A stretch of 64,000 bases of DNA from Bacteroidota bacterium (lineage in GTDB: Bacteria > Bacteroidota > Ignavibacteria > Kapaibacteriales > UBA2268), in assembly GCA_021780815.1 (NCBI GenBank), contig JAJXYC010000005.1:124001-188000 (forward strand), in the 5' to 3' direction. The number at the start of each line of letters is the position of its first letter. The first letter of the stretch is position 1. Of the stretch, positions 1-64,000 are shown piece after piece. The notes below the pieces were generated by a model. It was given only the letters and a program-made list of their open reading frames with translations, had not been told where the DNA came from and ran no database searches. The translations under genes and the position numbers were made by a program.

Positions 1-1215
1 CTAATATTTCTCTTCATTTTTAACGGGTAAACTAATTACAGGAAATATCATTACGATAATTCTATATAAAATAACCATTAAACAAATAAAACCAACAGTA
101 ACGGAAATTTCGCCGAAAGAAGGGACGTATGCAACTTTTGCGTAAAGTGGGTGATAAGCAATGATGAAAGTATTAATTCTGTTGATTAGCACCCCAGCCA
201 CAACTAAAGTTGCTGCAATAAAAAGCCATAAAGGTGAGTTTAAAACTTTTTTAAAGTTTAGCATAACTAATGGAATAATTACACCAAAAATAATTTCAAT
301 TAACCAAGCAATTGAATATTTGTTAAATTCGAATAAATAAACAAAAGATTTTCTAATTGCCATATCCCCTAATTTGAAGCCTAAATAAATCCCAAGCAGG
401 AGAGGAACATAAGCGGCAATATTTTTAAGAACCTCCATTTCAGGTTTAACACCAAAAGAACGAGAAGCAATCAAAGACTCAAAAAGTACCATAGGAATTC
501 CAACACAAATAGCTGAAATGAAAAACAACAAAGGCATAATTGGAGTAAGCCAAAGTGGGTGCATTTTATAACCGGCGATGACCATCAAAGTCCCAAGTGA
601 AGATTGATGTAATGTAGAAAGCACAACACCAGCAATAATAAATATAAACATTGCTTTTCCTAAAGTATTATCAAATAATTTAAAAAGGAATTCAATTGGT
701 TTATTAAAAATACTTAAAATATTTGGTAAATTTACTTTTCCTCTAAATCGTTCAGTTACAATAGGGAAAAATTCAATGTAAAGCACAGTTAAATAAGTCA
801 TAACACAAATACCAACTTCAAAAAGTGGCGAAGTGCCGTTCCAATATATCATAGGATGCCATATATAATACCAACGACCAATATCAACCATTACTCCAAT
901 ACCAACAAAAGTATATCCTAACATTGCTGTAAGCAAAGCGGGACGAATAACAGGCTTCATATTTGGTAGATGAAAAATATGTCCCATTGCCGCAGTAACA
1001 AAACCACCTGCTGCCAAAGCAACACCAGCAGCAACATCAACTCCAATCCATAATCCCCAAGGATAAAAATTGTTTAAGTTGGTTACTGCCCCCATACCGA
1101 ATAAAAATCTTTTCGCAAGGAAATAAAGTCCATTGAGGGCAAGTAATGTAACAATCACCATACCTGGTGTAAAAAATTTATGTTTCACTGGTTTTGGTAT
1201 AACTAATTCGCTCAT
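1..1215 (-). CDS. hybB: HybB-like NrfD-family membrane subunit of hydrogenase
   Basis: Polytopic inner-membrane protein of 404 residues, close to the usual HybB length. It belongs to the NrfD/PsrC family, which passes electrons from periplasmic iron-sulfur subunits to the quinone pool. About ten hydrophobic segments are visible, with the family-like stretch NFYPWGLWIGVDVAAGVAL near residues 49-67. The stop codon is the first three bases of the window, so the gene is complete. Its ATG shares one base with the hybA stop (TAATG), and AGGAGG lies 7 bases upstream. The tight coupling to hybA supports a hydrogenase-2-type role. NrfD subunits of other molybdopterin or cytochrome complexes look similar, so the hydrogenase assignment rests on the HybA partner. 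The family is clear; the exact complex is inferred. Confidence 0.85.
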   Translation of the reverse strand: MSELVIPKPVKHKFFTPGMVIVTLLALNGLYFLAKRFLFGMGAVTNLNNFYPWGLWIGVDVAAGVALAAGGFVTAAMGHIFHLPNMKPVIRPALLTAMLGYTFVGIGVMVDIGRWYYIWHPMIYWNGTSPLFEVGICVMTYLTVLYIEFFPIVTERFRGKVNLPNILSIFNKPIEFLFKLFDNTLGKAMFIFIIAGVVLSTLHQSSLGTLMVIAGYKMHPLWLTPIMPLLFFISAICVGIPMVLFESLIASRSFGVKPEMEVLKNIAAYVPLLLGIYLGFKLGDMAIRKSFVYLFEFNKYSIAWLIEIIFGVIIPLVMLNFKKVLNSPLWLFIAATLVVAGVLINRINTFIIAYHPLYAKVAYVPSFGEISVTVGFICLMVILYRIIVMIFPVISLPVKNEEKY

Positions 1216-2132
1216 TATTTATCCTCCTCTTTTTTTGTTTCACTTTCAGTTAATTCTTTTTTACGTTTGGAAAGCCACATAACTCCACCTAACCAACCAA
1301 AAAGAGCAAGTGGTGGAATAAAATAAGAAAAAATTCCATGTTGAATTGCTTCTGTAACTCCGGGGGCCGGCTTGTCTCCAAGTGTAGGGAACATTAATTT
1401 TTCAAAATCAACAGGAGCAATATAAAGCCAAGAAGTTCCTCCAACTTCATCTTCACCAAAAACTTTTTGTATATATTTATCTGGATAACGTGCAATACGT
1501 TTTTTGGCTAAAACTAATAATTCATCTCTATTACCATAAGTAAGTGCTTCAACTGGGCAATTTGCTACACAGGCAGGTAAAAGACCTTCCTTTGTCCGCT
1601 CAAAACAAAAATCACATTTCATTATTTTTGGCTGAATTGCTTTATCGTATTCAAATGTAGGTATTTGGAAAGGACAAGCAACCATACAATAACGACAACC
1701 AATACATTTATTAGTGTCCCAAGTAACAGCTCCATTTCTATTCTTTGTAAAAGCACCAACAATACAGGCTGAAACACAGGCGGGGTGATTGCAGTGCATA
1801 CATTGGTATTTTACATCATAAGGAATCAATTTGTTCTTTGGATTTTCAAATTCATTAACAACTGTTAATGAATGCGTACTTGGTCTCCTAAACTCCTTAT
1901 AAACATCACGATTATGATATTCTTCTGGGTCACCTGCTGGTAAATTATGTGCAACTTGACAAGCACGTTCGCAATTTCGGCATCCTACACACACACCAAT
2001 ATCAACTAAAACTCCTTGCACTTCGCCAGATTTGTATTCATCTGCTTTTGCTGTTATTGAACTTAAACCTACCGTTGCAGCTGTGGTTATTCCGACTTGT
2101 TTTAAAAAATCTCTTCTTGCATTATCAGACAT
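1215..2132 (-). CDS. hybA: HybA-like Tat-exported 4Fe-4S ferredoxin subunit
   Basis: Periplasmic iron-sulfur electron-transfer subunit of 305 residues. The N-terminus has a twin-arginine signal (RRDFLK at residues 6-11, then a hydrophobic stretch). Four cysteine clusters follow: CVGCRNCERAC, CMHCNHPACVSAC, CIGCRYCMVAC, and the split CDFC with CVANCP. These fit four [4Fe-4S] clusters as in HybA/HydN/DmsB-type proteins. A single C-terminal membrane helix (about residues 265-287) ends in a Lys/Arg-rich tail, a trait of HybA that anchors it beside HybB. GAGG precedes the ATG by about 9 bases. It is first in the visible operon and overlaps hybB by one base. The large and small NiFe subunits are not in the window and would lie further downstream. 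Homologous ferredoxin subunits of other complexes are possible. Confidence 0.85.
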   Translation of the reverse strand: MSDNARRDFLKQVGITTAATVGLSSITAKADEYKSGEVQGVLVDIGVCVGCRNCERACQVAHNLPAGDPEEYHNRDVYKEFRRPSTHSLTVVNEFENPKNKLIPYDVKYQCMHCNHPACVSACIVGAFTKNRNGAVTWDTNKCIGCRYCMVACPFQIPTFEYDKAIQPKIMKCDFCFERTKEGLLPACVANCPVEALTYGNRDELLVLAKKRIARYPDKYIQKVFGEDEVGGTSWLYIAPVDFEKLMFPTLGDKPAPGVTEAIQHGIFSYFIPPLALFGWLGGVMWLSKRKKELTESETKKEEDK

Positions 2133-2443
2133 TTTTCAAATCCTCTTTTTTCTTTTTTTCAAACTTAAATAATTTTTTCCAATATAAAATATTTATTATT
2201 AAATATTAATTTTTTAGTTTAAAATAGAATATTTCTATTTGATAATGAAAATAAATGTAATTAATTCATAAATAAGATTATACTCTTATTTATTATATAA
2301 TATAAAAGAATTTTAAAACTAAATAGAAAACTTATTGTTGAGTTTATTATACACAATTTAAAAATATTTAAATAGAACAAAAAAAAATAACTAATTTTAA
2401 TATATTAATTATTATTCATATAAATATTATAAAAAATACCTTT
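2133..2443. other. Intergenic region upstream of hybA
   Basis: This 311-base, very AT-rich spacer has no convincing gene. It holds the 19-bp palindrome and the hairpin described for hybA, and presumably the hybA promoter. No tRNA, riboswitch or insertion-sequence end was recognised. Confidence 0.6.
2222..2240. promoter_or_regulatory. 19-bp perfect palindrome upstream of hybA
   Basis: Two 8-bp arms, AAATAGAA and TTCTATTT, flank a 3-base centre about 90 bp before the hybA start. A second hairpin (10-bp arms at 2268-2277 and 2284-2293) lies just beyond. Position and symmetry suggest a regulator site or leader hairpin for hybAB. In such AT-rich DNA chance palindromes are common, and no known operator consensus was recognised. 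Confidence 0.35.
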
Positions 2444-2662
2444 ATGAATATAAATAATATAAAGAACCTTACTGATATAAGATATACCATCAAATCTTTA
2501 AATATTATTTTGTATGATGAAGATGTTGAAATAAAACAATTGATTTCTCACCTTGACAGCAAATTTAACAAGGCGAAAATAAATTATGTGTTTTCTTATT
2601 TGAAACGCTATCCTTTCAATTTCCTGGATAGTCTTAAACTCGGATTAACCAAATCTTCATAA
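2444..2662 (+). CDS. Possible 72-residue hypothetical protein
   Basis: A short reading frame that runs convergently into the 3' end of the large fusion gene and overlaps it by 55 bases. The predicted protein is mixed in composition (for example DEDVEIKQLISHLDSKF) and has no signal peptide or membrane helix. No family was recognised, and no good Shine-Dalgarno sequence precedes the ATG, which lies in A/T-only DNA. Protein-like composition is the only support, so this may be a chance frame. An end overlap of this size between convergent genes is possible but not typical here, where other convergent pairs overlap by no more than six bases. Confidence 0.25.
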   Translation: MNINNIKNLTDIRYTIKSLNIILYDEDVEIKQLISHLDSKFNKAKINYVFSYLKRYPFNFLDSLKLGLTKSS

Positions 2663-5600
2663 ACTTTGTTTGTTTGTATTATTTGGTTATTAATTAACGC
2701 AATATCTAAAATATGCTCTATGATTAAACCTGTACGATTATAATGAATCATTTTTAAGGAAGAGTCCCACCCATCAGCCCAAATCAGAAAATCATCTTTT
2801 TGAGATTGAGAACCCTCAAAATGCACCAGCAAATCTATGTCCGATTCAGCAGTTGCATCACCTTGATAAACTGATCCAGTGAGATAAATTGCAGAAATAT
2901 TAAATTTAGAAAAGTCCACAGATTTTGCAAAAGCTTCCGCCATTCTCATACGCCAACTTTGCGCTTCTGTTGAGTTTAACATCGAGGTTTTTGCTACTAT
3001 TGCTAATTGGGTTACATCACTTTGTGCAAAAAAGGCAATGGCTTTTTCTTCTGTTGAATTCATTAAAATTTTCAAGATATTCCCAGGTTTTGTTTCTCTA
3101 ATGTTGATTAATTTCACAATGTGCGAGATATGGTTAAATTCATTTGTAAACCTATCTAAAATATTAGGAGAATTTTCAAAAAAGTCCAAATTAAACTTTA
3201 CATCTGGATCATCAGGATAAAGAGGTAAATAAAAAATATTTGATTCAACTAAATCTTGAAAGAAGTGAGTTCCAAAAGAAAGTTCGGGAACATATCCATT
3301 CTGAGATTTTGCCATTTCAATTAAAATTGCAGTGTTATTAATATCAGAATATGAAATTTTTACTCCTAAACGAATATCATCTCTTGTCCCCCAACGTCCA
3401 GGTCCCATTAAAGCAAAACTTTTCTTTGGCAATAACTGATTGAGTTTACTTATTAATCTTCCAACATCTTCTAATTCAGAAAGTTTTTCGGAATTTGCGT
3501 ATTTTATTGGGTCAACATAAACAATGTAAGCAATGTCAGGGACCTTCGCATTTGGAATATGTTTATTTGCAGTAAAAAGTATTGCATCATCTTTTATATT
3601 AGTTGGAATTTCTGAAGGAGCAATATCCGAATCAAAAGCACTTTGTTGGCGACATTGAAGTAAATATAAAGAATTTCCATCACAAGCAAATTCAATATCA
3701 ATAGGAAGTCCAAAATTTTCATTTAAAACATTAATTAGTTCAGCAATTTGTTTGATATATTTTGTCCTTTTAATTAAATTATCAGTAGTAACTACGATAT
3801 CATCACGTTTTGTATTAATTCCAAGTCCAACAGGTAGTTTCAAATTACCTTGCTCAATAATTGAAAAAAGTTCATTAAGCATAGGAAACTCGTCGCCAAC
3901 TTCATCAATTATTTCATTAAGTTCAACTGTTTCAAACGTATTTGATTCTAAATTCATAACATCAATATACCGCGGTGAATATGAAAGAATATCTTTAATC
4001 GTTAAATTAACCCTTATCTCAGGTTTAGCAGGCGCCAATATAATAGGAAAATCGTTGCCTATTCTATCAACAGCACGAGTACCTAAACCTGGAACAATGC
4101 GTAATAAGCCGTCTTCTCTTTTTAATCTCGGACTCCAACGAAATTCATTGTTACTAAAACCAACACCTGCAAAAGCAGGAAAATAATATTTCCCTACTTT
4201 TGTTCCAACTACTTCTTGAATAATTATGCCCATACCTTCATTGTAGTCCAAAAATCCTTTTTCTTTACGGTAACTTATTGGGTCAGGAGAAAACACAGAT
4301 GCATAAACCTCGGCAATTGCATCTAACAAAGCATCTAAATTTTCTTGTTTGGTTCCTTGATTAGCCAAAAATAAACTTTTATATTTCCCAGCAAATGCGG
4401 CTCCAATTCTATCTTCTAATAAGCTAGAACTCCTAACTACAATAGGATTATTGCCCAATTCATCTAACACACGTGAAAGTCCGTTTATCATTTCTTGTGG
4501 AAACTGTGAATTTTTAAATACTTGCATTGTGTACATATACTCTTTTCTAACCTCGTCAAGAGTACGGTATTTTTGTTCAATAACATCTTCCAAATTATTA
4601 TAATAAATAAAATTTGTCTCTCCGTCAGCAGGAATAAACCAAGTTTTAGGAATTTTAATATCTTTTAAAATAGGGTGAGTTTCTTTATTTTTCTCAATAA
4701 TTTTTGAGGCTAAAAGAAGACCCGAGCTTTTTCCTCCTAATGTTCCATAACTTTCAGAAGAAAATATTATTTGAGGAATTAATTGGTAAAAATCAGTTAT
4801 TTCAAAAATATTTTTAGCAATATTTATAAATTCAAGTTGTTCAGTAAAAAATCTCCTAATCAGAGATACAATCATACCCGTTACTTGCGCAGACTTTTCA
4901 TCATTTTTTTCAGGTATCATTTTTACATATCTTCTTACCGCTTCTCCAACATCAAAAAGAGAAGCATTTGGATCATTTAAAATTTTAGTTACTTGTTTGC
5001 TATTTTCATCATTTATCCATCGTTGAATTTGAATCAAAATAAAATCTTCGGATAAATTTTGAGCTGCAAGTGCAAATATGTCATTTGAAAGATGGTAGAT
5101 TTGCTCTAATACTTGCTTCTTTGTTGGTCTATTAATTTCACTGGTATAATCTAAATTTTCATCAATTCGAGAGCCAAGTTTTTCAAATATTTTCTCTGAT
5201 TCCGAAATACCTTTGATTAAAAGGAAATTCAGCATCTTCCGGGAAATAACTGAATACAAATTTCTATCGGTATTTTTCAAAAGTTCAAGGACAATATCGT
5301 ATTTTGTACGATGGGTAATTTCAAGTGTATGTTTTTCATTTTCAATTTGTTGTAAAGTAATTTCTAACTTATTGATAAATAAATTTAATGCAATTTTTTC
5401 TGCAATAATTTGTAAGATTATCTCTATATTAAAATTATATTTTTCATATTCATTTTCTTTTATTGAAGAATTGAAATAAATTTCAAACTGCCCTAACGTA
5501 ATATTTGACGCAATTAATGGTAAAATTATAGGATAACGAGTTTCAAGAAATTCATTTGCTCTAATTAAATTGTTAGAGTATGAAATTTCTACTCCTTTTA

Positions 5601-5721
5601 TGTTGCTATCTAATTGCGATACATAGTTACAAATTTGTTTAAGTTTGTTGTTTAAAGTATCATCAATTGAATGAAAAATCTTATCAATTTCTCGTAAAAT
5701 AACAAGTAAGTCTAATTTCAT
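2608..5721 (-). CDS. GAF-like / PPDK_N-like ATP-grasp / nucleotidyltransferase fusion protein
   Basis: Large cytoplasmic protein of 1037 residues with three recognisable regions. Residues about 1-130 resemble a GAF-type fold (LGQFEIYF, then an amphipathic IAEKIALNLF helix). From about 325 to 690 it matches the N-terminal ATP-binding domain of PEP synthase/pyruvate phosphate dikinase: GTLGGKSSGLL around Lys331, then PIVVRSSSLLEDRIGAAFAG, and near the end ... LYLLQCRQQS. A GPGRWGTRD motif follows. Near residues 947-965 is a nucleotidyltransferase signature, GS-x-YQGDATAESDIDLLV, as in the polymerase-beta superfamily. I see no phosphohistidine domain motif and no PEP-binding barrel, so it is not a complete PEP synthase. 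It stands alone, divergent from gdhA. Similar PEP/pyruvate-binding proteins occur in FCB bacteria; substrate and product are unknown. Confidence 0.75.
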   Translation of the reverse strand: MKLDLLVILREIDKIFHSIDDTLNNKLKQICNYVSQLDSNIKGVEISYSNNLIRANEFLETRYPIILPLIASNITLGQFEIYFNSSIKENEYEKYNFNIEIILQIIAEKIALNLFINKLEITLQQIENEKHTLEITHRTKYDIVLELLKNTDRNLYSVISRKMLNFLLIKGISESEKIFEKLGSRIDENLDYTSEINRPTKKQVLEQIYHLSNDIFALAAQNLSEDFILIQIQRWINDENSKQVTKILNDPNASLFDVGEAVRRYVKMIPEKNDEKSAQVTGMIVSLIRRFFTEQLEFINIAKNIFEITDFYQLIPQIIFSSESYGTLGGKSSGLLLASKIIEKNKETHPILKDIKIPKTWFIPADGETNFIYYNNLEDVIEQKYRTLDEVRKEYMYTMQVFKNSQFPQEMINGLSRVLDELGNNPIVVRSSSLLEDRIGAAFAGKYKSLFLANQGTKQENLDALLDAIAEVYASVFSPDPISYRKEKGFLDYNEGMGIIIQEVVGTKVGKYYFPAFAGVGFSNNEFRWSPRLKREDGLLRIVPGLGTRAVDRIGNDFPIILAPAKPEIRVNLTIKDILSYSPRYIDVMNLESNTFETVELNEIIDEVGDEFPMLNELFSIIEQGNLKLPVGLGINTKRDDIVVTTDNLIKRTKYIKQIAELINVLNENFGLPIDIEFACDGNSLYLLQCRQQSAFDSDIAPSEIPTNIKDDAILFTANKHIPNAKVPDIAYIVYVDPIKYANSEKLSELEDVGRLISKLNQLLPKKSFALMGPGRWGTRDDIRLGVKISYSDINNTAILIEMAKSQNGYVPELSFGTHFFQDLVESNIFYLPLYPDDPDVKFNLDFFENSPNILDRFTNEFNHISHIVKLINIRETKPGNILKILMNSTEEKAIAFFAQSDVTQLAIVAKTSMLNSTEAQSWRMRMAEAFAKSVDFSKFNISAIYLTGSVYQGDATAESDIDLLVHFEGSQSQKDDFLIWADGWDSSLKMIHYNRTGLIIEHILDIALINNQIIQTNKVYEDLVNPSLRLSRKLKG

Positions 5722-5760
5722 AAAAATTATAATTTTAAAGGATTAACGTAAAAGATAAAA

Positions 5761-5810
5761 AATAATTATTCATAAATAAAGAAATTAATAATTATTCATA
5801 AATAAAGAAA
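5761..5810. repeat. Tandem duplication of a 26-base AT-rich unit
   Basis: The 24-base sequence starting AATAATTATTCATAAATAAA occurs at 5761-5784 and again at 5787-5810, a period of 26. It lies in the divergent spacer between the fusion gene and gdhA. It could carry promoter or operator elements for either gene, or be a neutral slippage product. Confidence 0.7.
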
Positions 5811-5849
5811 AAAATTCAAACAAATAAACAACTTTTGAAAAATAATGAT

Positions 5850-5857
5850 TAATTTTG
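5850..5857 (+). promoter_or_regulatory. Putative -7 promoter box (TAATTTTG) for gdhA
   Basis: TAATTTTG fits the TAnnTTTG -7 element of Bacteroidota-type sigma factors and lies 81 bases before the gdhA start, within TTAATTTTGTAAATG. Almost the same sequence precedes the DNA glycosylase gene near 45313. No clear -33 element at standard spacing was found. Confidence 0.4.
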
Positions 5858-5938
5858 TAAATGTGTTTGAAACAAAATTAAAAATTTTAAACACAGAAAA
5901 AAATTATTAATAAACAAAAAAGTAAATTAGAGGAAAAA

Positions 5939-7225
5939 ATGGCAGACACATCATTTAATCCGTTCAAAATGGCACAGCAACAATTTGATGCAGTTGCTGA
6001 AAAATTGAATTTAGACCAAGCAACAAAAGACTTCTTACGCACACCAGACAGGGAATATTCATTTAATATTCCAATAAGAATGGATGATGGAAGTTACAAA
6101 GTATTTCATGGTTTCCGTGTTCAACATAGTGATGCACGTGGACCAGCAAAAGGTGGAATACGTTTCCATCCACAAGAAACAGTTGATACTGTTAGAGCAC
6201 TTGCTATGTGGATGACTTGGAAAACAGCAGTTGTTGATATTCCATTAGGCGGCGGAAAAGGCGGTATTATCTGTGACCCACATAACCTTTCAATGCGTGA
6301 ACAAGAAGCATTAGCACGCGGTTGGATACGCCAAATTGCTCGTAATATTGGACCTTTACAAGACGTTCCAGCTCCTGATGTTATGACAAGCGGTCAACAT
6401 ATGATTTGGATGCTTGATGAATACGAAAAAATTATGGGTGTTAAGGCTCCTGGATTTATTACAGGTAAACCTCTTGGTGTGGGTGGTTCTCTTGGTAGAA
6501 CTGAAGCTACTGGATATGGTGTTATGTACACTGTACGTGAAGCTTGTAAAAATCTTGGTATAGACATTTCTAAAACTACTGCTTCCTTCCAAGGATTTGG
6601 CAATGTTAGCCAATTTGCTGTTGACCAGTACACTAAATTAGGCGGAAAAGCTATTGCTGTTTCTTGCTGGAGCCATGAAGATAAAAAATCTTATACTTAT
6701 CGTAAATTATCAGGCATTACTTACCAAGAATTAATTAAAATTACTAATAAGTTCGGCGAAATTGACAAAACTAAAGCACAAGAAATAGGATTCGAAATTC
6801 TCGACGGTAATGCTTGGATTGAACAAGAAGTTGATATTCTTGTTCCATCTGCTATTGAAAATCAAGTTACAAAAGATACTGTTAATTTGATTAAACCTTC
6901 CGTTAAAATTATTGTTGAAGGTGCTAATGGTCCTACTACTCCAGAAGCTGACGAAGTAATTAAATCTCGCGGCATATTAGTTATTCCTGATTTCCTTGCT
7001 AATGCTGGTGGTGTTACTTGCTCCTATTTTGAACAAGTACAATGCAATATGAACTATTTCTGGACTAAAGAAGAAGTTCTCGAAAAATTAGACAAAAAAA
7101 TGACGAGCGCTTTCCACGCTGTTTATGATTTATCTGTTTCACGTAATGTTTATATGCGTGATGCGGCTTATATGATTGCTATTTCAAGAGTTGCTGACGC
7201 TGTAAAATTGCGTGGTTGGGTATAA
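5939..7225 (+). CDS. gdhA: Glutamate dehydrogenase (Glu/Leu/Phe/Val family)
   Basis: Interconverts glutamate with 2-oxoglutarate and ammonia in the cytoplasm. The 428-residue length is typical of the hexameric short GDH class. Visible landmarks are the substrate-site Lys in GPAKGGIRFHP (near residue 70), the catalytic segment DIPLGGGKGGI (near 103), the DVPAPDVMTSGQHM region, and the Rossmann turn QGFGNVSQFA, which here reads F-G-N rather than the more common F-G-N-V-G. The C-terminal EGANGPTTPEAD segment is also conserved. GAGG lies just upstream of the ATG. A strong intrinsic terminator follows at 7264. Coenzyme preference cannot be read safely. The product links to the IDH and KorAB steps further along, since all act on 2-oxoglutarate. 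Monocistronic. Confidence 0.95.
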   Translation: MADTSFNPFKMAQQQFDAVAEKLNLDQATKDFLRTPDREYSFNIPIRMDDGSYKVFHGFRVQHSDARGPAKGGIRFHPQETVDTVRALAMWMTWKTAVVDIPLGGGKGGIICDPHNLSMREQEALARGWIRQIARNIGPLQDVPAPDVMTSGQHMIWMLDEYEKIMGVKAPGFITGKPLGVGGSLGRTEATGYGVMYTVREACKNLGIDISKTTASFQGFGNVSQFAVDQYTKLGGKAIAVSCWSHEDKKSYTYRKLSGITYQELIKITNKFGEIDKTKAQEIGFEILDGNAWIEQEVDILVPSAIENQVTKDTVNLIKPSVKIIVEGANGPTTPEADEVIKSRGILVIPDFLANAGGVTCSYFEQVQCNMNYFWTKEEVLEKLDKKMTSAFHAVYDLSVSRNVYMRDAAYMIAISRVADAVKLRGWV

Positions 7226-7263
7226 TATAATTATAATTTTATATTGAAATTCATTTCTATATA

Positions 7264-7299
7264 AGGGTTGTCTATTTTTCACAATAGCCAACCTTTTTT
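7264..7299 (+). terminator. Rho-independent terminator after gdhA
   Basis: Stem GGTTG-t-CTATT pairs with AATAG-c-CAACC around a six-base loop, with one internal mismatch, followed directly by six T. It starts about 40 bases after the gdhA stop. Confidence 0.85.
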
Positions 7300-7658
7300 G
7301 TTTGTACTTCGTAATAAAAATCATTCTCATATGCATTCGTATAAACAAACTAACTAACTAACTTATTTCTTCTTTCCTCCCACCTCAATCTTTTTCAGGG
7401 GAAAGTCCTGTTTGATATTGCTTTAATCTCGCTACGATTTTTTATAGAATTATTAAATTATTAAAAATATTTAGATGTTCTATATTTATTTCAATTTCTT
7501 GATTTTTCTTAACTTGTGTATTTTGTCAATATTTAATTTTTTGACTTTCCACTGACTGCTAATCAGGAGTTGGTTGGGGGTTTAAATCCCTCTTCTTAAA
7601 AATCAATATGTTAGGTAATTTAACTAATCTATTTTTTATTAGCTACTTACACTTTTTT
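7300..7658. other. Intergenic region with a tRNA-like fragment
   Basis: No convincing gene is present in about 360 bases between the gdhA terminator and the hybrid kinase stop. The G+C-richer patches are CAGGGGAAAGTCCTG near 7399 and the tRNA-like stretch at 7552-7597. The rest is A/T-rich spacer, including a short ACTA repeat run near 7350. Confidence 0.5.
7552..7597 (+). pseudogene. tRNA-like 3' half, possible decayed tRNA-Ser(GCT)
   Basis: CTGA-CTGCTAA-TCAG forms a 4-bp stem with a seven-base loop identical to a tRNA anticodon loop reading GCT. Nine bases later GGGGG-TTTAAAT-CCCTC forms a T-arm-like stem-loop, followed by TCTTCTT, which could be an acceptor 3' strand. No matching 5' acceptor strand or D arm is present, and the long variable arm of tRNA-Ser is missing. 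This may be a tRNA remnant or an old attachment site, or chance. Confidence 0.3.
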
Positions 7659-10600
7659 CTAAAGGAACTTCTTAATTAAAATCTTTAACTTATTGCCATC
7701 TATTGGTTTAGTTGCATACTCGTCAAAAATACCACCAAATCTGTCGATTTCGCTTTTTAGTGCATAAGCTGTTTGAGCAATAATTGGCAATTCAGGTCTA
7801 AATTCTTTAATAATTTTAGCAGCAGTATGACCATCCATAACTGGCATTTTAATATCCATCAAAATCAAGCCAATATGTGGATTTGATTTACAAACATCAA
7901 CAGCTTCTTGTCCATTATTTGCACTTATAATAAATAGATTTTCATGTTTTAATAGCTCCTTTAAATAAAGAAAATTAACTTCCTCATCTTCTACAATTAA
8001 AATAGTCTTTAAATTATTATTTGGTTGAATATTATATGCTTTGGCAACATTCTGAGATTTCCCGGAAGCAACAGGACTGTATGGAATTGTAAAATAAAAA
8101 GTAGAGCCTTTTTCAGGTTCTGATTCAACCCAAATTTCACCTCCTAATAATTCACAGAAAGATTTGGAAATAGACAATCCTAAGCCAGTTCCGCCATATC
8201 TATTGCTAATAGATGAATCTGCTTGTCTAAATCTTTCAAATATGGTTTGATGGCTATCTATTTTTATGCCGATTCCTGTATCTTGCACATAAAACTGTAA
8301 GAAATTGTTTTTACGTTCATAGCCAAACTTTATATAACCTTGATGAGTAAATTTTGAAGCATTAGATAATAAATTAGTAAGAATTTGTGTTATTTTTGTT
8401 TTATCGGTGTAAATTGTAGAACTATTATCGTCTAATTGAATGTTTAATGATAAGTTAATTCCTTTTGCTTGGTTTTGCTGGAAAAATACGGATTCTAAAT
8501 TACGCATTATTTCATTAATAGACACTTCTTCAAGATTAACTTTTTCACGTTTGGTTTCTAACGAAGCAATTGTTAAAATATCAGATACGATGGAAAGTAA
8601 TTGTTTGCTACTATTTTGAATGATATTAGTAAAGTTATTGCGTTCTTCTGCTGTTAAATCAGATTTATTTAATAAATTAGAAAAACCAACAATTGCATTC
8701 ATTGGTGTTCTAATTTCATGAGACATATTTTGAAGAAACGCTGTTTTTAATTTTTCACTTTCTTCTGCCTTTTCTTTAGCAGAAATTAATTCCAGTTCTG
8801 TTAGTTTAAGGTCATTAATATCAATAACAACACCAGTTAATGTAGTTTTATTAAGATTGCCCTGGCGCTCAGTAATTTTCCCAATATCTTTAAACCAAAC
8901 ATATTCCCCGTTACTTTTTTTAATCCTATATTCAACGTTATAAGAATCGCTTATACCATCAATATGTTCTCGCATAGATTGCATAACACCTTCGTAATCA
9001 TCTGGATGTATAAGAGCAGTAAAATCTGAATAGTACTTAAAATTATCAGATGGGAAACCTAACATTTGAGATTTAAGTTCGCTAAATTTAACCAACCCAG
9101 AAGGTAATTCCATCTCCCACCATGCAATCCTTCCTGAATATATAGCATTATCTAATCTTTTTCTTGCAACTGATAATGCTTCCTCTGCTTGCTTTCTCTG
9201 AGTAATGTCTTCATAATTAGAAATAACACTTTCTTCTCCATTAACGACTATTTTTTCTAATGATATTTTAGTAATTATTAAAGTTCCATCTTTTTTATAA
9301 AAATTAACTTCATAATCATAAAGATGACCTACATTTCGCACAATTTCCCAAATTTTTTTGTGTTCAAGCGAATCTGCATATAATCCAATATCAGCAGAAG
9401 TTTTCCCGACCAATTCATCTTTTCTATATCCAAGAAGTTTTTCGGCAGCTTTATTAATTTCTACAAATTGTCCATTACTAATACGAACAATAGTACTTGC
9501 CGCAGGGTTAGATTGAAAGAGCTTAGAAAATTTTTCTTCACTTTCCCGTAAAACTATTTCTGCTTGTTTTTTTTCAGTTATGTCATTATAAATAGCAACA
9601 ACTTCTCCGGTATTTAACTTATAAATAATATTATCACGCCATCCTTCAATTCTATTATCTTTATAATTTGAAACTGGCATATGTGTAGTTTCACCTGTTT
9701 GCCAAACTTTTCTAAAAACATCTAAAAAATTAAGTTCTTCTGCTGCAGGGAATATTGCTTTAATTGTTTTCCCAACAATTAATTCACGACTAATTTTATC
9801 AGTTGCTTCGGCAGCTTGATTGAAATCGGTAAACATAAAATCTTCCCCATCATTTATTGCCTTATAAATTGCAACCGGATAAGGACTATTATTAAATAAG
9901 CTTTCAAATCGTTCTTTGCTTTGTAATATTTCATTTTCAATATTTTTTCTTTCTGTTATATCTTGAATAGTTCCAAGCATTAATATTGAGTTATTGTTTT
10001 CATCAAATCTGAGTTCTCCTTTCCCGTGCATCCATCTTTCTTCTTTATCATTTTGGCGAATGATTTTATATTCTTTATCAAATTTTGTTTTTTTGCCAAT
10101 AACTTCATTAGCAAAATAGTCGTTCATTATTTTTTGCCAATCTGGATGAATAATATTTACCCAACCTGTAATAGATTTATCATAATCTACATCAATACCA
10201 AATATTTCATCTAAAACTTCCGAACTACTCCATATTCCTGTCTTTATATCTAATGTATAAGTTCCTATTTTCGCTATTTTTTGTGTTTCCCTTAAAAACT
10301 TTTCACTTATCCTTATCTTTTCTGCAGATTGATATTTCTCTGTAACATCTGCAAATGTGAATACTACACCAACTATTTTATTTTCTCTTGTTTTAATTGG
10401 TGCGGCGCTGTCTGATATTTGGTATTCTGTCCCGTCCCTGGAAATTAGTACAGTATGGTTTGCAAGTCCAACTATAATCCCTTTTTCAATTACCGTTTTA
10501 ACTGGATTGATTACTTTTAATCTTGTATGGGCATTAACTATTTTGAAAATTTCTTCAATAGGTTTTCCCCTTGCTTCTTCTGTTTTCCAACCGCAAAGGT

Positions 10601-11321
10601 TTTCAGCGATAGGATTCAATCCTGTAACAGAGCCAAACTCGTCAGTTGTAATAACTCCATCGCCAATTGATTGAAGAGTTATTGATAGGCTTTCTTCGCT
10701 TTGTATAATTTCATCAATCATTGGAGTAGTTACTTTGATAAAAAGAACAGCGCCGATAAAAGTAAGAACTAAAGCAAGAAGCAAAGAAATTAAAAGGCTA
10801 TTCAAATATGGGCTATTTACTTCCGATACTTCTATTTTTGCAACAATACCCCAATGAAACGGTTCAAAGCACGATATTCCTGCAAAAACTTCTACACCTC
10901 TATAATCTTTGCCTTTCACTACCCCATTAATTCCTTGAATTGCCATACGCATAGGAATGGCATTACCTGATTTAATATAAACTTTATGCCCTTGAACTTC
11001 TCCATTTAAACTTTTTCTATCAAGGAAATGAATACTATCGCCAATAAGTTCAGCAATAGCAAATTCACCAGAATTGCCAATACTTTCAGAATTGTTAGTT
11101 TTTCTAATAATACTTAAAATAGAATCTTTGGAAAAACCTTCCTCGTAAAGTGTTTGAATAAAATCCTTTTCATATCTTACTTCATCAAACAAAGACATTT
11201 TCTTTGATTTTACAGCGGAATTGTAATCTATATACGTTACTATTAAAGCAACGGCAAAAGTTATTCCTGTTAATATTAAAGTTAAGAACAAAACTCTTTT
11301 GGATTTAAATATTTGGTGCAT
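7659..11321 (-). CDS. Hybrid sensor histidine kinase with Cache-like sensor and multiple PAS domains
   Basis: Membrane-anchored phosphorelay kinase of 1220 residues. A first membrane helix (about 9-31) and a second (about 172-196) enclose a periplasmic Cache-like sensor ending in GISCFEPFHWGIVAKIEV. About five PAS/PAC repeats follow between residues 205 and 845. Then comes HisKA with phosphoacceptor His868 in NMSHEIRTPMNAI, and a HATPase domain with N box LTNLLSNASKF, DTGIGI and GTGLGLSISK. A C-terminal receiver domain has Asp1156 in LMDIKMPVMDG. All catalytic motifs look intact. No separate response regulator or HPt protein is adjacent, so the output must lie elsewhere; the two-HPt CheA upstream is one speculative partner. 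It follows cheB on the same strand but after 437 bases, so it is probably transcribed separately. The ligand is unknown. Confidence 0.9.
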   Translation of the reverse strand: MHQIFKSKRVLFLTLILTGITFAVALIVTYIDYNSAVKSKKMSLFDEVRYEKDFIQTLYEEGFSKDSILSIIRKTNNSESIGNSGEFAIAELIGDSIHFLDRKSLNGEVQGHKVYIKSGNAIPMRMAIQGINGVVKGKDYRGVEVFAGISCFEPFHWGIVAKIEVSEVNSPYLNSLLISLLLALVLTFIGAVLFIKVTTPMIDEIIQSEESLSITLQSIGDGVITTDEFGSVTGLNPIAENLCGWKTEEARGKPIEEIFKIVNAHTRLKVINPVKTVIEKGIIVGLANHTVLISRDGTEYQISDSAAPIKTRENKIVGVVFTFADVTEKYQSAEKIRISEKFLRETQKIAKIGTYTLDIKTGIWSSSEVLDEIFGIDVDYDKSITGWVNIIHPDWQKIMNDYFANEVIGKKTKFDKEYKIIRQNDKEERWMHGKGELRFDENNNSILMLGTIQDITERKNIENEILQSKERFESLFNNSPYPVAIYKAINDGEDFMFTDFNQAAEATDKISRELIVGKTIKAIFPAAEELNFLDVFRKVWQTGETTHMPVSNYKDNRIEGWRDNIIYKLNTGEVVAIYNDITEKKQAEIVLRESEEKFSKLFQSNPAASTIVRISNGQFVEINKAAEKLLGYRKDELVGKTSADIGLYADSLEHKKIWEIVRNVGHLYDYEVNFYKKDGTLIITKISLEKIVVNGEESVISNYEDITQRKQAEEALSVARKRLDNAIYSGRIAWWEMELPSGLVKFSELKSQMLGFPSDNFKYYSDFTALIHPDDYEGVMQSMREHIDGISDSYNVEYRIKKSNGEYVWFKDIGKITERQGNLNKTTLTGVVIDINDLKLTELELISAKEKAEESEKLKTAFLQNMSHEIRTPMNAIVGFSNLLNKSDLTAEERNNFTNIIQNSSKQLLSIVSDILTIASLETKREKVNLEEVSINEIMRNLESVFFQQNQAKGINLSLNIQLDDNSSTIYTDKTKITQILTNLLSNASKFTHQGYIKFGYERKNNFLQFYVQDTGIGIKIDSHQTIFERFRQADSSISNRYGGTGLGLSISKSFCELLGGEIWVESEPEKGSTFYFTIPYSPVASGKSQNVAKAYNIQPNNNLKTILIVEDEEVNFLYLKELLKHENLFIISANNGQEAVDVCKSNPHIGLILMDIKMPVMDGHTAAKIIKEFRPELPIIAQTAYALKSEIDRFGGIFDEYATKPIDGNKLKILIKKFL

Positions 11322-11417
11322 AACTCTCTCAATGTATTAAGCCAAATAATAATTTTTATATTTTAAAAAATTTATATTTTTAAAATATAATTTAACAAAT
11401 AAATATATAATAACAAT

Positions 11418-11501
11418 AAGATAATATTAGAATTTATTAAGATAATATTAGAATTTATTAAGATAATATTAGAATTTATTAAGATAATATTAGAATTTAT
11501 T
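11418..11501. repeat. Four perfect 21-bp tandem repeats
   Basis: The unit AAGATAATATTAGAATTTAT plus T is repeated exactly four times at 11418, 11439, 11460 and 11481, in the spacer about 100 bases upstream of the hybrid kinase start. The 21-base period equals two helical turns, so repeated protein-binding sites would lie on one DNA face. It may equally be a slippage-prone minisatellite. Confidence 0.95.
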
Positions 11502-11593
11502 GATTTTCAACTAATATTTTTTAGTAAGTGGTATTGGAAGTAAGATTCCGGAAATTCGTTTGATTTAAAGCAATTTTGCAAGAGGTACATTCA

Positions 11594-11731
11594 TTAATCC
11601 ATTTTTTTAGTGGTACAATATTTGTTATTCAGGTCATATCCCCAGTTGTACCTATCATCTTTAATTGAATTCCATTCCTGAATAAATTTTTCTATCGCAT
11701 AATATTTTTTGGACTTTATCCAAACAAACAC
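11594..11731 (-). pseudogene. Possible gene remnant or tiny ORF, 45 codons
   Basis: A GTG-started frame between cheB and the hybrid kinase encodes a Trp/Tyr/Asp-rich peptide containing EWNSIKDDRYNWGYDLNN. That composition is unusual for random A/T-rich DNA. No Shine-Dalgarno sequence and no known family were recognised. It could be a decayed fragment of a longer gene. Confidence 0.2.
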
Positions 11732-11758
11732 TCTTTAATTTTAGAACATCGGAAAAAA

Positions 11759-12847
11759 TTATTTATTTTTACCTTCGAACATTTTTTTATCCTCTTCAAT
11801 TTGAGAAATCAAACGTTTGCTAATTTGGTCAAGTGGAAGTTGAAAATCTACCGCCCCAAGTTCAAAGGCAACTTTCGGCATCCCATAAACTACTGAAGTT
11901 GCTTGGTCTTGTCCAAAAGTTTTTGCTCCTTGCTCTTTCATCGCTTTTAATCCTTTCGCCCCGTCAGCCCCCATTCCTGTAAGTATAATCCCATAGGCAT
12001 TTGGTCCAACATTTTTTGCAACAGATAAAAATAATACATCGACACTCGGACGGTGTCCATTCACTTTATCATTTTGGTTAGTTCTAATTATATATTGCCC
12101 ACCTGAACGTTCAACTGTAATATGATAATCGCCAGGAGCAATCAAAATCCTTCCATTTAAAACTCTATCGCCTTCTTCAGCTTCTTTAACAGTCATTAAT
12201 GAAACTTGATTCATACGTTCAGCAAATGTTTGAGTAAATCCCTTAGGCATATGTTGAACAATAACTACTCCTGGAGTATTTGGTGGTAAAACACTGATAA
12301 CCTTTCTAATTGCCTCCGTCCCACCAGTTGAAGCTCCAATAGCAATTAATTTATCTGTTGATTCGGAAAGTGCTTGTGAACCTGTAATTTTAGTTTGTAC
12401 CTCATCAAATTTTTTATTTTTCCAATGCGAAACATTAGCGGTTGAAGCAATTTTTATTTTTGTTCGCAATTCCATCATCATAGCATTTAATCCTTCGGAT
12501 AAATTTGCCATCGGTTTTGCAACATAATCAACAGCACCAAATTCTAATGCTTGCATTGTAATATCTTTCCCTTTTTGTGTAAGTGAACTTACGACAACCA
12601 CAGGAATAGGATATTGCGGCATAAGTTTTCGTAAAAATTCAATTCCGTCCATTTTAGGCATTTCAACATCAAGCGTCAAAACGTCAGGACGAAGCCTTAC
12701 GATCATATCTCTTGCAACATAAACATCAGGAGCGGTCCCGACAACTTCTATCCCAGCATCTCCACCTAACCCTTTAGATAATATATCCCTTACTAATGCA
12801 GAATCATCTACTATTAACACTTTTACTTTTCTATAATAATTTTCCAT
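11759..12847 (-). CDS. cheB: Chemotaxis protein-glutamate methylesterase CheB
   Basis: Removes methyl groups from (and deamidates) chemoreceptors to reset signalling after CheA phosphorylation. The 362-residue protein has an N-terminal receiver domain with VDD near residue 14 and phosphoacceptor Asp60 in TLDVEMPKMDG. After a linker, the C-terminal esterase holds a complete triad: Ser173 in IGASTGGTEAI, His199 in VQHMPKGFT and Asp295 in GMGADGAKGL. Length and order are standard. It lies on the cheA-cheW-cheR strand but 363 bases after cheR, so it may have its own promoter. No Shine-Dalgarno sequence is evident before the ATG. No receptor gene is present in the window, so the regulated receptors, or an alternative non-flagellar pathway, remain unknown. 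Confidence 0.95.
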   Translation of the reverse strand: MENYYRKVKVLIVDDSALVRDILSKGLGGDAGIEVVGTAPDVYVARDMIVRLRPDVLTLDVEMPKMDGIEFLRKLMPQYPIPVVVVSSLTQKGKDITMQALEFGAVDYVAKPMANLSEGLNAMMMELRTKIKIASTANVSHWKNKKFDEVQTKITGSQALSESTDKLIAIGASTGGTEAIRKVISVLPPNTPGVVIVQHMPKGFTQTFAERMNQVSLMTVKEAEEGDRVLNGRILIAPGDYHITVERSGGQYIIRTNQNDKVNGHRPSVDVLFLSVAKNVGPNAYGIILTGMGADGAKGLKAMKEQGAKTFGQDQATSVVYGMPKVAFELGAVDFQLPLDQISKRLISQIEEDKKMFEGKNK

Positions 12848-13210
12848 TTTTTATACTTTTAACTTTGTCCAAAATTCAATTTACTAAATTTTATTTAATT
12901 AGATTTAAAATATACTAAATTAATTAAAATATTTTTAATTAATAAGTCTTCTTAATATCAGCCAATTGGAGCAATTTGCCATAAATATTTTTTTACTATT
13001 TGAATTTTTTGTCTGATTTCTCACTTCATAAGTAAAAATTTGAAAATATTATTTCATAAAAATTCACATAAATTTTGAGTAGAAAATGAATAATAATACA
13101 TAATTTGAAACTTATGAAAATTAGAAAATTAATAAAATTAATAATAAAATTTTTACTGTGGAAACGCTAAAATGATATATATTTATTTAATTTTAAATTT
13201 AAAATATATA
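12848..13210. other. Intergenic region between cheR and cheB
   Basis: 363 bases of A/T-rich sequence with no gene, RNA or strong hairpin recognised. It presumably carries the cheB promoter. Its length is unusual for the middle of a che cluster. Confidence 0.5.
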
Positions 13211-14071
13211 CTATATTTTTTGGTAAATTGCAGGAGCAATATATTTGTATTGTGTATATTTCCTATCTATTGTTTCACTATGTCCAATAAATAGATAGCC
13301 GTTTTTAGATGTATTTTCGTAAAATTTATTAACCAAATTAATTCTTGTTTCAGTATCAAAATAAATCATAACGTTACGACAGAAAATAACATCAAATTCT
13401 TTTTTAAATGGGAAAAAATCATTCATCAAATTAAAGCGACGATATGTAACTTCTCGTTTAATTTCATCAGATATTTGCCATTTCTCGTTATTAGTTAATT
13501 TAAAATATTTTTTCTTTAATTCAGTATCAAAATTATGTAATCTATTATCTTCATAAATCCCAGTTGATGCTTTATCTAAAGCAACAGTAGAGATATCGGT
13601 AGCAAGAATACCCGCATCCCATTTTATATAATCTTTCCCAAAAAATTCTTTCATTAACATAACAAGTGTATAAGGTTCTTCACCTGTACTACAACCAGCA
13701 CTCCAAACACGAATGTCGTTACTTCGTTCCAATTGTTTTCTTTGAACGATTTCTGGTAAAACTTTATTTCTAAAAAAATTAAAATGGTCGGCTTCTCTTC
13801 CAAAAAAAGTGTGATTTGTAGATATTTTATCCACCAGTTCGCTTAACGCTTCACCCGATTTATCGGAAACAACAAAATTATAATAATCCCGAAATGTATT
13901 AAATTTACGTTCTCGCAATATTTTTTGCAATCTTCCTGTAACAAGTGCTTTTTTTTGACCAGTTAAATTAATTCCAACTTTCTCATATACTAAATCACGA
14001 ATCAGATGAAATTCCTCATCGCTTATTAGTTTCATACCTTGATTTTCAATTTCCGAATAATCGAATTCCAT
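13211..14071 (-). CDS. cheR: Chemotaxis protein methyltransferase CheR
   Basis: Transfers methyl groups from S-adenosylmethionine to glutamates of chemoreceptors, opposing CheB. The 286 residues match the minimal CheR length. An N-terminal helical domain (about 15-80, LIRDLVYEKVGINL) is followed by KISTNHTFFGREADHF. The SAM-binding motif is RVWSAGCSTGEEPYTL near residue 130, and ILATDIS and FDVIFCRNVMIYF lie further on. No extra TPR or PAS domain is attached. It starts 48 bases downstream of the cheW stop on the same strand, so cheA, cheW and cheR probably form one transcript. AGGA sits unusually close to the ATG, and translation may depend on the upstream genes. Confidence 0.95.
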   Translation of the reverse strand: MEFDYSEIENQGMKLISDEEFHLIRDLVYEKVGINLTGQKKALVTGRLQKILRERKFNTFRDYYNFVVSDKSGEALSELVDKISTNHTFFGREADHFNFFRNKVLPEIVQRKQLERSNDIRVWSAGCSTGEEPYTLVMLMKEFFGKDYIKWDAGILATDISTVALDKASTGIYEDNRLHNFDTELKKKYFKLTNNEKWQISDEIKREVTYRRFNLMNDFFPFKKEFDVIFCRNVMIYFDTETRINLVNKFYENTSKNGYLFIGHSETIDRKYTQYKYIAPAIYQKI

Positions 14072-14119
14072 AATCCTAAAAATTAAAGTTAAAAAATTTA
14101 ATTAACCCAACACTTCAAA

Positions 14120-14644
14120 TTAATTTTGCTCAAAATTATTATTAGCATTTAAATTAGAATTATCTTCAAACAAAAGTTTATCTAAATCTAACAAAATTTT
14201 TACATCATTATCTATTTTTGCAATAGATTTAATGAATTTGCTTTTAGTGCCTTTATAAGTTTGAGGAGAAGGAAAGACAACGTTTGGCTCAATTCTTATA
14301 ACTTCAGAAACATTATCAACAACAAGTCCCACACCCATTCCCCTAACACGTACTAAAATAATACAACTTTTTTCAGTATAAGGAATAACAGGCATTCCAA
14401 ATCTTTTTCTAGCTTCAACAACCGGGTAAATGATACCTCGTAAATTTGTAATACCATTTATATAATTAGGTGTATTAGGAACTTCTGTAAATTTTTGAAC
14501 ACCGATAATTTCAGTTACATAATAAATTTCAAAACCGTATACTTCATCACCTATTCTAAAAGTAAGATATCTATTTAACAGCGTCTCTTCATCTTCTTGA
14601 GAAAATTCGCTCATATCAATGTTTTCTATTAATTTTTCTTCCAT
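14120..14644 (-). CDS. cheW: Chemotaxis coupling protein CheW
   Basis: Scaffold that couples receptors to CheA. The 174-residue CheW fold starts after a short acidic N-terminus: LTFRIGDEVYGFEIYYVTEI, then TEVPNTPNYINGITNLRG, the classic CheW signature, and a C-terminal region with VVDNVSEVIRIEP. I chose the ATG at 14644, where GGAG lies 7 bases upstream, over an in-frame TTG seven codons earlier that overlaps the cheA stop and has no ribosome binding site. Only 13 bases separate this start from the cheA stop, so the two are co-transcribed. A C-terminal Asn-rich tail (SNLNANNNFEQN) extends beyond the fold and is probably disordered. Confidence 0.93.
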   Translation of the reverse strand: MEEKLIENIDMSEFSQEDEETLLNRYLTFRIGDEVYGFEIYYVTEIIGVQKFTEVPNTPNYINGITNLRGIIYPVVEARKRFGMPVIPYTEKSCIILVRVRGMGVGLVVDNVSEVIRIEPNVVFPSPQTYKGTKSKFIKSIAKIDNDVKILLDLDKLLFEDNSNLNANNNFEQN

Positions 14645-14657
14645 TTTTTTCTCCTTT

Positions 14658-17009
14658 TTATGCAAGAATTAAGTTAGGATTATTGAAATAATGTGGATTT
14701 TCAGCAATTTGCAAAATACCTTCAATGTCTATAATTAATCCAATACTACTATCGCCAAGCACCATACAACCAGTAATGCCAGGTACTTTGCCAATATAAT
14801 CAGATAACCCTTTTATAACCGCTTGTTGTTGTCCAATTAATTCATCAGCAAACAAACAAAACTTTTTACTGCGAGATTCAATTATCATTATTATGCCTTT
14901 TTCTAATTCATAATATCTTGGCTTGCGTTTAAACAATTCATGGATTCTAAATACAGGGAGAACTTCATTCCTAATTTTAATCATTTCTAATCCGTCCATC
15001 GTTTTACTAACTTCTTCGTCAGTAACACGAAAAGTTTCAGATACGTTCATAATCGGCAAAGCATAAGTATCATCACCAACTTTCACAAGCAAAGCTTCCA
15101 TAATAGCAAGAGTTAAAGGAATACGCAAAGTAACTGTTGTTCCTTTTTTAAACTCACTTTCCACATCAATTGCACCACGCAATCTTTCAATATTTTTACG
15201 CACAACATCCATTCCAACACCACGACCAGAAATATCAGTAACTTGCTTTGCAGTAGAAAATCCCGGCTCAAAAAGCAAGGCATATATTTCTTTTTCGGTC
15301 ATTTTTTCAGATGGAATAGTTAAAAGTCCTTTTTCTTCAGCTTTTTTCAGGACTTGCTCTTTATTGATACCTGCCCCATCATCTTTCACAGCAATTAGAA
15401 TTTCATTACCTTCATATCTTGCTGAAAGATGTATAAATCCTGTTTCAGGTTTACCTTTGGCAATTCTTTCTGATACATCTTCAATTCCGTGGTCAAGTGA
15501 ATTCCTTAAAATATGAACAAGTGGGTCTGAAATTTCATCAATTACATTTTTATCCATTTCTGTTTCTTGCCCCGAAATCGATAGCTCAACTTTTTTACCA
15601 AGTTTAATTGATACATCACGGACTAATCTTTTCATTTTATTGAAAAGCCCTTCCAACGGCATCATTCTAACGCTCATTGTTACTTCTTGCAACTCTCGTG
15701 TAATTTTATTTAATTGGCTTGCCGCTTTAGCAAAACTTGGCAAAGTCATTCCTGCTAAATCTGGATTCTTTGTTACCATTGTTTCTATGGTAATTAATTC
15801 GCCAACCAAATCAAAAAGCTTGTCAATTTTAACTGTTTCAACCCTTATATCTTGTTTTTGTTGTTGAAACCCTTTAGCAACTTGTGCTGTAATATCTTGT
15901 TTTGAAGCACCTTTTTCATTTTCTTGCTTAGGAAGTTCAATTTTTTGCTTGGTTTCATCAAGAGTCTTTTTATTTTCATCGTTCATTTTGGGAGCAATAA
16001 TTTCTACTTTTTTATCTTCAACAACTTCTTTTGGTAATAATATTTCTTCTTCCTCAATTATATTAGAAACTTGATTTGTGGTGAGACTATTTATTCGTTT
16101 TGACATTGTTTCAATGTTGCTAAGCAAAATAGAAACAATCGTTGGATCTGCTTGCAGTTCCTTCTTACGTAGCGAATCTAATATAGTTTCTGTCTCCATA
16201 GCGATTTCTTGAATTTCATCAAATCCCATAAAGCCAGAATTACCTTTAATACTATGAATTGCTCCAAAAATTGAAGAAATCAATTCCATATTATCAGCAT
16301 CTTGTTCTAATAACAACAAATTATTTTCAACTATATCAAGTAAATCCTTTGTATCCGAAATGTATTGTTCAATCATTTCTTCCGAAATTAATCCGCTTAT
16401 GTCCAAAGCATTATTAGCATTAGATGTATTTGCAGATTCGATCTTAGAATCTTGAACTTTTTCTGACGTATTTGTTTCTTCAATTTCTTTCGTAAATTCA
16501 TCTTCGGGACTTGGTGAATTTAATGTAATTTGCTCTTCAACTGGTGCCGCTACAAATTGGCTAAAATCTTGCTCACTTTGATTAAAATATTCACCTGATT
16601 TAATTCTTTGTATGGTATCTTTTAAAATCAACTTCATATTTTCAGCTTCATCTCTCCCCGATTCATCGGAAAATTCATTAGAAACTAAATGCAATAAATC
16701 TCTTAATAAATCGAAAGAGGAATAAATTAAAGATATTAAATCTTCATTTGGAGCAAATTTTTCTTTACGCAGAATATCTAATAAAGTTTCGGCTTCGTGA
16801 GTTACTTCGTTGATTACCATCATACCGAAAAAACCAGACAAACCTTTTAAAGTATGAAATACCCTAAATATTGCGTTTACAGACTCGGGATCTTCTGATT
16901 CTTTTAATTTTTCAACTAATGGTTCGCTTATATCAAGAGAATCGATAGCTTCCGAAACAAAAGAATGCAACATCTCCTGGGTTTCTTTATCAATTTGTTT
17001 TTCGTTCAT
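14658..17009 (-). CDS. cheA: Chemotaxis histidine kinase CheA with two HPt domains
   Basis: Central chemotaxis kinase of 783 residues. It carries two histidine phosphotransfer domains: the first with His52 in VFHTLKGLSGFFG, the second with His252 in AIHSIKGNSGFMG. A flexible acidic/Lys-rich linker follows (about 320-390), then the dimerisation domain (KIDKLFDLVGELITIE). The ATPase domain has HILRNSLDHGIE, KDDGAGI and GRGVGMDVV. The C-terminal CheW-like regulatory domain contains GCMVLGDSSIGLIIDIEGIL. No receiver domain is fused. A CheY-binding P2 domain is not obvious; the second HPt takes its place. It heads the cheA-cheW-cheR transcript. No CheY or receptor gene is present in the window. 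The function is clear; the partners are not. Confidence 0.95.
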   Translation of the reverse strand: MNEKQIDKETQEMLHSFVSEAIDSLDISEPLVEKLKESEDPESVNAIFRVFHTLKGLSGFFGMMVINEVTHEAETLLDILRKEKFAPNEDLISLIYSSFDLLRDLLHLVSNEFSDESGRDEAENMKLILKDTIQRIKSGEYFNQSEQDFSQFVAAPVEEQITLNSPSPEDEFTKEIEETNTSEKVQDSKIESANTSNANNALDISGLISEEMIEQYISDTKDLLDIVENNLLLLEQDADNMELISSIFGAIHSIKGNSGFMGFDEIQEIAMETETILDSLRKKELQADPTIVSILLSNIETMSKRINSLTTNQVSNIIEEEEILLPKEVVEDKKVEIIAPKMNDENKKTLDETKQKIELPKQENEKGASKQDITAQVAKGFQQQKQDIRVETVKIDKLFDLVGELITIETMVTKNPDLAGMTLPSFAKAASQLNKITRELQEVTMSVRMMPLEGLFNKMKRLVRDVSIKLGKKVELSISGQETEMDKNVIDEISDPLVHILRNSLDHGIEDVSERIAKGKPETGFIHLSARYEGNEILIAVKDDGAGINKEQVLKKAEEKGLLTIPSEKMTEKEIYALLFEPGFSTAKQVTDISGRGVGMDVVRKNIERLRGAIDVESEFKKGTTVTLRIPLTLAIMEALLVKVGDDTYALPIMNVSETFRVTDEEVSKTMDGLEMIKIRNEVLPVFRIHELFKRKPRYYELEKGIIMIIESRSKKFCLFADELIGQQQAVIKGLSDYIGKVPGITGCMVLGDSSIGLIIDIEGILQIAENPHYFNNPNLILA

Positions 17010-17219
17010 TTTATTTTAGTACTTTTATTAACACACGATTTTTATATGATATAAATTAAAAAGAATTTTTGAATTAATCTCTATTTTTTTTATTTTATTT
17101 AAAATTTTTATAATTTTTTGTTGTTTGTTTCCAAAATAATAATTTGCAATTTATATTTTATTTATTTATTATCGTTCATAACATGAATTAATTTAATAAT
17201 TTTAACAATTAGGATTAAA

Positions 17220-18338
17220 ATGGCAAAGTACAAAATTGGCTGGTTACCTGGAGATGGCGTTGGAATTGACGTTTTAGATGCCACAAAAATTGTTTTTGAA
17301 AAGCTTAATCTTGATGCAGAATTTATTCACGGCGATATTGGCTGGGAATTCTGGTGTAATGAAGGAGATGCTTTCCCTCAAAGAACAATTGATTTATTAA
17401 ATAACGTTGATGCCGCTTTATTCGGTGCAATTACTTCAAAACCTGTTAAACAAGCAGAATTAGAACTTATCCCTGAATTACAAGGAAAAGGATTAGTTTA
17501 CCGTTCCCCTATTGTAAGAATGCGTCAACAATTTGATTTATACAATTGTATGCGTCCTTGCAAATCTTATGTTGGCAATCCTTTAAATTACAAAGAAGGG
17601 ATAGATATTGTTATTTTCCGTGAAAATACCGAAGATTTGTATTCAGGAGTAGAATTTAATCAAGTTCCTGATGAATTAAAACAAGTTCTATCAAAATTAT
17701 CACCAAATTTTTCTCATTTTAAGAATTTACCTGGAAATGAATTTGCTATATCGTGCAAAGTAAACACAAAAAAAGGTTCTGAAAAAATTATTAGAGCAGG
17801 GTTTGATTTCGCTACTAAAAATCATAGAAAAAAAGTTACTATTGTTCACAAGGCTAATGTTGTTCGTGCTACTGATGGTTTATTTTTAGAAATTGCAAAA
17901 GAAATTGCAAAAGAATATCCGGATATAATTTTTGATGAAGCCAATGTTGATGCAATGACAATGTGGCTTTTAAAGAATCCTTTCAATTATGATGTCTTAA
18001 TTGCACCAAATTTGTACGGAGATATTATTTCTGATTTAACTGCTCAAATGGTCGGTGGATTAGGATTTGCTTGTTCAGGGAACATTGGCGACAAACTTGC
18101 TGTTTTTGAACCAAGTCATGGTTCAGCTCCAAAATATGCAGGACAATATAAAGTAAATCCTATTGCTACTTTTCTAAGTGGTAAAATGATGTTAGATTGG
18201 TTGGGTGAAAACGAGAAAGCAAATAATTTAGAAAATTCTATTGCACAAGTGATAAAAGAAGGGAAAGTTCGGACTTATGATATGGGCGGAACTGCTACTA
18301 CAATTGATATAGCGCAAGCAGTTTGTCAATATCTCTAA
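17220..18338 (+). CDS. icd: Isocitrate dehydrogenase, IDH/IPMDH family, probably NADP-dependent
   Basis: Cytoplasmic beta-decarboxylating dehydrogenase of 372 residues. Catalytic landmarks are FRENTEDLYSGVE (near 140), the Lys in VHKANVVRATDGLF (near 215), and the metal-binding Asp residues in NLYGDIISDLTAQMVGG. The coenzyme segment HGSAPKYAGQYKVNP has Lys-Tyr, as in NADP-type IDH, where NAD enzymes have Asp-Ile. The substrate helix reads RSPIVRMRQQFDLYNCMRP. It keeps the Ser and Arg residues of isocitrate dehydrogenases, but the Asn two residues after the Ser is replaced by Ile. The product, 2-oxoglutarate, links to KorAB and GDH in the window. AGGA precedes the ATG. Isopropylmalate or homoisocitrate specificity is less likely but not excluded. 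Confidence 0.85.
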   Translation: MAKYKIGWLPGDGVGIDVLDATKIVFEKLNLDAEFIHGDIGWEFWCNEGDAFPQRTIDLLNNVDAALFGAITSKPVKQAELELIPELQGKGLVYRSPIVRMRQQFDLYNCMRPCKSYVGNPLNYKEGIDIVIFRENTEDLYSGVEFNQVPDELKQVLSKLSPNFSHFKNLPGNEFAISCKVNTKKGSEKIIRAGFDFATKNHRKKVTIVHKANVVRATDGLFLEIAKEIAKEYPDIIFDEANVDAMTMWLLKNPFNYDVLIAPNLYGDIISDLTAQMVGGLGFACSGNIGDKLAVFEPSHGSAPKYAGQYKVNPIATFLSGKMMLDWLGENEKANNLENSIAQVIKEGKVRTYDMGGTATTIDIAQAVCQYL

Positions 18339-18373
18339 ACAAAAGAAGAGTATTTTTTACAATTATTCTAAAA

Positions 18374-18424
18374 AATAAGCCTCAATACGATTTCTTTTAA
18401 TTTTTATCGGTATGAGGCTTATTC
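18374..18424. terminator. Bidirectional terminator between icd and the GyrI-like gene
   Basis: AATAAGCCTCAATACGAT pairs with ATCGGTATGAGGCTTATT (two mismatches) around a short A/T loop, between two convergent genes. T-rich and A-rich flanks suit termination in both directions. Confidence 0.75.
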
Positions 18425-18446
18425 ATTTAAGTATTGATTTTGACTT

Positions 18447-19001
18447 TTATTTTCCTTTTTCCTTTTCTTTAATAGGAACATATATATTATATTCAATTTT
18501 ATCTGGCGTAACCGATGCAGGGTCGTTTATGTATTCTTCCCAAGAAATTTGGCTTTGAATGAAACCTTTCTTTTTAATATATTCAAAAATTTTCTTATAT
18601 GCAACTTCTGATTCTTCGTAAGAACCTACTACTTTTGCTTTCACAGCTTTCGTTTCTGGCAATCCAAAAAATAGTAGGCGACCTGAAAGCTTGTAATTTT
18701 TCTTTTTATCAATTGGGAAAGCACTGATAAAATTATATATCTTATCTGTCCAACTCACATTAATTACAATTGGATACCCTGTTACTCTTATTTTGTTTTG
18801 TTCAACAAAATTACTTATCTCTTGATAGTCAACAGCAATCTTTTCACTAATTTTAGACATATCCCCTATAATAGTATCTCTCACACCAAGGACAGTAGTT
18901 TCTTTCACATCTGTTATTGATAAATCAACTTTAATTTTTGCATTTAAGATTGTAATATTAAAAAAGATTAAAATTACGACAATAAAATTAAAATATTTCA
19001 T
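18447..19001 (-). CDS. Exported protein with GyrI-like / AraC effector-binding domain
   Basis: A 184-residue protein with an N-terminal signal peptide (hydrophobic residues 5-20, likely cut after LNA). The mature part resembles the GyrI-like small-molecule-binding fold used by AraC/MerR-type effector domains. The C-terminal hallmark is YINDPASVTPDKIEYNIYVPI-like, with DPASVTPDKIEYNIYVPI near residues 157-174. No DNA-binding domain is attached, so it is not a regulator by itself. It probably binds a ligand in the periplasm or, if retained, at the membrane. The SOUL haem-binding family shares this fold and is an alternative. The start is supported by AAGGAG 7 bases upstream. It is convergent with icd and divergent from the carboxyltransferase gene. 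Confidence 0.7.
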   Translation of the reverse strand: MKYFNFIVVILIFFNITILNAKIKVDLSITDVKETTVLGVRDTIIGDMSKISEKIAVDYQEISNFVEQNKIRVTGYPIVINVSWTDKIYNFISAFPIDKKKNYKLSGRLLFFGLPETKAVKAKVVGSYEESEVAYKKIFEYIKKKGFIQSQISWEEYINDPASVTPDKIEYNIYVPIKEKEKGK

Positions 19002-19083
19002 AAAAGCTCCTTATTTTTATAGAAATTCACAAAAAATAAAATTAAATTTAATTCATAAATAATTGTAGAAGTTAAAATATATT

Positions 19084-19091
19084 TAATTTTG
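19084..19091 (+). promoter_or_regulatory. Putative -7 box (TAATTTTG) for the carboxyltransferase operon
   Basis: TAATTTTG lies 48 bases before the carboxyltransferase start, matching TAnnTTTG. The same 8-mer precedes several other genes in the window. Confidence 0.35.
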
Positions 19092-19139
19092 AAAATTATA
19101 AAAATGCAAATTAAGAAAATTAATTAAATAGAGAAATAA

Positions 19140-20684
19140 ATGTCAATAACTCAAAGGATTCTTGACTTTTTTAAGAAAAAATCTCAAATAATTGAAGAAG
19201 TAGAAAATCAAGCAAAAACGAAACAAGAGAAAATGGGCAAAATGACTGCTCGACAAAGGATTGAATCTTTATTAGATAAAGATACTTTTCATGAGTATGA
19301 TTTGTTTGTAGAGCATAAAGCGGAAGATTTTGGAATGGACAAAAAGTTTTTACCAGGCGACGGAGTAATAACAGGAACAGGCAAAATACTTGGATTCCCT
19401 GTTTGTATTTATGCACAAGATTTCACTGTTGCTGGCGGTTCATTAGGTTTAGCTCACGCAAGAAAAATAACAAAAATTATGGACCACGCTTTAAATTTAG
19501 GAATACCTTTAATTGGTATCAACGATTCTGGTGGAGCAAGAATACAAGAAGGAGTAAATTCGCTTGCTGGTTATGGTGAAATATTTTTCCGAAATACTCG
19601 TGCATCAGGTGTCATTCCACAAATTTCTGTTATTTTAGGTCCTTGTGCAGGTGGCGCAGTTTATTCTCCTGCTCTTACAGATTTCGTCTTTGTTGTTAAT
19701 AAAATTTCTAAAATGTTTATTACAGGTCCAGAAGTTATTAAAACGGTTCTTGGCGAAGAAATATCTATGGAGGACCTTGGCGGAGCACGTGTTCAGGCTG
19801 AAATTTCAGGCAATGCTCATTTCTATGCAGACACTGAATTTGAGTGCTTTGAACAAATTAAAAAACTTGTAACTTTTATTCCTTGGAACAATCGTAAAAA
19901 AGCAGATACTTTTCCTATTAAACCTCCGAAGTCCATAAAAACTATTTCCACAATTATGCCGAAAGATAATACTGAACCTTATGATGTAAGAGATATTATT
20001 AAAGCAATAGCCGATGATTCTGATTTCTTTGAAATTCAACAATTTTGGGCAGATAATATTGTCATAGGCTTTTTAAGAATTCAAGGTGAAACTATCGGAG
20101 TGGTTGCTAATCAACCTATGGTTCTAGCAGGAGTACTTGACGTTGATTCCAGCGACAAAGCCGCTCGTTTTATTCGTTTTTGCGATTCATTTAACATCCC
20201 TTTACTTACTTTAGTGGATTTACCCGGTTATTTACCAGGTATAGACCAAGAACATTCGGGTGTTATCAGACACGGTGCCAAAATACTATATGCTTATAGT
20301 GAGGCAACTGTATTGAAAATAACTGTAATTATGCGTAAAGCTTACGGCGGCGGCTATATTGCTATGTGTTCAAGACATTTAGGTGCTGATTTTGTATTTG
20401 CTTGGCCTATGGCTGAAATAGCCGTTATGGGACCAGAAGGTGCAGCTAATATTATCTTCAAAAAAGAAATTGAAGGTGCCGAAAATCCAGATGAAATGAG
20501 AAAATTAAAAGTCCAAGAATATACAGAAAAATTTGCTAATCCTTATAAAGCCGCTTCTGCTGGTTATGTTGATGCTGTTATAAATCCTGAAGAAACCCGT
20601 GAATATATTATTCACGCTTTACAAATTGGCATTAACAAACAAGTAGAAAATCCTAAACGAAAACACGGTATTCCACCATTTTAA
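19140..20684 (+). CDS. Acyl-CoA carboxyltransferase beta-type subunit (PccB/MmdA-like)
   Basis: Biotin-dependent carboxyltransferase of 514 residues, the usual length for propionyl-CoA carboxylase beta or the methylmalonyl-CoA decarboxylase alpha subunit. Two crotonase-like halves are visible: N-terminal KMTARQRIESLLD, GDGVITGTG, the oxyanion region INDSGGARIQEGVNSLAGYG and GPCAGGAVYSPALTDF; C-terminal LVDLPGYLPGIDQEHSGVIRHGAKILYA and MRKAYGGGYIAM. It moves CO2 between carboxybiotin and an acyl-CoA. The next gene, 11 bases on, encodes the biotin carrier. No biotin carboxylase or sodium-pumping decarboxylase subunit lies in the window, so the direction (carboxylation or decarboxylation) cannot be decided here. 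Propionyl/methylmalonyl-CoA is the likeliest substrate. Confidence 0.92.
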   Translation: MSITQRILDFFKKKSQIIEEVENQAKTKQEKMGKMTARQRIESLLDKDTFHEYDLFVEHKAEDFGMDKKFLPGDGVITGTGKILGFPVCIYAQDFTVAGGSLGLAHARKITKIMDHALNLGIPLIGINDSGGARIQEGVNSLAGYGEIFFRNTRASGVIPQISVILGPCAGGAVYSPALTDFVFVVNKISKMFITGPEVIKTVLGEEISMEDLGGARVQAEISGNAHFYADTEFECFEQIKKLVTFIPWNNRKKADTFPIKPPKSIKTISTIMPKDNTEPYDVRDIIKAIADDSDFFEIQQFWADNIVIGFLRIQGETIGVVANQPMVLAGVLDVDSSDKAARFIRFCDSFNIPLLTLVDLPGYLPGIDQEHSGVIRHGAKILYAYSEATVLKITVIMRKAYGGGYIAMCSRHLGADFVFAWPMAEIAVMGPEGAANIIFKKEIEGAENPDEMRKLKVQEYTEKFANPYKAASAGYVDAVINPEETREYIIHALQIGINKQVENPKRKHGIPPF

Positions 20685-20695
20685 TCGAGGTATAT

Positions 20696-21007
20696 ATGGA
20701 AAATATTCAAGGTAAAATAATACTTGATAATACTGAATATAAAACTAATTTAACAAAAAATTATTTAAACGGTAAACAATATAAAAAAATTAATAGTCAA
20801 GAAATTAGGGCTTTTATTCCGGGCACTATTCGCAGTATCTTTGTAAAAGAAAAAGATTCTGTAAAAAAAGGTGATGAATTATTAATTTTGGAAGCAATGA
20901 AAATGAAAAACAGAATATTCGCTCCTGTTGATGGAAAAATTAAAAAGGTTTATGTTAATATTGAAGAAAGAGTAGCTAAAAATCAAATATTAATTGAACT
21001 TGAATAA
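20696..21007 (+). CDS. Biotin carboxyl carrier protein
   Basis: A 103-residue biotinyl-domain protein that carries CO2 on biotin for the carboxyltransferase encoded just upstream. The C-terminal lipoyl/biotinyl fold begins near residue 38 (IRAFIPGTIRSIFV) and has the biotinylation motif EAMKMKN with Lys69. The first 35 residues are Asn/Lys-rich and lack the Ala/Pro hinge common in these carriers. GAGG stands before the ATG, and only 11 bases separate the two genes, so they are translated together. It corresponds to the MmdC/PccA-carrier type rather than AccB of fatty acid synthesis, on the basis of its neighbour. Confidence 0.92.
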   Translation: MENIQGKIILDNTEYKTNLTKNYLNGKQYKKINSQEIRAFIPGTIRSIFVKEKDSVKKGDELLILEAMKMKNRIFAPVDGKIKKVYVNIEERVAKNQILIELE

Positions 21008-21047
21008 ATTAATTTCATTTTTCAAGCAATATAATTTTGTTATTAAC

Positions 21048-21055
21048 TAATTTTG
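21048..21055 (+). promoter_or_regulatory. Putative -7 box (TAATTTTG) for the aminotransferase gene
   Basis: TAATTTTG occurs here and once more at 21032-21039, 27 and 43 bases before the DegT-family start. Both match TAnnTTTG; the nearer one continues as TAATTTTGTAATTT, similar to the gdhA box. Confidence 0.35.
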
Positions 21056-21082
21056 TAATTTAAAAAAAATATAGAAATATAA

Positions 21083-22228
21083 ATGAAAGTACCTTTATTA
21101 GACTTAAAGTCTCAATACGAGCAAATTCAACACGAAGTAGAACCTGAATTATTAAGAATTGCTCGTTCACAAATGTGTATTTTGGGCAAAGACGTAGAAT
21201 TACTTGAACAAAATTTAGCTAAATATCTAAATGTCAAGCATACCATAGCAGTTTCAAGTGGAAGCGATGCTTTGTTAGTCGCTTTAATGACTTTAAATAT
21301 TACGCCAGATGACGAAGTAATTATGCCGACGTTTTCTTTTTTTGCAACAGCAGGAAGTGTTGCACGTTTATTTGCAAAACCTGTTTTTGTTGATAGCGAC
21401 CCTGTTACTTTCAATATTGACCCCAAACAAATTGAACAAAAAATTACTGAAAAAACAAAAGCAATTATGCCTGTTCATTTATTTGGTCAGTCTGCTGCAA
21501 TGGATGAAATTATGCAAATTGCCAAGAAATATAATATTCCTGTAATTGAAGATGCGGCACAAGCACTTGGGACACAATATAAAGATGGCAAATTTGTTGG
21601 AACAATCGGCGATATTGGTTGTTTCTCATTTTACCCTTCCAAGAATTTAGGAGCATTTGGCGACGGCGGATTGGTAGCTACTAACGATGATTTACTTGCT
21701 GAAAAAATTAAATTTATGCGTAATCACGGAATGAATCCTAAATATTATCATAAATTTATTGGTGGTAATTTTCGATTAGATGCTATTCAATCTGTTGTGC
21801 TTGCTGTTAAATTAAATTATTTGGAAAGCTGGCACGAAGGACGTAGAAAGAATGCCGAATTTTATTACCAATATTTCAATGATGCTTTTATTCAAAATCC
21901 TGAATTAAAAGAATTAATTATTTTGCCAAAAGCGATATACAAAAACACGGGTGTACGTAATCACCATATCTACAATCAATTTACAATTAAATCTAAAAAA
22001 AGAGATGCACTAAAAGATTTTCTCGCAAAAAATGAAATTGGTTGTGATATTTATTATCCTGTACCATTCCATAAACAAGAATGCTTTAAATATCTACAAA
22101 ATAATGATGCTGATTTTCCAGTTGCAAATATTTTGGTTGATGAAGTGCTTTCTTTACCTGTATATCCGGAACTGACCGAAGAGCAGATTAGTTTTGTAGT
22201 TACAAAAATTGTAGAATTTTACAGCTAA
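21083..22228 (+). CDS. DegT/DnrJ/EryC1/StrS family PLP aminotransferase
   Basis: Cytoplasmic sugar aminotransferase of 381 residues. These enzymes move an amino group from glutamate or glutamine to a keto-sugar nucleotide used in surface polysaccharides. Landmarks are VPLLDLKSQYEQI at the N-terminus, AVSSGSDALLVAL, the PLP-contacting Asp in VIEDAAQALGTQY, and the Schiff-base Lys187 in FYPSKNLGAFGDGG. The region NFRLDAIQSVVL is also typical. Upstream lies the carboxyltransferase operon, downstream a long-stem hairpin, so it seems to be a single-gene unit. No other nucleotide-sugar genes are adjacent, so the exact sugar is unknown; WecE-, WlbE- or ArnB-like functions are all possible. Confidence 0.92.
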   Translation: MKVPLLDLKSQYEQIQHEVEPELLRIARSQMCILGKDVELLEQNLAKYLNVKHTIAVSSGSDALLVALMTLNITPDDEVIMPTFSFFATAGSVARLFAKPVFVDSDPVTFNIDPKQIEQKITEKTKAIMPVHLFGQSAAMDEIMQIAKKYNIPVIEDAAQALGTQYKDGKFVGTIGDIGCFSFYPSKNLGAFGDGGLVATNDDLLAEKIKFMRNHGMNPKYYHKFIGGNFRLDAIQSVVLAVKLNYLESWHEGRRKNAEFYYQYFNDAFIQNPELKELIILPKAIYKNTGVRNHHIYNQFTIKSKKRDALKDFLAKNEIGCDIYYPVPFHKQECFKYLQNNDADFPVANILVDEVLSLPVYPELTEEQISFVVTKIVEFYS

Positions 22229-22242
22229 TTTGTCTTAAAACA

Positions 22243-22345
22243 AAGGAATGTCTCAAAAGTATAATGATAATAACAATATTAATTTTTGATTTAAAAACAT
22301 AGTCATTGATAAAATTGCATTAAATCTTACTTTTGAGACAGCCTT
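22243..22345. repeat. Long-stem inverted repeat, MITE-like or bidirectional terminator
   Basis: TGTCTCAAAAGTA (22249-22261) is perfectly matched by TACTTTTGAGACA (22328-22340) across a 66-base A/T-rich loop. AAGG and CCTT extend the stem outward. It lies between convergent genes (DegT-family and lptD). The right arm read outward, GGCTGTCTCAAAAGTA, resembles terminal repeats of some insertion sequences, so a small non-autonomous element is possible. Confidence 0.6.
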
Positions 22346-22357
22346 ATATAAACACTA

Positions 22358-25069
22358 CTAATAAAGCGGGCTATTACGTTTCTCAATCTTCAAATCTTTT
22401 AGCTCAGGCGCTTTAATTCCAAATCTTAAATAGAAACCACCATTATAAACAGATGGTGACCAAGTAAAAAGCAGTTCCCAACAATGTAAATCTTTTGAAA
22501 CAGAAAAATACGGTGCCATTATTTGTTTGTTAATAAAGTCATATTGTGTTGTTGCTTGAATTTTCCAAGTATTTGTTAAACTAAATGATAAATTGAAAGT
22601 AGTATTTAAATTACGGCTAATTTGATTAATCAAAGGTTGGCTATAGCTATAAGTTAAAGCAATATTAAAACTCCAAGGAATTGATATAGGAGAATATCCT
22701 GGCGATTTGTCACCATAATAATCAAAAGATTCTTCGGTCTGGTTTAACCTCTGAGAAAATCTTTCGCCTGGTGTTAAAGTATCTTTATGTGTATTTTGTA
22801 AATTTTGGCCAAAAGAACTTTGGGATACTATTCCTTCCGAAGAAAACGATGTAGAAAGGCTTAAACTCAAATTTGTCAATCGCATTAATCCTTTACCATC
22901 TGCAATTAAATAACGATTAACAAAGTGAGTATAACTTGTTGGTAATCCAGTAGTTTTATCAATATTCGGCTCTTCGTCATACAAAACAAAACCCGCTTGA
23001 CCAGTAAAATTTATAAAATCTAACGCTGGCGACCTAAACTGCATATAAATTGGCGCAAATTGCAAAGAATCAACTCCAAAGTTGTAACCCGTTGAAAAAT
23101 TTAGTCTCAATAGTTCAATCTTCTTTTCAGGCAAAGTGTCTTTGCTTGGGAGTTTTATTTCAAAACTATGTAAATCAGAATAAGACAATGTTTTTGACAA
23201 ATCAATTGGTGCATGCCTGCCTCCTTCATTAGCATAATGGGAATATTTTTCAAATTCTTGCGTTAAAGGATTGTAAAAAGTATTATAAAATCCATAGTTT
23301 TGAATAGAAAAATCAGGATTATAAGAAAAACTTATATTTGGGCTATAAGTATGCCGAAATGCTTTAATCCCTAATATCTCAGGATTAATTAAGCCAAACA
23401 ATTTATGTTTAGAATCAATCATTCCATAAAGCCTTGTCGAAATAGACAAATTCAAACTATACCAATATTCCCAAAATACTCCTCTTGTATAAATATTTTC
23501 AATTGTGCTATCTATCGGATTAAATTGTTTGGTAAGAGAACGGAAAAAAGTATTTGCACCAAAAGAAATTGACGGAGAAATAGTAAAATATCCTAATTTC
23601 GGGGAAATAGACAAATTCGGAGTATAAGATATATATTTATTTTCTGTTGTATTAAACAATGTATCGGGAACAACAGTAGTATCTACAAGCTTTGTAGAAT
23701 AAACACGTGCATAATTTGTTGAATAATTAGCAGTTGTATTAAGACTAAAAGATATATCACGGACCCAACTATCTTTTGGAATTGAGCTGATTTGTTTAAA
23801 AGGATAAAGATTAGGTATTGAATAAGTTAAAGGAATAACTTGACTATATTCATTAGTAATTATATTCTGATTTCTTTGATAAGACAAAGACAAAGAAGTT
23901 CCATTTTCAAAACTACGTGAATAGGAAATATTTGAACTAATGTTTTGGGTAATTCTATCATTTAAATTTGTTTCAGTATTACGATTAAAATCTTGTGAAG
24001 AAAAATTAAAGCTTCCACTAATTTTCTCCATTGGGTTAAAAGCCTGATTATAGTCTCCAACTAAGCTCCAATTTGTTGTATAAGGATTATTAGGATTTGT
24101 TCGGGTCTTACCGTATTGCAAAGTATAATCCGAATTTAAATAATCGCCAACAATAACTCTGGAAGAATTTTTAAAAATTGCACCCCCTTTTGAGTAAAAA
24201 TTAACAGCAAATTGAGTATCCCAATAATCGCTTGCCGCCCAATAAAATCCAAGATTTTCTAGCACTACTCCCCTATCATTTGAAAAGAAGTAACCTGGCA
24301 CGATTAAACCCGATTGCCTGCCTGTTTTGTTAGGCAAGTAAAATCCAAATGGAACAAGGAAAACAGGCATATCCTCGACATAAAGTATCAATGGGTCTAC
24401 AAATATTTTATCTTGTGCTACTACTTTCATTTTAGGCGAACCAAAATAATAGTGTGGTTGTGGAGCATCGCAAGTTGTGTAACAACCGTTCGAAACATAG
24501 AGTTCTTTTTCGCTAATTTTTTTGATTTTATCTCCAAAGTAAAAACCATTTGTCATTTTTGTTTCACCTAAATCAATCAGTCCTTTCTGTGTTTTAAAAT
24601 TATAACTTATAATTTTACCGTAAAATTCCTCGCCATTATCGTTAAAAACTGGGAAATCTGATATTTTATTTGAATCATATTTTGGGTAAGCTTGTAATGA
24701 ACTTTCTTTCAAATTCAACACAATTGTATTAGCTGTAAGTTGCTGTTTTTTATAATTCAAAATAGCATCTCCATAGATTTTCATAACTTGGGATTTCATA
24801 TCTAACGAAATAGAATCTTTTCCTTTGACAGAAACCAAAGTATCCAAAGAACCTTTTTTAGACTTGCTTTCATCTTGCATTACAGATACGGTATCAATAC
24901 TTTTGTTCTTTAAAGAATCCTGAATAAATCGAGAAATTGAATCCAGCGGAGGAATAATTTTCTGATAAGCTCTACGTGAAGAATCATTAGGAAAATCTTG
25001 AGAAAACCCAAATGATAAAAAGAATAATAAAGACAATAATATTGCGAGTATCTTACTCATATACCTCAT
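22358..25069 (-). CDS. lptD: LPS-assembly outer-membrane protein LptD-like
   Basis: Outer-membrane beta-barrel of 903 residues that inserts lipopolysaccharide into the outer leaflet. A signal peptide (hydrophobic residues about 6-23, ending FGFSQ) is followed by a Lys/Ser/Asp-rich stretch. An OstA/LptA-like domain comes next (about 85-220: MKIYGDAILNYKKQQLTANT). Then comes YVSNGCYTTCDAPQPHYYF, a cysteine segment typical of Bacteroidota-type LptD, with VPFGFYLPNKTGRQSGLIVP at the barrel entry. The remainder alternates aromatic and polar residues as barrel strands do. The ATG overlaps the glmS stop by four bases (ATGA), so the two are translationally coupled; a second ATG three codons on is an alternative start. 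The coupling joins amino-sugar supply to envelope assembly. Confidence 0.85.
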   Translation of the reverse strand: MRYMSKILAILLSLLFFLSFGFSQDFPNDSSRRAYQKIIPPLDSISRFIQDSLKNKSIDTVSVMQDESKSKKGSLDTLVSVKGKDSISLDMKSQVMKIYGDAILNYKKQQLTANTIVLNLKESSLQAYPKYDSNKISDFPVFNDNGEEFYGKIISYNFKTQKGLIDLGETKMTNGFYFGDKIKKISEKELYVSNGCYTTCDAPQPHYYFGSPKMKVVAQDKIFVDPLILYVEDMPVFLVPFGFYLPNKTGRQSGLIVPGYFFSNDRGVVLENLGFYWAASDYWDTQFAVNFYSKGGAIFKNSSRVIVGDYLNSDYTLQYGKTRTNPNNPYTTNWSLVGDYNQAFNPMEKISGSFNFSSQDFNRNTETNLNDRITQNISSNISYSRSFENGTSLSLSYQRNQNIITNEYSQVIPLTYSIPNLYPFKQISSIPKDSWVRDISFSLNTTANYSTNYARVYSTKLVDTTVVPDTLFNTTENKYISYTPNLSISPKLGYFTISPSISFGANTFFRSLTKQFNPIDSTIENIYTRGVFWEYWYSLNLSISTRLYGMIDSKHKLFGLINPEILGIKAFRHTYSPNISFSYNPDFSIQNYGFYNTFYNPLTQEFEKYSHYANEGGRHAPIDLSKTLSYSDLHSFEIKLPSKDTLPEKKIELLRLNFSTGYNFGVDSLQFAPIYMQFRSPALDFINFTGQAGFVLYDEEPNIDKTTGLPTSYTHFVNRYLIADGKGLMRLTNLSLSLSTSFSSEGIVSQSSFGQNLQNTHKDTLTPGERFSQRLNQTEESFDYYGDKSPGYSPISIPWSFNIALTYSYSQPLINQISRNLNTTFNLSFSLTNTWKIQATTQYDFINKQIMAPYFSVSKDLHCWELLFTWSPSVYNGGFYLRFGIKAPELKDLKIEKRNSPLY

Positions 25070-26898
25070 TCAACAGTAACGCTTTTAGCTAAATTGCGAG
25101 GTTTATCAATATCCCTTTTTAACTCTTTTGCTGTAAAATAAGCAAGTAATTGCAGAGGAATAACCGATAAAATAGGCGTAAGTATAGGCAAGGTTTCAGA
25201 AATTTCAATCACGTGGTCAGCAAGGTGATTCATTTGATTGTCATTTTTTGTTACAATAGCAATAACTTTTCCTTTTCTCGCTCTGACTTCCTCAACATTG
25301 GATAGAATTTTTTCATAAATTTCATCTTTTGGTGCAATAAAAACCACTGGCATATTTTCATCGATTAAAGCAATAGGACCATGCTTCATTTCAGCAGCAG
25401 GATAACCTTCTGCATGTATATAAGAAATTTCTTTCAGTTTCAAAGCACCTTCCAAAGCAACAGGATAATTAAAACCGCGTCCTAAATACAAGTAATTTCT
25501 TGAGGAAGAATATTCCTTTGCAATTTTTTCAATCTTATCAGTTGATTGAAGAATTTCTTCAACCTTTTTAGGCAATTCAGAAAGTTCACGAGCAATCTTA
25601 ATTCCTTCGACTATGGACAAATTTTTCATACGTCCTAAATATAAAGCCAAAAGAGTAAGAACTGTTAGTTGAGAAGTAAATGCTTTTGTCGATGCAACTC
25701 CAATTTCTGGTCCGGCGTGTATATAGATACCTGCATCGGTATATCTCGCAATTGAACTACCAACAACATTTACAATACCAATAACAGTAGTTCCACGATT
25801 TTTTGCTTCTTGAACTGCGGCAAGTGTATCGGCTGTTTCTCCACTTTGTGAAATTACAAAGACAACATCATCTTCATATAAAATTGGAGAACGATAACGA
25901 AATTCAGAAGCATATTCGACTTCAACTGGGATATGTGCTAACTGCTCAATTAAATATTCACCCACTAATGCGGCATTATAAGATGTGCCACAAGCGGTAA
26001 TTATGATTCTTTTGGCATTTCGTAATTTATCTTGAACTTGCCTCAAACCTCCCAATTTTACGTTACCTTCATCTATTAAAAGTCGTCCTCTGATTGCATC
26101 TGTAATAGTAGTGCTTTGTTCGTATATTTCTTTTAACATAAAATGTTCAAAACCACCTTTTTCAATTTGCTCCAATTCAATTTCAAGTGTATGTATTTCA
26201 TTATTTGTTTGAACATTTGAAATTGTCTTTGTAATAAAACTATCTTTTGTTAAAATTGCCATTTCATCATCATTTAAGAACACAACATTTTTTGTGTGTT
26301 CAATTATTGCTGCTGCATCAGAAGCAACTAAATATTCATCTTCTCCAATTCCTAAAATAAGCGGACTGCCTCTTCTTGCAGCTATAAGTTTATCAGGTTC
26401 ATAAATTGAAATAAGTGCTATACCAAATGTTCCTCTAATTTCATTTAAAGCCAAACGAACTGCATTTTCTATATCATTCACATTATTATAAAAACGCTCA
26501 ATTAATACTACTAAAACTTCCGTATCGGTGTCCGATATAAATTGATAACCTTCTTGAATTAATTTTTGTTTTATAGATGCATAATTTTCGATTATTCCAT
26601 TATGAACAAGCGAAATTGTATTATTTGCCGTATTGTGTGGATGTGCATTTATATCATTTGGAAAACCGTGTGTCGCCCAACGGGTATGAGCGATACCTAC
26701 GTTTGATGTTGATTCTACTTCATTAGTTATTGCTTCTAAATCAGCAACTCTCCCTTTCTTCTTATATGTTTTAATCGCTCCTTCTTGAAATATCGAAAGA
26801 CCTGCTGAATCATAACCACGATATTCCATCCTTTTTAATCCCGTTATTAATAATGGCGTTAATGTCTTGTTTCCTATATAACCAATTATTCCGCACAT
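25066..26898 (-). CDS. glmS: Glutamine--fructose-6-phosphate aminotransferase GlmS
   Basis: Makes glucosamine-6-phosphate from fructose-6-phosphate and glutamine, the first step to UDP-GlcNAc for peptidoglycan and lipid A. At 610 residues it is full length. The N-terminal glutaminase starts with MCGIIGYIG (Cys2 becomes the nucleophile) and contains RMEYRGYDSAG and HTRWATHG. Two SIS sugar-isomerase domains follow, with ACGTSYNAALVGEYL, VISQSGETADTLAA, the hinge GPEIGVASTKAFTSQ, and the C-terminal DKPRNLAKSVTVE. Upstream of its start is AGGGGA. No glmS ribozyme-like structure was recognised in the short leader. It is the first gene of a two-gene operon with lptD. Confidence 0.97.
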   Translation of the reverse strand: MCGIIGYIGNKTLTPLLITGLKRMEYRGYDSAGLSIFQEGAIKTYKKKGRVADLEAITNEVESTSNVGIAHTRWATHGFPNDINAHPHNTANNTISLVHNGIIENYASIKQKLIQEGYQFISDTDTEVLVVLIERFYNNVNDIENAVRLALNEIRGTFGIALISIYEPDKLIAARRGSPLILGIGEDEYLVASDAAAIIEHTKNVVFLNDDEMAILTKDSFITKTISNVQTNNEIHTLEIELEQIEKGGFEHFMLKEIYEQSTTITDAIRGRLLIDEGNVKLGGLRQVQDKLRNAKRIIITACGTSYNAALVGEYLIEQLAHIPVEVEYASEFRYRSPILYEDDVVFVISQSGETADTLAAVQEAKNRGTTVIGIVNVVGSSIARYTDAGIYIHAGPEIGVASTKAFTSQLTVLTLLALYLGRMKNLSIVEGIKIARELSELPKKVEEILQSTDKIEKIAKEYSSSRNYLYLGRGFNYPVALEGALKLKEISYIHAEGYPAAEMKHGPIALIDENMPVVFIAPKDEIYEKILSNVEEVRARKGKVIAIVTKNDNQMNHLADHVIEISETLPILTPILSVIPLQLLAYFTAKELKRDIDKPRNLAKSVTVE

Positions 26899-27027
26899 AT
26901 TTCCCCTATTTGATTTTATTCTATTTATAAATTTGTATTTTTTTTTAATGCAAATTATTGATTTTTAGGCAATATTTAATAATTTAGAATTTTAATTAAT
27001 TGGAAATTATTCTTATTTTTTAAATAT

Positions 27028-28881
27028 ATGCAAATCAATTTTTCAAAATTACCTGCTTTACAACTTTTAATTTTTTCATTAGTAGGTTTCTTTTTGCAAA
27101 AGCTAATACCTATAACAATTAACAATTATATAATTTACTTTATAGCAATATTTATTTTTGCTTTTATTGCAATTTTTTTGAAAAAGAAAAATATTTTTGT
27201 TATTACTTTATTTGTTGCTTTTGGTGCATATTCATCTTTTCAAACAAACTTTTTGGATTATAGGTTTAAAAACAACTTTCACGACGATTTAAACGGAATT
27301 TTTGTTGGAAAGGTTACAGATGAATTAAAATCAGACAACAAAACATCTCGTTTTATTGTTCAAGGAAATTTATATACAGCACCCAATACTTTGCTGAAAA
27401 ATTTACAAATACATTTAACGATAGTTCAATCTGAAAAGAAGAACATCAAGTTTAATATTGGAGATGCTATTTATGGCAAAGTGAAATACCACATTCCAAA
27501 CAAAGCCACTCTTCCAAATGAATTTGACGAAAGAAATTATATGAAAAATTTAAAAGTAAGTTTAACAGCGTATTGTTTTTCAAATGATATGTATATAACT
27601 CAAAAAGCAACCAAAATATCAATATCTGAAAATATAAAAAATACAATATCAGCAAAAATTGATGAATTATTTTCTAAATTAACTGCTCCTATTGTAAAAG
27701 CGCTAATATTAGGCGATAAGACAGAAATACCCCAGGAAATTCGTCAAAATTTTGCATTATCAGGCACTGCACATATTCTTGCAGTAAGTGGGCTACACGT
27801 GGGAATAATTGCCGCTGTAATTTTTTGGCTGTTTTCTTTTGTTAATATTAACTGGCTTAAATTTTTCCTATTTTCAGCTACACTTTGGGGTTACAATTAT
27901 CTTATTGATTTCCAACCTTCAGCAGTAAGAGCAAGTTTAATGATTACTCTTTATATTTTTGCAAAAGTAATTCAAAGAAAACCTGACCCAATAAATATAA
28001 TTGCATTAACTTGCTTATTATTATTAATTTTTAACCCTGCAACACTTTATAGTGCAGGGTTTCAAATGTCTATTGCTTCGATCACAGGTATTATTTTGCT
28101 TAACCCAATAATCCAAAACTTTTTCAACAACATTTTAAATTTATTTAAAATCAAATTAATTGGTAAGCCATTATCTGCTAGCTTGTCTATAACATTTTCT
28201 GCAAGTATCATTGTTTCGCCAATTGTGGCATATTATTTTGATATGTATTCACTTATTTCCCCTATTACAAATATTTTTGTGGTTTTCTTTATGGTAAATG
28301 CTCAAATTTTTGCAATCTTTGCCATTTTTTTATCATTTCTATTTCTCCCATTAGCACATATTTATTCGGTTTGTAGTCAATTATTAATCGAACTTTCTGA
28401 ATTAGTAACTTACTTTTGTGCAAAAGTCCCTTATGCTTATCTTTCTGGTGGAAATACTAAAATTATTTCAATCTTAATTTCATTATTTTTAATTTATATT
28501 TTTAATGCAAAAAATTATAATCAATTAGCATTTAAATCTATTGTTGTTGCAATATCAATTCTAATTATCTTTACTTTTCCTAACAATAATCACAACACCA
28601 TACAAGTTTATGAAAGAGCTTATAGCTCGGTTATTGAACTATCTCGCAAAGATTTATCACTAATCATTGATAAATTTAACAACAAAACAAACTTATCGAG
28701 TAAATATGATTATGGGCTTTTAAATTATATTAAATCAAATAATAATTTAAAAAAAATATATTTCTTTGGTAGTGCCGCAAAACTTATTAAAAATAAACTT
28801 CCCAATACTTCTATTGAATGGATAGAACTTAATAAATCAGAATTAGAAGAATTAAAAAGTAAGTTAAAATTGAATTTTTAA
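27028..28881 (+). CDS. comEC: ComEC/Rec2-family DNA uptake channel protein, without metallo-hydrolase domain
   Basis: Inner-membrane protein of 617 residues that in competent bacteria moves single-stranded DNA into the cytoplasm. The N-terminus has membrane segments and a DUF4131-like region (about 30-190). The core Competence domain runs from about 220, with ILGDKTEIPQEIR, SGTAHILAVSGLHVGI and DFQPSAVRASLMI, and about ten membrane helices in total. The C-terminal 100 residues do not show the HxHxDH metallo-beta-lactamase motif found in many ComEC proteins; only a short globular tail is present. The start follows an A/T-rich leader without a Shine-Dalgarno sequence. Its stop overlaps the antiporter stop by three bases. 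No other competence gene is nearby. Confidence 0.88.
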   Translation: MQINFSKLPALQLLIFSLVGFFLQKLIPITINNYIIYFIAIFIFAFIAIFLKKKNIFVITLFVAFGAYSSFQTNFLDYRFKNNFHDDLNGIFVGKVTDELKSDNKTSRFIVQGNLYTAPNTLLKNLQIHLTIVQSEKKNIKFNIGDAIYGKVKYHIPNKATLPNEFDERNYMKNLKVSLTAYCFSNDMYITQKATKISISENIKNTISAKIDELFSKLTAPIVKALILGDKTEIPQEIRQNFALSGTAHILAVSGLHVGIIAAVIFWLFSFVNINWLKFFLFSATLWGYNYLIDFQPSAVRASLMITLYIFAKVIQRKPDPINIIALTCLLLLIFNPATLYSAGFQMSIASITGIILLNPIIQNFFNNILNLFKIKLIGKPLSASLSITFSASIIVSPIVAYYFDMYSLISPITNIFVVFFMVNAQIFAIFAIFLSFLFLPLAHIYSVCSQLLIELSELVTYFCAKVPYAYLSGGNTKIISILISLFLIYIFNAKNYNQLAFKSIVVAISILIIFTFPNNNHNTIQVYERAYSSVIELSRKDLSLIIDKFNNKTNLSSKYDYGLLNYIKSNNNLKKIYFFGSAAKLIKNKLPNTSIEWIELNKSELEELKSKLKLNF

Positions 28882-31001
28882 TGCACTTTAATCTTTTGTA
28901 ACAATTTCTTAAAAGCAATCGTTACTTTTTCCCAGCGGACAAGATTCTCGTTTATGGGAGATGTCTCTAAAATGTCAAAATGAGAAATGTCTTCAATTGA
29001 ATGTGCGGAATTTTGTTCAGGATAAATTATACATAAATTATTATTTAGAGATGTTTCTAATATTTTTTCAATCATAGATATGTAAAACAAATTATGTGAA
29101 ACACCTTTATTCCTTGATGAAACAATAATAAGCATATTATCTTTGGAAAGGCTGAAATTTATTTTTGCTAAATCTTCGTGATTTTTTAATATATTTGTTA
29201 TGTAATTATTTTCACTTCTAATCTTTTTTAAAGCACTTAAAGTTTTTGTAAATCCATAAAAAATAATATCTGTATTTGAATTTTTCGAAAAATAAAAAAG
29301 TGTATTAATTGTTTTAATAAAACCTTTTTCAAATTCAGCATTTTCAGGTAACAAAATAAAAAGTTTATCAATTGTATTCATTGGAAATGGATTTTTCAGC
29401 ACATAAACAGTTTGGTCTATACTATCTAAAAGATTTGTTAGCAAATCACCAAATATTTTAGATAATATATTCATCTTTGGATTGAGACCCACAACAATAT
29501 CTGTAATTAAATTTTCTTTTGCAGACTGGGTAATACCATCAACTATATTATAATTAATTTTTGCAGTAACTACTATTTGTTCTAAAAATTTATGAGAAAT
29601 TATTTTTGCATTTTCATTAATTATTTTTTGACAAGACTTCACTTTTTCATTTATTTTATCTTCGGCATCCAATACATTTAATACTAATATTGGGAATTGG
29701 CTATCATCTTTAATTAAATGACTAAACTCAACTAATCTTGGTATATTATTTGGATTTGCGACAGGTATAAGTATTCTTTGTTGGCTTTCCTCTTTCTTTT
29801 CTTGGATCGTATCAAGTTGAATTACAATTTTTTTACCAGCATTTTCTGTAATAAAGGTGCTAATAAGAGAAGACAAAAGTATTACTAAAATTGTGCTATT
29901 CAAAATTGGTTCAGAAATAATATTTAAATTATGCCCTATAAGTACAACAGCAAGTAAAGTAGCCGCCTGTGATATACTCAGTCCAAACATAAATTGTCTA
30001 TCAATTGCACTAAAACGAAAGCTTTTTTGAATAATAAAAGCAGTCAGCCATTTTGCTATTAAAGATAGAGCGAGCAATAATATTGCAAAAAATATTACTT
30101 CTGAACCTTGAAAAATAACAGATAGATTTATTAGCATTCCTACCCTAATCAAGAAGAAAGGAATAAAAATTGCATTACCAACAAAGTTAATCCGCTCCAT
30201 TAAGATAGATTTGTGTGGAATTAATCTATTCAAAGAGATTCCAGCCGCGAAAGCACCAATAATTGCTTCTAATCCAATTAGTTCAGCTAAAAAACAAGAC
30301 AAAAATAACATTGCTAATATAAAAATAAATTGCCAAGTGCCTTCTGGTTCTATTTTTCTAAAAGCAAATTTAGTGATTTTAGGAAATATAGAAAAGACAA
30401 TCCAAGAGTAAATACTAATTAAAACTATTAACTTTGAAATAAAAAATATATTGAAAGAACTTATTGAAGCAGTCTTTAAAGCAACAAGAATTAAAAGTGC
30501 TAATAAATCTGCAATAATTACTCCTCCAATAGTTATTGGCATTGTTTTATACTGAACAAGCCCTAAACGACTAACTATTGGATATGACACTAATGTAAAT
30601 GTTGCAATAATACTTGCTAACAAAATTGATGTAGCAAACTGATAATGAAGTATATATGAAAAGACAATTAATCCTAACAAAATAGATAGTATTACAAGCG
30701 TCAACCCATAAAATAAACTTTTAAATTTGTGAGTAATAAATTCATTAAAATCAAGTTCAATTCCTGCTAAAAACATTATATATAAAAGTCCAACTGTACC
30801 AAAAAGTAGAAAACTGCTATCCATTGCAAGTAGATTTAATCCATTTGGTCCAAGAATTATACCTAAAATTATAATACCTACTATACCTGGAATTTTTATC
30901 TTTTTAAAAATCTGAGGAGCAAGTAAAATAGTAAATAGCACAATTGAAAAAATTATGACTGGATTTGTGAAAGGTAAATGTAATTCCGGTATTAAATCCA
31001 T
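28878..31001 (-). CDS. CPA2-family cation/proton antiporter with C-terminal Usp-like domain
   Basis: Inner-membrane antiporter of 707 residues, exchanging Na+ or K+ for protons. The N-terminal ~400 residues hold about twelve helices of the Na_H_Exchanger family: GIVGIIILGIILGPNGLNLL, AGIELDFNEF, ASIIATFTLVSYPIVSRLGL, GLEAIIGAFAAGISLNRLIP and FFLIRVGMLINL. Residues about 420-700 are soluble and look like one or two universal-stress-protein-type domains (RILIPVANPNNIPRLVEFSHL), a combination also seen in Bacteroidota antiporters. No TrkA-N domain is present. The gene converges on comEC with overlapping stops. Ion specificity and the ligand of the stress-protein domains are not readable. Confidence 0.88.
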   Translation of the reverse strand: MDLIPELHLPFTNPVIIFSIVLFTILLAPQIFKKIKIPGIVGIIILGIILGPNGLNLLAMDSSFLLFGTVGLLYIMFLAGIELDFNEFITHKFKSLFYGLTLVILSILLGLIVFSYILHYQFATSILLASIIATFTLVSYPIVSRLGLVQYKTMPITIGGVIIADLLALLILVALKTASISSFNIFFISKLIVLISIYSWIVFSIFPKITKFAFRKIEPEGTWQFIFILAMLFLSCFLAELIGLEAIIGAFAAGISLNRLIPHKSILMERINFVGNAIFIPFFLIRVGMLINLSVIFQGSEVIFFAILLLALSLIAKWLTAFIIQKSFRFSAIDRQFMFGLSISQAATLLAVVLIGHNLNIISEPILNSTILVILLSSLISTFITENAGKKIVIQLDTIQEKKEESQQRILIPVANPNNIPRLVEFSHLIKDDSQFPILVLNVLDAEDKINEKVKSCQKIINENAKIISHKFLEQIVVTAKINYNIVDGITQSAKENLITDIVVGLNPKMNILSKIFGDLLTNLLDSIDQTVYVLKNPFPMNTIDKLFILLPENAEFEKGFIKTINTLFYFSKNSNTDIIFYGFTKTLSALKKIRSENNYITNILKNHEDLAKINFSLSKDNMLIIVSSRNKGVSHNLFYISMIEKILETSLNNNLCIIYPEQNSAHSIEDISHFDILETSPINENLVRWEKVTIAFKKLLQKIKVH

Positions 31002-31040
31002 TTAACCCAAATTTATTTAATAGAACAATAATAGAACAAA

Positions 31041-31097
31041 AAAACTATCTCAAAATGAATTGAATTTAAATATTAATTCCTGTTTTGAGATAGTTTT
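31041..31097. terminator. Stem-loop after the acidic-protein gene
   Basis: AAAACTATCTCAAAA pairs perfectly with TTTTGAGATAGTTTT around a 27-base loop. It lies directly downstream of the acidic-protein gene on the minus strand and before the antiporter gene. It shares its core with hairpins at 22243 and 54730. Confidence 0.65.
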
Positions 31098-31117
31098 AAA
31101 ATAGATTATTGACTGAA

Positions 31118-31393
31118 CTAGAAATCTTCGTCATCAAAATCTTCGTCATCATCTAAGAAGTCGTCATCTAGATCTTCATCGTCGAGGTCTTCGTCTTCTA
31201 TATCATCGTCGTCAAGTTCTTCGTCATCAAAATCATAATCTTCAAAATCACCATCTTCATCAAATTCATCTAAACCATCTTCATCAAACTCTTCATCATC
31301 ATTAATATCTTCGTCTTCATCGTCAAAGTCCTCGTTTTTACTTGCTAAAGAAAATTCGGGAAAAGAAAGTAATAATAATTCTTCGTAAAACAT
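31118..31393 (-). CDS. Small, extremely acidic Asp/Glu-rich protein
   Basis: A 91-residue protein of unknown function. The first 19 residues (MFYEELLLLSFPEFSLASK) are hydrophobic to mixed. The remaining 72 residues include 36 Asp and 16 Glu and no Lys or Arg, with Phe, Leu or Ile placed regularly between acidic runs (for example DLDDEDLDDDFLDDDEDF). GGAG stands 7 bases before the ATG, and a hairpin terminator follows the stop, so it looks like a real single-gene unit rather than chance low complexity. Disordered acidic tails of this type bind cations, ribosomal or DNA-binding proteins, or mimic nucleic acid. No family was recognised. The antisense strand is an equally repetitive TCATCATC-type sequence. 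Confidence 0.65.
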   Translation of the reverse strand: MFYEELLLLSFPEFSLASKNEDFDDEDEDINDDEEFDEDGLDEFDEDGDFEDYDFDDEELDDDDIEDEDLDDEDLDDDFLDDDEDFDDEDF

Positions 31394-31529
31394 TTTATTT
31401 CTCCATTTTATTTAATAAAAACAAATTTTCTATATTTTGTAGTTTAATTTTTTTTATCAATTTTTCAAAAATTCAAAAATAATCTTTTTTTTGAAATTAC
31501 AAAAATTTCAAAAAAAAATATAGAAGTTT

Positions 31530-32270
31530 TTATTTAATATTATTAACTAATTCGTATAAGATTTTTTCAGCCTGTCCTTCTAAATAAAAATCAGTAATAG
31601 AGTCTGTAAACGTTGATTTACCTTTATTTATTTCAATAATAATTGAACCATGTTCTTTTGCTGTATGAGGAATAATTGATGCAGGCATCACTTTACCACT
31701 TGTACCAATAATTAAAAATGTATCTGCCATTTGAGCTTCTCTCATTGCTCCATTGTAAACTTTTGTATTTATATCTTCACCAAAAAAAGTAAAATTAGGT
31801 TTCAACAAGCCTTTGCATTTAAGACAAAATGGAATTTCTTGCGATAAATTAATCTGCTCTTTCAAAAAAATTGTTTTGCAGTTCATACAAACAAGTTCTC
31901 TTGAATTTCCGTGAAATTCAAATATATTTTTATTTCCTGCTAAAAAATGTAAATTATCAATATTTTGGGTAATAATACTTCTTAACTTTCGTGAACGTTC
32001 AAGATGAAAAAGAGCAATATGTGCAGGATTAGGGTTAGCATTTGCAAATTTATTATAGAACAATTCTTTGATAACGTTCCAAGATGATTTAGGATTGTTA
32101 AGAAAAAAATTAATTTCTAAGTTCTCAGGATTATATTTTTTCCAAATCCCTTCATCTCCTCTAAAAGAGGGAATACCACTACTTACAGAAATTCCTGCAC
32201 CTGTAAATGCAACAATTTGTTTGCTCTTTGATATAATTTTTAAAACTTTATTGAAATTTTCATTATTCAT
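31530..32270 (-). CDS. Sir2-family NAD-dependent protein deacylase
   Basis: Sirtuin of 246 residues that removes acyl groups from lysines using NAD. The Rossmann entry GAGISVSSGIPSFRG lies near residue 24. TQNIDNLH is near 101, with catalytic His120 in FEFHGN. A zinc ribbon is formed by Cys128, Cys131, Cys149 and Cys152. The later NAD-binding GTSGKVMPAS is also present. The usual GTS-L-x-V-x-P motif here reads GTSGKVMPAS, with Gly in place of Leu. Length is typical of the short bacterial CobB class. It is divergent from korA and has no operon partner. Acetyl versus succinyl preference cannot be decided by eye. No Shine-Dalgarno sequence is seen. Confidence 0.92.
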   Translation of the reverse strand: MNNENFNKVLKIISKSKQIVAFTGAGISVSSGIPSFRGDEGIWKKYNPENLEINFFLNNPKSSWNVIKELFYNKFANANPNPAHIALFHLERSRKLRSIITQNIDNLHFLAGNKNIFEFHGNSRELVCMNCKTIFLKEQINLSQEIPFCLKCKGLLKPNFTFFGEDINTKVYNGAMREAQMADTFLIIGTSGKVMPASIIPHTAKEHGSIIIEINKGKSTFTDSITDFYLEGQAEKILYELVNNIK

Positions 32271-32354
32271 AAATCAAATTTAAAAAATAAAAAGAAAAAA
32301 CTACCATTTTATAAGAAAATCATCAAAAATAAAATAATGATAGCTTTTTTTTTA

Positions 32355-32362
32355 TAATTTTG
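32355..32362 (+). promoter_or_regulatory. Putative -7 box (TAATTTTG) for korAB
   Basis: TAATTTTG in TATAATTTTGAATATA lies 109 bases before korA and matches TAnnTTTG. It implies a long leader, so a closer promoter is possible. Confidence 0.3.
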
Positions 32363-32471
32363 AATATATGAAATTCACAAAATTAAAAATAAACAAAATT
32401 TAATTTTTTAATTATAATAAAAATTAAAAATATAGATTAAGAAAGTAAGTTTAACCTTTTTTAAGAGAAAA

Positions 32472-34310
32472 ATGGAAAAAAAAGTAATTATAGCACATGA
32501 TGTAACCGTACGTTTTGCTGGAGATTCGGGCGACGGTATGCAAATAACAGGCACTTTGTTCTCAAAAAATTCAGGTTCAATAGGAACAGATGTCAATACA
32601 TTTCCAGATTATCCTTCTGAAATTAGACCACCGATAGGAACACTTTACGGTGTAAGCGCTTATCAAGTTCATTTTGGTTCAAAAAAAATGAATACAATGG
32701 GGGATAAAATTGATGTTTTATTCGCAATGAATGCCGCATCATTAAAAGTAAATATACCAAATTTAAAAGACGGTGCAATTATTATTGTTAATGCCGATGG
32801 ATTTGGGACAAAAAATTTAAATTTAGCAAAATACGAACAAAATCCACTAACCGATGGTTCTTTGAAAGGATACGAAGTTCATGCAATCAATATCCCTGAA
32901 TTAATGAAAGAAGAATTAAGCAATTTAAGTTTACAAGTTAATCAAATTGACAGAACTAAGAACTTTTTTGCATTAGGATTAGCTTTTTGGTTATTTAATC
33001 AACCATTAGAACATACAATAGATTGGCTAAAAGGTAAATTTGGAAAGAAAGTAGAAATTTTTGAATCTAATGTACGAGCTTTAAAACGTGGGTACCGATT
33101 TGGAGAAGAAAGCGAAGGGTTTAGTTATCGCTTTGAAATCCCTACCGCACAAATGCAAAAAGGATTTTATCGTAATATCACTGGAAATGAAGCTTCGGCA
33201 TTAGGATTAGTTGCCGCATCTAAAAAAGCACAATTACCTTTGTATTTAGGTTCTTATCCTATTACTCCTGCTACTGAAATATTGCACCACTTATCTGGAT
33301 ATAAGCAATATGGAGTAAAAATATTGCAAGCCGAAGATGAAATAGCCGGTATCGCATCAGCTATTGGTGCCGCTTATGCTGGTAATTTAGCCGTAACTAC
33401 AACAAGCGGTCCCGGACTTTCTTTGAAAGTAGAATCATTAGGACTCGCAGTAATTATGGAACTTCCACTTGTTATTGTTGATGTACAACGTGCCGGTCCG
33501 AGCACTGGAATGCCTACAAAACCTGAACAAGGAGATTTATTAATGGCAATGTTCGGTAGACATGGCGAAGCTCCTATTCCAATTATCGCTGCACAAAGCG
33601 CTGTCGATTGTTTCTACGCTTCGTATGAAGCAAGTAAAATTGCTTTAAAATATATGACCCCTGTTATTGTTCTTTCTGATGGTTATTTAGCACAAGGAAC
33701 TGAACCTTGGAAAGTACCTACACTTGATGAATTACCTGAAATACATTTTAATCTAGCTAAAGATGCTAACACTTATCAACCTTATAAACGTGACCCAGAA
33801 ACTTTATCCAGAGAATGGAGTATTCCTGGAATGATTGGCTTTGAGCATCAAATCGGAGGACTTGAAAAAGAAAATGTAACTGGAATTGTTACACAAGACC
33901 CTAAAAATCATCAATTAATGGTTGAATTAAGAGCAAAAAAAGTTGAAGGTATCGTTAAAGACGTACCTGATGTAATGATTGAAGGCGAACAAGAAGGCGA
34001 TATTTTAATTTTAGGTTGGGGTAGCTCTTATGGAGCAATTAAAAATACATTTGATAAATTAACTAATATGGGACATAAGTTATCTTTTGTTCATTTACGC
34101 TGGTTAAATCCTCTACCTGCTAATTTAGGCGAAATCCTTTCAAAATTTAAACGTATCTTTATACCTGAAATGAATCTTGGTCAATTAAAATGGATTATTC
34201 AGGCAAAGTTCCTACGTGAAACTATTGGTTATTACAAAGTCCAAGGCAAACCATTTACTGCTATTGAAATTGAAGATGAATTGTTGAAATTATTAAATGA
34301 AAAGGTATAA
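32472..34310 (+). CDS. korA: 2-oxoglutarate:ferredoxin oxidoreductase alpha subunit (gamma-alpha fusion)
   Basis: First subunit of a two-subunit 2-oxoacid:ferredoxin oxidoreductase, which interconverts 2-oxoglutarate and CoA with succinyl-CoA, CO2 and reduced ferredoxin. The 612 residues contain an N-terminal gamma domain (RFAGDSGDGMQITG near 14 to about 190). The pyrimidine-binding alpha domain follows, with SYPITPATEILHHL near 262, QAEDEIAGIASAIGAAYAG and TTTSGPGLSLKVESLG, and then a C-terminal domain ILGWGSSYGAI. This is the KorA layout of Chlorobi, Bacteroidota and actinobacteria. korB begins 5 bases later. The enzyme can serve the oxidative or the reverse TCA cycle. Specificity for 2-oxoglutarate over pyruvate or branched 2-oxoacids follows from the two-subunit form, not from residues I could verify. 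Confidence 0.92.
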   Translation: MEKKVIIAHDVTVRFAGDSGDGMQITGTLFSKNSGSIGTDVNTFPDYPSEIRPPIGTLYGVSAYQVHFGSKKMNTMGDKIDVLFAMNAASLKVNIPNLKDGAIIIVNADGFGTKNLNLAKYEQNPLTDGSLKGYEVHAINIPELMKEELSNLSLQVNQIDRTKNFFALGLAFWLFNQPLEHTIDWLKGKFGKKVEIFESNVRALKRGYRFGEESEGFSYRFEIPTAQMQKGFYRNITGNEASALGLVAASKKAQLPLYLGSYPITPATEILHHLSGYKQYGVKILQAEDEIAGIASAIGAAYAGNLAVTTTSGPGLSLKVESLGLAVIMELPLVIVDVQRAGPSTGMPTKPEQGDLLMAMFGRHGEAPIPIIAAQSAVDCFYASYEASKIALKYMTPVIVLSDGYLAQGTEPWKVPTLDELPEIHFNLAKDANTYQPYKRDPETLSREWSIPGMIGFEHQIGGLEKENVTGIVTQDPKNHQLMVELRAKKVEGIVKDVPDVMIEGEQEGDILILGWGSSYGAIKNTFDKLTNMGHKLSFVHLRWLNPLPANLGEILSKFKRIFIPEMNLGQLKWIIQAKFLRETIGYYKVQGKPFTAIEIEDELLKLLNEKV

Positions 34311-34315
34311 TAATT

Positions 34316-35365
34316 ATGACTAAAATACAAGAAAATTTTGAAGCAACTAAAAAAATTAACACAACAGAATTAACTGCAAAAGATTTTAAAACCCCGCTTG
34401 ATGTAAGATGGTGTGCAGGTTGTGGTGATTATTCAGTTCTCGCACAATTACAAAAATTATTTCCAACACTTGGCATTCCGAAAGAAAATTTTGCAGTTGT
34501 TTCTGGAATTGGTTGCTCTAGCCGTTTTCCATATTATGTTGATGTTTATGGATTTCACACAATGCACGGAAGAGCATTACCTGTTGCATCGGGAATGAAA
34601 ATTGCAAACCCAGACCTTTCTGTTTGGGTTATTACCGGTGATGGTGATGGAATGGCTATCGGAGGTAATCATTTTATCCATGCTATTCGTAGAAATATGG
34701 ATATTAAAATTTTGCTACTAAATAACGAAATATATTCAATGACGAAAGGTCAATATTCCCCTACTTCACCACAAGGTTTAAAAACTAAGTCTTCGCCTTT
34801 TGGTGTAGTTGATTATCCTTTTAATCCTGTCGCCTTATCGTTAGGGAGTGGCTCTACTTTTGTTGCTCGTACTTCTTATAGCAATCCTAAACATCTAAGC
34901 TATGTCTTAAAACGTGCTGCTGAACATAAAGGAATTGCTTTTGTGGAAATTTATTCAAATTGCGTTATTTTCACCGATGGTATTTTTGACCAATGGACAG
35001 ACAAAAATTATATGGACGAAAATGCTATTTTTATTGAAGACAATCAACCATTAATTTTTGGCAAAAACAAAGATAAAGGCATTATTATTGAAAATTTCGC
35101 TCCAAAAGTTGTTGATTTGAATGACCCTAATGTTAATCGTGAAGATTTAATCGTTCATAATGAAAAGAATCAAGCAATTGCTCAAATGATTGGCTCTATG
35201 TCTTATGATGATGATTTGCCACGTCCTTTTGGCATTTTCCTCAATATTGAAAAACCATCTTATGATTTTTTAATTAACAAACAAATTGGCGATATTGTCG
35301 AAAAATACGGTACTGGTAATATTGACGAACTTTTAAAAGGTTCAGAAAGTTGGGAAATTAAATAA
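34316..35365 (+). CDS. korB: 2-oxoglutarate:ferredoxin oxidoreductase beta subunit
   Basis: Thiamine-diphosphate-binding subunit of 349 residues, partner of KorA. WCAGCGDYSVLAQL near residue 33 and GIGCSSRFPYYV near 63 supply cluster-ligating cysteines. The ThDP motif is GDGDGMAIGGNHFIHAIRRN, with LLNNEIYSMTKGQYSPT following. A third cluster-type Cys is in YSNCVIF near residue 217. The C-terminal part is longer than the minimal subunit and lacks a ferredoxin domain, as expected for the single-cluster KorAB type. It is co-transcribed with korA (5-base gap), and the cyclophilin gene follows after 34 bases, possibly in the same transcript up to the terminator at 36019. Confidence 0.93.
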   Translation: MTKIQENFEATKKINTTELTAKDFKTPLDVRWCAGCGDYSVLAQLQKLFPTLGIPKENFAVVSGIGCSSRFPYYVDVYGFHTMHGRALPVASGMKIANPDLSVWVITGDGDGMAIGGNHFIHAIRRNMDIKILLLNNEIYSMTKGQYSPTSPQGLKTKSSPFGVVDYPFNPVALSLGSGSTFVARTSYSNPKHLSYVLKRAAEHKGIAFVEIYSNCVIFTDGIFDQWTDKNYMDENAIFIEDNQPLIFGKNKDKGIIIENFAPKVVDLNDPNVNREDLIVHNEKNQAIAQMIGSMSYDDDLPRPFGIFLNIEKPSYDFLINKQIGDIVEKYGTGNIDELLKGSESWEIK

Positions 35366-35399
35366 TTTTCATTAATCTATTTTAAAGTGAGGTATAAAA

Positions 35400-35996
35400 A
35401 TGAACAAGAATTTGATCTTAAAATCATTTGTTGTTTTTGCCTTTTTTTCATTAATACTTACAACGGAGAATTGTATGAGCGAAAGCAACAAGCCAATCGC
35501 AAAACCAAAATACGAAATTACAGTTAAACAAAAAGGTGCTGAACTCGGTAAAATCGTTATTGAACTTTACCCAGATGTTGCACCAAAGCATGTTCATAAT
35601 TTTGATAGCTTAGTTTCAATAGGGTTTTATAATGGAACTGCCTTCCATAGAGTTATACCTGGCTTTATGATCCAAGGTGGTGACCCTAATTCAAAAACTG
35701 AACCACGTGAAAAATGGGGCTATGGTCAACCCGGACAAACTACTGTTCCCGCTGAATTTAGCAAATTACAACATAAAAGAGGAATTATTTCGGCAGCTCG
35801 TGCGACAGACCCTAATAGTGCTACTTCCCAATTCTTTATTTGTGTCGCTGATGCTCCTTTCCTCGACGGTAAATATTCGATTTTTGGCGATGTTGTTTCT
35901 GGAATGGATGTAGTTGATAAAATTGTTAACTCTCCTCGAGATGCAAAAGATAATCCTATCGATAAAATTGAAATGTTTATCAAAAAAATAAAATAA
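35400..35996 (+). CDS. Exported cyclophilin-type peptidyl-prolyl isomerase
   Basis: Prolyl isomerase of 198 residues that assists protein folding in the cell envelope. An N-terminal hydrophobic signal (about residues 8-21) is followed by Cys25 in TTENCMS. This could be a lipid-attachment site, but the residues before it do not fit a strict lipobox. The cyclophilin domain (about 35-197) has NFDSLVSIGFYNGTAFHRVIPGF (key FHRV with the active-site Arg), GGDP, RGIISAAR and SQFFI. GAGG precedes the ATG. It follows korB by 34 bases and ends at a strong terminator. Whether it is soluble periplasmic or lipid-anchored is open. Confidence 0.92.
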   Translation: MNKNLILKSFVVFAFFSLILTTENCMSESNKPIAKPKYEITVKQKGAELGKIVIELYPDVAPKHVHNFDSLVSIGFYNGTAFHRVIPGFMIQGGDPNSKTEPREKWGYGQPGQTTVPAEFSKLQHKRGIISAARATDPNSATSQFFICVADAPFLDGKYSIFGDVVSGMDVVDKIVNSPRDAKDNPIDKIEMFIKKIK

Positions 35997-36018
35997 GATA
36001 TATCTTATAAAAAAATAA

Positions 36019-36052
36019 AAAAGAGGCTGTTTTTTATAACACAGCCTCTTTT
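36019..36052 (+). terminator. Rho-independent terminator after the korAB-cyclophilin unit
   Basis: AAAAGAGGCTGT pairs with ACAGCCTCTTTT around a ten-base loop and runs into a T tract. Its stem is nearly identical to the terminator at 43869. Confidence 0.95.
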
Positions 36053-36214
36053 TTTTGTCTTATTATAAAATTAAAGAAATCACCACTAACCTATCTATTA
36101 GAGAATAAAAAAATACGATGTCATTTTTCCCTGTGTGTTCAAAATAAAATAAAAGGAATAAGTAATTTATTCGAAATATGTATTATAGGTATTGTATTCA
36201 GGAAGTCTCTTCTG

Positions 36215-36287
36215 AGCCAGCGAGGGGACTTGAACCCCTGACCTGCTCATTACGAATGAGCTGCTCTACCAACTGAGCTACGATGGC
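36215..36287 (-). tRNA. tRNA-Thr(CGT)
   Basis: The 73-base cloverleaf has D stem GCTC/GAGC, anticodon stem GCTCA/TGAGC with loop TTCGTAA (anticodon CGT, decoding ACG), and T stem AGGGG/CCCCT with loop TTCAAGT. The acceptor strands GCCATCG and CGCTGGC pair except for T5 opposite C68. The discriminator is T, and no CCA is encoded. Confidence 0.95.
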
Positions 36288-36431
36288 TTATTTCGAACTT
36301 TAAGAAGAATTAAACTTATTAATATTGTTTCAACTGTTTAACTTTAATCTACATTGATATAAAATATATTTTACTTATAATCTTTTATATTACTTAATTT
36401 TAAAATTTATGTCTATTAAAAAATATATTCT

Positions 36432-37439
36432 ATGAAATACAATATTTTAGGGAACACAGGCTTAAAAGTATCGGAATTGTGTCTTGGGACAATGACTTTT
36501 GGAGGTAAAGGTTTTTGGACCTCCATAGGAAGTTTAGGACAATATATGGTTGATACTCTCGTAAAAAATGCAGTAGATACAGGTATAAACTTTATTGACA
36601 CAGCCAATGTATATTCTCTTGGATTATCTGAGGAAATGACAGGCAAATCTATTCGTAATTTAGGTTTAAATCGCAATGATTTAGTTATTGCCACAAAAGT
36701 TCGTGGGACGATGACTGATTTACCAAATGGCAAAGGGCTAAGCCGTAAACATATTTTAAATCAAATTGATGAAAGTTTGAAAAGATTAAATACAGATTAT
36801 ATAGATTTATATCAAATTCATGGATTTGACCCACTTACACCTCTTGAAGATACCCTTGATACTCTTGTAAAAAGTGGCAAAGTGAGATATATTGGATGTA
36901 GTAATTTGTCTTCTTGGCAAATAATGAAAGCGATTGATTATTCAAAATATAATAAATTAGCAAAATTTGTTTCTTTGCAAGCATATTATACAATAGCAGG
37001 TAGAGATTTAGAACGAGATATCATTCCTTTATTAAAAGACCAAAATATAGGATTAATGGTTTGGAGTCCATTAGCAGGCGGACTGTTAAGTGGCAAGTAT
37101 AAAAGAAATGGTCAAAGTGCAGAAGGTTCTCGTAGGCTCAATTTTGATTTCCCTCCTGTCGATAAAGACAAAGCCTTTGATATTATTGAGGTATTAGAAC
37201 TTATGGCGCAAGAAAAAAATGCCACTGTTGCCCAACTTTCAATCGCTTGGTTATTGCATCAAAAAGCAGTTACATCAGTTATACTTGGAGCTAAAAACGT
37301 AGAACAATTAGAAGACAATTTACGTTCGGTAAATGTTGTTTTTACTGAAAGCGAACTGCAAAAATTAGATGAAATAAGCCGTTTAAAACCTGAATATCCA
37401 GGTTGGATGATTGAACGACAAGGTTCAGATAGAAAATAG
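36432..37439 (+). CDS. Aldo/keto reductase
   Basis: NAD(P)H-dependent oxidoreductase of 335 residues with the (beta/alpha)8 aldo/keto reductase fold. The catalytic tetrad can be read: Asp in FIDTANVYSLGLSE (near 55), Tyr in the same segment, Lys in VIATKVRG (near 83) and His in LYQIHGFDP (near 124). The coenzyme-binding tail has SVILGAKNVEQLEDNL. It resembles the YajO/PdxI-like group of NADPH enzymes that act on small aldehydes. The physiological substrate cannot be told. The gene stands alone upstream of dnaB with a 158-base gap. Confidence 0.92.
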   Translation: MKYNILGNTGLKVSELCLGTMTFGGKGFWTSIGSLGQYMVDTLVKNAVDTGINFIDTANVYSLGLSEEMTGKSIRNLGLNRNDLVIATKVRGTMTDLPNGKGLSRKHILNQIDESLKRLNTDYIDLYQIHGFDPLTPLEDTLDTLVKSGKVRYIGCSNLSSWQIMKAIDYSKYNKLAKFVSLQAYYTIAGRDLERDIIPLLKDQNIGLMVWSPLAGGLLSGKYKRNGQSAEGSRRLNFDFPPVDKDKAFDIIEVLELMAQEKNATVAQLSIAWLLHQKAVTSVILGAKNVEQLEDNLRSVNVVFTESELQKLDEISRLKPEYPGWMIERQGSDRK

Positions 37440-37597
37440 TAAATATTCCTTTACATTTTATTTGTATATCTTATTGATTCTCCATATTTGTGCAAGGCTC
37501 AATTGTGAGAGGTGTATAACTATGGGGATAATTTGTATTCTCATTTTAATAACTATTGCAATTTTTCCGTTAAGTTGCAATCCCAAAAAATTAAAAA

Positions 37598-39106
37598 ATG
37601 AAAAGAATGGCATTTGAAGATTTTAATAGAGAAATAAATTCACAGGTTTCGAATCAAATTAGGACTGTCCCATATTCCAATGAAGCGGAATGTGCAGTAT
37701 TAGGTTCACTTTTGCTATCCAATAGAAACTTATCAAGAGCAGTTGAACTTTTAGAACCAGATACATTTTACAATCCAAAGCACAGATTAATTTTTGAAGC
37801 AATTTTAAAATTATTTGAAAAGAATCAAGGGGTAGATGTAGTAACAGTCTCAGAAAGTTTATCAAGCAGAGGCTCTTTAGAAGCGGCAGGCGGTGCCTTT
37901 TATTTATCAAACTTATCAAATTACGTTGCAAATAGTGCAAATTTTGAAGATTATGCAAAAATTATTGTTGAAAAATATATAAAAAGAAGCTTGATTGAAG
38001 CATCTGAAAATATAATCAGTTCGGCAATGGACGAATCCAACGATGCCCTTGAAGAAATTGATAAAGCAGAATCTAAAATATTTGCAATTGCAGAAAAAAG
38101 ATTGAAGAAAACATTTGTTAATTTAAAAACATTATCCAAAGACACATATCACATAATAAGTAATTTACGAAAAGGTGATATAAACTTAATGCAAAGTGTT
38201 TTGACAGGTTTTACAGAGCTTGACCACTTGCTTGGCGGAATGCATAATTCGGACTTGTTGATATTAGCCGCACGACCATCAATGGGTAAAACAGCATTAG
38301 CTTTATCAATAGCAAGAAATACGGCTATTTTATATGGCAATCCAATTGCTTTTTTCTCATTAGAAATGACCGCAACACAGTTAGTAACCCGTTTAATAAG
38401 TGCCGAAGCTAAAGTTGATCAACATAGAATTACCAAAGGGATTATTTCTGATGAAGAAGATGGTAGGATAGTCAATTCAATTGGAGAAATTTCCAATTTG
38501 CCAATTTTTATCGATGATAGTGGTGCAATGACAATAATGGAATTAAGGGCAAAGGCACGAAGATTAAAAACTGAACACAATATAAAATTAATCATAATAG
38601 ATTACTTGCAATTAGTTAATGCTCCAAAAGCAGAATCCCGAGAACGAGAAATATCAACGATTTCTCGTTCTTTAAAGCAAATGGCAAAAGAATTAGATAT
38701 ACCAGTCCTTGCATTAGCACAATTAAACAGAATGGTTGAAAATAGACCTGATAAAAGACCTTTTCTTTCTGATTTACGCGAATCTGGTTCTATTGAGCAA
38801 GATGCTGACGTAGTTATGTTTGTACATCGCCCTGAATATTATAAAATAAAGTTCTTTGACAAAGAACAAAAAATGCCAACAGAAAATATGGCAGAGGTAA
38901 TTATAGGCAAACAAAGAAATGGTCCAACAGGCACTGCTAAATTAGCATTCTTAAAGAACTACGCCCGTTTTGAAAATCCAGCTTTGGACAATGAACAATT
39001 TGGCGAAAATTTAGTAGAAAGTAAAACTCTTTCTTACGAAGATCATTACTATGTGCCTGACAATAATGATGAATATGAAATAGACGATAATGACCCCGGC
39101 TTCTAA
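37598..39106 (+). CDS. dnaB: Replicative DNA helicase DnaB
   Basis: Hexameric 5'-3' helicase of the replication fork, 502 residues. The N-terminal DnaB domain (about 25-130) begins with VPYSNEAECAVLGSLLL. The RecA-like helicase core has Walker A AARPSMGKTALAL (Lys231), FFSLEMTATQLVTRLIS, the Walker B strand LIIIDYLQLV, and the arginine-finger region RESGSIEQDADVVMFVHR. No intein is present. It converges with the DUF1232 gene, the two stops lying 12 bases apart. The start used gives MKRMAFEDFN; a second ATG three codons later is possible. No dnaC loader or primase gene lies nearby. Confidence 0.97.
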   Translation: MKRMAFEDFNREINSQVSNQIRTVPYSNEAECAVLGSLLLSNRNLSRAVELLEPDTFYNPKHRLIFEAILKLFEKNQGVDVVTVSESLSSRGSLEAAGGAFYLSNLSNYVANSANFEDYAKIIVEKYIKRSLIEASENIISSAMDESNDALEEIDKAESKIFAIAEKRLKKTFVNLKTLSKDTYHIISNLRKGDINLMQSVLTGFTELDHLLGGMHNSDLLILAARPSMGKTALALSIARNTAILYGNPIAFFSLEMTATQLVTRLISAEAKVDQHRITKGIISDEEDGRIVNSIGEISNLPIFIDDSGAMTIMELRAKARRLKTEHNIKLIIIDYLQLVNAPKAESREREISTISRSLKQMAKELDIPVLALAQLNRMVENRPDKRPFLSDLRESGSIEQDADVVMFVHRPEYYKIKFFDKEQKMPTENMAEVIIGKQRNGPTGTAKLAFLKNYARFENPALDNEQFGENLVESKTLSYEDHYYVPDNNDEYEIDDNDPGF

Positions 39107-39118
39107 TTTTTTTACTTT

Positions 39119-39511
39119 TTAATGTTTGTTAAAAAGTTTATTTGTTAATTCTTGAGATTTTGATTTATGCTCATCGGTAATATATTTTGAAAGCATATAT
39201 ATTATGCCCAATGCAACAGACAAATCATCGGTATATCCTATTCCCACTAAGAAGTCAGGAATTGCATCAAATGGTAAAATAAAATATGTTAAACCTGAAA
39301 ATATGATTAACTTTATATTTTTAGGTATATCAGGATCTATAAATAACACATACAATAACATAATTTTTTCAATTACACCACGACCTGCTAATTTAAGAAC
39401 TTTCCTGATTTTGCTAAATAATTGTTTTTCAGAAAAGTTGTTCATATCTTCCTGCTGAACGCAATCTTTTATTGTGCCTGAAAATATTTGTTCTTGTGAC
39501 TGTTCGTTCAT
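39119..39511 (-). CDS. DUF1232 (YkvA-like) small membrane protein
   Basis: A 130-residue protein with the DUF1232 domain at about residues 50-110. Its hallmark is the hydrophobic strand-turn YFILPFDAIPDFLVGIGYTDDLSVAL, with conserved P-x-D-x-I-P-D and DD residues. One or two membrane-associated helices are visible. The function of this widespread family is unknown. The N-terminal 45 residues are polar and not conserved. It lies 21 bases downstream of the glycosyltransferase gene on the same strand, so the two are likely co-transcribed, and it converges on dnaB. Confidence 0.85.
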   Translation of the reverse strand: MNEQSQEQIFSGTIKDCVQQEDMNNFSEKQLFSKIRKVLKLAGRGVIEKIMLLYVLFIDPDIPKNIKLIIFSGLTYFILPFDAIPDFLVGIGYTDDLSVALGIIYMLSKYITDEHKSKSQELTNKLFNKH

Positions 39512-39532
39512 TTTACACCCATAATTTAAAAA

Positions 39533-41818
39533 TTAAATAGACGAATCACGGTTAATTGCCTTTTGCAAACCTTTTAAAATTATATCTTCTGGAATTTCAA
39601 CATCAAATCCAGATTGAGGTATATTCTTCTTTTCTTTTATTCTCACCAAAATTTCTTTAAATAATTTTTCACTTTCTTCAAATTGGTTTAAATACAGCAA
39701 AGCAAAAGCTTTCAAATGAACGGCATAAATTTGATTTGGAGCATTTTGCAAAGATACATTTGACCACTTTAAAGTTTGTTCAAACTCTTTTTTATTTCCT
39801 AACAATTGAGCTAAAGTCGCCGAAGCACTTGCTAAAACAGATTGAGATAAGTTTCCGCAACTAATAGATAATTTAATAGATTTTTCCGCTTCTTCAACTA
39901 ATCTCATTTGCGCTAATGTTTGTCCCAATTGATACCAAGCATATCCATTTGTAGGCTCTTCTTTCACGTGTTGTAACAATAATTCATAATTACGCTTAAT
40001 TTTCTGCTCCATAACACTACGTTCTTGATTATACCCTAAATGAATTATTTTAATATCTGAATTTATAAAACTTTTCCCTTGCTCTAAAATTGAAGGTGAA
40101 ATCTGCTCATGAACTCTACCTTTAAATTGAATGTTCGGAAAAACAAGATTGCGAAATAGTCGTGGATAACCACCTCTATGAATTTCTGAACTACCATCTA
40201 ATTTATAATGTTCACTCTCAATTAAACAATTTATTCCGCCTATACTTTCATCTATATTTTGTAAGAAATTCCGAAATTTATTTTGATTTTCTATTGCCAA
40301 TCGTTCATCTGCATCTAAATACAAAATCCATTGACCAGTTGCGTTTTTTAAAGATTCATTTCTCGCTGCTGCAAAATCATTGATCCATTCAAAATGAATA
40401 ATTTTGCTATTATATTTTTTTGCTATTTCTATTGTTTTATCATTTGAACCAGTATCGACAATAACAATTTCATCAACAATGCCTTGCACACTTTCTAAAC
40501 AACCCTGTAAAAATCCTTCTTCATTCTTAACAATCATTGCTAAAGTTAAAAGTGGTCGCTTTAACTTATCAATTTTATTAATAATTACTTTATTATCAGT
40601 ATTGTTATTTATTTCCATACTTGCATTTTTCTGCAAATTAATTATATATTCATTGTTTGGGTAAATTTGAGATACTTGCTTTAACCATTCATTAGCAAAG
40701 TCATTTTTTTTCATTTTAATTAAAGTATTATAAATACCTAACAAACAAAAATAATCTGTTGAATTTATTTTCAAACCATCTTCATAACATTTAATAGCAT
40801 CATCAAAAACACCTAAATTAGATAAAGATTCTCCCATCTTAAAATATATTTGCTCTTTTGGAATGTTATATTGACCAACAACTTTTAATAAAATATCATC
40901 ATTATTCAAAATACTTAAGATAGTTTTATAAGAATAGTAAGCCAAATCAAATTGCTTCAATGACAAATAGCTATCACCTAAAATAAAATAGGCGAAAGGT
41001 TGATTAGGTAATTTTTCAATTGATTTCTTTGCATATTCTATTGATTTTTCATATTCATTTTTAGCAAAGTAAATTAAAGCAATTTGATTATAAGCTTCAA
41101 TTGTAAAAGTACCTACTGATTTTGATTTTTCTACTACTTGCTGAAAAGTATTAAATGCCTCGTCAATTTTACCCAAAACTGACAAAGTTTTCCCTAAATG
41201 ATTCAATAAATATAAATTTTCAGGGTCAATTTGCATTGCTTTTAAAAGTAATTTGTAATTTCTTTCCTGTTTAGCCATAGCAAGTTCACCTGTTAAGTTA
41301 TATCCCTTATGTTGAAGTTTAATTGAAGAATTAGAAATTTTAAATCCAAGTTTATATATACTATCAAAGACCTGTTCATGAATAATTCCATTAAAACGAA
41401 TATCTTTATGATTCCGAATTAGCCTTAATAAAGAATTAGTCATAAAATCTAATGTACCGATTTTATTAGTTCTAAATGAAGTCATTTCAACCAACCAGCC
41501 ACCGACATTGAAATTAGTATTAAATAATGTTTGTGCAATTGAATCTGGATTAAGCAGTTTCTCATCAGCATCTATAATTAAAATAAATTCGCTTGTTGCT
41601 TGCTCAATTGAAATATTCCTTGCTTTTGAAAAATCATCTTCCCACTTTGTTTCAAATACGTTTGCTCCAAATTTCTTTGCTATTTCAATAGTCTTATCTG
41701 TAGAGCCAGTATCAACAACAATAATTTCATCTGCCACAGATTTGACTGAATTTAAACATTCATTTATATTTTCTTCTTCATTTTTTGTAATTAAACAGAC
41801 TGAAAGCAATTTTCTCAT
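39533..41818 (-). CDS. Duplicated GT2 glycosyltransferase with TPR repeats (GT2-TPR-GT2-TPR)
   Basis: A 761-residue cytoplasmic protein with two complete family-2 glycosyltransferase modules. The first (about 4-230) has SVCLITKNEEENINECL, VDTGSTDKTIEIAKKFGA and the metal site IIDADEKL. The second (about 425-640) has TLAMIVKNEEGFLQGCL, VDTGSNDKTIEIAKKYNS and YLDADERL. TPR-type helices lie between them (about 195-400: NYKLLLKAMQIDPENLYLLNHLGKTL) and after the second (NYELLLQHVKEEPTNGYAWYQLGQTL). The repeats align end to end, so the gene arose by internal duplication and fusion. Single GT2-TPR proteins (SunS/WaaE-like) are common in Firmicutes and FCB bacteria and glycosylate peptides or lipid sugars; the target here is unknown. 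Confidence 0.9.
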   Translation of the reverse strand: MRKLLSVCLITKNEEENINECLNSVKSVADEIIVVDTGSTDKTIEIAKKFGANVFETKWEDDFSKARNISIEQATSEFILIIDADEKLLNPDSIAQTLFNTNFNVGGWLVEMTSFRTNKIGTLDFMTNSLLRLIRNHKDIRFNGIIHEQVFDSIYKLGFKISNSSIKLQHKGYNLTGELAMAKQERNYKLLLKAMQIDPENLYLLNHLGKTLSVLGKIDEAFNTFQQVVEKSKSVGTFTIEAYNQIALIYFAKNEYEKSIEYAKKSIEKLPNQPFAYFILGDSYLSLKQFDLAYYSYKTILSILNNDDILLKVVGQYNIPKEQIYFKMGESLSNLGVFDDAIKCYEDGLKINSTDYFCLLGIYNTLIKMKKNDFANEWLKQVSQIYPNNEYIINLQKNASMEINNNTDNKVIINKIDKLKRPLLTLAMIVKNEEGFLQGCLESVQGIVDEIVIVDTGSNDKTIEIAKKYNSKIIHFEWINDFAAARNESLKNATGQWILYLDADERLAIENQNKFRNFLQNIDESIGGINCLIESEHYKLDGSSEIHRGGYPRLFRNLVFPNIQFKGRVHEQISPSILEQGKSFINSDIKIIHLGYNQERSVMEQKIKRNYELLLQHVKEEPTNGYAWYQLGQTLAQMRLVEEAEKSIKLSISCGNLSQSVLASASATLAQLLGNKKEFEQTLKWSNVSLQNAPNQIYAVHLKAFALLYLNQFEESEKLFKEILVRIKEKKNIPQSGFDVEIPEDIILKGLQKAINRDSSI

Positions 41819-41936
41819 TAATTTTTATTTTAAATAATAACAGTTTAATTAATTGTGCATAACTTGAATAACGAAATTACCAAAATTTAGTTAATTATTG
41901 TTAATTTGCATATTTTAAAAATACAAAATTAAAAAA

Positions 41937-42845
41937 ATGGCATTAGAAATTTCATTTTCAGATAAAACATTTACAAACACAAGCCACACATTACAAGAGT
42001 TCAGTGAAATATCATTAGAGTTAAGGCGAGATGTAATCAAAAGTTTGTATTTAGCAAAATCTGGACATAGTGGTGGCTCACTTGGAATGGCAGATATTTT
42101 TGCAGTATTATTTTTTGGTGGTATTTTGAGATATAATCCTGCAAACTGGCAATGGGAAAAACGAGATAAGTTTGTACTTTCAGCTGGTCATATTGCTCCT
42201 ATTTTATATGCAACACTTGCCAGAGCTGGATTTTTCCCTACAAAAGAATTAGCAACATTAAGGAAGTTACATTCTCGTTTACAGGGACATCCCGCATTAG
42301 ATGCAAATTTACCTGGTATTGAAACATCAGCAGGCTCGCTTGGACAAGGAATATCAATTGCATTGGGAATGGCTATGACCCATAAATTAATTGATAGAAC
42401 AGACCAATTAGTCTTTTCTGTTACTGGTGATGGTGAAATTGAAGAAGGTTCAGTTTGGGAAGCTGCTATGGCAGCAGGAAATTATAATTTAAGTAATTTG
42501 TGTTGGATTGTAGATAACAACGATTGCCAAATAGATGGACGTGTTCATCAAGTTATGAGTATTTATCCAATTGCAGATAAATTTAAGTCTTTTAATTTTA
42601 ATGTAATAACAATTGATGGGCATAATTATAATGAAATCCTTTCGGCTTTCAATACTTTCAAAGAAAATGCCAAAACATCAGATAAGCCAACTTGTATAAT
42701 AGCAAAAACTTATATGGGCAAAGGCATCTCATTTATGGAAGATGATTACAAATGGCATGGTATGCCACCTAATGAAGAACAAGCACGAAAAGCGTTTAAT
42801 GAACTTGAAAAAATGCAACAACAGATAAAATCGTTAAATTTATAA
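41937..42845 (+). CDS. Transketolase, N-terminal subunit
   Basis: Thiamine-diphosphate-binding half of a split transketolase (302 residues), an enzyme of the pentose phosphate pathway. Landmarks are LAKSGHSGGSLGMADIFAVLF near residue 40, SAGHIAPILYATLARAG, ETSAGSLGQGISIALGMA, and the ThDP motif GDGEIEEGSVWEAAMAAG with WIVDNNDCQIDG. The first ~25 residues extend past most homologues. The companion C-terminal gene starts 32 bases after the stop. A TTAATTTGCATA box about 30 bases before the ATG may be the promoter. Two-gene transketolases are common in FCB bacteria, Firmicutes and archaea. Confidence 0.95.
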   Translation: MALEISFSDKTFTNTSHTLQEFSEISLELRRDVIKSLYLAKSGHSGGSLGMADIFAVLFFGGILRYNPANWQWEKRDKFVLSAGHIAPILYATLARAGFFPTKELATLRKLHSRLQGHPALDANLPGIETSAGSLGQGISIALGMAMTHKLIDRTDQLVFSVTGDGEIEEGSVWEAAMAAGNYNLSNLCWIVDNNDCQIDGRVHQVMSIYPIADKFKSFNFNVITIDGHNYNEILSAFNTFKENAKTSDKPTCIIAKTYMGKGISFMEDDYKWHGMPPNEEQARKAFNELEKMQQQIKSLNL

Positions 42846-42877
42846 TCTTAAATTTTATTACTAAAAAGAATTTAAAA

Positions 42878-43834
42878 ATGATAGACGAAAGTAAAATAAA
42901 AAAGATACCAACAAGAATGGGATTTGGTGAGGGAGTAGTTGTACTAGGCGAGAGGAATCCAAATATTATAGTTCTTGGTGGAGACATCACAGGTTCGGTA
43001 ATGACTTCTTTATTTAAAGAAAAGTTCCCCGACAGATTTTTTTCTATTGGAATTGCAGAACAAAATGCAACAACAATAGCAGTAGGAATGGCTTTAAGTG
43101 GGAAAATTCCTTTTTTCTCAAGTTATAGTGCCTTTGCAGCATTTAGAAACGCAGACCAATTAAGAATATCAGTTGCTTATAATAATGCAAACGTAAAAAT
43201 CGGGGGTGGACATTCAGGAATTACTGTTGGTCCAGATGGAGCAACACACCAATCATTAGAAGAAGTTGCTTATTTAAGAACCTTGCCAAACATGACATTA
43301 ATTGTTCCCTCTGATTATAACGAAACAAAAAAAGCAACTATTGCCGCCGGAGAAATGAATGGACCTGTTTTTATTCGTTTCGGAAGGTCTGCTGTACCAT
43401 CTTTTACTGCGGATAACGATAAATTTGAAATTGGCAAAGCAAATATCTTAAAAGATGGTAACGATTTAGCCATTATTGCATCTGGCTTAACCGTGTGGGA
43501 AAGTCTTATGGCAGCACAAATGTTAGAAAATAATTTAGGTATTAAAGCAAGAGTTATTAATTTGCATACAATCAAACCAATTGATCAAGAGGTAATTGTC
43601 GCTGCTGCAAAGGACTGTGGTGCCATTGTTACTGCCGAAGAACACCAAATTCATGGTGGAATGGGGTCTGCTGTTGCGGAAGTTGTTGTTGCCAATTATC
43701 CTGTGCCGATGAAATTTATCGGAATTAATGATAGATTTGGATTAAGTGGCGAACCAGATGAATTAATTTCTTACTTTGGACTTGATAGAAATAGTATTTA
43801 TAACGCTGCCTTAGATATATTAAAAAGAAAATAA
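42878..43834 (+). CDS. Transketolase, C-terminal subunit
   Basis: Second half of the split transketolase (318 residues), carrying the pyrimidine-binding and C-terminal domains. Recognisable segments are TRMGFGEGVVVLGERNPNIIVLGGDI, FFSIGIAEQNATTIAVGMALSG, where the Glu activates ThDP, FAAFRNADQLRISVAYNNANV, and IGGGHSGITVGPDGATHQ. The end shows the transketolase C domain with VTAEEHQIHGGMGSAVAE. It pairs with the preceding gene in one transcript and is followed by the terminator at 43869. DXS-type (deoxyxylulose phosphate synthase) enzymes are related, but split subunits of this size are transketolase. Confidence 0.95.
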   Translation: MIDESKIKKIPTRMGFGEGVVVLGERNPNIIVLGGDITGSVMTSLFKEKFPDRFFSIGIAEQNATTIAVGMALSGKIPFFSSYSAFAAFRNADQLRISVAYNNANVKIGGGHSGITVGPDGATHQSLEEVAYLRTLPNMTLIVPSDYNETKKATIAAGEMNGPVFIRFGRSAVPSFTADNDKFEIGKANILKDGNDLAIIASGLTVWESLMAAQMLENNLGIKARVINLHTIKPIDQEVIVAAAKDCGAIVTAEEHQIHGGMGSAVAEVVVANYPVPMKFIGINDRFGLSGEPDELISYFGLDRNSIYNAALDILKRK

Positions 43835-43868
43835 ATTTACTTGTTACTTTATTACTTACATAAAAAAG

Positions 43869-43902
43869 AAGAGGCTGTTGAATTTTAAATTGACAGCCTC
43901 TT
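43869..43902. terminator. Terminator between split transketolase and the Spy-like lipoprotein
   Basis: AAGAGGCTGT pairs with ACAGCCTCTT around a 14-base A/T loop that can pair further. It lies between convergent genes, and its arms equal those at 36019. Confidence 0.9.
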
Positions 43903-43936
43903 TAAGTTTTTCTTAATTCTCAAAAATTTTATCAAA

Positions 43937-44590
43937 TCAACCGTTACCACCGGTAATTTTACTAATCCATTGTTGGAAAACTACTTTTTGATTAGAATTT
44001 AATAAAGCCATAATATCTTGTATCATTGTTTGAGTACAAGTTTTCAGAGCTTCTTTTAAAGTTGCATTTGCTCCTGATGTTTGAATTGATTGTCTTAATT
44101 GTTTGTTTAAAGCAGTAATTTCTTGATTGGCAGTCTTCCTATCAATAGCACCAGATTTAAGTTGTGTAATTATATCTTGCCTTTGTTGATTGAAACCAGA
44201 AATAATTGTTGTTATTTGTTGGAAATATGCTAACCGTGCAGCTTTTTCACAATCTTTATGATCTTGCATTATCACTTTGATTTCAGCAATTTGGTTAGCC
44301 GTTAAATTTAGTTTTGGAAAAATTTTACTAAAATCAAACATTGGCATTTTGCCCCCGAAAAGCATACCGCTATTTACAACTTCCGGGGTCATTTCATTTT
44401 GTATCGCAATTGGCTCATCTAATGTTGCATCTGATACTTGAATAGCATCAACATTAGTGCCAGCCGAAACATAGTTAAATTGGTCAGTATTCGTCGTAGG
44501 TGTAACTGAATTGTCCTTTGTGCAGGAACTTAGCCCGAAAACAAATGTTAGTGCAACAAGCACTACAAACATACTAATTGTTTTTTTCAT
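43937..44590 (-). CDS. Spy/CpxP-like lipoprotein with LTxxQ motif
   Basis: A 217-residue envelope lipoprotein. The start chosen at 44590 gives MKKTISMFVVLVALTFVFG, then LSSC, a clear lipobox, and GGAG lies 7 bases upstream. An in-frame ATG 13 codons earlier would bury the signal peptide. After a Thr/Asn-rich linker comes an alpha-helical domain with LNLTANQIAEIKVIM (the LTxxQ motif) and ALLNSNQKVVFQQW, as in the Spy/CpxP envelope chaperone group. Two Cys residues in the helical part (KDCEKAA and LKTCTQT) could form a disulfide. It probably buffers misfolded envelope proteins, but that is inferred from the motif only. It converges on the transketolase operon. Confidence 0.75.
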   Translation of the reverse strand: MKKTISMFVVLVALTFVFGLSSCTKDNSVTPTTNTDQFNYVSAGTNVDAIQVSDATLDEPIAIQNEMTPEVVNSGMLFGGKMPMFDFSKIFPKLNLTANQIAEIKVIMQDHKDCEKAARLAYFQQITTIISGFNQQRQDIITQLKSGAIDRKTANQEITALNKQLRQSIQTSGANATLKEALKTCTQTMIQDIMALLNSNQKVVFQQWISKITGGNG

Positions 44591-44663
44591 TTTAAACTCC
44601 ATTAATGAATGAATTCTAAATTTAGACATAAAAATTTTTATTTGGTTTAATTTTAAGTAAAAT

Positions 44664-45287
44664 TTATTTCAAAATTTGTCCAGTTTCATTAGCCCATAGC
44701 AATAAATCCAATTCTTCCACTTGCAAATTCAGTTTACTTGCGTAATTAATAAACGTTTCTTCAACTTCAATATACGTTTTTACACAGTTAATTTTAATGT
44801 CTTTTTCAATTAACCCTACTTGTTGCAAATGCTTTATTATATGTCTATCCAATATAGCAAGTCCAAAATAACCTATATTACGTAAAAAATGAGAGGCTTC
44901 TTTATAACCAAATCCTTTTACAATTTTTATTAAATCTTTTCTTTTCTCAATGTTTTTATTATTATTTTTGATAATTTCTAAAATATTTAAAAAATTTTGC
45001 TTATTGAATTCAATAAATTTTGCTTTATTATTGTGAAACCTAATATAATTATCGGGATTCCTCAATATACTTGAAATATTCATCTCATTATTATATAAAT
45101 CACCTTGCATCAATATTTTTTGAACTTTCAAAGCATTTTCAGCTTTGCTCATTGGGGTGCAAAGGCAGTATACCAATTCATAGAAATATTGTTCTTCAGG
45201 AACATTTTTAAATTCTTGCAATTTATTTTTTATTTCAAATTGTAATTTCTTGTATAAATCAATGATTTTCTGGTCTAATTTTATCAT
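44664..45287 (-). CDS. ogg: Ogg2-type 8-oxoguanine DNA glycosylase/lyase
   Basis: Base-excision repair enzyme of 207 residues from the HhH-GPD superfamily, of the short Ogg2 group best known in archaea. The helix-hairpin-helix and active site are compact: IVKGFGYKEASHFLRNIG carries the Schiff-base Lys129, and LAILDRHIIKHL the catalytic Asp147. The N-terminal helices (EEQYFYELVYCLCTPMSKAE) match the family. The C-terminus ends near ELDLLLWANETGQILK, where the Trp helps bind the base. It excises 8-oxoguanine and cleaves the strand by beta-elimination. It is divergent from the flavodoxin gene, with a TAATTTTG promoter box upstream at 45313. Confidence 0.9.
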   Translation of the reverse strand: MIKLDQKIIDLYKKLQFEIKNKLQEFKNVPEEQYFYELVYCLCTPMSKAENALKVQKILMQGDLYNNEMNISSILRNPDNYIRFHNNKAKFIEFNKQNFLNILEIIKNNNKNIEKRKDLIKIVKGFGYKEASHFLRNIGYFGLAILDRHIIKHLQQVGLIEKDIKINCVKTYIEVEETFINYASKLNLQVEELDLLLWANETGQILK

Positions 45288-45312
45288 AATTTTAAAATAT
45301 TTGAAACATTTA

Positions 45313-45320
45313 CAAAATTA
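45313..45320 (-). promoter_or_regulatory. Putative -7 box (TAATTTTG) for the ogg gene
   Basis: On the minus strand TTTAATTTTGTAAATG lies 26 bases before the DNA glycosylase start. It matches TAnnTTTG and repeats the gdhA upstream sequence almost exactly. Confidence 0.45.
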
Positions 45321-45352
45321 AAGACGTAATTAAATTATTTTATAGGTAATCT

Positions 45353-45838
45353 ATGAAAATCATTATTGCTTATTCATCTAAATATGGAACAACAAAAAAA
45401 GTTGCAGAACAAATTTCTCAATCTTTATCTAATCATCAAGCAGAAGTCTCTGATTTTAAATCTATTACTTCCGACAAATTAGCGAAATCTGATTTTGTTG
45501 TATTAGGAACTTCAATTCATATTGGAAAATCATCAAAAAGTTTTATTGAATTTTGCAACAACAATATTGAAACTTTGCTATCAAAGAAACTTGGATTATT
45601 TATGTGTGGTTTAGAAAAAGAAAAATTTGCAGAAGAATTTGCCAAAGCTTTCCCAAAAGAATTGATTAATCACTCATCAATTAATTTAATTGCTGGTGGT
45701 GAAATCATTTATAACAAGTTAAATTTTTTAGAAAGAATTATTCTACAAAAAATGAAGGGAGTAACAACAGATATTGTAGAATTAAATGAAACCGAAATAG
45801 TACAATTTGCTGAAAAGATAAATAAAATCTCTTTATAA
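45353..45838 (+). CDS. Flavodoxin-domain protein (HemG-like)
   Basis: FMN-binding protein of 161 residues. The N-terminus YSSKYGTTKKVAEQIS (near 6-21) is the flavodoxin phosphate loop, and VVLGTSIHIGKSSKSFIEFC follows (near 50). The pattern is that of the Flavodoxin_5 group, which includes menaquinone-dependent protoporphyrinogen oxidase HemG. The central part LGLFMCGLEKEKFAEEFAKAFP is also typical. It could oxidise protoporphyrinogen in haem synthesis or shuttle electrons, but no haem gene lies nearby. A weak GG precedes the ATG. Its end overlaps the rhomboid gene by six bases, converging. Confidence 0.85.
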   Translation: MKIIIAYSSKYGTTKKVAEQISQSLSNHQAEVSDFKSITSDKLAKSDFVVLGTSIHIGKSSKSFIEFCNNNIETLLSKKLGLFMCGLEKEKFAEEFAKAFPKELINHSSINLIAGGEIIYNKLNFLERIILQKMKGVTTDIVELNETEIVQFAEKINKISL

Positions 45839-46837
45839 TCTTTTGCTAAGCTCAGTTAATATACGTTTTTCCTTTTCAGTTAAACTTTGATATCCTTGCA
45901 AGCTAATTTTATCAAGTATTTCATCAATTTTTCGTTGAGTAATTTCTTCACCTTCTATAATCACACTGGAAGAATTTCTTGATGAAGGCTTTGATTCTTC
46001 TTCAACTTCAAAGTATCTTTTTTGAGTTGGGTTTTGTTCAGGCTTTTGCCAAGAAACATTGAAATAACGTGGGTCTTGCTTTTGTTGTCTAAAAGATTGA
46101 GAATAAAAGTCATTAACAGCGTTACTGTGCCTTTTTCGTGGTGAAAACAGTTTAATCAAAAATGGCATTAATTTCGTTTTGTCTCCAAATAAAATTAAAA
46201 GTAATCCAGTCAGGGCGCCACCAAGGTGAGCAAAGTGTGCAACTCCATCGCCGCCTGAAATTCCCGAAAATAATTCTATACCAGCAAAAATAATCACAAA
46301 GAATTTAGCAGGAATAGGAATAAAGAAAGGGAACATAAAAATTGGTCGGTTGGGGAAAGTCATTCCAAATGCAAGTAAAATACCATAAATAGCACCAGAA
46401 GCACCAATTGTTGGTCCAACTGGACCAAATAAAGGACTAATAAACAATTGACAAATTCCAGCACCAATTCCTGATAATAAATAATATATTAAAAATCTTG
46501 TACTACCCCACTGATTTTCTAATTCCATCCCAAACATCCATAAAGCAAACATATTGAAAAACAAATGCCAAAGACCACCATGTAAAAATTGATATGTAAT
46601 TAATTGCCATACCCAAAAGTTACTACCACCAAATACTCCATATGCCCCAGTAAATATCGGTTGCAAAGCGAAATATTCTATTATCAGTCTACCAACCGAA
46701 ATACCGCCTATTGTTATATAGTCAAGGAAAAAAAATTGCAATACAAATATAACAATATTAATTAACAATATATATTTTAAAATAGGCGGTAAAACTGAAT
46801 TAAAAAAACCTCCGCCAAAACCTCTATTATTTGCCAT
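45833..46837 (-). CDS. Rhomboid-family intramembrane serine protease
   Basis: Membrane protein of 334 residues with six to seven helices. Rhomboid landmarks are HGGLWHLFFNMFALWMFG (near 86-103, including His91 and Asn95), the catalytic Ser147 in TIGASGAIYGILLAFG, and the catalytic His204 in HFAHLGGALTG. After the membrane domain comes a soluble tail of about 110 residues, Gln/Ser-rich. It ends with IDEILDKISLQGYQSLTEKE, a small C-terminal domain seen in Bacteroidota rhomboids. It cleaves transmembrane segments of unknown clients. It is transcribed after the LpxH-like gene (106-base gap) and converges with the flavodoxin gene. Confidence 0.92.
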   Translation of the reverse strand: MANNRGFGGGFFNSVLPPILKYILLINIVIFVLQFFFLDYITIGGISVGRLIIEYFALQPIFTGAYGVFGGSNFWVWQLITYQFLHGGLWHLFFNMFALWMFGMELENQWGSTRFLIYYLLSGIGAGICQLFISPLFGPVGPTIGASGAIYGILLAFGMTFPNRPIFMFPFFIPIPAKFFVIIFAGIELFSGISGGDGVAHFAHLGGALTGLLLILFGDKTKLMPFLIKLFSPRKRHSNAVNDFYSQSFRQQKQDPRYFNVSWQKPEQNPTQKRYFEVEEESKPSSRNSSSVIIEGEEITQRKIDEILDKISLQGYQSLTEKEKRILTELSKRL

Positions 46838-46943
46838 TTTAAACTTTTAAATAATTATACATTATTTTAATTGACGAAATTATTCATTTGCAATTGCTTT
46901 TCGATGAGAATTAGAGTTGGATAAATATTTAATACAGAAAACT

Positions 46944-47687
46944 TCAAATCTTTGCATTATTGATTAAAAAGTCTTGAACTTTAATTAAAATCAGTTCTTT
47001 ACCATCAAATCTGGCAAAATATGGAACTTTAATCCAGTCCCCTAAATTAACATAAAATCCTGTATTATGTTGAGTCAATTCTAATTTATGACTATGCCCC
47101 ATTACAACAAAATCAAATCCATTATCAATTGTTTTAAAGGCAAAATCCTTTTGACCATCTGTTTCTCCATAATTTTTCTTATCAGTATAATGCCTGCTCT
47201 TCCTTGAGCTTCCACTTGCTAACCAAATCCCAAAATCAGGATGAAGAAGTCTGTAAATTTTTTGATTAAGTTTACTTCTCAATATTTTCTTTAATATCTT
47301 GTACCCAGTATCATTGTAACCTTTTCCATCGCCATGAGATAAGTAAAATTTTTTGTTATTTAAATTAACTTGAATATCATTATGATAAATTTTAATATCT
47401 AATTCTTCGCTAAAAAAAGTGTAATGTCCAAAATCATGATTCCCTATTAAATACGCAATTTCAATGCCTTCATGTTTTAATTCTAATAGTTTTGCTAATG
47501 TTCTTACAAAATCTTTCGGAATAACAGTCTTATAATCAAACCAATAATCAAATAAATCTCCTACTATAAAAAGTTTTTCAGCATCTGCTTTTATTTTATC
47601 TAAAAATAAAATAAGCATATCTTCAAGTTCTTTGTTCTCATTTTTTGGTTTAAATCCAAGATGAACATCAGAAATAAAATATATCAT
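46944..47687 (-). CDS. LpxH-like UDP-2,3-diacylglucosamine pyrophosphatase
   Basis: Metallophosphatase of 247 residues. Metal-binding motifs are complete: ISDVHLG (Asp7, His9), GDLFDYWFD, LIGNHDFG, LSHGDGK, and MGHSHKLEL near residue 191. The YWFD extension and the region around SHGDGKGYND match LpxH/LpxH2-type enzymes that cleave UDP-diacylglucosamine in lipid A synthesis. This fits the LPS context (lptD and glmS elsewhere in the window). It starts 11 bases after the GH57 stop, so the two are co-transcribed. A generic calcineurin-like phosphatase is the alternative. Confidence 0.85.
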   Translation of the reverse strand: MIYFISDVHLGFKPKNENKELEDMLILFLDKIKADAEKLFIVGDLFDYWFDYKTVIPKDFVRTLAKLLELKHEGIEIAYLIGNHDFGHYTFFSEELDIKIYHNDIQVNLNNKKFYLSHGDGKGYNDTGYKILKKILRSKLNQKIYRLLHPDFGIWLASGSSRKSRHYTDKKNYGETDGQKDFAFKTIDNGFDFVVMGHSHKLELTQHNTGFYVNLGDWIKVPYFARFDGKELILIKVQDFLINNAKI

Positions 47688-47698
47688 AGGTGTTTTAA

Positions 47699-49768
47699 TT
47701 AAAGTAGTTTGAAATCAAGATTTTCTTCAGTTGTTTTACTATTAGTTAAATCAATCATCTTTACATTTAAATTCATAATTTTTTCATTAGAATATTCTTC
47801 AAAAGGAATTCTTACTACTGCAATTTTCCCAATGGAAAAAGAATAACCATCATACATCCCTTCATTTTTAGATTTAATTGAAATACCAGTTGAATCAAAT
47901 TGTAAAATAACATTGCCTTTTGCAATATCAATTGTTATAATTTTGTTATGTATAGTTTTCCAAAAATCCTCAATTTTAAAGAATAAGAAATGTTCATCAT
48001 TACCGAAAAAGATTTTTGTTGCATACAAACCAATCTGATGCATAGTAGAAAACGAAGGTGAAAAAGAAAAATTACCTGAGTTTTCCCAAGCAATATTACT
48101 ATCCTCTTTTCCATCAATAGCAGGAGAAATCCTCGTTTTAGGTAAAGTGATGTTTGATTGTGCAGTTTTAGGAATAGGCAAAAATACTTCTTCTGGTATG
48201 CTCTCTCCCATTAAATCGTATAAATTTTTAATATGCCACCGAAAAAGTACATCAAAATCTTCTTTATTTTCTGCATTATGTTCAGGTCCGTACCACCAAA
48301 ACCAATCAGAACCTTCCGCAATATATAATTCATTGTAAATTTTTTCACAAAGTTCTTTGCTAAAAGAAGATTTTTGTTGCTCAAATTTCTGCCGAACTTT
48401 ACTTAACATATTCCACGCTTCAATATCGTCATTGTGTCCTATCCAAATATTAAAATTACCATCAATCCAAGAACCAGATCTGATTGAGCTCATTTTTTGT
48501 AAAAACTCATTTGAACCATCTTCGGCAGCCTCATCAAGAAAACAAGTTTGTAATTCAGGAGTGTTCAAAATAAGTGAATACAAAGCCCTTTGAAAATCAG
48601 ACCCATTTTTAGGATAATATTCCCAACAATTTTCACCATCTAAAATAATTGATACAATTGCTGAATCTAATGCTTTTTCCTCTAAATTATTAATAATTGT
48701 AGTTCTAATTTTAAGCAATAAATCAACAAAGTCTTTAGCCGCGTCGTGAGGATTCCAATTAGAATAAACGAAGCCAATCTTATCTGATAAAGTGTGGTCT
48801 CTGAAAAATATTGTTATTTCGCCATCTTTACTTGCATATTTCCTTGGGAAGAATTTTTCCAAATAAGTTTTTGGATATTCCGATGCAAACAAAACTGCTT
48901 CGTCAGAAGCAATCCATTTTACTTTATTTTTTATAAATAATTTAATAGATTCATTTGAAATTGAACCTTCACTAGGCCAAAACCCTTTTACTAATGAACC
49001 GAACTCTTTTTGATAAAAATCAATAGACATCTGTATTTGTTGATTAGCATCTTCGGGATATAAAAATTGTGGATTGCAAGATGGATTCATCGGATTTGCT
49101 TCTTTGGCAATTTCACTATTGCATAATAAAGGTAATATTGGATGATAATACGGAGTTGTAGAAATTGAAACCTGACCTAATTCGATTAAATTATTAAACA
49201 ACACTTTTATGTTCTTTATTATTTCAAGATGAAAATCTAATAAAAGCATTTTTTCTTTTTCAGTAAATTTGCAACCTTTATTAAATAATCTTTTTGCAAA
49301 TGGAGTAGTTTTTGAGAACTCACCCAACCAAGTTAAATTATACCAAACTTGCAAATCAAGCCAATCTTGTTCTACAAGTAAATTGACTGCATCTATCTTC
49401 TTTGATTTTTCAAATAATTCATTATATCTTGGATAAGGTCTTATCATATTGTTTTCATTGCAAAGAAAAAATGATTTCAAAATTTGAATTTTTTGTTCTT
49501 CATTTAGATCTTTTGCCGGGATTTTTGTAAGTTTTTGAATTGTATCTTCAACAGACCTATCTATATACTTTTCTAATTGTAAAAACAAAGAAGGAACAAT
49601 GTTATAAGTTTTTTTAATTTTGGGAAACTCATGCAAAAGCAAAGGCAAATCATAATAATCTTTAACAGCGTGTAATCTTACCCAAGGTAAAATAAATTCA
49701 CCATCTTTTTCATAGTATGGTTGATGGTTATGCCATAAAAATGCTATTCTTAAAGGTTTATTACTCAT
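47699..49768 (-). CDS. Glycoside hydrolase family 57 protein
   Basis: Cytoplasmic alpha-glucan-active enzyme of 689 residues; no signal peptide is present. The GH57 barrel spans about 1-400: IAFLWHNHQPYY near 8-19, the likely nucleophile Glu in GFWPSEGSIS near 270, VKWIASDEAVLF, and a second catalytic-type segment ILDGENCWEYYP near 378. A helical domain follows, with EGSDWFWWYGPEHN, and then a C-terminal beta-sandwich of about 160 residues (from ISPAIDGKEDSN). Family members include alpha-amylase, 4-alpha-glucanotransferase and branching enzyme; this layout is closest to putative alpha-amylase/amylopullulanase forms. It lies between a sugar-binding lipoprotein and lpxH on one strand. Confidence 0.9.
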   Translation of the reverse strand: MSNKPLRIAFLWHNHQPYYEKDGEFILPWVRLHAVKDYYDLPLLLHEFPKIKKTYNIVPSLFLQLEKYIDRSVEDTIQKLTKIPAKDLNEEQKIQILKSFFLCNENNMIRPYPRYNELFEKSKKIDAVNLLVEQDWLDLQVWYNLTWLGEFSKTTPFAKRLFNKGCKFTEKEKMLLLDFHLEIIKNIKVLFNNLIELGQVSISTTPYYHPILPLLCNSEIAKEANPMNPSCNPQFLYPEDANQQIQMSIDFYQKEFGSLVKGFWPSEGSISNESIKLFIKNKVKWIASDEAVLFASEYPKTYLEKFFPRKYASKDGEITIFFRDHTLSDKIGFVYSNWNPHDAAKDFVDLLLKIRTTIINNLEEKALDSAIVSIILDGENCWEYYPKNGSDFQRALYSLILNTPELQTCFLDEAAEDGSNEFLQKMSSIRSGSWIDGNFNIWIGHNDDIEAWNMLSKVRQKFEQQKSSFSKELCEKIYNELYIAEGSDWFWWYGPEHNAENKEDFDVLFRWHIKNLYDLMGESIPEEVFLPIPKTAQSNITLPKTRISPAIDGKEDSNIAWENSGNFSFSPSFSTMHQIGLYATKIFFGNDEHFLFFKIEDFWKTIHNKIITIDIAKGNVILQFDSTGISIKSKNEGMYDGYSFSIGKIAVVRIPFEEYSNEKIMNLNVKMIDLTNSKTTEENLDFKLL

Positions 49769-49805
49769 TTTTTTTATAAATTAATCAATAAATTAAGAAA
49801 TATTT

Positions 49806-51035
49806 TTAATTTCTAATTAAAAGTAATGCTTTATTTTGAGCATTTTCAAGAGCTTGTGCTGGAGTTAATTCTCCATAAACAGCTTTAACAACTGCGTCTT
49901 CAATTACCTGTTCTATATCAAGCCATTTTGGGTTCACAGGTGTCATCTTTGCTGATTTTAATTGTTCGGCAAACACCATACGCAAAGGATGTTGTAAATA
50001 AAATGGTGATTGATAATAATTTTTATCAGCTGGGAATCCTGCTTCAGTAATTTTTTTACAAAACTCTATTGCATTTTTTCCAGATGTTAAAAAAGATATG
50101 AACTTTTTAGACAAATCGTATTTTTTGCTTTTTGCATTCATAGCAATATATTCACCGCCAGCAAAAGAAATACCATCTTTGCCATTGACCTTTGGAATCA
50201 AGCAAATACCAAAATTTAAATTTGGATTTTCATTTTTTATTTTATCTAACAACCAACCACCTGAAATCCAATATGCAATTTTCCCTTGTGTGAAAGCAGC
50301 ATCTATTTGCCTTTGAGTTTCTAAAAACCCATTACGGGCTAGATCTACATACAAAGATAATGCTTCAATATTTTGAGGTGAATTAATCACAAGAGTTCCT
50401 GTGCTATCAAATATGTCGCCACCATTTGACCAAAAAAATGTAACTATTTTTTTATACGATCTATGCGAATCATTCCCATTAGCTCCAAACGCATATACAT
50501 CTTTTAAGGAATTAATTGCAGCAGCTTGGCTTAGAATCTCATTAAATGAATCGGGAACCTTAGGTTCAATTTTTGCCCTTTTTAAAATATCTTTATTATA
50601 AAATAGCACTCTTGTATCTACCACCCAAGGTACTGCATATAAATTATTATTCCAAAGTGCAGGTGCTTGACTAAAATCAAGGAAATTGGAAAAGTTCATT
50701 GAATCTTTATTTAATTCCTTCAAAACTCCAGCTGATGAAAATTGAGCAACCCAATCAGAACCTAATTCTAAAACATCAGGTGCAGTTTCAGAATTAAAAG
50801 CTGCCATCAATTTTGTTTTACCATCATTCCAACTTAATTCTGTCATTTCTACTTTACAATGGTTTTCTTTTTCGAAAACTTGAATTATTGAATCCAAAGC
50901 TTTCTTTTGATTCGGCTCACTCCAAAAATGCCAAAATGTTATCGTGTCTGCTTTATCGCTTTTATCACAACTTTGATTTGTTAATAAAAATGAAAGTAAA
51001 ATTAAAAATACAAAATAATGAAGAATTTTTTTCAT
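49806..51035 (-). CDS. Sugar ABC-transporter substrate-binding lipoprotein
   Basis: Periplasmic-binding-protein family 1 member of 409 residues (MalE/UgpB type). A signal peptide ends in LLTNQSC, a lipobox-like site, so the protein is lipid-anchored. The mature part begins TITFWHFWSEPNQKKALDSI. Further on come MAAFNSETAPDVLELGSDW, YAVPWVVDTRVLFYNKDIL and WLLDKIKNENPNLNFG. These match the family-1 binding fold for oligosaccharides. No permease or ATPase gene is adjacent, so it is an orphan or works with transporter genes elsewhere. It is 37 bases upstream of the GH57 gene on the same strand, which suggests an alpha-glucan or maltooligosaccharide ligand. Confidence 0.88.
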   Translation of the reverse strand: MKKILHYFVFLILLSFLLTNQSCDKSDKADTITFWHFWSEPNQKKALDSIIQVFEKENHCKVEMTELSWNDGKTKLMAAFNSETAPDVLELGSDWVAQFSSAGVLKELNKDSMNFSNFLDFSQAPALWNNNLYAVPWVVDTRVLFYNKDILKRAKIEPKVPDSFNEILSQAAAINSLKDVYAFGANGNDSHRSYKKIVTFFWSNGGDIFDSTGTLVINSPQNIEALSLYVDLARNGFLETQRQIDAAFTQGKIAYWISGGWLLDKIKNENPNLNFGICLIPKVNGKDGISFAGGEYIAMNAKSKKYDLSKKFISFLTSGKNAIEFCKKITEAGFPADKNYYQSPFYLQHPLRMVFAEQLKSAKMTPVNPKWLDIEQVIEDAVVKAVYGELTPAQALENAQNKALLLIRN

Positions 51036-51091
51036 TTTGTCCTTTTAAAAAAATCAAAAATATTGATTTTTTTTGTTTAAACTGCAAAGTT

Positions 51092-51121
51092 AAAATATTA
51101 TTATTTAAAATATTATTATTT
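51092..51121. repeat. Two 15-bp tandem repeats
   Basis: AAAATATTATTATTT is present twice in a row in the spacer between the HAD phosphatase and the sugar-binding lipoprotein genes. It probably lies in the promoter region of the lipoprotein gene; functional meaning is uncertain. Confidence 0.8.
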
Positions 51122-51143
51122 AAAATTTGATATAAACAAATTA

Positions 51144-51878
51144 TCATTCTATTTCGTAAGCTCTTTTTCTGTTCAATTGAGCTTGGTAACGATTACGTAA
51201 TTTATTACTATTTAGCAATTTTTCTAAGATTCTTTTTACTTCAAAAAAAGATTTATAGCTAAAATGAGGTATCCTGTTGACACTACAATAACTAGCTAAA
51301 TAATCTTTTGCAAAGACTATATCGCAATAATTTGCCGCACAACTGTCTGAAAATCCATCTCCAATATAAACCACAATCGCATCCTCTGGTAATTGACTTA
51401 ATATTATATTCCTTTTGCACACTGCAGAAATACATTCTTCACAATTTTCATTTGCAAATGGGAAAACTGGAATATATTTATTCTCCTGAAAAATGATTTT
51501 ATTTGAAAATAAACTCAAATTATTTAAATTAAAATACTTAAGAAATGGATTAACTATTTCTGCAAAGTTATCAGTAATAATTGTGAAAGGGAAATTGTTT
51601 TCGTAGCAAAAAGAAAGAAAATCACTAAAATAATAATCTATACCTTGCTTTGCAATAAATTGATTTATGGGTTCCCCAAAAAAATCTAACGGTAATGCTT
51701 TGCAAAACTCCTGCCAATATTCAAAAATTGTAATTTTTTTCTCTTTTAATTGAGATAGATAATGTTCATAATTCCCAAATAATTTAAAAATTTCATCTGT
51801 TAAATCTTTTTCTGTAATAGTAGCATCAAAATCTGAAAAAATTATTATAGGATTCAAATTTTTTTTGTAATTTGCCAT
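51144..51878 (-). CDS. HAD-superfamily phosphatase, MtnX/phosphoserine-phosphatase-like
   Basis: Haloacid-dehalogenase-type phosphatase of 244 residues. Motif I is FSDFDATITEKD, with nucleophile Asp16 and general acid Asp18. A helical cap follows (LFGNYEHYLSQLKEKKITIFEYW). Motif II is FTIITDNF, and motifs III/IV are VVYIGDGFSDSCAA. A Cys cluster (NCEECISAVC) lies before motif III. The closest recognisable groups are MtnX of methionine salvage and phosphoserine phosphatase SerB. No methionine-salvage gene is near, so the substrate is open. It precedes the sugar-binding lipoprotein gene by 108 bases and is divergent from the outer-membrane protein gene. Confidence 0.82.
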   Translation of the reverse strand: MANYKKNLNPIIIFSDFDATITEKDLTDEIFKLFGNYEHYLSQLKEKKITIFEYWQEFCKALPLDFFGEPINQFIAKQGIDYYFSDFLSFCYENNFPFTIITDNFAEIVNPFLKYFNLNNLSLFSNKIIFQENKYIPVFPFANENCEECISAVCKRNIILSQLPEDAIVVYIGDGFSDSCAANYCDIVFAKDYLASYCSVNRIPHFSYKSFFEVKRILEKLLNSNKLRNRYQAQLNRKRAYEIE

Positions 51879-51918
51879 AATTAAATTATTATTTTGTAAA
51901 ACAAAAATAAAAAGTAAA

Positions 51919-52605
51919 ATGAAAAAAAGTATAATTACAATTTTAACAATTTTTTGTGTAATAAGTTCAAGTTATACACAAGATATTTTACCAATGGGTA
52001 TAGGTCCATTCTTCAACTATTCAATTGGAATTAATGCAAATGATGTTCCTAAAGGACGTCAAAATGGTCTTGCACTCAATAATATTCCTGACTTTGGGGT
52101 TACATATTTTTTACCTTTAAGTCAAACAAGTAATCTTGGATTAAATATAGACTTAGCTTATGCAACTTACTCTTATATTCAAAAGAATTACTATACTGGA
52201 AAAGAATGGAATCAACATTTTCATTATTTTGAGATAAACCCTTCATTCAATTTCTCAAACTTTTTATTAGGGTTTAATTTTGATATTCCCCTATCGGGAG
52301 ATATTGAAGGGACAAATATAGCAAGTAGTGAATTACAAACATTGATTGGTATTAAGATTGGAGCTTCAATTCCAATTTATGAAAGTGAAACAGGACATAT
52401 AAACTTTATAGTAGAAGGGAATTATTCTTTTTCTGGAATATTTAAAAACTATGCAAAAGATGATCCTATGCGTTTTAATGCACCTTATGAATCCCCCGAA
52501 ATGCCAAATAATTCATTTAACACCAAACCTGCTTCTGTAGGTATAGGATTTAATTATATCTTTAATTTAAACAAACCAATTGCATCACAAGATAGTAACG
52601 AATAA
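51919..52605 (+). CDS. Outer-membrane beta-barrel protein
   Basis: A 228-residue protein with a signal peptide (MKKSIITILTIFCVISSSYT, cut near residue 20). The rest has alternating aromatic and polar residues typical of an 8- to 10-strand barrel (PFFNYSIGINAN, SNLGLNIDLAYATYSYI, SNFLLGFNFDIPL, ASVGIGFNYIFNL). The last strand ends near residue 218 and is followed by a ten-residue tail without a terminal aromatic. This is a PorT/OmpW-like general form; no specific function can be given. It stands alone on the plus strand, followed by a terminator shared with dnaK. A chaperone or adhesion role is only conjecture. Confidence 0.65.
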   Translation: MKKSIITILTIFCVISSSYTQDILPMGIGPFFNYSIGINANDVPKGRQNGLALNNIPDFGVTYFLPLSQTSNLGLNIDLAYATYSYIQKNYYTGKEWNQHFHYFEINPSFNFSNFLLGFNFDIPLSGDIEGTNIASSELQTLIGIKIGASIPIYESETGHINFIVEGNYSFSGIFKNYAKDDPMRFNAPYESPEMPNNSFNTKPASVGIGFNYIFNLNKPIASQDSNE

Positions 52606-52633
52606 AAACTACAAAAACAAAAATTAAGCAAAT

Positions 52634-52669
52634 AAAAAGATGCTCTCCAAAATTGGAGAGCATCTTTTT
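52634..52669. terminator. Bidirectional terminator between the barrel protein and dnaK genes
   Basis: AAAAAGATGCTCTCCAA pairs perfectly with TTGGAGAGCATCTTTTT around a two-base centre. Because of its A and T tails it works on both strands, between convergent genes. Confidence 0.95.
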
Positions 52670-52701
52670 AATATTAAGACTTTGTTTATGAACAATCGGA
52701 A

Positions 52702-54624
52702 TTATTCATCGTCATCAACAACTTGATAATCAGCTTCTTCTGCATTTGGTTTTCCCTCTGCATTATGTGAAGAAGTATTAGAAGAAGTTTCTTCATTTTT
52801 CGGCGGATTTTGGTTGGTTTGATTAGTTTGGCTATACATCGCAGTAGAAACCTCACTCCAAACAGAATTCAAAGCGTCAATTGCAGAACGAATATCACTT
52901 TCATTATCTTTCAAAGCCTTTGCAAGTCGGTCTTTTGCTTCTTCTATTTTTTTCTTTTGTTCAGGAGTCATCTTGTCGCCTAAATCTTTCAGTTGTTTTT
53001 CAGTAGAATAAACAAGATTATCCCCCTGATTTCTTAAATCAATTTGTTCTTTACGCTTTTTATCTTCATCTGAATGCTTTTGTGCTTCAGTTTTCATTTT
53101 TTCAACTTCTTCTTTTGAAAGTCCACTAGAAGATTCAATCCTGATATTTTGTTCTTTGTTCGTAGCCTTATCTTTTGCAGATACAGACAATATACCGTTT
53201 GCATCAATATCAAAAGTAACTTCAACTTGTGGAACACCACGAGGAGCAGGTGGAATACCATCAAGATGAAAACGACCTAATGAACGATTATCACGAGCCA
53301 TCGGACGTTCTCCTTGTAAAACATGAATTTCAACTGAAGTTTGGCTATCGGCAGCAGTTGAAAATATTTCAGACTTTCTTGTTGGAATTGTTGTGTTAGA
53401 TGGAATCATTGGCGTCATAACTCCACCGAGTGTTTCAATTCCTAAAGTTAAAGGAGTAACATCCAATAAAAGAACGTCTGTAACATCACCTGAAAGAACT
53501 CCACCTTGAATAGCGGCTCCTATTGCAACTACTTCATCTGGATTTACATTCTTTGATGGCTCTTTACCAAAATAATTTTTTACCAATTCTTGTACTTTGG
53601 GAATTCTTGTAGAACCACCGACAAGTATTACTTCATCAATTTGGTTTGGTGTTAATTTTGCATCACGAAGTGCTTGCTCAACTGGTCCTAAAGTTTTTTC
53701 AAATAAATCCATACAAAGATTTTCAAATTTTGCACGGCTAATATTAATATTTAAGTGTTTAGGTCCTTCTTCAGTTGCAGTAATAAATGGTAAATTGATA
53801 TCAGTTTGCAACTGCTGACTTAATTCAACTTTAGCTTTTTCAGATGCTTCTCTTAAACGTTGCAAAGCCATTGGGTCTTTTCTTAAATCCATACCCTCCA
53901 TTTTTTTGAATTCATCAGCAAGATAATCTATTAATCTTTGGTCAAAATTGTCACCACCAAGATGAGTATCTCCATTAGTTGATTTAACTTCAAATACACC
54001 TTCGCCTAATTCCAAGATAGAAATATCAAAAGTACCTCCACCAAGGTCATAAACAGCAACTTTCATATTAGAAATTTTCTTATCCAAACCATAAGCTAAT
54101 GCTGCCGCAGTAGGTTCATTAATAATTCTTTTCACACTCAAACCTGCAATTTCGCCTGCATCTTTTGTGGCTTGTCTTTGAGCATCGTTAAAATATGCTG
54201 GAACTGTAATTACAGCTTCTGTAATTTTTTGACCTAAATAATCTTCGGCAGTTTGTTTCATCTTTTGCAATACCATTGCAGAAATTTCAGGTGCTGAATA
54301 GCTTCTATCGTCTATTTTAACCCTTATACTATTCCCATCATCACTTGGTACAACTTCATAAGGCACCATAGATATTTCTTGTGGAACTTCGCTAAAACGA
54401 CGTCCCATAAATCTTTTAATTGAATAGACAGTTTTTTTCGGATTTGTTATTGCTTGACGTTTTGCAGATTGACCTACAACTCTTTCGCCTGATTTTGTAA
54501 AACCAACTACTGATGGAGTGGTCCTACTACCTTCCGAATTAGCAATTACAACGGGAGTAGTTCCTTCCATAACAGCAACTACTGAGTTGGTTGTACCTAA
54601 ATCAATTCCAATAATTTTTCCCAT
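52702..54624 (-). CDS. dnaK: Molecular chaperone DnaK (Hsp70)
   Basis: ATP-dependent chaperone of 640 residues, the normal full length. The nucleotide-binding domain shows [54 protein letters not shown] and [16 protein letters not shown]. The substrate-binding domain begins at [17 protein letters not shown]. The C-terminal lid ends with Asn/Gln-rich then acidic residues and [15 protein letters not shown] lies before the ATG. Upstream is an inverted repeat over a TAATTTTG promoter box (54661-54693). No grpE or dnaJ gene is adjacent, unlike many bacteria, but small heat-shock genes are. It converges on the barrel-protein gene. Confidence 0.99.
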
Positions 54625-54660
54625 TTTTTCCTCTTTTGTTTTAAATTTTTTCTTTAATAC

Positions 54661-54693
54661 TTATCAAAATTAATTTTTAATTATCTTTGATAA
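54661..54693 (-). promoter_or_regulatory. dnaK promoter region with inverted repeat
   Basis: TTATCAAA (54661-54668) and TTTGATAA (54686-54693) form an 8-bp perfect inverted repeat with a 17-base spacer. The arm nearer dnaK overlaps a TAATTTTG box at 54665-54672 (minus strand), 40 bases before the start. It does not fit the CIRCE consensus TTAGCACTC-N9-GAGTGCTAA. An operator overlapping the promoter is plausible but unproven. Confidence 0.45.
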
Positions 54694-54729
54694 ATATTGT
54701 TCCTATTCTTTCTTATTTTTTTATTTTAA

Positions 54730-54764
54730 GTTTGAGGCTATCTCATAAGAGACAGCCTCAAAAC
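54730..54764. terminator. Hairpin between hsp20 and dnaK
   Basis: GTTTGAGGCT-a-TCTC and GAGA-c-AGCCTCAAAAC form a stem with a four-base loop. It lies downstream of the first hsp20 gene on the minus strand. A strong U tract does not follow directly, so termination is less certain than for the other hairpins. Confidence 0.6.
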
Positions 54765-54797
54765 TTTACAAGACAAATTAACGTTTAATAGAACAAA

Positions 54798-55241
54798 CTA
54801 TTGAATTTCAATTAACTTTTCTTGTGGCTTTTCAGGTTCTTTTTTCTCAATTACGAGATTTAATATGCCGTGTTCAAACTTAGCTGAAATCTTTTCTTTA
54901 TCAACTGCATCAGGTAAAGTAAAGTATCTTGTAAATTCACCATATCTGCGTTCAACCCTAATATACGAATGATTCTTATCTTCTTTCTTTTCTTCAAATT
55001 TCTTTTCGCCTTTAATCATCAACACATTATCATCTTTGATTTTAATTTGAACATCGTCTTTGCTAAGTCCCGGCAATTCAACATTTAAGTAGATATTTTT
55101 CTCATCTTCTGAAATATCTACACTGGGATAAAAGTTCCTTTTTTCTGAAAAGACACCTGTGTCAAAGTCTGAGAGAAATTCACTCATTTTGTTCATTATT
55201 CCGCTTACTTCACGGAAAGGATCAAATTTTACAATAGCCAT
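54798..55241 (-). CDS. Small heat-shock protein (Hsp20/alpha-crystallin family)
   Basis: ATP-independent chaperone of 147 residues that binds unfolding proteins. The alpha-crystallin domain (about 40-140) has PSVDISEDEKNIYLNVELPG, LSKDDVQIKIKDDNVLMIKG and the C-terminal FEHGILNLVIEKKEP. The last motif is the family's GILxLxI-type strand. The N-terminus (MAIVKFDPFREVSG) is short. The ATG at 55241 follows GGAGG. Its upstream gene is a second Hsp20 on the same strand, 75 bases away, so the two may share control. A 10-bp inverted repeat (55261-55270 with 55311-55320) lies between them. Confidence 0.95.
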   Translation of the reverse strand: MAIVKFDPFREVSGIMNKMSEFLSDFDTGVFSEKRNFYPSVDISEDEKNIYLNVELPGLSKDDVQIKIKDDNVLMIKGEKKFEEKKEDKNHSYIRVERRYGEFTRYFTLPDAVDKEKISAKFEHGILNLVIEKKEPEKPQEKLIEIQ

Positions 55242-55260
55242 TTTAAACCTCCATTAGATG

Positions 55261-55320
55261 TTAAACATATTAATTAAAAATAATACTTTTTGTTAATTAA
55301 TATAGTTAATATATGTTTAA
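55261..55320. repeat. Inverted repeat between the two hsp20 genes
   Basis: TTAAACATAT (55261-55270) is exactly mirrored by ATATGTTTAA (55311-55320), with 40 bases between. The right arm overlaps the stop of the second hsp20 gene. It may be a regulatory dyad or part of a longer fold; no terminator-type T tract follows. Confidence 0.5.
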
Positions 55321-55748
55321 TTGATTTTTATTTCAAGTTCGTTTTCAATTTTTTGTTTTTTGGGAATTTCAATGATTAAAATTCCATTTTCAAATTTCGC
55401 ATTGATTTTGTTTTCTTCTAAATCATTTGAAAGTACGAACGAACGTTCAAAATTTCCATACTTTGTTTCGTTTCTTATTATTGTTTTATTATCTAAACTT
55501 TCGGGTTTTCTTTTAAAACCTTTTATCGTCATCTTTCTTTCATTGTCAATTGATATATTGATATCATTTTTAGTAACTCCTGGAAGTTCTAATGTCAAAT
55601 ACAATGTGTTTTCATTTTCAGAAATATCGGTTCTCATTGCATACGCTATTTCGTTATCATTTGATTTGTCAAAATTATCTTTAATTTGTTCAAATCTTTT
55701 AGCAATTTTATCCAATTCAAAGAATGGATTAACTCTAATTAATGTCAT
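55317..55748 (-). CDS. Second small heat-shock protein (Hsp20 family)
   Basis: A 143-residue Hsp20. The start at 55748 (MTLIRVNPFFELDKI) is preferred because GGAGG stands 5 bases before it; an in-frame TTG four codons upstream lies within that ribosome binding site. The crystallin domain has RTDISENENTLYLTLELPG, TKNDINISIDNERKMTIKG and FENGILIIEIPKKQ. It is only distantly similar to the next Hsp20, so the pair is not a recent duplication. It is the first gene after trkH on this strand, separated by 155 bases that hold short dyads. Role: holding unfolded proteins for DnaK. Confidence 0.93.
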   Translation of the reverse strand: MTLIRVNPFFELDKIAKRFEQIKDNFDKSNDNEIAYAMRTDISENENTLYLTLELPGVTKNDINISIDNERKMTIKGFKRKPESLDNKTIIRNETKYGNFERSFVLSNDLEENKINAKFENGILIIEIPKKQKIENELEIKIN

Positions 55749-55842
55749 TGTGTCCTCCAAATATTTTTATTAACAAATTTGAAATATGTATAAGAAAATT
55801 TATGCCAAAGTTCATATAAATGCCACAATAGCACTATTAAAC

Positions 55843-55904
55843 GACATAATGTCTTTAAACAAAAATGGTGTGCCGTTTGAGCATCATCAATGTCATTATG
55901 TCAT
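55843..55904 (-). promoter_or_regulatory. GACAT-type dyads upstream of hsp20
   Basis: GACATAATGTC at 55843-55853 is an 11-base dyad (GACAT-n-ATGTC). A related TGTCATTATGTCAT lies at 55891-55904 and overlaps the trkH stop. They are about 95 and 143 bases upstream of the hsp20 start. They could be repressor sites for hsp20; no known operator was recognised. Confidence 0.3.
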
Positions 55905-57700
55905 TAACCGACACTTATTGTTTCTTTGGTATAATGGTACTCTGGTTCTTTTGAAGGTTTGTAAAAAGCTAAATAAAAATTTAAAAAGCCAACTCTGCCA
56001 ATAAACATCAATAAAATAATAATCAGCTTACCTCCTTCACTTAAAAAAGGAGTAAGATTCCGAGACAATCCAACAGTGCTTGCCGCTGAAACTGCTTCAA
56101 AAACTAAATCTAATGGTTGTTTATCTGTTTCAAATAATAAAAGCAAAAAAATTCCAATGCTTAATGACAATAAATTTGCAATAATTACCAAATATGCACT
56201 TGTTAAATTATTAGGTTGCAATTCCTTTTTAAATACTTCCATTCTTTCTTTGCCACGAATTTGACTTAACAATGAATAAAATGCAAGAAAAAAGGTGGTT
56301 GTTTTGATCCCACCGCCTGTTGAACCGGGAGAAGCGCCAACCCACATTAAAAATATTATAACAAAGGCAATTGGAAATGAATAAAGTTCCATTGGTACAG
56401 AATTATAACCTGCTGTTTTGGCTGAAATAGTTGTAAACATTGAATGAAAAAAAGTATTAAAGGTAGTTCCTAAACTTTGAAAAATATTTGGAGATATGAT
56501 AAAAATTAAAATAGAACCTATGATATTCAACGCAAATGTTGTTAATAAAACTATCTTTGCTGAAACAGAAAGTTTACTTTTAATATAAAATTTTAAATTA
56601 AATAAATTTTTAAATTTAAGTAATTGGCTTAATTCAACTAACACAACAAACCCCAAACCTCCAAGAACAATTAACCCCATAATGCCTGATAAATACCAGT
56701 AATTATTCTGAATTAAATTTTGCATCATTCCATTTTTATATGTGGAAAATCCTGCATTACAGAACGCCGATACTGAATGAAATATAGAATTAAAAATATG
56801 GGAAAGAAAATCTTTGTCCTTATTAGATTTACCAAAGATAAAAAGAAATATAGCACCAATAGTTTCAATAATAAAAGTATATTGCAAAATTTTCAATAAT
56901 AATTTACTAACAGTTTCTACATTAAGTTGACTTAAATATTCTTTCATTAGAAATCTTGCTTTAACACTTAATCCGCCCGCAATAATAGTTGCAAAAAAAG
57001 TCGTTAAAGTCATTACTCCTAATCCACCAATTTGAATTAAAAGCAGAATAATTACTTGACCAAAAAATGTAAAATGGGTTGCAGTATTATGAACAACTAA
57101 ACCTGTTACACATACTGCACTAGTACTTGTAAAAAGTGCATCTATAAAGGAAGTTGTTTCTCCATCAACAGTAGCTTTGGGTAAACTTAAAAATATTGAA
57201 CCTGTAAATATAATTAAAGCAAAACTTAATGCAAAAATCGCTGATGGATGCAAATTTAATTTCATTATTGCATCTATATATCTTGTTGATTTCAAAAAGA
57301 AAGTAATTATAAGTAACAAATCAATAAAAGTCAGATATATTGAATAAATCTTTACCACCGATAAATTGCCAATATTGTTCTCTAATTCATTTATAATATT
57401 TATAATAAAACTTGGAAAAATCAATATCAATAAAAACAAAATTGAAATTGCTAATTCAAACCATCTCTCTAATATATATTTTTTTTTGTTTTTATCAAAA
57501 AATATTCTTACTAATTCTTGTAATACAAATAACAGTAAAGATAAATTGGTAATTTTAATTAACAAAAAAATAGTATTTTGGTCCAAATAAAAACCGACAG
57601 TTGCTATTAAAACAATTACTGAATATATAAAAATCATCCCTAAAATTATTTCAGAAAATAGATTAATATGTTTTATTAAAGCAAAAAAAAATCTTTTCAT
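55904..57700 (-). CDS. Trk/Ktr-type potassium uptake channel subunit TrkH
   Basis: Inner-membrane K+ transporter of 598 residues, longer than the common ~485 because of about 140 extra N-terminal residues with additional helices. The four pore loops can be read: STSAVCVTGLVV, VSAFCNAGFST, SAKTAGYNSVP and ASTVGLSRNLTP. Other TrkH segments are LLIQIGGLGVMTLTTFF and GASPGSTGGGIKTTTFFL. No TrkA gene for its cytoplasmic gating ring lies in the window. It is third in a unit with an Ig-like lipoprotein and a CHAD protein (12-base gap to CHAD). K+ uptake with H+ or Na+ cannot be distinguished. Confidence 0.92.
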   Translation of the reverse strand: MKRFFFALIKHINLFSEIILGMIFIYSVIVLIATVGFYLDQNTIFLLIKITNLSLLLFVLQELVRIFFDKNKKKYILERWFELAISILFLLILIFPSFIINIINELENNIGNLSVVKIYSIYLTFIDLLLIITFFLKSTRYIDAIMKLNLHPSAIFALSFALIIFTGSIFLSLPKATVDGETTSFIDALFTSTSAVCVTGLVVHNTATHFTFFGQVIILLLIQIGGLGVMTLTTFFATIIAGGLSVKARFLMKEYLSQLNVETVSKLLLKILQYTFIIETIGAIFLFIFGKSNKDKDFLSHIFNSIFHSVSAFCNAGFSTYKNGMMQNLIQNNYWYLSGIMGLIVLGGLGFVVLVELSQLLKFKNLFNLKFYIKSKLSVSAKIVLLTTFALNIIGSILIFIISPNIFQSLGTTFNTFFHSMFTTISAKTAGYNSVPMELYSFPIAFVIIFLMWVGASPGSTGGGIKTTTFFLAFYSLLSQIRGKERMEVFKKELQPNNLTSAYLVIIANLLSLSIGIFLLLLFETDKQPLDLVFEAVSAASTVGLSRNLTPFLSEGGKLIIILLMFIGRVGFLNFYLAFYKPSKEPEYHYTKETISVG

Positions 57701-57712
57701 TTTACCATTTGT

Positions 57713-58606
57713 TTAAATGTTGCTTTCATTATCAGAATCGTCGCTATTAAAGTTAATTAAATCATTCAACAATTTTATTTCTTTTATTAAACTATTAACT
57801 ATCTTATGCTTATTATAATTAATTTCATCAAAAATTAAAGTTGTCAGAACTACATCATAGTTATTCTCTTTTACAAAATTGGTAAATTCATTCAATAACA
57901 CTTCAGCATCTTGTATATTTCCCATTGTTGTTTGAATATTAGACAAAACACTTAAAACTTTTTTAGGCTTATTGATAACTTCCGTTAGCGTTTCTATTAA
58001 ATATCGGAATTTCTTCGTTTTAATTCTTAATTTATGGATAGATTTTGGGTCATCAAAAGTTACGTTATCTTTTTGAAGTAACAACCCATTATATTTATCT
58101 AAAATTACATTTTTCACATCTTCAAAATAAATATTTGATGGCTGATAATCTATTCTCAATGCCCTATTGAGAAAATAATAATAATCATCGAGTTCATCTG
58201 CTTCAACTGCTAAGAAAAATTCTGTATTCAGATTAATTTGTTGAAATTCTTTATCTAATAAAAACTGCACAAAATCAAACAAAAACGGATGTTTGAGTTT
58301 CATTTTTATTACTGTAATGAGCATCACTTGTGTATCTCTAAGCATTGCTAAATTATCAAATTGCAATTTAATATTCTTTTTGATTAATTTAAAATAATAA
58401 CTATCATAAAAAGTTGAAAACAAATCAATAGCCGAGATAAACCTCCTAATTGCAACCCTTAAATCGTGAACATTTTCTTCACTAAATTCATTTTTAACTT
58501 TAATTAAATTAATCTTGTAATTATTATATGCCGTATCCAGTTTGTCAATTGCAAACTCACGAAAACCTGTACTATTATTTTGATATTGTAAAAATTTAAA
58601 TTTCAT
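57713..58606 (-). CDS. CHAD-domain protein
   Basis: A 297-residue cytoplasmic protein formed by an antiparallel helical CHAD domain, which binds polyphosphate. The two conserved basic-His segments are present: NVHDLRVAIRRFISAIDLF near residues 46-64 and SIHKLRIKTKKFRYLIETL near 196-214. A short acidic tail (NSDDSDNESNI) closes the protein. No CYTH (triphosphatase) domain is attached. It sits 12 bases before trkH, and the Ig-like lipoprotein gene is 45 bases upstream, so the three genes look like one operon. A role in linking polyphosphate with ion uptake is only speculation. Confidence 0.88.
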   Translation of the reverse strand: MKFKFLQYQNNSTGFREFAIDKLDTAYNNYKINLIKVKNEFSEENVHDLRVAIRRFISAIDLFSTFYDSYYFKLIKKNIKLQFDNLAMLRDTQVMLITVIKMKLKHPFLFDFVQFLLDKEFQQINLNTEFFLAVEADELDDYYYFLNRALRIDYQPSNIYFEDVKNVILDKYNGLLLQKDNVTFDDPKSIHKLRIKTKKFRYLIETLTEVINKPKKVLSVLSNIQTTMGNIQDAEVLLNEFTNFVKENNYDVVLTTLIFDEINYNKHKIVNSLIKEIKLLNDLINFNSDDSDNESNI

Positions 58607-58651
58607 TGTTCGTTGTCATTTTTAAAATTTATACAAATTAACATTTTATTA

Positions 58652-60340
58652 TTACTTATCAAAAAGCAACATAATATTTTCAATATTCCACCGTGGTTTC
58701 ACTTCAATTTTATTAGCAAATTTTTTAAATTTTTCTGATGGTTTATAAGGAAATTCTTGTCCATAATCATAAGTTCCGTTTTGATTCTCGTCGCAAAATG
58801 CTTCTAAAATATAGGTATCTGGTTTAATATTAGAAAATTTCCATTCATTTTGATTCTGAATTTTGGCAAAATATTGCTCTTTGCCATTTTCAGAAGATAG
58901 TTTTAATATTATATGGCTACAGCCCACACTATCTAATAATTTTCCAGAAATATCTACATTTGCTCGCCAATCTTCTGTCTGAAAATCATATTTTAGAGTT
59001 GTGTCTTTGATAATTTGTGCCTCATAATTCTTGATTTGACCTAAATTAAATGCTAATCTATACCAATTTACTGGTTGCATATCTTCCAACGGAATAATTG
59101 TCAAAGAATTTGGTTCTTGTTGTTCAATTTTAATATTAATCTCTCGTTTCCCTATTAAATCTTGCATTTTAGAAATTTTCGCATTTGTATCTATCGTTAT
59201 CGGTTGATTAAATACAAATTTATAATTCATTTCTTGCTTTACATTTTTCAAACTATCTTTTAAAGGTTCGTATATAATTTTAAAATTAAACAATTGATCT
59301 GTAAAATTGGGTGAAAAAATATAATTAATCTTTTGTGAAAATACATTAGAAGTATCTTTTAAAAGAGAATCTGCGAGGAAATTTAAAATATATCTTTTAT
59401 CGTTTGACAAACTTTCTTTTAACTTTAAATATAAATTAGTTGAAATTGTGGAATCCAAAAATATTTTTTCTATTGGTATTTTTGTATTAGAATTTGAATC
59501 AATTAATTCGACAAAATTTTCGATACCCCGGGCAATAATATTGAATGGCTTGTTAAACGAAATTTGTAATAGCGAATCGCTGAATTGTCGGCTTTCAACA
59601 ACTTCCAGAGGTTGCATATTCGGATATTTTTCAATTTTAATTTGGACATATTTAGCCATTCCATTTTTAACAATTATATCACTTTGAGAAGTACCAAAAA
59701 AATCGCTATTGGGATGGAATAAATTATCTTTAAAATCTGTTGTAACTGCAAATATTCTATATTCCCCATCAGGCAGAGCTCTTACAGTAAACAACCCATT
59801 ACTTCCTACTTGTGTTTTGTATTCTGCAGGTGTGGTTTCAATATTTAGCGTATCGGGATTCATATTGTCAATTTTATAAACATAAATCAATGTGCCAGCA
59901 ACTTTCTTCCCGTATATAATACCTTTAATTTTACCTGAATCTATTGTACTACCTGTTGAAAATGTCATAGCAAATGCAGAATCAGGTTTGTTATTCTTTA
60001 AATCTATATATTCGGTCCCTAATAAAAATGAATAAGTTGTATTCTTTTTAAGATTGTTTTGAAAATCAATTTCTAATTCCTTTCCACTCCATCTATATTT
60101 AAGCTCGACAGGCGGTGAAATTGATATATTTTGGATTACGGAGTTTCTGTTTACCCATTTTGTAAAATCAATTATTATTTTGCTATCGTTAAAATTAGTA
60201 GTTAAATCATTAGGCTGATAACTGCTAACACTTGGTGGAATAGTATCTTTTGGACCTCCTGATGGTGGTTGAATATTTGCACAACTAATTAAAATTACAC
60301 TTAAAATAATTGATAAAAAATAATATTTAATTTTTCTCAT
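58652..60340 (-). CDS. Ig-like (SbsA-type) envelope lipoprotein
   Basis: A 562-residue outer-envelope lipoprotein. Its signal ends at VILISCANIQPPSGGPKDTI: Cys20 is the lipidation site, and the PPSGGPKD motif is a hallmark of a conserved Bacteroidota-type family. An Ig-like SbsA-type domain follows (about 30-135: PSVSSYQPNDLTTNFNDSKI, then KNTTYSFLLGTEYIDLKNN). A small beta domain resembling carboxypeptidase-regulatory folds follows (GKIKGIIYGKKVAGTLIYVY and GLFTVRALPDGEYRIFAV), and further beta repeats fill the rest. The family's function is unknown. It is the first gene of the CHAD-trkH unit and divergent from the yihY gene. Confidence 0.82.
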   Translation of the reverse strand: MRKIKYYFLSIILSVILISCANIQPPSGGPKDTIPPSVSSYQPNDLTTNFNDSKIIIDFTKWVNRNSVIQNISISPPVELKYRWSGKELEIDFQNNLKKNTTYSFLLGTEYIDLKNNKPDSAFAMTFSTGSTIDSGKIKGIIYGKKVAGTLIYVYKIDNMNPDTLNIETTPAEYKTQVGSNGLFTVRALPDGEYRIFAVTTDFKDNLFHPNSDFFGTSQSDIIVKNGMAKYVQIKIEKYPNMQPLEVVESRQFSDSLLQISFNKPFNIIARGIENFVELIDSNSNTKIPIEKIFLDSTISTNLYLKLKESLSNDKRYILNFLADSLLKDTSNVFSQKINYIFSPNFTDQLFNFKIIYEPLKDSLKNVKQEMNYKFVFNQPITIDTNAKISKMQDLIGKREINIKIEQQEPNSLTIIPLEDMQPVNWYRLAFNLGQIKNYEAQIIKDTTLKYDFQTEDWRANVDISGKLLDSVGCSHIILKLSSENGKEQYFAKIQNQNEWKFSNIKPDTYILEAFCDENQNGTYDYGQEFPYKPSEKFKKFANKIEVKPRWNIENIMLLFDK

Positions 60341-60422
60341 ACGCTTTTTTTTTATAATTTTAAATTTATATTTTTTATAAAAATTAAAAGAAGTAAATTT
60401 ATATAAAATATTAATAAGATAA

Positions 60423-61379
60423 ATGAAAATAATTTCAAAAATACAATCTTTTTACAAAAACACACAATGTTTTGAAGATTTTAAGTCAGAAAAAGGAAAA
60501 TTCTTTAAATTTTATAAAAAAATTAGTGTAGCACATAAAAGTATTGCAAAATTTATTGAAAAGATTGATAGTCATAATATATTTATGCTTTCTTCTGGAA
60601 TTGCATTTAATATATTTTTATATTTTATACCATTAATATTAATTGCAATTTACTTAGCTGTAAGTTTTATTAATTTTTCACAAGTTGATTCAACAATTGA
60701 GAATTTGATGATTGAGTTTTTGCCTGATACGGAAAATACTCATATTATGATTTACGAAGTATTAAATGAAATTTCAGCAATTCGGCAAGGCAGTAACACA
60801 ACTGGAATTATTGGCTTTATATCCCTTTTGTGGCTGTCTTCTTTGTTTATTTCTGCTTTAAGAAGTGGATTAGATAGAGTTTTTGAAATTAAGGGCAGGA
60901 AAGCTTTTATTTTCTACAAATTAAAGGATATAATGCTAACATTATCTTTTCCTATTTTAATTATCTTGTACTCTATTGCAATTCCATTGCTCACATATTT
61001 GTTAGACTTCTTTTCTGGCATAATATCGTTAGAACAGAAAAAATCATTAATTGAATTAGCTTTTAATATTTTTTCTTTTCTTTTTACATTTCTCCTATTC
61101 TTTTTAATTTATAGGTTTATTCCCTCAGAACGACAAAGTTCAAGAACATCTTTGAAAGCAGCACTTTTCGGGGGGTTATTTATTTTAATTGCAAGGTGGA
61201 TTTTCAGTTGGTATTTAGAAACAATAAGTAATTATGGTGCATTTTATGGAACTTATGCTGCAATCATTTCTGTTGCAATCTGGGTCTATTACTTTGCTTT
61301 TATTTTACTTTTTTCGGCAGAATTATCTTTGCTATTTGGGAAAAATCAAATTAAAAAATTAAAAAAATTAACCGACTAA
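60423..61379 (+). CDS. YihY/UPF0761-family membrane protein
   Basis: Inner-membrane protein of 318 residues with about six helices. Family traits are SGIAFNIFLYFIPLILIAIY near residue 58, GIIGFISLLWLSSLFISALRSGLDRVF near 125-151, the conserved RFIPSERQSSRTSLKAALFGGLFI segment near 235, and YGTYAAIISVAIWVYYFAF near 275. The family was once called RNase BN/BrkB, but its biochemical role is unknown. The N-terminal ~45 residues are polar and charged. It is divergent from the Ig-like lipoprotein gene and converges on the M3 peptidase gene. Confidence 0.9.
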   Translation: MKIISKIQSFYKNTQCFEDFKSEKGKFFKFYKKISVAHKSIAKFIEKIDSHNIFMLSSGIAFNIFLYFIPLILIAIYLAVSFINFSQVDSTIENLMIEFLPDTENTHIMIYEVLNEISAIRQGSNTTGIIGFISLLWLSSLFISALRSGLDRVFEIKGRKAFIFYKLKDIMLTLSFPILIILYSIAIPLLTYLLDFFSGIISLEQKKSLIELAFNIFSFLFTFLLFFLIYRFIPSERQSSRTSLKAALFGGLFILIARWIFSWYLETISNYGAFYGTYAAIISVAIWVYYFAFILLFSAELSLLFGKNQIKKLKKLTD

Positions 61380-61502
61380 TTAATTTACTAGTAACTACAT
61401 AAAATATTAGTTTTAAATATTTGATTTATAATAATTTATTAAATTTAAATTTTCAAATTTCACTTTTTAAAATAGAATTTTCTATTAAATTTCTAATATA
61501 AA

Positions 61503-61542
61503 AAGTGTAGTGAAAAACTTCAAAAAATTCTTCACTACACTT
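61503..61542. terminator. Bidirectional terminator between yihY and the M3 peptidase
   Basis: AAGTGTAGTGAA pairs perfectly with TTCACTACACTT around a 16-base loop, between convergent genes, with A-rich and T-rich flanks. Confidence 0.85.
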
Positions 61543-61577
61543 AATATAAATAAATTAAGATTTATTTATAAGAAAAT

Positions 61578-63662
61578 TTAATTTAGTCCGCGTTTTTTAA
61601 GCAAAGGCTCAATACTTGGTTCTTTTCCTCTAAATTTAACATATAAATTCATTGGGTCATCGGTGTTGCCTCGTTCAAGTAAATTTTTGCGGAAAGAATT
61701 TGCCGTCTTTTGGTCAAACAAACCATTTTCTTTAAAAGCTTCAAAGGCATCAGTGTCTAAAACAGCTGCCCAAATATAGCTATAATAGCCTGAATCGTAT
61801 CCACCACTAAAGCTATGAAGGAAATAAGTGCTTTTATATCTGGAAATTATTTCAGGAATCAAACCTAAAGCACTCATTTTTTCATTTTCAAATTTATCTA
61901 CATCTTCTGTTAAAGGAGATTCTATTGTGTGATAATACATATCTAAATATGATGCCGCAAGATATTCAACAGTTGCAAAACCTTGGTCAAATTTAGAACT
62001 ATTAACAATTTTATCTACTAATACTTTTGGCATAATTTCACCAGTCTTATAATTTTTGGCATATAATTTCAAAACTTCCGGTTCCAATGCCCAATTTTCC
62101 ATAATTTGAGACGGAAGTTCAACAAAATCTCTTGATACATTTGTTCCACTCAAAGAAATATAATTGCAATTTGAAAATAGTCCATGTAAACCGTGTCCAA
62201 ACTCGTGGAACATTGTTTCAACTTCGTCTAAATTTAATAATGAAGGCTGTCCTTCGGTAGGTTTTGAAAAATTAAATACAAGACTAATAACTGGTATAAC
62301 TTTTTTACCATTTTTGTAATATTGTTCACGATAATTAGTCATCCACGCACCACTACGTTTGCTCTCACGTGGAAAGAAATCCATATAAAGGACTCCCAGA
62401 TGAGTACCATTAGCATCAAAAACTTCATATCCTTTAACATCTTTATGGTATAATGGTAAGTCATTATCTTCTTTGATAGTGATGCCATACAAACGATGTG
62501 CAACTTCAAAAAGACCTTGACGTACATTTTCTAATTTAAAATAAGGTCTCAATTCTTCCTCACTTAAATTGTACTTTGCTAAACGAACTTTTTCAGCATA
62601 ATACCGCCAATCCCAAGGTTGTAATTTGAAATTTCCACCTTCTTTATTTATCATATCTTGGTATTCTGCTGCTTCTTTTTTTGCCATTGCAATTGCAGGT
62701 TTCCAAAGTTTATCAAGTAATTCAAATACTTTTTTAGGAGTTTTCGCCATATTGTCAGCAAGCACATAATCAGAATGTGTTTTATAACCAAGCAATTTTG
62801 CTCTTTCTAATCGCAAATTAACAATCTCTTTTATTACAGATTTATTATCAAATTCATTGTTGTTATCACCACGTTTTGAATAAGCTTTCCAAATTTTTTC
62901 TCTTAAATCTCTACGAGAAGAATACTGTAAAAATGGCATTACCGAAGGATTTTGAAGAGTAAACACCCATTTCCCCAAAAGATTATGTGCTTTTGCTTCT
63001 GCTGCTGCTCCATCAATTAAAGATTGTGGAAGTCCAGATAATTCTTCTTTTTTATCTAATACCATTAAAAAACTATTTGTCTCTTTCAATACATTTTGGT
63101 TAAATTTAATTGTTGCAAGAGAAAGCTTACTGTTTATTGCTCTTAATTTTTCTTGGTCTTTATCATTTAAATTTGCTCCATTTCGTGCAAAATCATCGTA
63201 ATCTTTTTCTACCAAACGAAGTTGTTCAGGCGCTAAATTTAAACTTCGACGTTTTTCATATACTGCTTTAATTCTTTGGAACAAACCTTTATTTAAAGCA
63301 ATGTTATCAGAATGTTCAGAAAGAATTGGTGCCACATCTGTTATAACTTTTTGTAATTCGTCATTCGTTATTACACCATCAAGGTTGTAAAGTATCGTTG
63401 TAATTCTATTTAATAATATCCCGCTTTTGTCAAGTGCATCAATTGTGTTTTCAAATGTTGGCGCTTGTTTATTGGACACAATATCATTAATTTCTTTATC
63501 ATTAATTTTTATTGCTTCTTTAATAGCAGGAATAAAATCCGTTGATTTGATTTTGTCAAAAGGTGGAACTCCATAAGGTGTCTTGAATTCCTCCAACAAA
63601 GGGTTCGAAAATAGTGTACTTTGCATAGCCAAACCGACAATAATTAATATTAATCTTTTCAT
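61578..63662 (-). CDS. dcp: M3-family peptidyl-dipeptidase (Dcp/oligopeptidase A-like), exported
   Basis: Zinc metallopeptidase of 694 residues that degrades short peptides. An N-terminal signal peptide (MKRLILIIVGLAMQSTLFS) predicts a periplasmic location, as for Dcp in FCB bacteria. The helical body leads to the catalytic HEFGHGLHG motif near residue 484, with the downstream Glu ligand in MENWALEPEVL. A further landmark is FHSFSGGYDSGYYSYIWA near the C-terminus (here LHSFSGGYDSGYYSYIW), typical of the family. A TAATTTGCA box lies about 35 bases before the start on this strand. Whether it releases dipeptides or acts as an oligopeptidase is not readable. Confidence 0.93.
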   Translation of the reverse strand: MKRLILIIVGLAMQSTLFSNPLLEEFKTPYGVPPFDKIKSTDFIPAIKEAIKINDKEINDIVSNKQAPTFENTIDALDKSGILLNRITTILYNLDGVITNDELQKVITDVAPILSEHSDNIALNKGLFQRIKAVYEKRRSLNLAPEQLRLVEKDYDDFARNGANLNDKDQEKLRAINSKLSLATIKFNQNVLKETNSFLMVLDKKEELSGLPQSLIDGAAAEAKAHNLLGKWVFTLQNPSVMPFLQYSSRRDLREKIWKAYSKRGDNNNEFDNKSVIKEIVNLRLERAKLLGYKTHSDYVLADNMAKTPKKVFELLDKLWKPAIAMAKKEAAEYQDMINKEGGNFKLQPWDWRYYAEKVRLAKYNLSEEELRPYFKLENVRQGLFEVAHRLYGITIKEDNDLPLYHKDVKGYEVFDANGTHLGVLYMDFFPRESKRSGAWMTNYREQYYKNGKKVIPVISLVFNFSKPTEGQPSLLNLDEVETMFHEFGHGLHGLFSNCNYISLSGTNVSRDFVELPSQIMENWALEPEVLKLYAKNYKTGEIMPKVLVDKIVNSSKFDQGFATVEYLAASYLDMYYHTIESPLTEDVDKFENEKMSALGLIPEIISRYKSTYFLHSFSGGYDSGYYSYIWAAVLDTDAFEAFKENGLFDQKTANSFRKNLLERGNTDDPMNLYVKFRGKEPSIEPLLKKRGLN

Positions 63663-63831
63663 TTTTGTTTTTATTATTTTTATTAATTAAAAAATGCAAA
63701 TTACTAATTTTTACTAAAAATCTCAATAGATTAATTATTATTATCAATATACTTCAAATTTCCAACTTTACTATTTTGCACTTTTTACTAATTTAATTCA
63801 TCAAAAAATTTTTTCTTAAGTAAAAAAATTA

Positions 63832-63839
63832 TAATTTTG
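63832..63839 (+). promoter_or_regulatory. Putative -7 box (TAATTTTG) for the edge lipoprotein gene
   Basis: TATAATTTTGTCTTTT lies 36 bases before the lipoprotein start and matches TAnnTTTG. Confidence 0.4.
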
Positions 63840-63875
63840 TCTTTTATCTTTTTCTCATTTTAATGTTTTAATTGA

Positions 63876-64000
63876 ATGAATACAACTTTTATTTTGAAAT
63901 TTTTAATGTTACTTACATTTTTTACAACAATTTCTTGTAATAGCAAAGACAAAAGCTATTTGGAACAAAAAGAGCAACAAACTGCAAAACCAAATAAAAC
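63876..64000 (+). CDS. Lipoprotein, 5' part only (cut by window edge)
   Basis: The first 41 codons of a gene that runs off the right edge. It begins MNTTFILKFLMLLTFF, then TTISCNSKDKSYLEQKEQQ: a hydrophobic signal followed by a Cys at residue 21 in TTISC, which looks like a lipid-attachment site. Charged Lys/Glu/Gln residues follow. No family can be assigned from this piece. A TAATTTTG promoter-like box precedes it, and it is divergent from the M3 peptidase gene across about 210 bases. The start is reasonable, but no Shine-Dalgarno sequence is visible. Confidence 0.7.
   Translation, partial: MNTTFILKFLMLLTFFTTISCNSKDKSYLEQKEQQTAKPNK

What the first reader, a model, noticed from the sequence alone, without database searches (positions are those of the whole stretch)
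31118..31393. 91-residue protein with an almost pure Asp/Glu tail
Of the last 72 residues, 52 are Asp or Glu, with no Lys or Arg and with single large hydrophobics spaced in the runs. It has its own ribosome binding site and terminator, and a short hydrophobic head. It could be a nucleic-acid mimic, ribosome- or polymerase-binding factor, calcium buffer, or an anti-defence protein.
Basis: partly seen in the sequence, partly recalled or inferred. Interest (0 to 1): 0.5.

Follow-up and report, generated by a model that had tools for sequence, protein, structure and literature searches.

The report
Conserved polyacidic protein beside a sirtuin
A small, almost pure Asp/Glu protein is a real gene kept next to a sirtuin (protein deacylase) gene in several related Kapabacteria, and probably works as a floppy, strongly negative tail that grips positively charged proteins; nobody has tested it.

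Summary
It is a real gene, conserved in Candidatus Kapabacteria. In all 6 family genomes found with this sirtuin clade (51-57% identity to ours) an acidic ORF follows the sirtuin on the same strand. It was absent from 24 other family sirtuin loci inspected and 12 relatives elsewhere in the class. The pair stays together while flanking genes differ. Closest pair: differences at codon positions 1/2/3 = 7/6/32. Stand-alone acidic proteins of this kind, at four kinds of place, occur in 20 of 54 family genomes. Hydrophobics are evenly spaced, also in two homologues found by position, not pattern. No Pfam, NCBIfam or PHROG match; AlphaFold2 gives no confident fold. I infer a disordered polyanion gripping basic proteins, working like prothymosin alpha or the RNA-polymerase delta tail. 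Boldest open reading: a bacterial 'converse reader' of lysines bared by its sirtuin. No partner is shown.

The parts
31118..31393 (-). Acidic ORF, 91 aa plus stop
   Evidence: conserved after the sirtuin in 6 genomes
31337..31393 (-). Head, residues 1-19: hydrophobic, possible short helix (residues 3-10, low confidence)
31121..31336 (-). Tail, residues 20-91: 72% Asp/Glu with single hydrophobics about every 5 residues, no Lys/Arg
31401..31404 (-). Shine-Dalgarno GGAG, 7 nt before the ATG
   Evidence: read from the sequence
31041..31097 (-). Terminator-like inverted repeat after the acidic ORF (15-bp arms, then T-run); separates it from the antiporter gene
   Evidence: not called by the consensus scan
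31530..32270 (-). Sirtuin (CobB-like Sir2, 246 aa), conserved upstream neighbour of the acidic ORF
   Evidence: Pfam PF02146 5.1e-46; best NCBIfam CobB below its cut-off; synteny
31394..31529 (-). 136-nt AT-rich spacer between sirtuin and acidic ORF (86-125 nt in five relatives); possible co-transcription
   Evidence: transcription not measured

Best explanation
It is a genuine, conserved, cytoplasmic polyanion protein: a short hydrophobic head followed by an intrinsically disordered tail in which acidic residues hold single Phe/Leu/Ile side chains apart and exposed. It most likely works by multivalent, fuzzy electrostatic binding to Lys/Arg-rich surfaces of other proteins (ribosomal, nucleoid or RNA-polymerase surfaces that normally bind nucleic acid), shielding, releasing or solubilising them, as prothymosin alpha or the acidic tail of the Firmicutes delta subunit does. 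In this lineage it is encoded directly behind a CobB-type sirtuin and probably made with it. Shown here: reality of the gene, frame conservation, sirtuin pairing, even hydrophobic spacing. Inferred: disorder, co-transcription, electrostatic binding. Unknown: the partner.
For: Net charge -54 in 91 aa, no Lys/Arg in the last 72. Frame under constraint: G001 against G002 differ at 7/6/32 sites of codon positions 1/2/3. Sirtuin-acidic pair in 6 of 6 family genomes with this sirtuin clade, same strand, 86-136 nt apart, with four different sets of genes downstream. Even spacing of hydrophobics in G000 (P=0.001) and in homologues found by position, G076 (P=0.0012) and G018 (P=0.045). AlphaFold2 pLDDT 58.5, pTM 0.14, one low-confidence helix 3-10. 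Physical precedent: the delta-subunit acidic region (residues 91-173) is disordered with net charge -47 (PMC7749165, passages); prothymosin alpha binds a charged partner while staying disordered (PMC11971343, start of abstract).
Against: No binding partner or expression data. Neighbours differ between lineages (sirtuin, PPDK, DUF4835/unknown gene, clpP-like), so no neighbour identifies the partner. The sirtuins paired with it are not specially basic: net charges +6, -2, 0, +2, -11, -9. 34 of 54 family genomes showed no such stand-alone protein in the searches made, so it is not essential to the family. Only PPDK- and sirtuin-linked members share a head motif by eye; homology across places rests on composition-biased alignments.
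Confidence: 0.5

Rival explanations
1. Delta-like transcription or ribosome factor: the tail enters a nucleic-acid channel of RNA polymerase (or a ribosomal site) and displaces nucleic acid, recycling the machine.
For: Charge and length match the delta acidic region (net -47 over residues 91-173; PMC7749165, passages). Weak PDB matches are to the acidic start of sigma factor RpoS (best E 0.089), which is not significant. Some kapabacterial trigger factors, a ribosome-associated chaperone, carry similar acidic tails (6 of 53 examined loci).
Against: No folded docking domain such as delta's N-terminal domain; no rpo or ribosomal operon linkage in the sirtuin-linked set.
Confidence: 0.17
2. Converse reader paired with its writer: the sirtuin removes acyl groups from lysines of target proteins, restoring positive charge, and the acidic protein then binds those bared Lys-rich segments.
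For: Strict pairing with one sirtuin clade and a one-change fit on the tree. In human cells acidic domains (SET, VPRBP, DAXX, PELP1) bind unacetylated but not acetylated Lys-rich p53 tail (PMC5348303, whole text).
Against: Stand-alone acidic proteins of the family also sit away from any sirtuin; no acylome data; the 12 closest sirtuins elsewhere in the class lack the neighbour.
Confidence: 0.13
3. Metal buffer: carboxylates bind Ca, Mg, Fe or Mn with low affinity and high capacity.
For: 55 acidic residues.
Against: Regular Phe/Leu spacing is not needed for it; no transport or metal gene in the conserved neighbourhood except a cation/H+ antiporter in this genome only.
Confidence: 0.06
4. Nucleic-acid mimic acting as anti-restriction or anti-defence factor.
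For: Strong negative charge; the motif searched also occurs on viral contigs (24 stretches; by eye 14 lie in ORFs under 200 aa, some near-duplicates).
Against: No PHROG or PADLOC family; vertical-looking conservation beside a housekeeping sirtuin in two genera; no defence gene next to it.
Confidence: 0.04
5. Low-complexity by-product of GAT/GAA slippage with little or no function.
For: Tail length varies among relatives; nonsynonymous differences are common outside the closest pair (e.g. G000-G018: 28/22/37); no sign that codons are arranged to avoid identical neighbours (7 of 37, expected 8.7, P=0.25).
Against: Mixed third positions (23 GAT, 13 GAC, 17 GAA, 2 GAG), even spacing, 7/6/32 codon-position pattern, conserved place and Shine-Dalgarno-like sequences.
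Confidence: 0.1

Closest known systems
RNA polymerase delta subunit (RpoE) acidic C-terminal region, Firmicutes
   Same: Disordered, net charge about -50 over some 80-90 residues (PMC7749165 passages; own protein)
   Different: Delta has a folded N-terminal domain of about 90 residues; here only a 19-residue head and no Pfam match
Prothymosin alpha and eukaryotic D/E-repeat proteins
   Same: Small stand-alone disordered polyanion; D/E repeats are described as prevalent in eukaryotes, about half in DNA/RNA-binding proteins (PMC10250230 passages)
   Different: Bacterial; single hydrophobics spaced about every 5 residues; no sequence relation shown
Acidic-domain 'converse readers' (SET, DAXX, VPRBP, PELP1)
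   Same: Acidic domain that would bind Lys-rich segments only when unacetylated; a deacylase gene is the conserved neighbour here
   Different: No folded partner domain, no known client, no acylation test (PMC5348303 read whole)
Acidic C-terminal tails of kapabacterial trigger factors
   Same: Same [DE]n-Phe composition, in two genera of the same family
   Different: Fused to trigger factor instead of free
CrsL, small disordered actinobacterial transcription regulator
   Same: Very small, intrinsically disordered bacterial protein with a protein partner (PMC12709188 passages)
   Different: Binds CarD; the passages seen do not describe it as polyacidic

Membership tests
RNA polymerase delta subunit (RpoE) | Folded N-terminal domain of about 90 residues | tested here: not met
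   No Pfam or NCBIfam match for the protein; head only 19 residues
RNA polymerase delta subunit (RpoE) | Long disordered acidic C-terminal region | tested here: met
   Net charge -54; no confident fold; disorder itself not measured
Known curated protein families (Pfam, NCBIfam, PHROGs, PADLOC) | Match to a curated profile | tested here: not met
   0 families
Acidic-domain converse reader | Binds Lys-rich ligand, abolished by acetylation | not testable with these tools
   Needs binding assays
Acidic-domain converse reader | Strongly acidic domain | tested here: met
Folded DNA-mimic / anti-restriction protein | Compact fold presenting DNA-like charge | tested here: inconclusive
   AlphaFold2 with only 6 sequences gave no confident fold
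Sirtuin (neighbour), Sir2 family | Sir2 domain | tested here: met
   PF02146 E 5.1e-46, residues 24-196; the CobB equivalog model scored 264.4, below its cut-off of 320

The most novel reading that the evidence does not exclude
A bacterial lysine-charge switch: a CobB-type sirtuin and a stand-alone acidic 'converse reader' encoded as a pair, the sirtuin baring lysines and the polyanion then gripping them, so that protein acylation state is read by electrostatics in a bacterium; more widely, small Asp/Glu proteins with evenly spaced Phe are an overlooked, recurrent class of bacterial disordered protein across many phyla.
Probability: 0.13. Interest if true: 0.75.

Novelty: new variant of a known kind. 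Interest (0 to 1): 0.45.

Why it matters
Free-standing polyanionic disordered proteins are discussed mainly for eukaryotes (PMC10250230 passages). A conserved bacterial family, tied in one lineage to a deacylase, would give a compact and testable system for charge-based regulation and would help annotate many small acidic ORFs that profile and BLAST searches miss because of their composition: protein searches found no relative that the pattern and synteny searches then found.

Tried and rejected
Protein search of 60 relatives with the acidic protein gave only two weak hits besides itself (E 0.079 and 0.15), not supported; composition defeats it. The antiporter as partner was rejected: its loci in four genus-mates have no acidic ORF within the 1.5 kb fetched on either side. 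Named-genome search with the sirtuin found nothing. A link between acidic trigger-factor tails and absence of the free protein was tested: tails with at least 18 acidic of 25 occur in 6 of 53 loci (two genera), none among the 20 genomes with the free protein, but with two genera this is not significant and I do not lean on it. A basic surface on the paired sirtuins was looked for by net charge and not found as a rule. Recurrent neighbours of similar proteins in other phyla were looked for: small clusters only, no universal partner. Codon arrangement against slippage: no evidence. PDB profile search: nothing. Papers: ten searches were made (one search failed on its wording); none of the listings showed this family; 'Kapabacteria' with 'sirtuin' or with 'acidic protein' gave 0 papers. 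The library is open-access only.

Full report
What is there. Window 31118-31393 holds a 91-codon ORF on the minus strand. 52 of the last 72 residues are Asp or Glu, none is Lys or Arg, and the net charge is -54. A GGAG sequence lies 7 nt before the ATG (by eye). Downstream is a 15-bp perfect inverted repeat followed by a T-run; the consensus terminator scan called none. The window is G000:C18:124001-188000 of a 2.63-Mb genome. In that genome all matches to two [DE]4-hydrophobic patterns, exact or with up to 3 mismatches, fall in this ORF.

More than chance. The tail has 6 hydrophobic spacings of exactly 5 (shuffle mean 1.3, P=0.001) and 8 [DE]4-hydrophobic units (mean 4.2, P=0.004); I chose these measures after seeing the tail. 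A less tailored measure, variance of the spacing, is low in G000 (P=0.001) and in two homologues found by position rather than by the pattern: G076 (P=0.0012) and G018 (P=0.045). Asp codons are 23 GAT and 13 GAC; the GAC share is above that of the long ORFs of the window (0.36 against 0.19, P=0.017), but codons are not arranged to avoid identical neighbours (7 of 37 pairs, expected 8.7, P=0.25).

Taxon. The window itself is therefore from Candidatus Kapabacteria.

The sirtuin pairing. A protein search misses relatives: in 60 relatives only two weak hits besides itself. The pattern GANGANGANGANNTN twice matched 21 of 54 family genomes with no match of the reversed control; reading the ORFs, 12 of these 21 genomes have a small stand-alone acidic protein and the others are tails or stretches of larger proteins. 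Neighbours showed the sirtuin directly upstream, same strand, in G000, G001, G002, G004 and G034. Searching the sirtuin gave matches in 51 of 54 family genomes, 56 places, of which 30 were fetched. The six places with 51-100% identity (G000, G001, G002, G004, G034, G018; genera g1 and g15) all have the acidic ORF, 86-136 nt downstream; none of the other 24 fetched places has an ORF with 14 or more acidic residues in 25 within the flank, some flanks being cut by contig ends. The remaining 26 places were not inspected. A fifth genome of genus g1, G003, has only a sirtuin of 36% identity. In 123 genomes of the order no further close sirtuin was found (E 1e-50). In 391 genomes of the class, 15 passed E 1e-60; the 12 outside the family (f11, f18) have no acidic ORF beside them, one flank being short. 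On a tree of 42 sirtuins the acidic-linked ones are separated from the f11/f18 ones by one branch (99/99), so one origin of the pair suffices; the own sirtuin is a long branch and forks among the six are open. The genes beyond the pair differ: antiporter, c28, c126 or c146 downstream and c15, c29, c149 or another ORF upstream. A pair that survives such rearrangement is more than a frozen neighbourhood.

Selection on the frame. Acidic ORFs of G001 and G002 differ at 7, 6 and 32 sites of codon positions 1, 2 and 3, with 19 synonymous and 19 nonsynonymous codon differences. More distant pairs are less clear, e.g. G000-G018 28/22/37 with 7 synonymous and 43 nonsynonymous; alignment of such tails is also unsure. 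The spacers between sirtuin and acidic ORF are short and AT-rich, and in most a purine-rich Shine-Dalgarno-like stretch precedes the acidic ORF (by eye).

Other places in the family. With 3 mismatches a three-unit pattern matched 32 of 54 genomes; the reversed control had 9 matches in 7 genomes, so single weak matches mean little. Reading the ORFs, stand-alone acidic proteins lie (a) behind the sirtuin in 6 genomes; (b) directly behind pyruvate phosphate dikinase (PPDK; Pfam) in 7 of the 30 PPDK loci inspected out of 40 places: G008, G022, G060, G024, G075, G076, G077; (c) before an unknown gene 'c3' in G005, G015, G023, G063, G064, G065 (G015 by eye), four of them also beside DUF4835; (d) beside a ClpP-like gene in G013 (name by eye). 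That is 20 of 54 genomes and 9 of 27 genera. Three g9 genomes have a less acidic ORF one gene beyond PPDK. Heads of sets (a), (b, genera g5 and g19) and (d) share a [KR]-[YIM]-x-[LM] then acidic motif by eye; the identity figures of 37-55% are inflated by composition, so one family is likely but not proved. The own genome's PPDK has no acidic neighbour. Some matches (G025:C93, G019:C26, G077:C54) were not examined.

Wider distribution. Small clusters share neighbours: five with a gene of which the one tested is a metallophosphatase, four with one tested as a PNP phosphorylase, three beside one tested as RsfS, two before one tested as HisRS, two beside one tested as PTPS. No neighbour is common to all. 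Viral contigs gave 24 stretches, by eye 14 in ORFs under 200 aa, several near-duplicates.

What it is not, by test. No Pfam, NCBIfam, PHROG or PADLOC family. PDB: five weak matches, best E 0.089 to the start of RpoS; with the alignment profile none. AlphaFold2 on six sequences: pLDDT 58.5, pTM 0.14, helix 3-10 only, consistent with disorder but also with a shallow alignment.

How it most likely works (inference). A chain of 55 acidic residues with single Phe/Leu/Ile held apart is a polyelectrolyte that would bind Lys/Arg-rich surfaces in a fuzzy way and compete with nucleic acid for them. Precedents: the acidic region of the delta subunit, disordered, net -47 (PMC7749165, passages); prothymosin alpha, which stays disordered when bound (PMC11971343, start of abstract); D/E repeats of eukaryotic DNA-binding proteins (PMC10250230, passages). 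The sirtuin link suggests, but does not show, a connection with lysine acylation. In human cells acidic domains bind the Lys-rich p53 tail only when it is unacetylated, and these authors propose a general 'converse reader' mode (PMC5348303, whole text). A sirtuin that bares lysines next to a polyanion that could grip them would be a bacterial version. Against it: members sit away from sirtuins in other genera, the paired sirtuins are not specially basic (+6, -2, 0, +2, -11, -9), and no client is known.

Verdict. Real, conserved, without a known family; mechanism open. The kind (disordered polyanion) is known, the free-standing sirtuin-paired bacterial form is a new variant as far as the ten searches of an open-access library go.

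Noticed in passing
L262:1-693 minus (own genome, contig C15, next to PPDK): Start of a Cas12a gene (PADLOC Cas12a E 2.2e-77; NCBIfam cas_Cpf1 E 1.4e-67 on the 231 residues held, below the full-length cut-off).
   Followed up: partly
trigger-factor loci L299-L351: Kapabacterial trigger factors have very variable C-terminal tails: acidic in genera g18 and g25, His/Asp-rich in several others (e.g. G011, G019, G020, G064).
   Followed up: partly
L132, L140, L144: Lentisphaeria/Victivallis acidic proteins with a Cys-rich, zinc-ribbon-like head (weak Pfam hit, E 0.0082, below cut-off, L132); in L132 and L140 beside a 6-pyruvoyl-tetrahydropterin synthase gene.
   Followed up: no
L105, L149, L186, L192, L196; L095, L146, L151, L169: Two clusters in which an acidic ORF is followed by a metallophosphatase-like gene or a PNP-phosphorylase gene (one member of each tested by Pfam); titles seen are planctomycetal.
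   Followed up: partly
L087, L157, L171: Acidic ORF in a conserved place beside RsfS and LytR-like genes; two titles seen are Treponema.
   Followed up: partly
G000:C14:5886-6584: The own genome has a second, distant sirtuin (39% identity); it was not inspected for neighbours.
   Followed up: no
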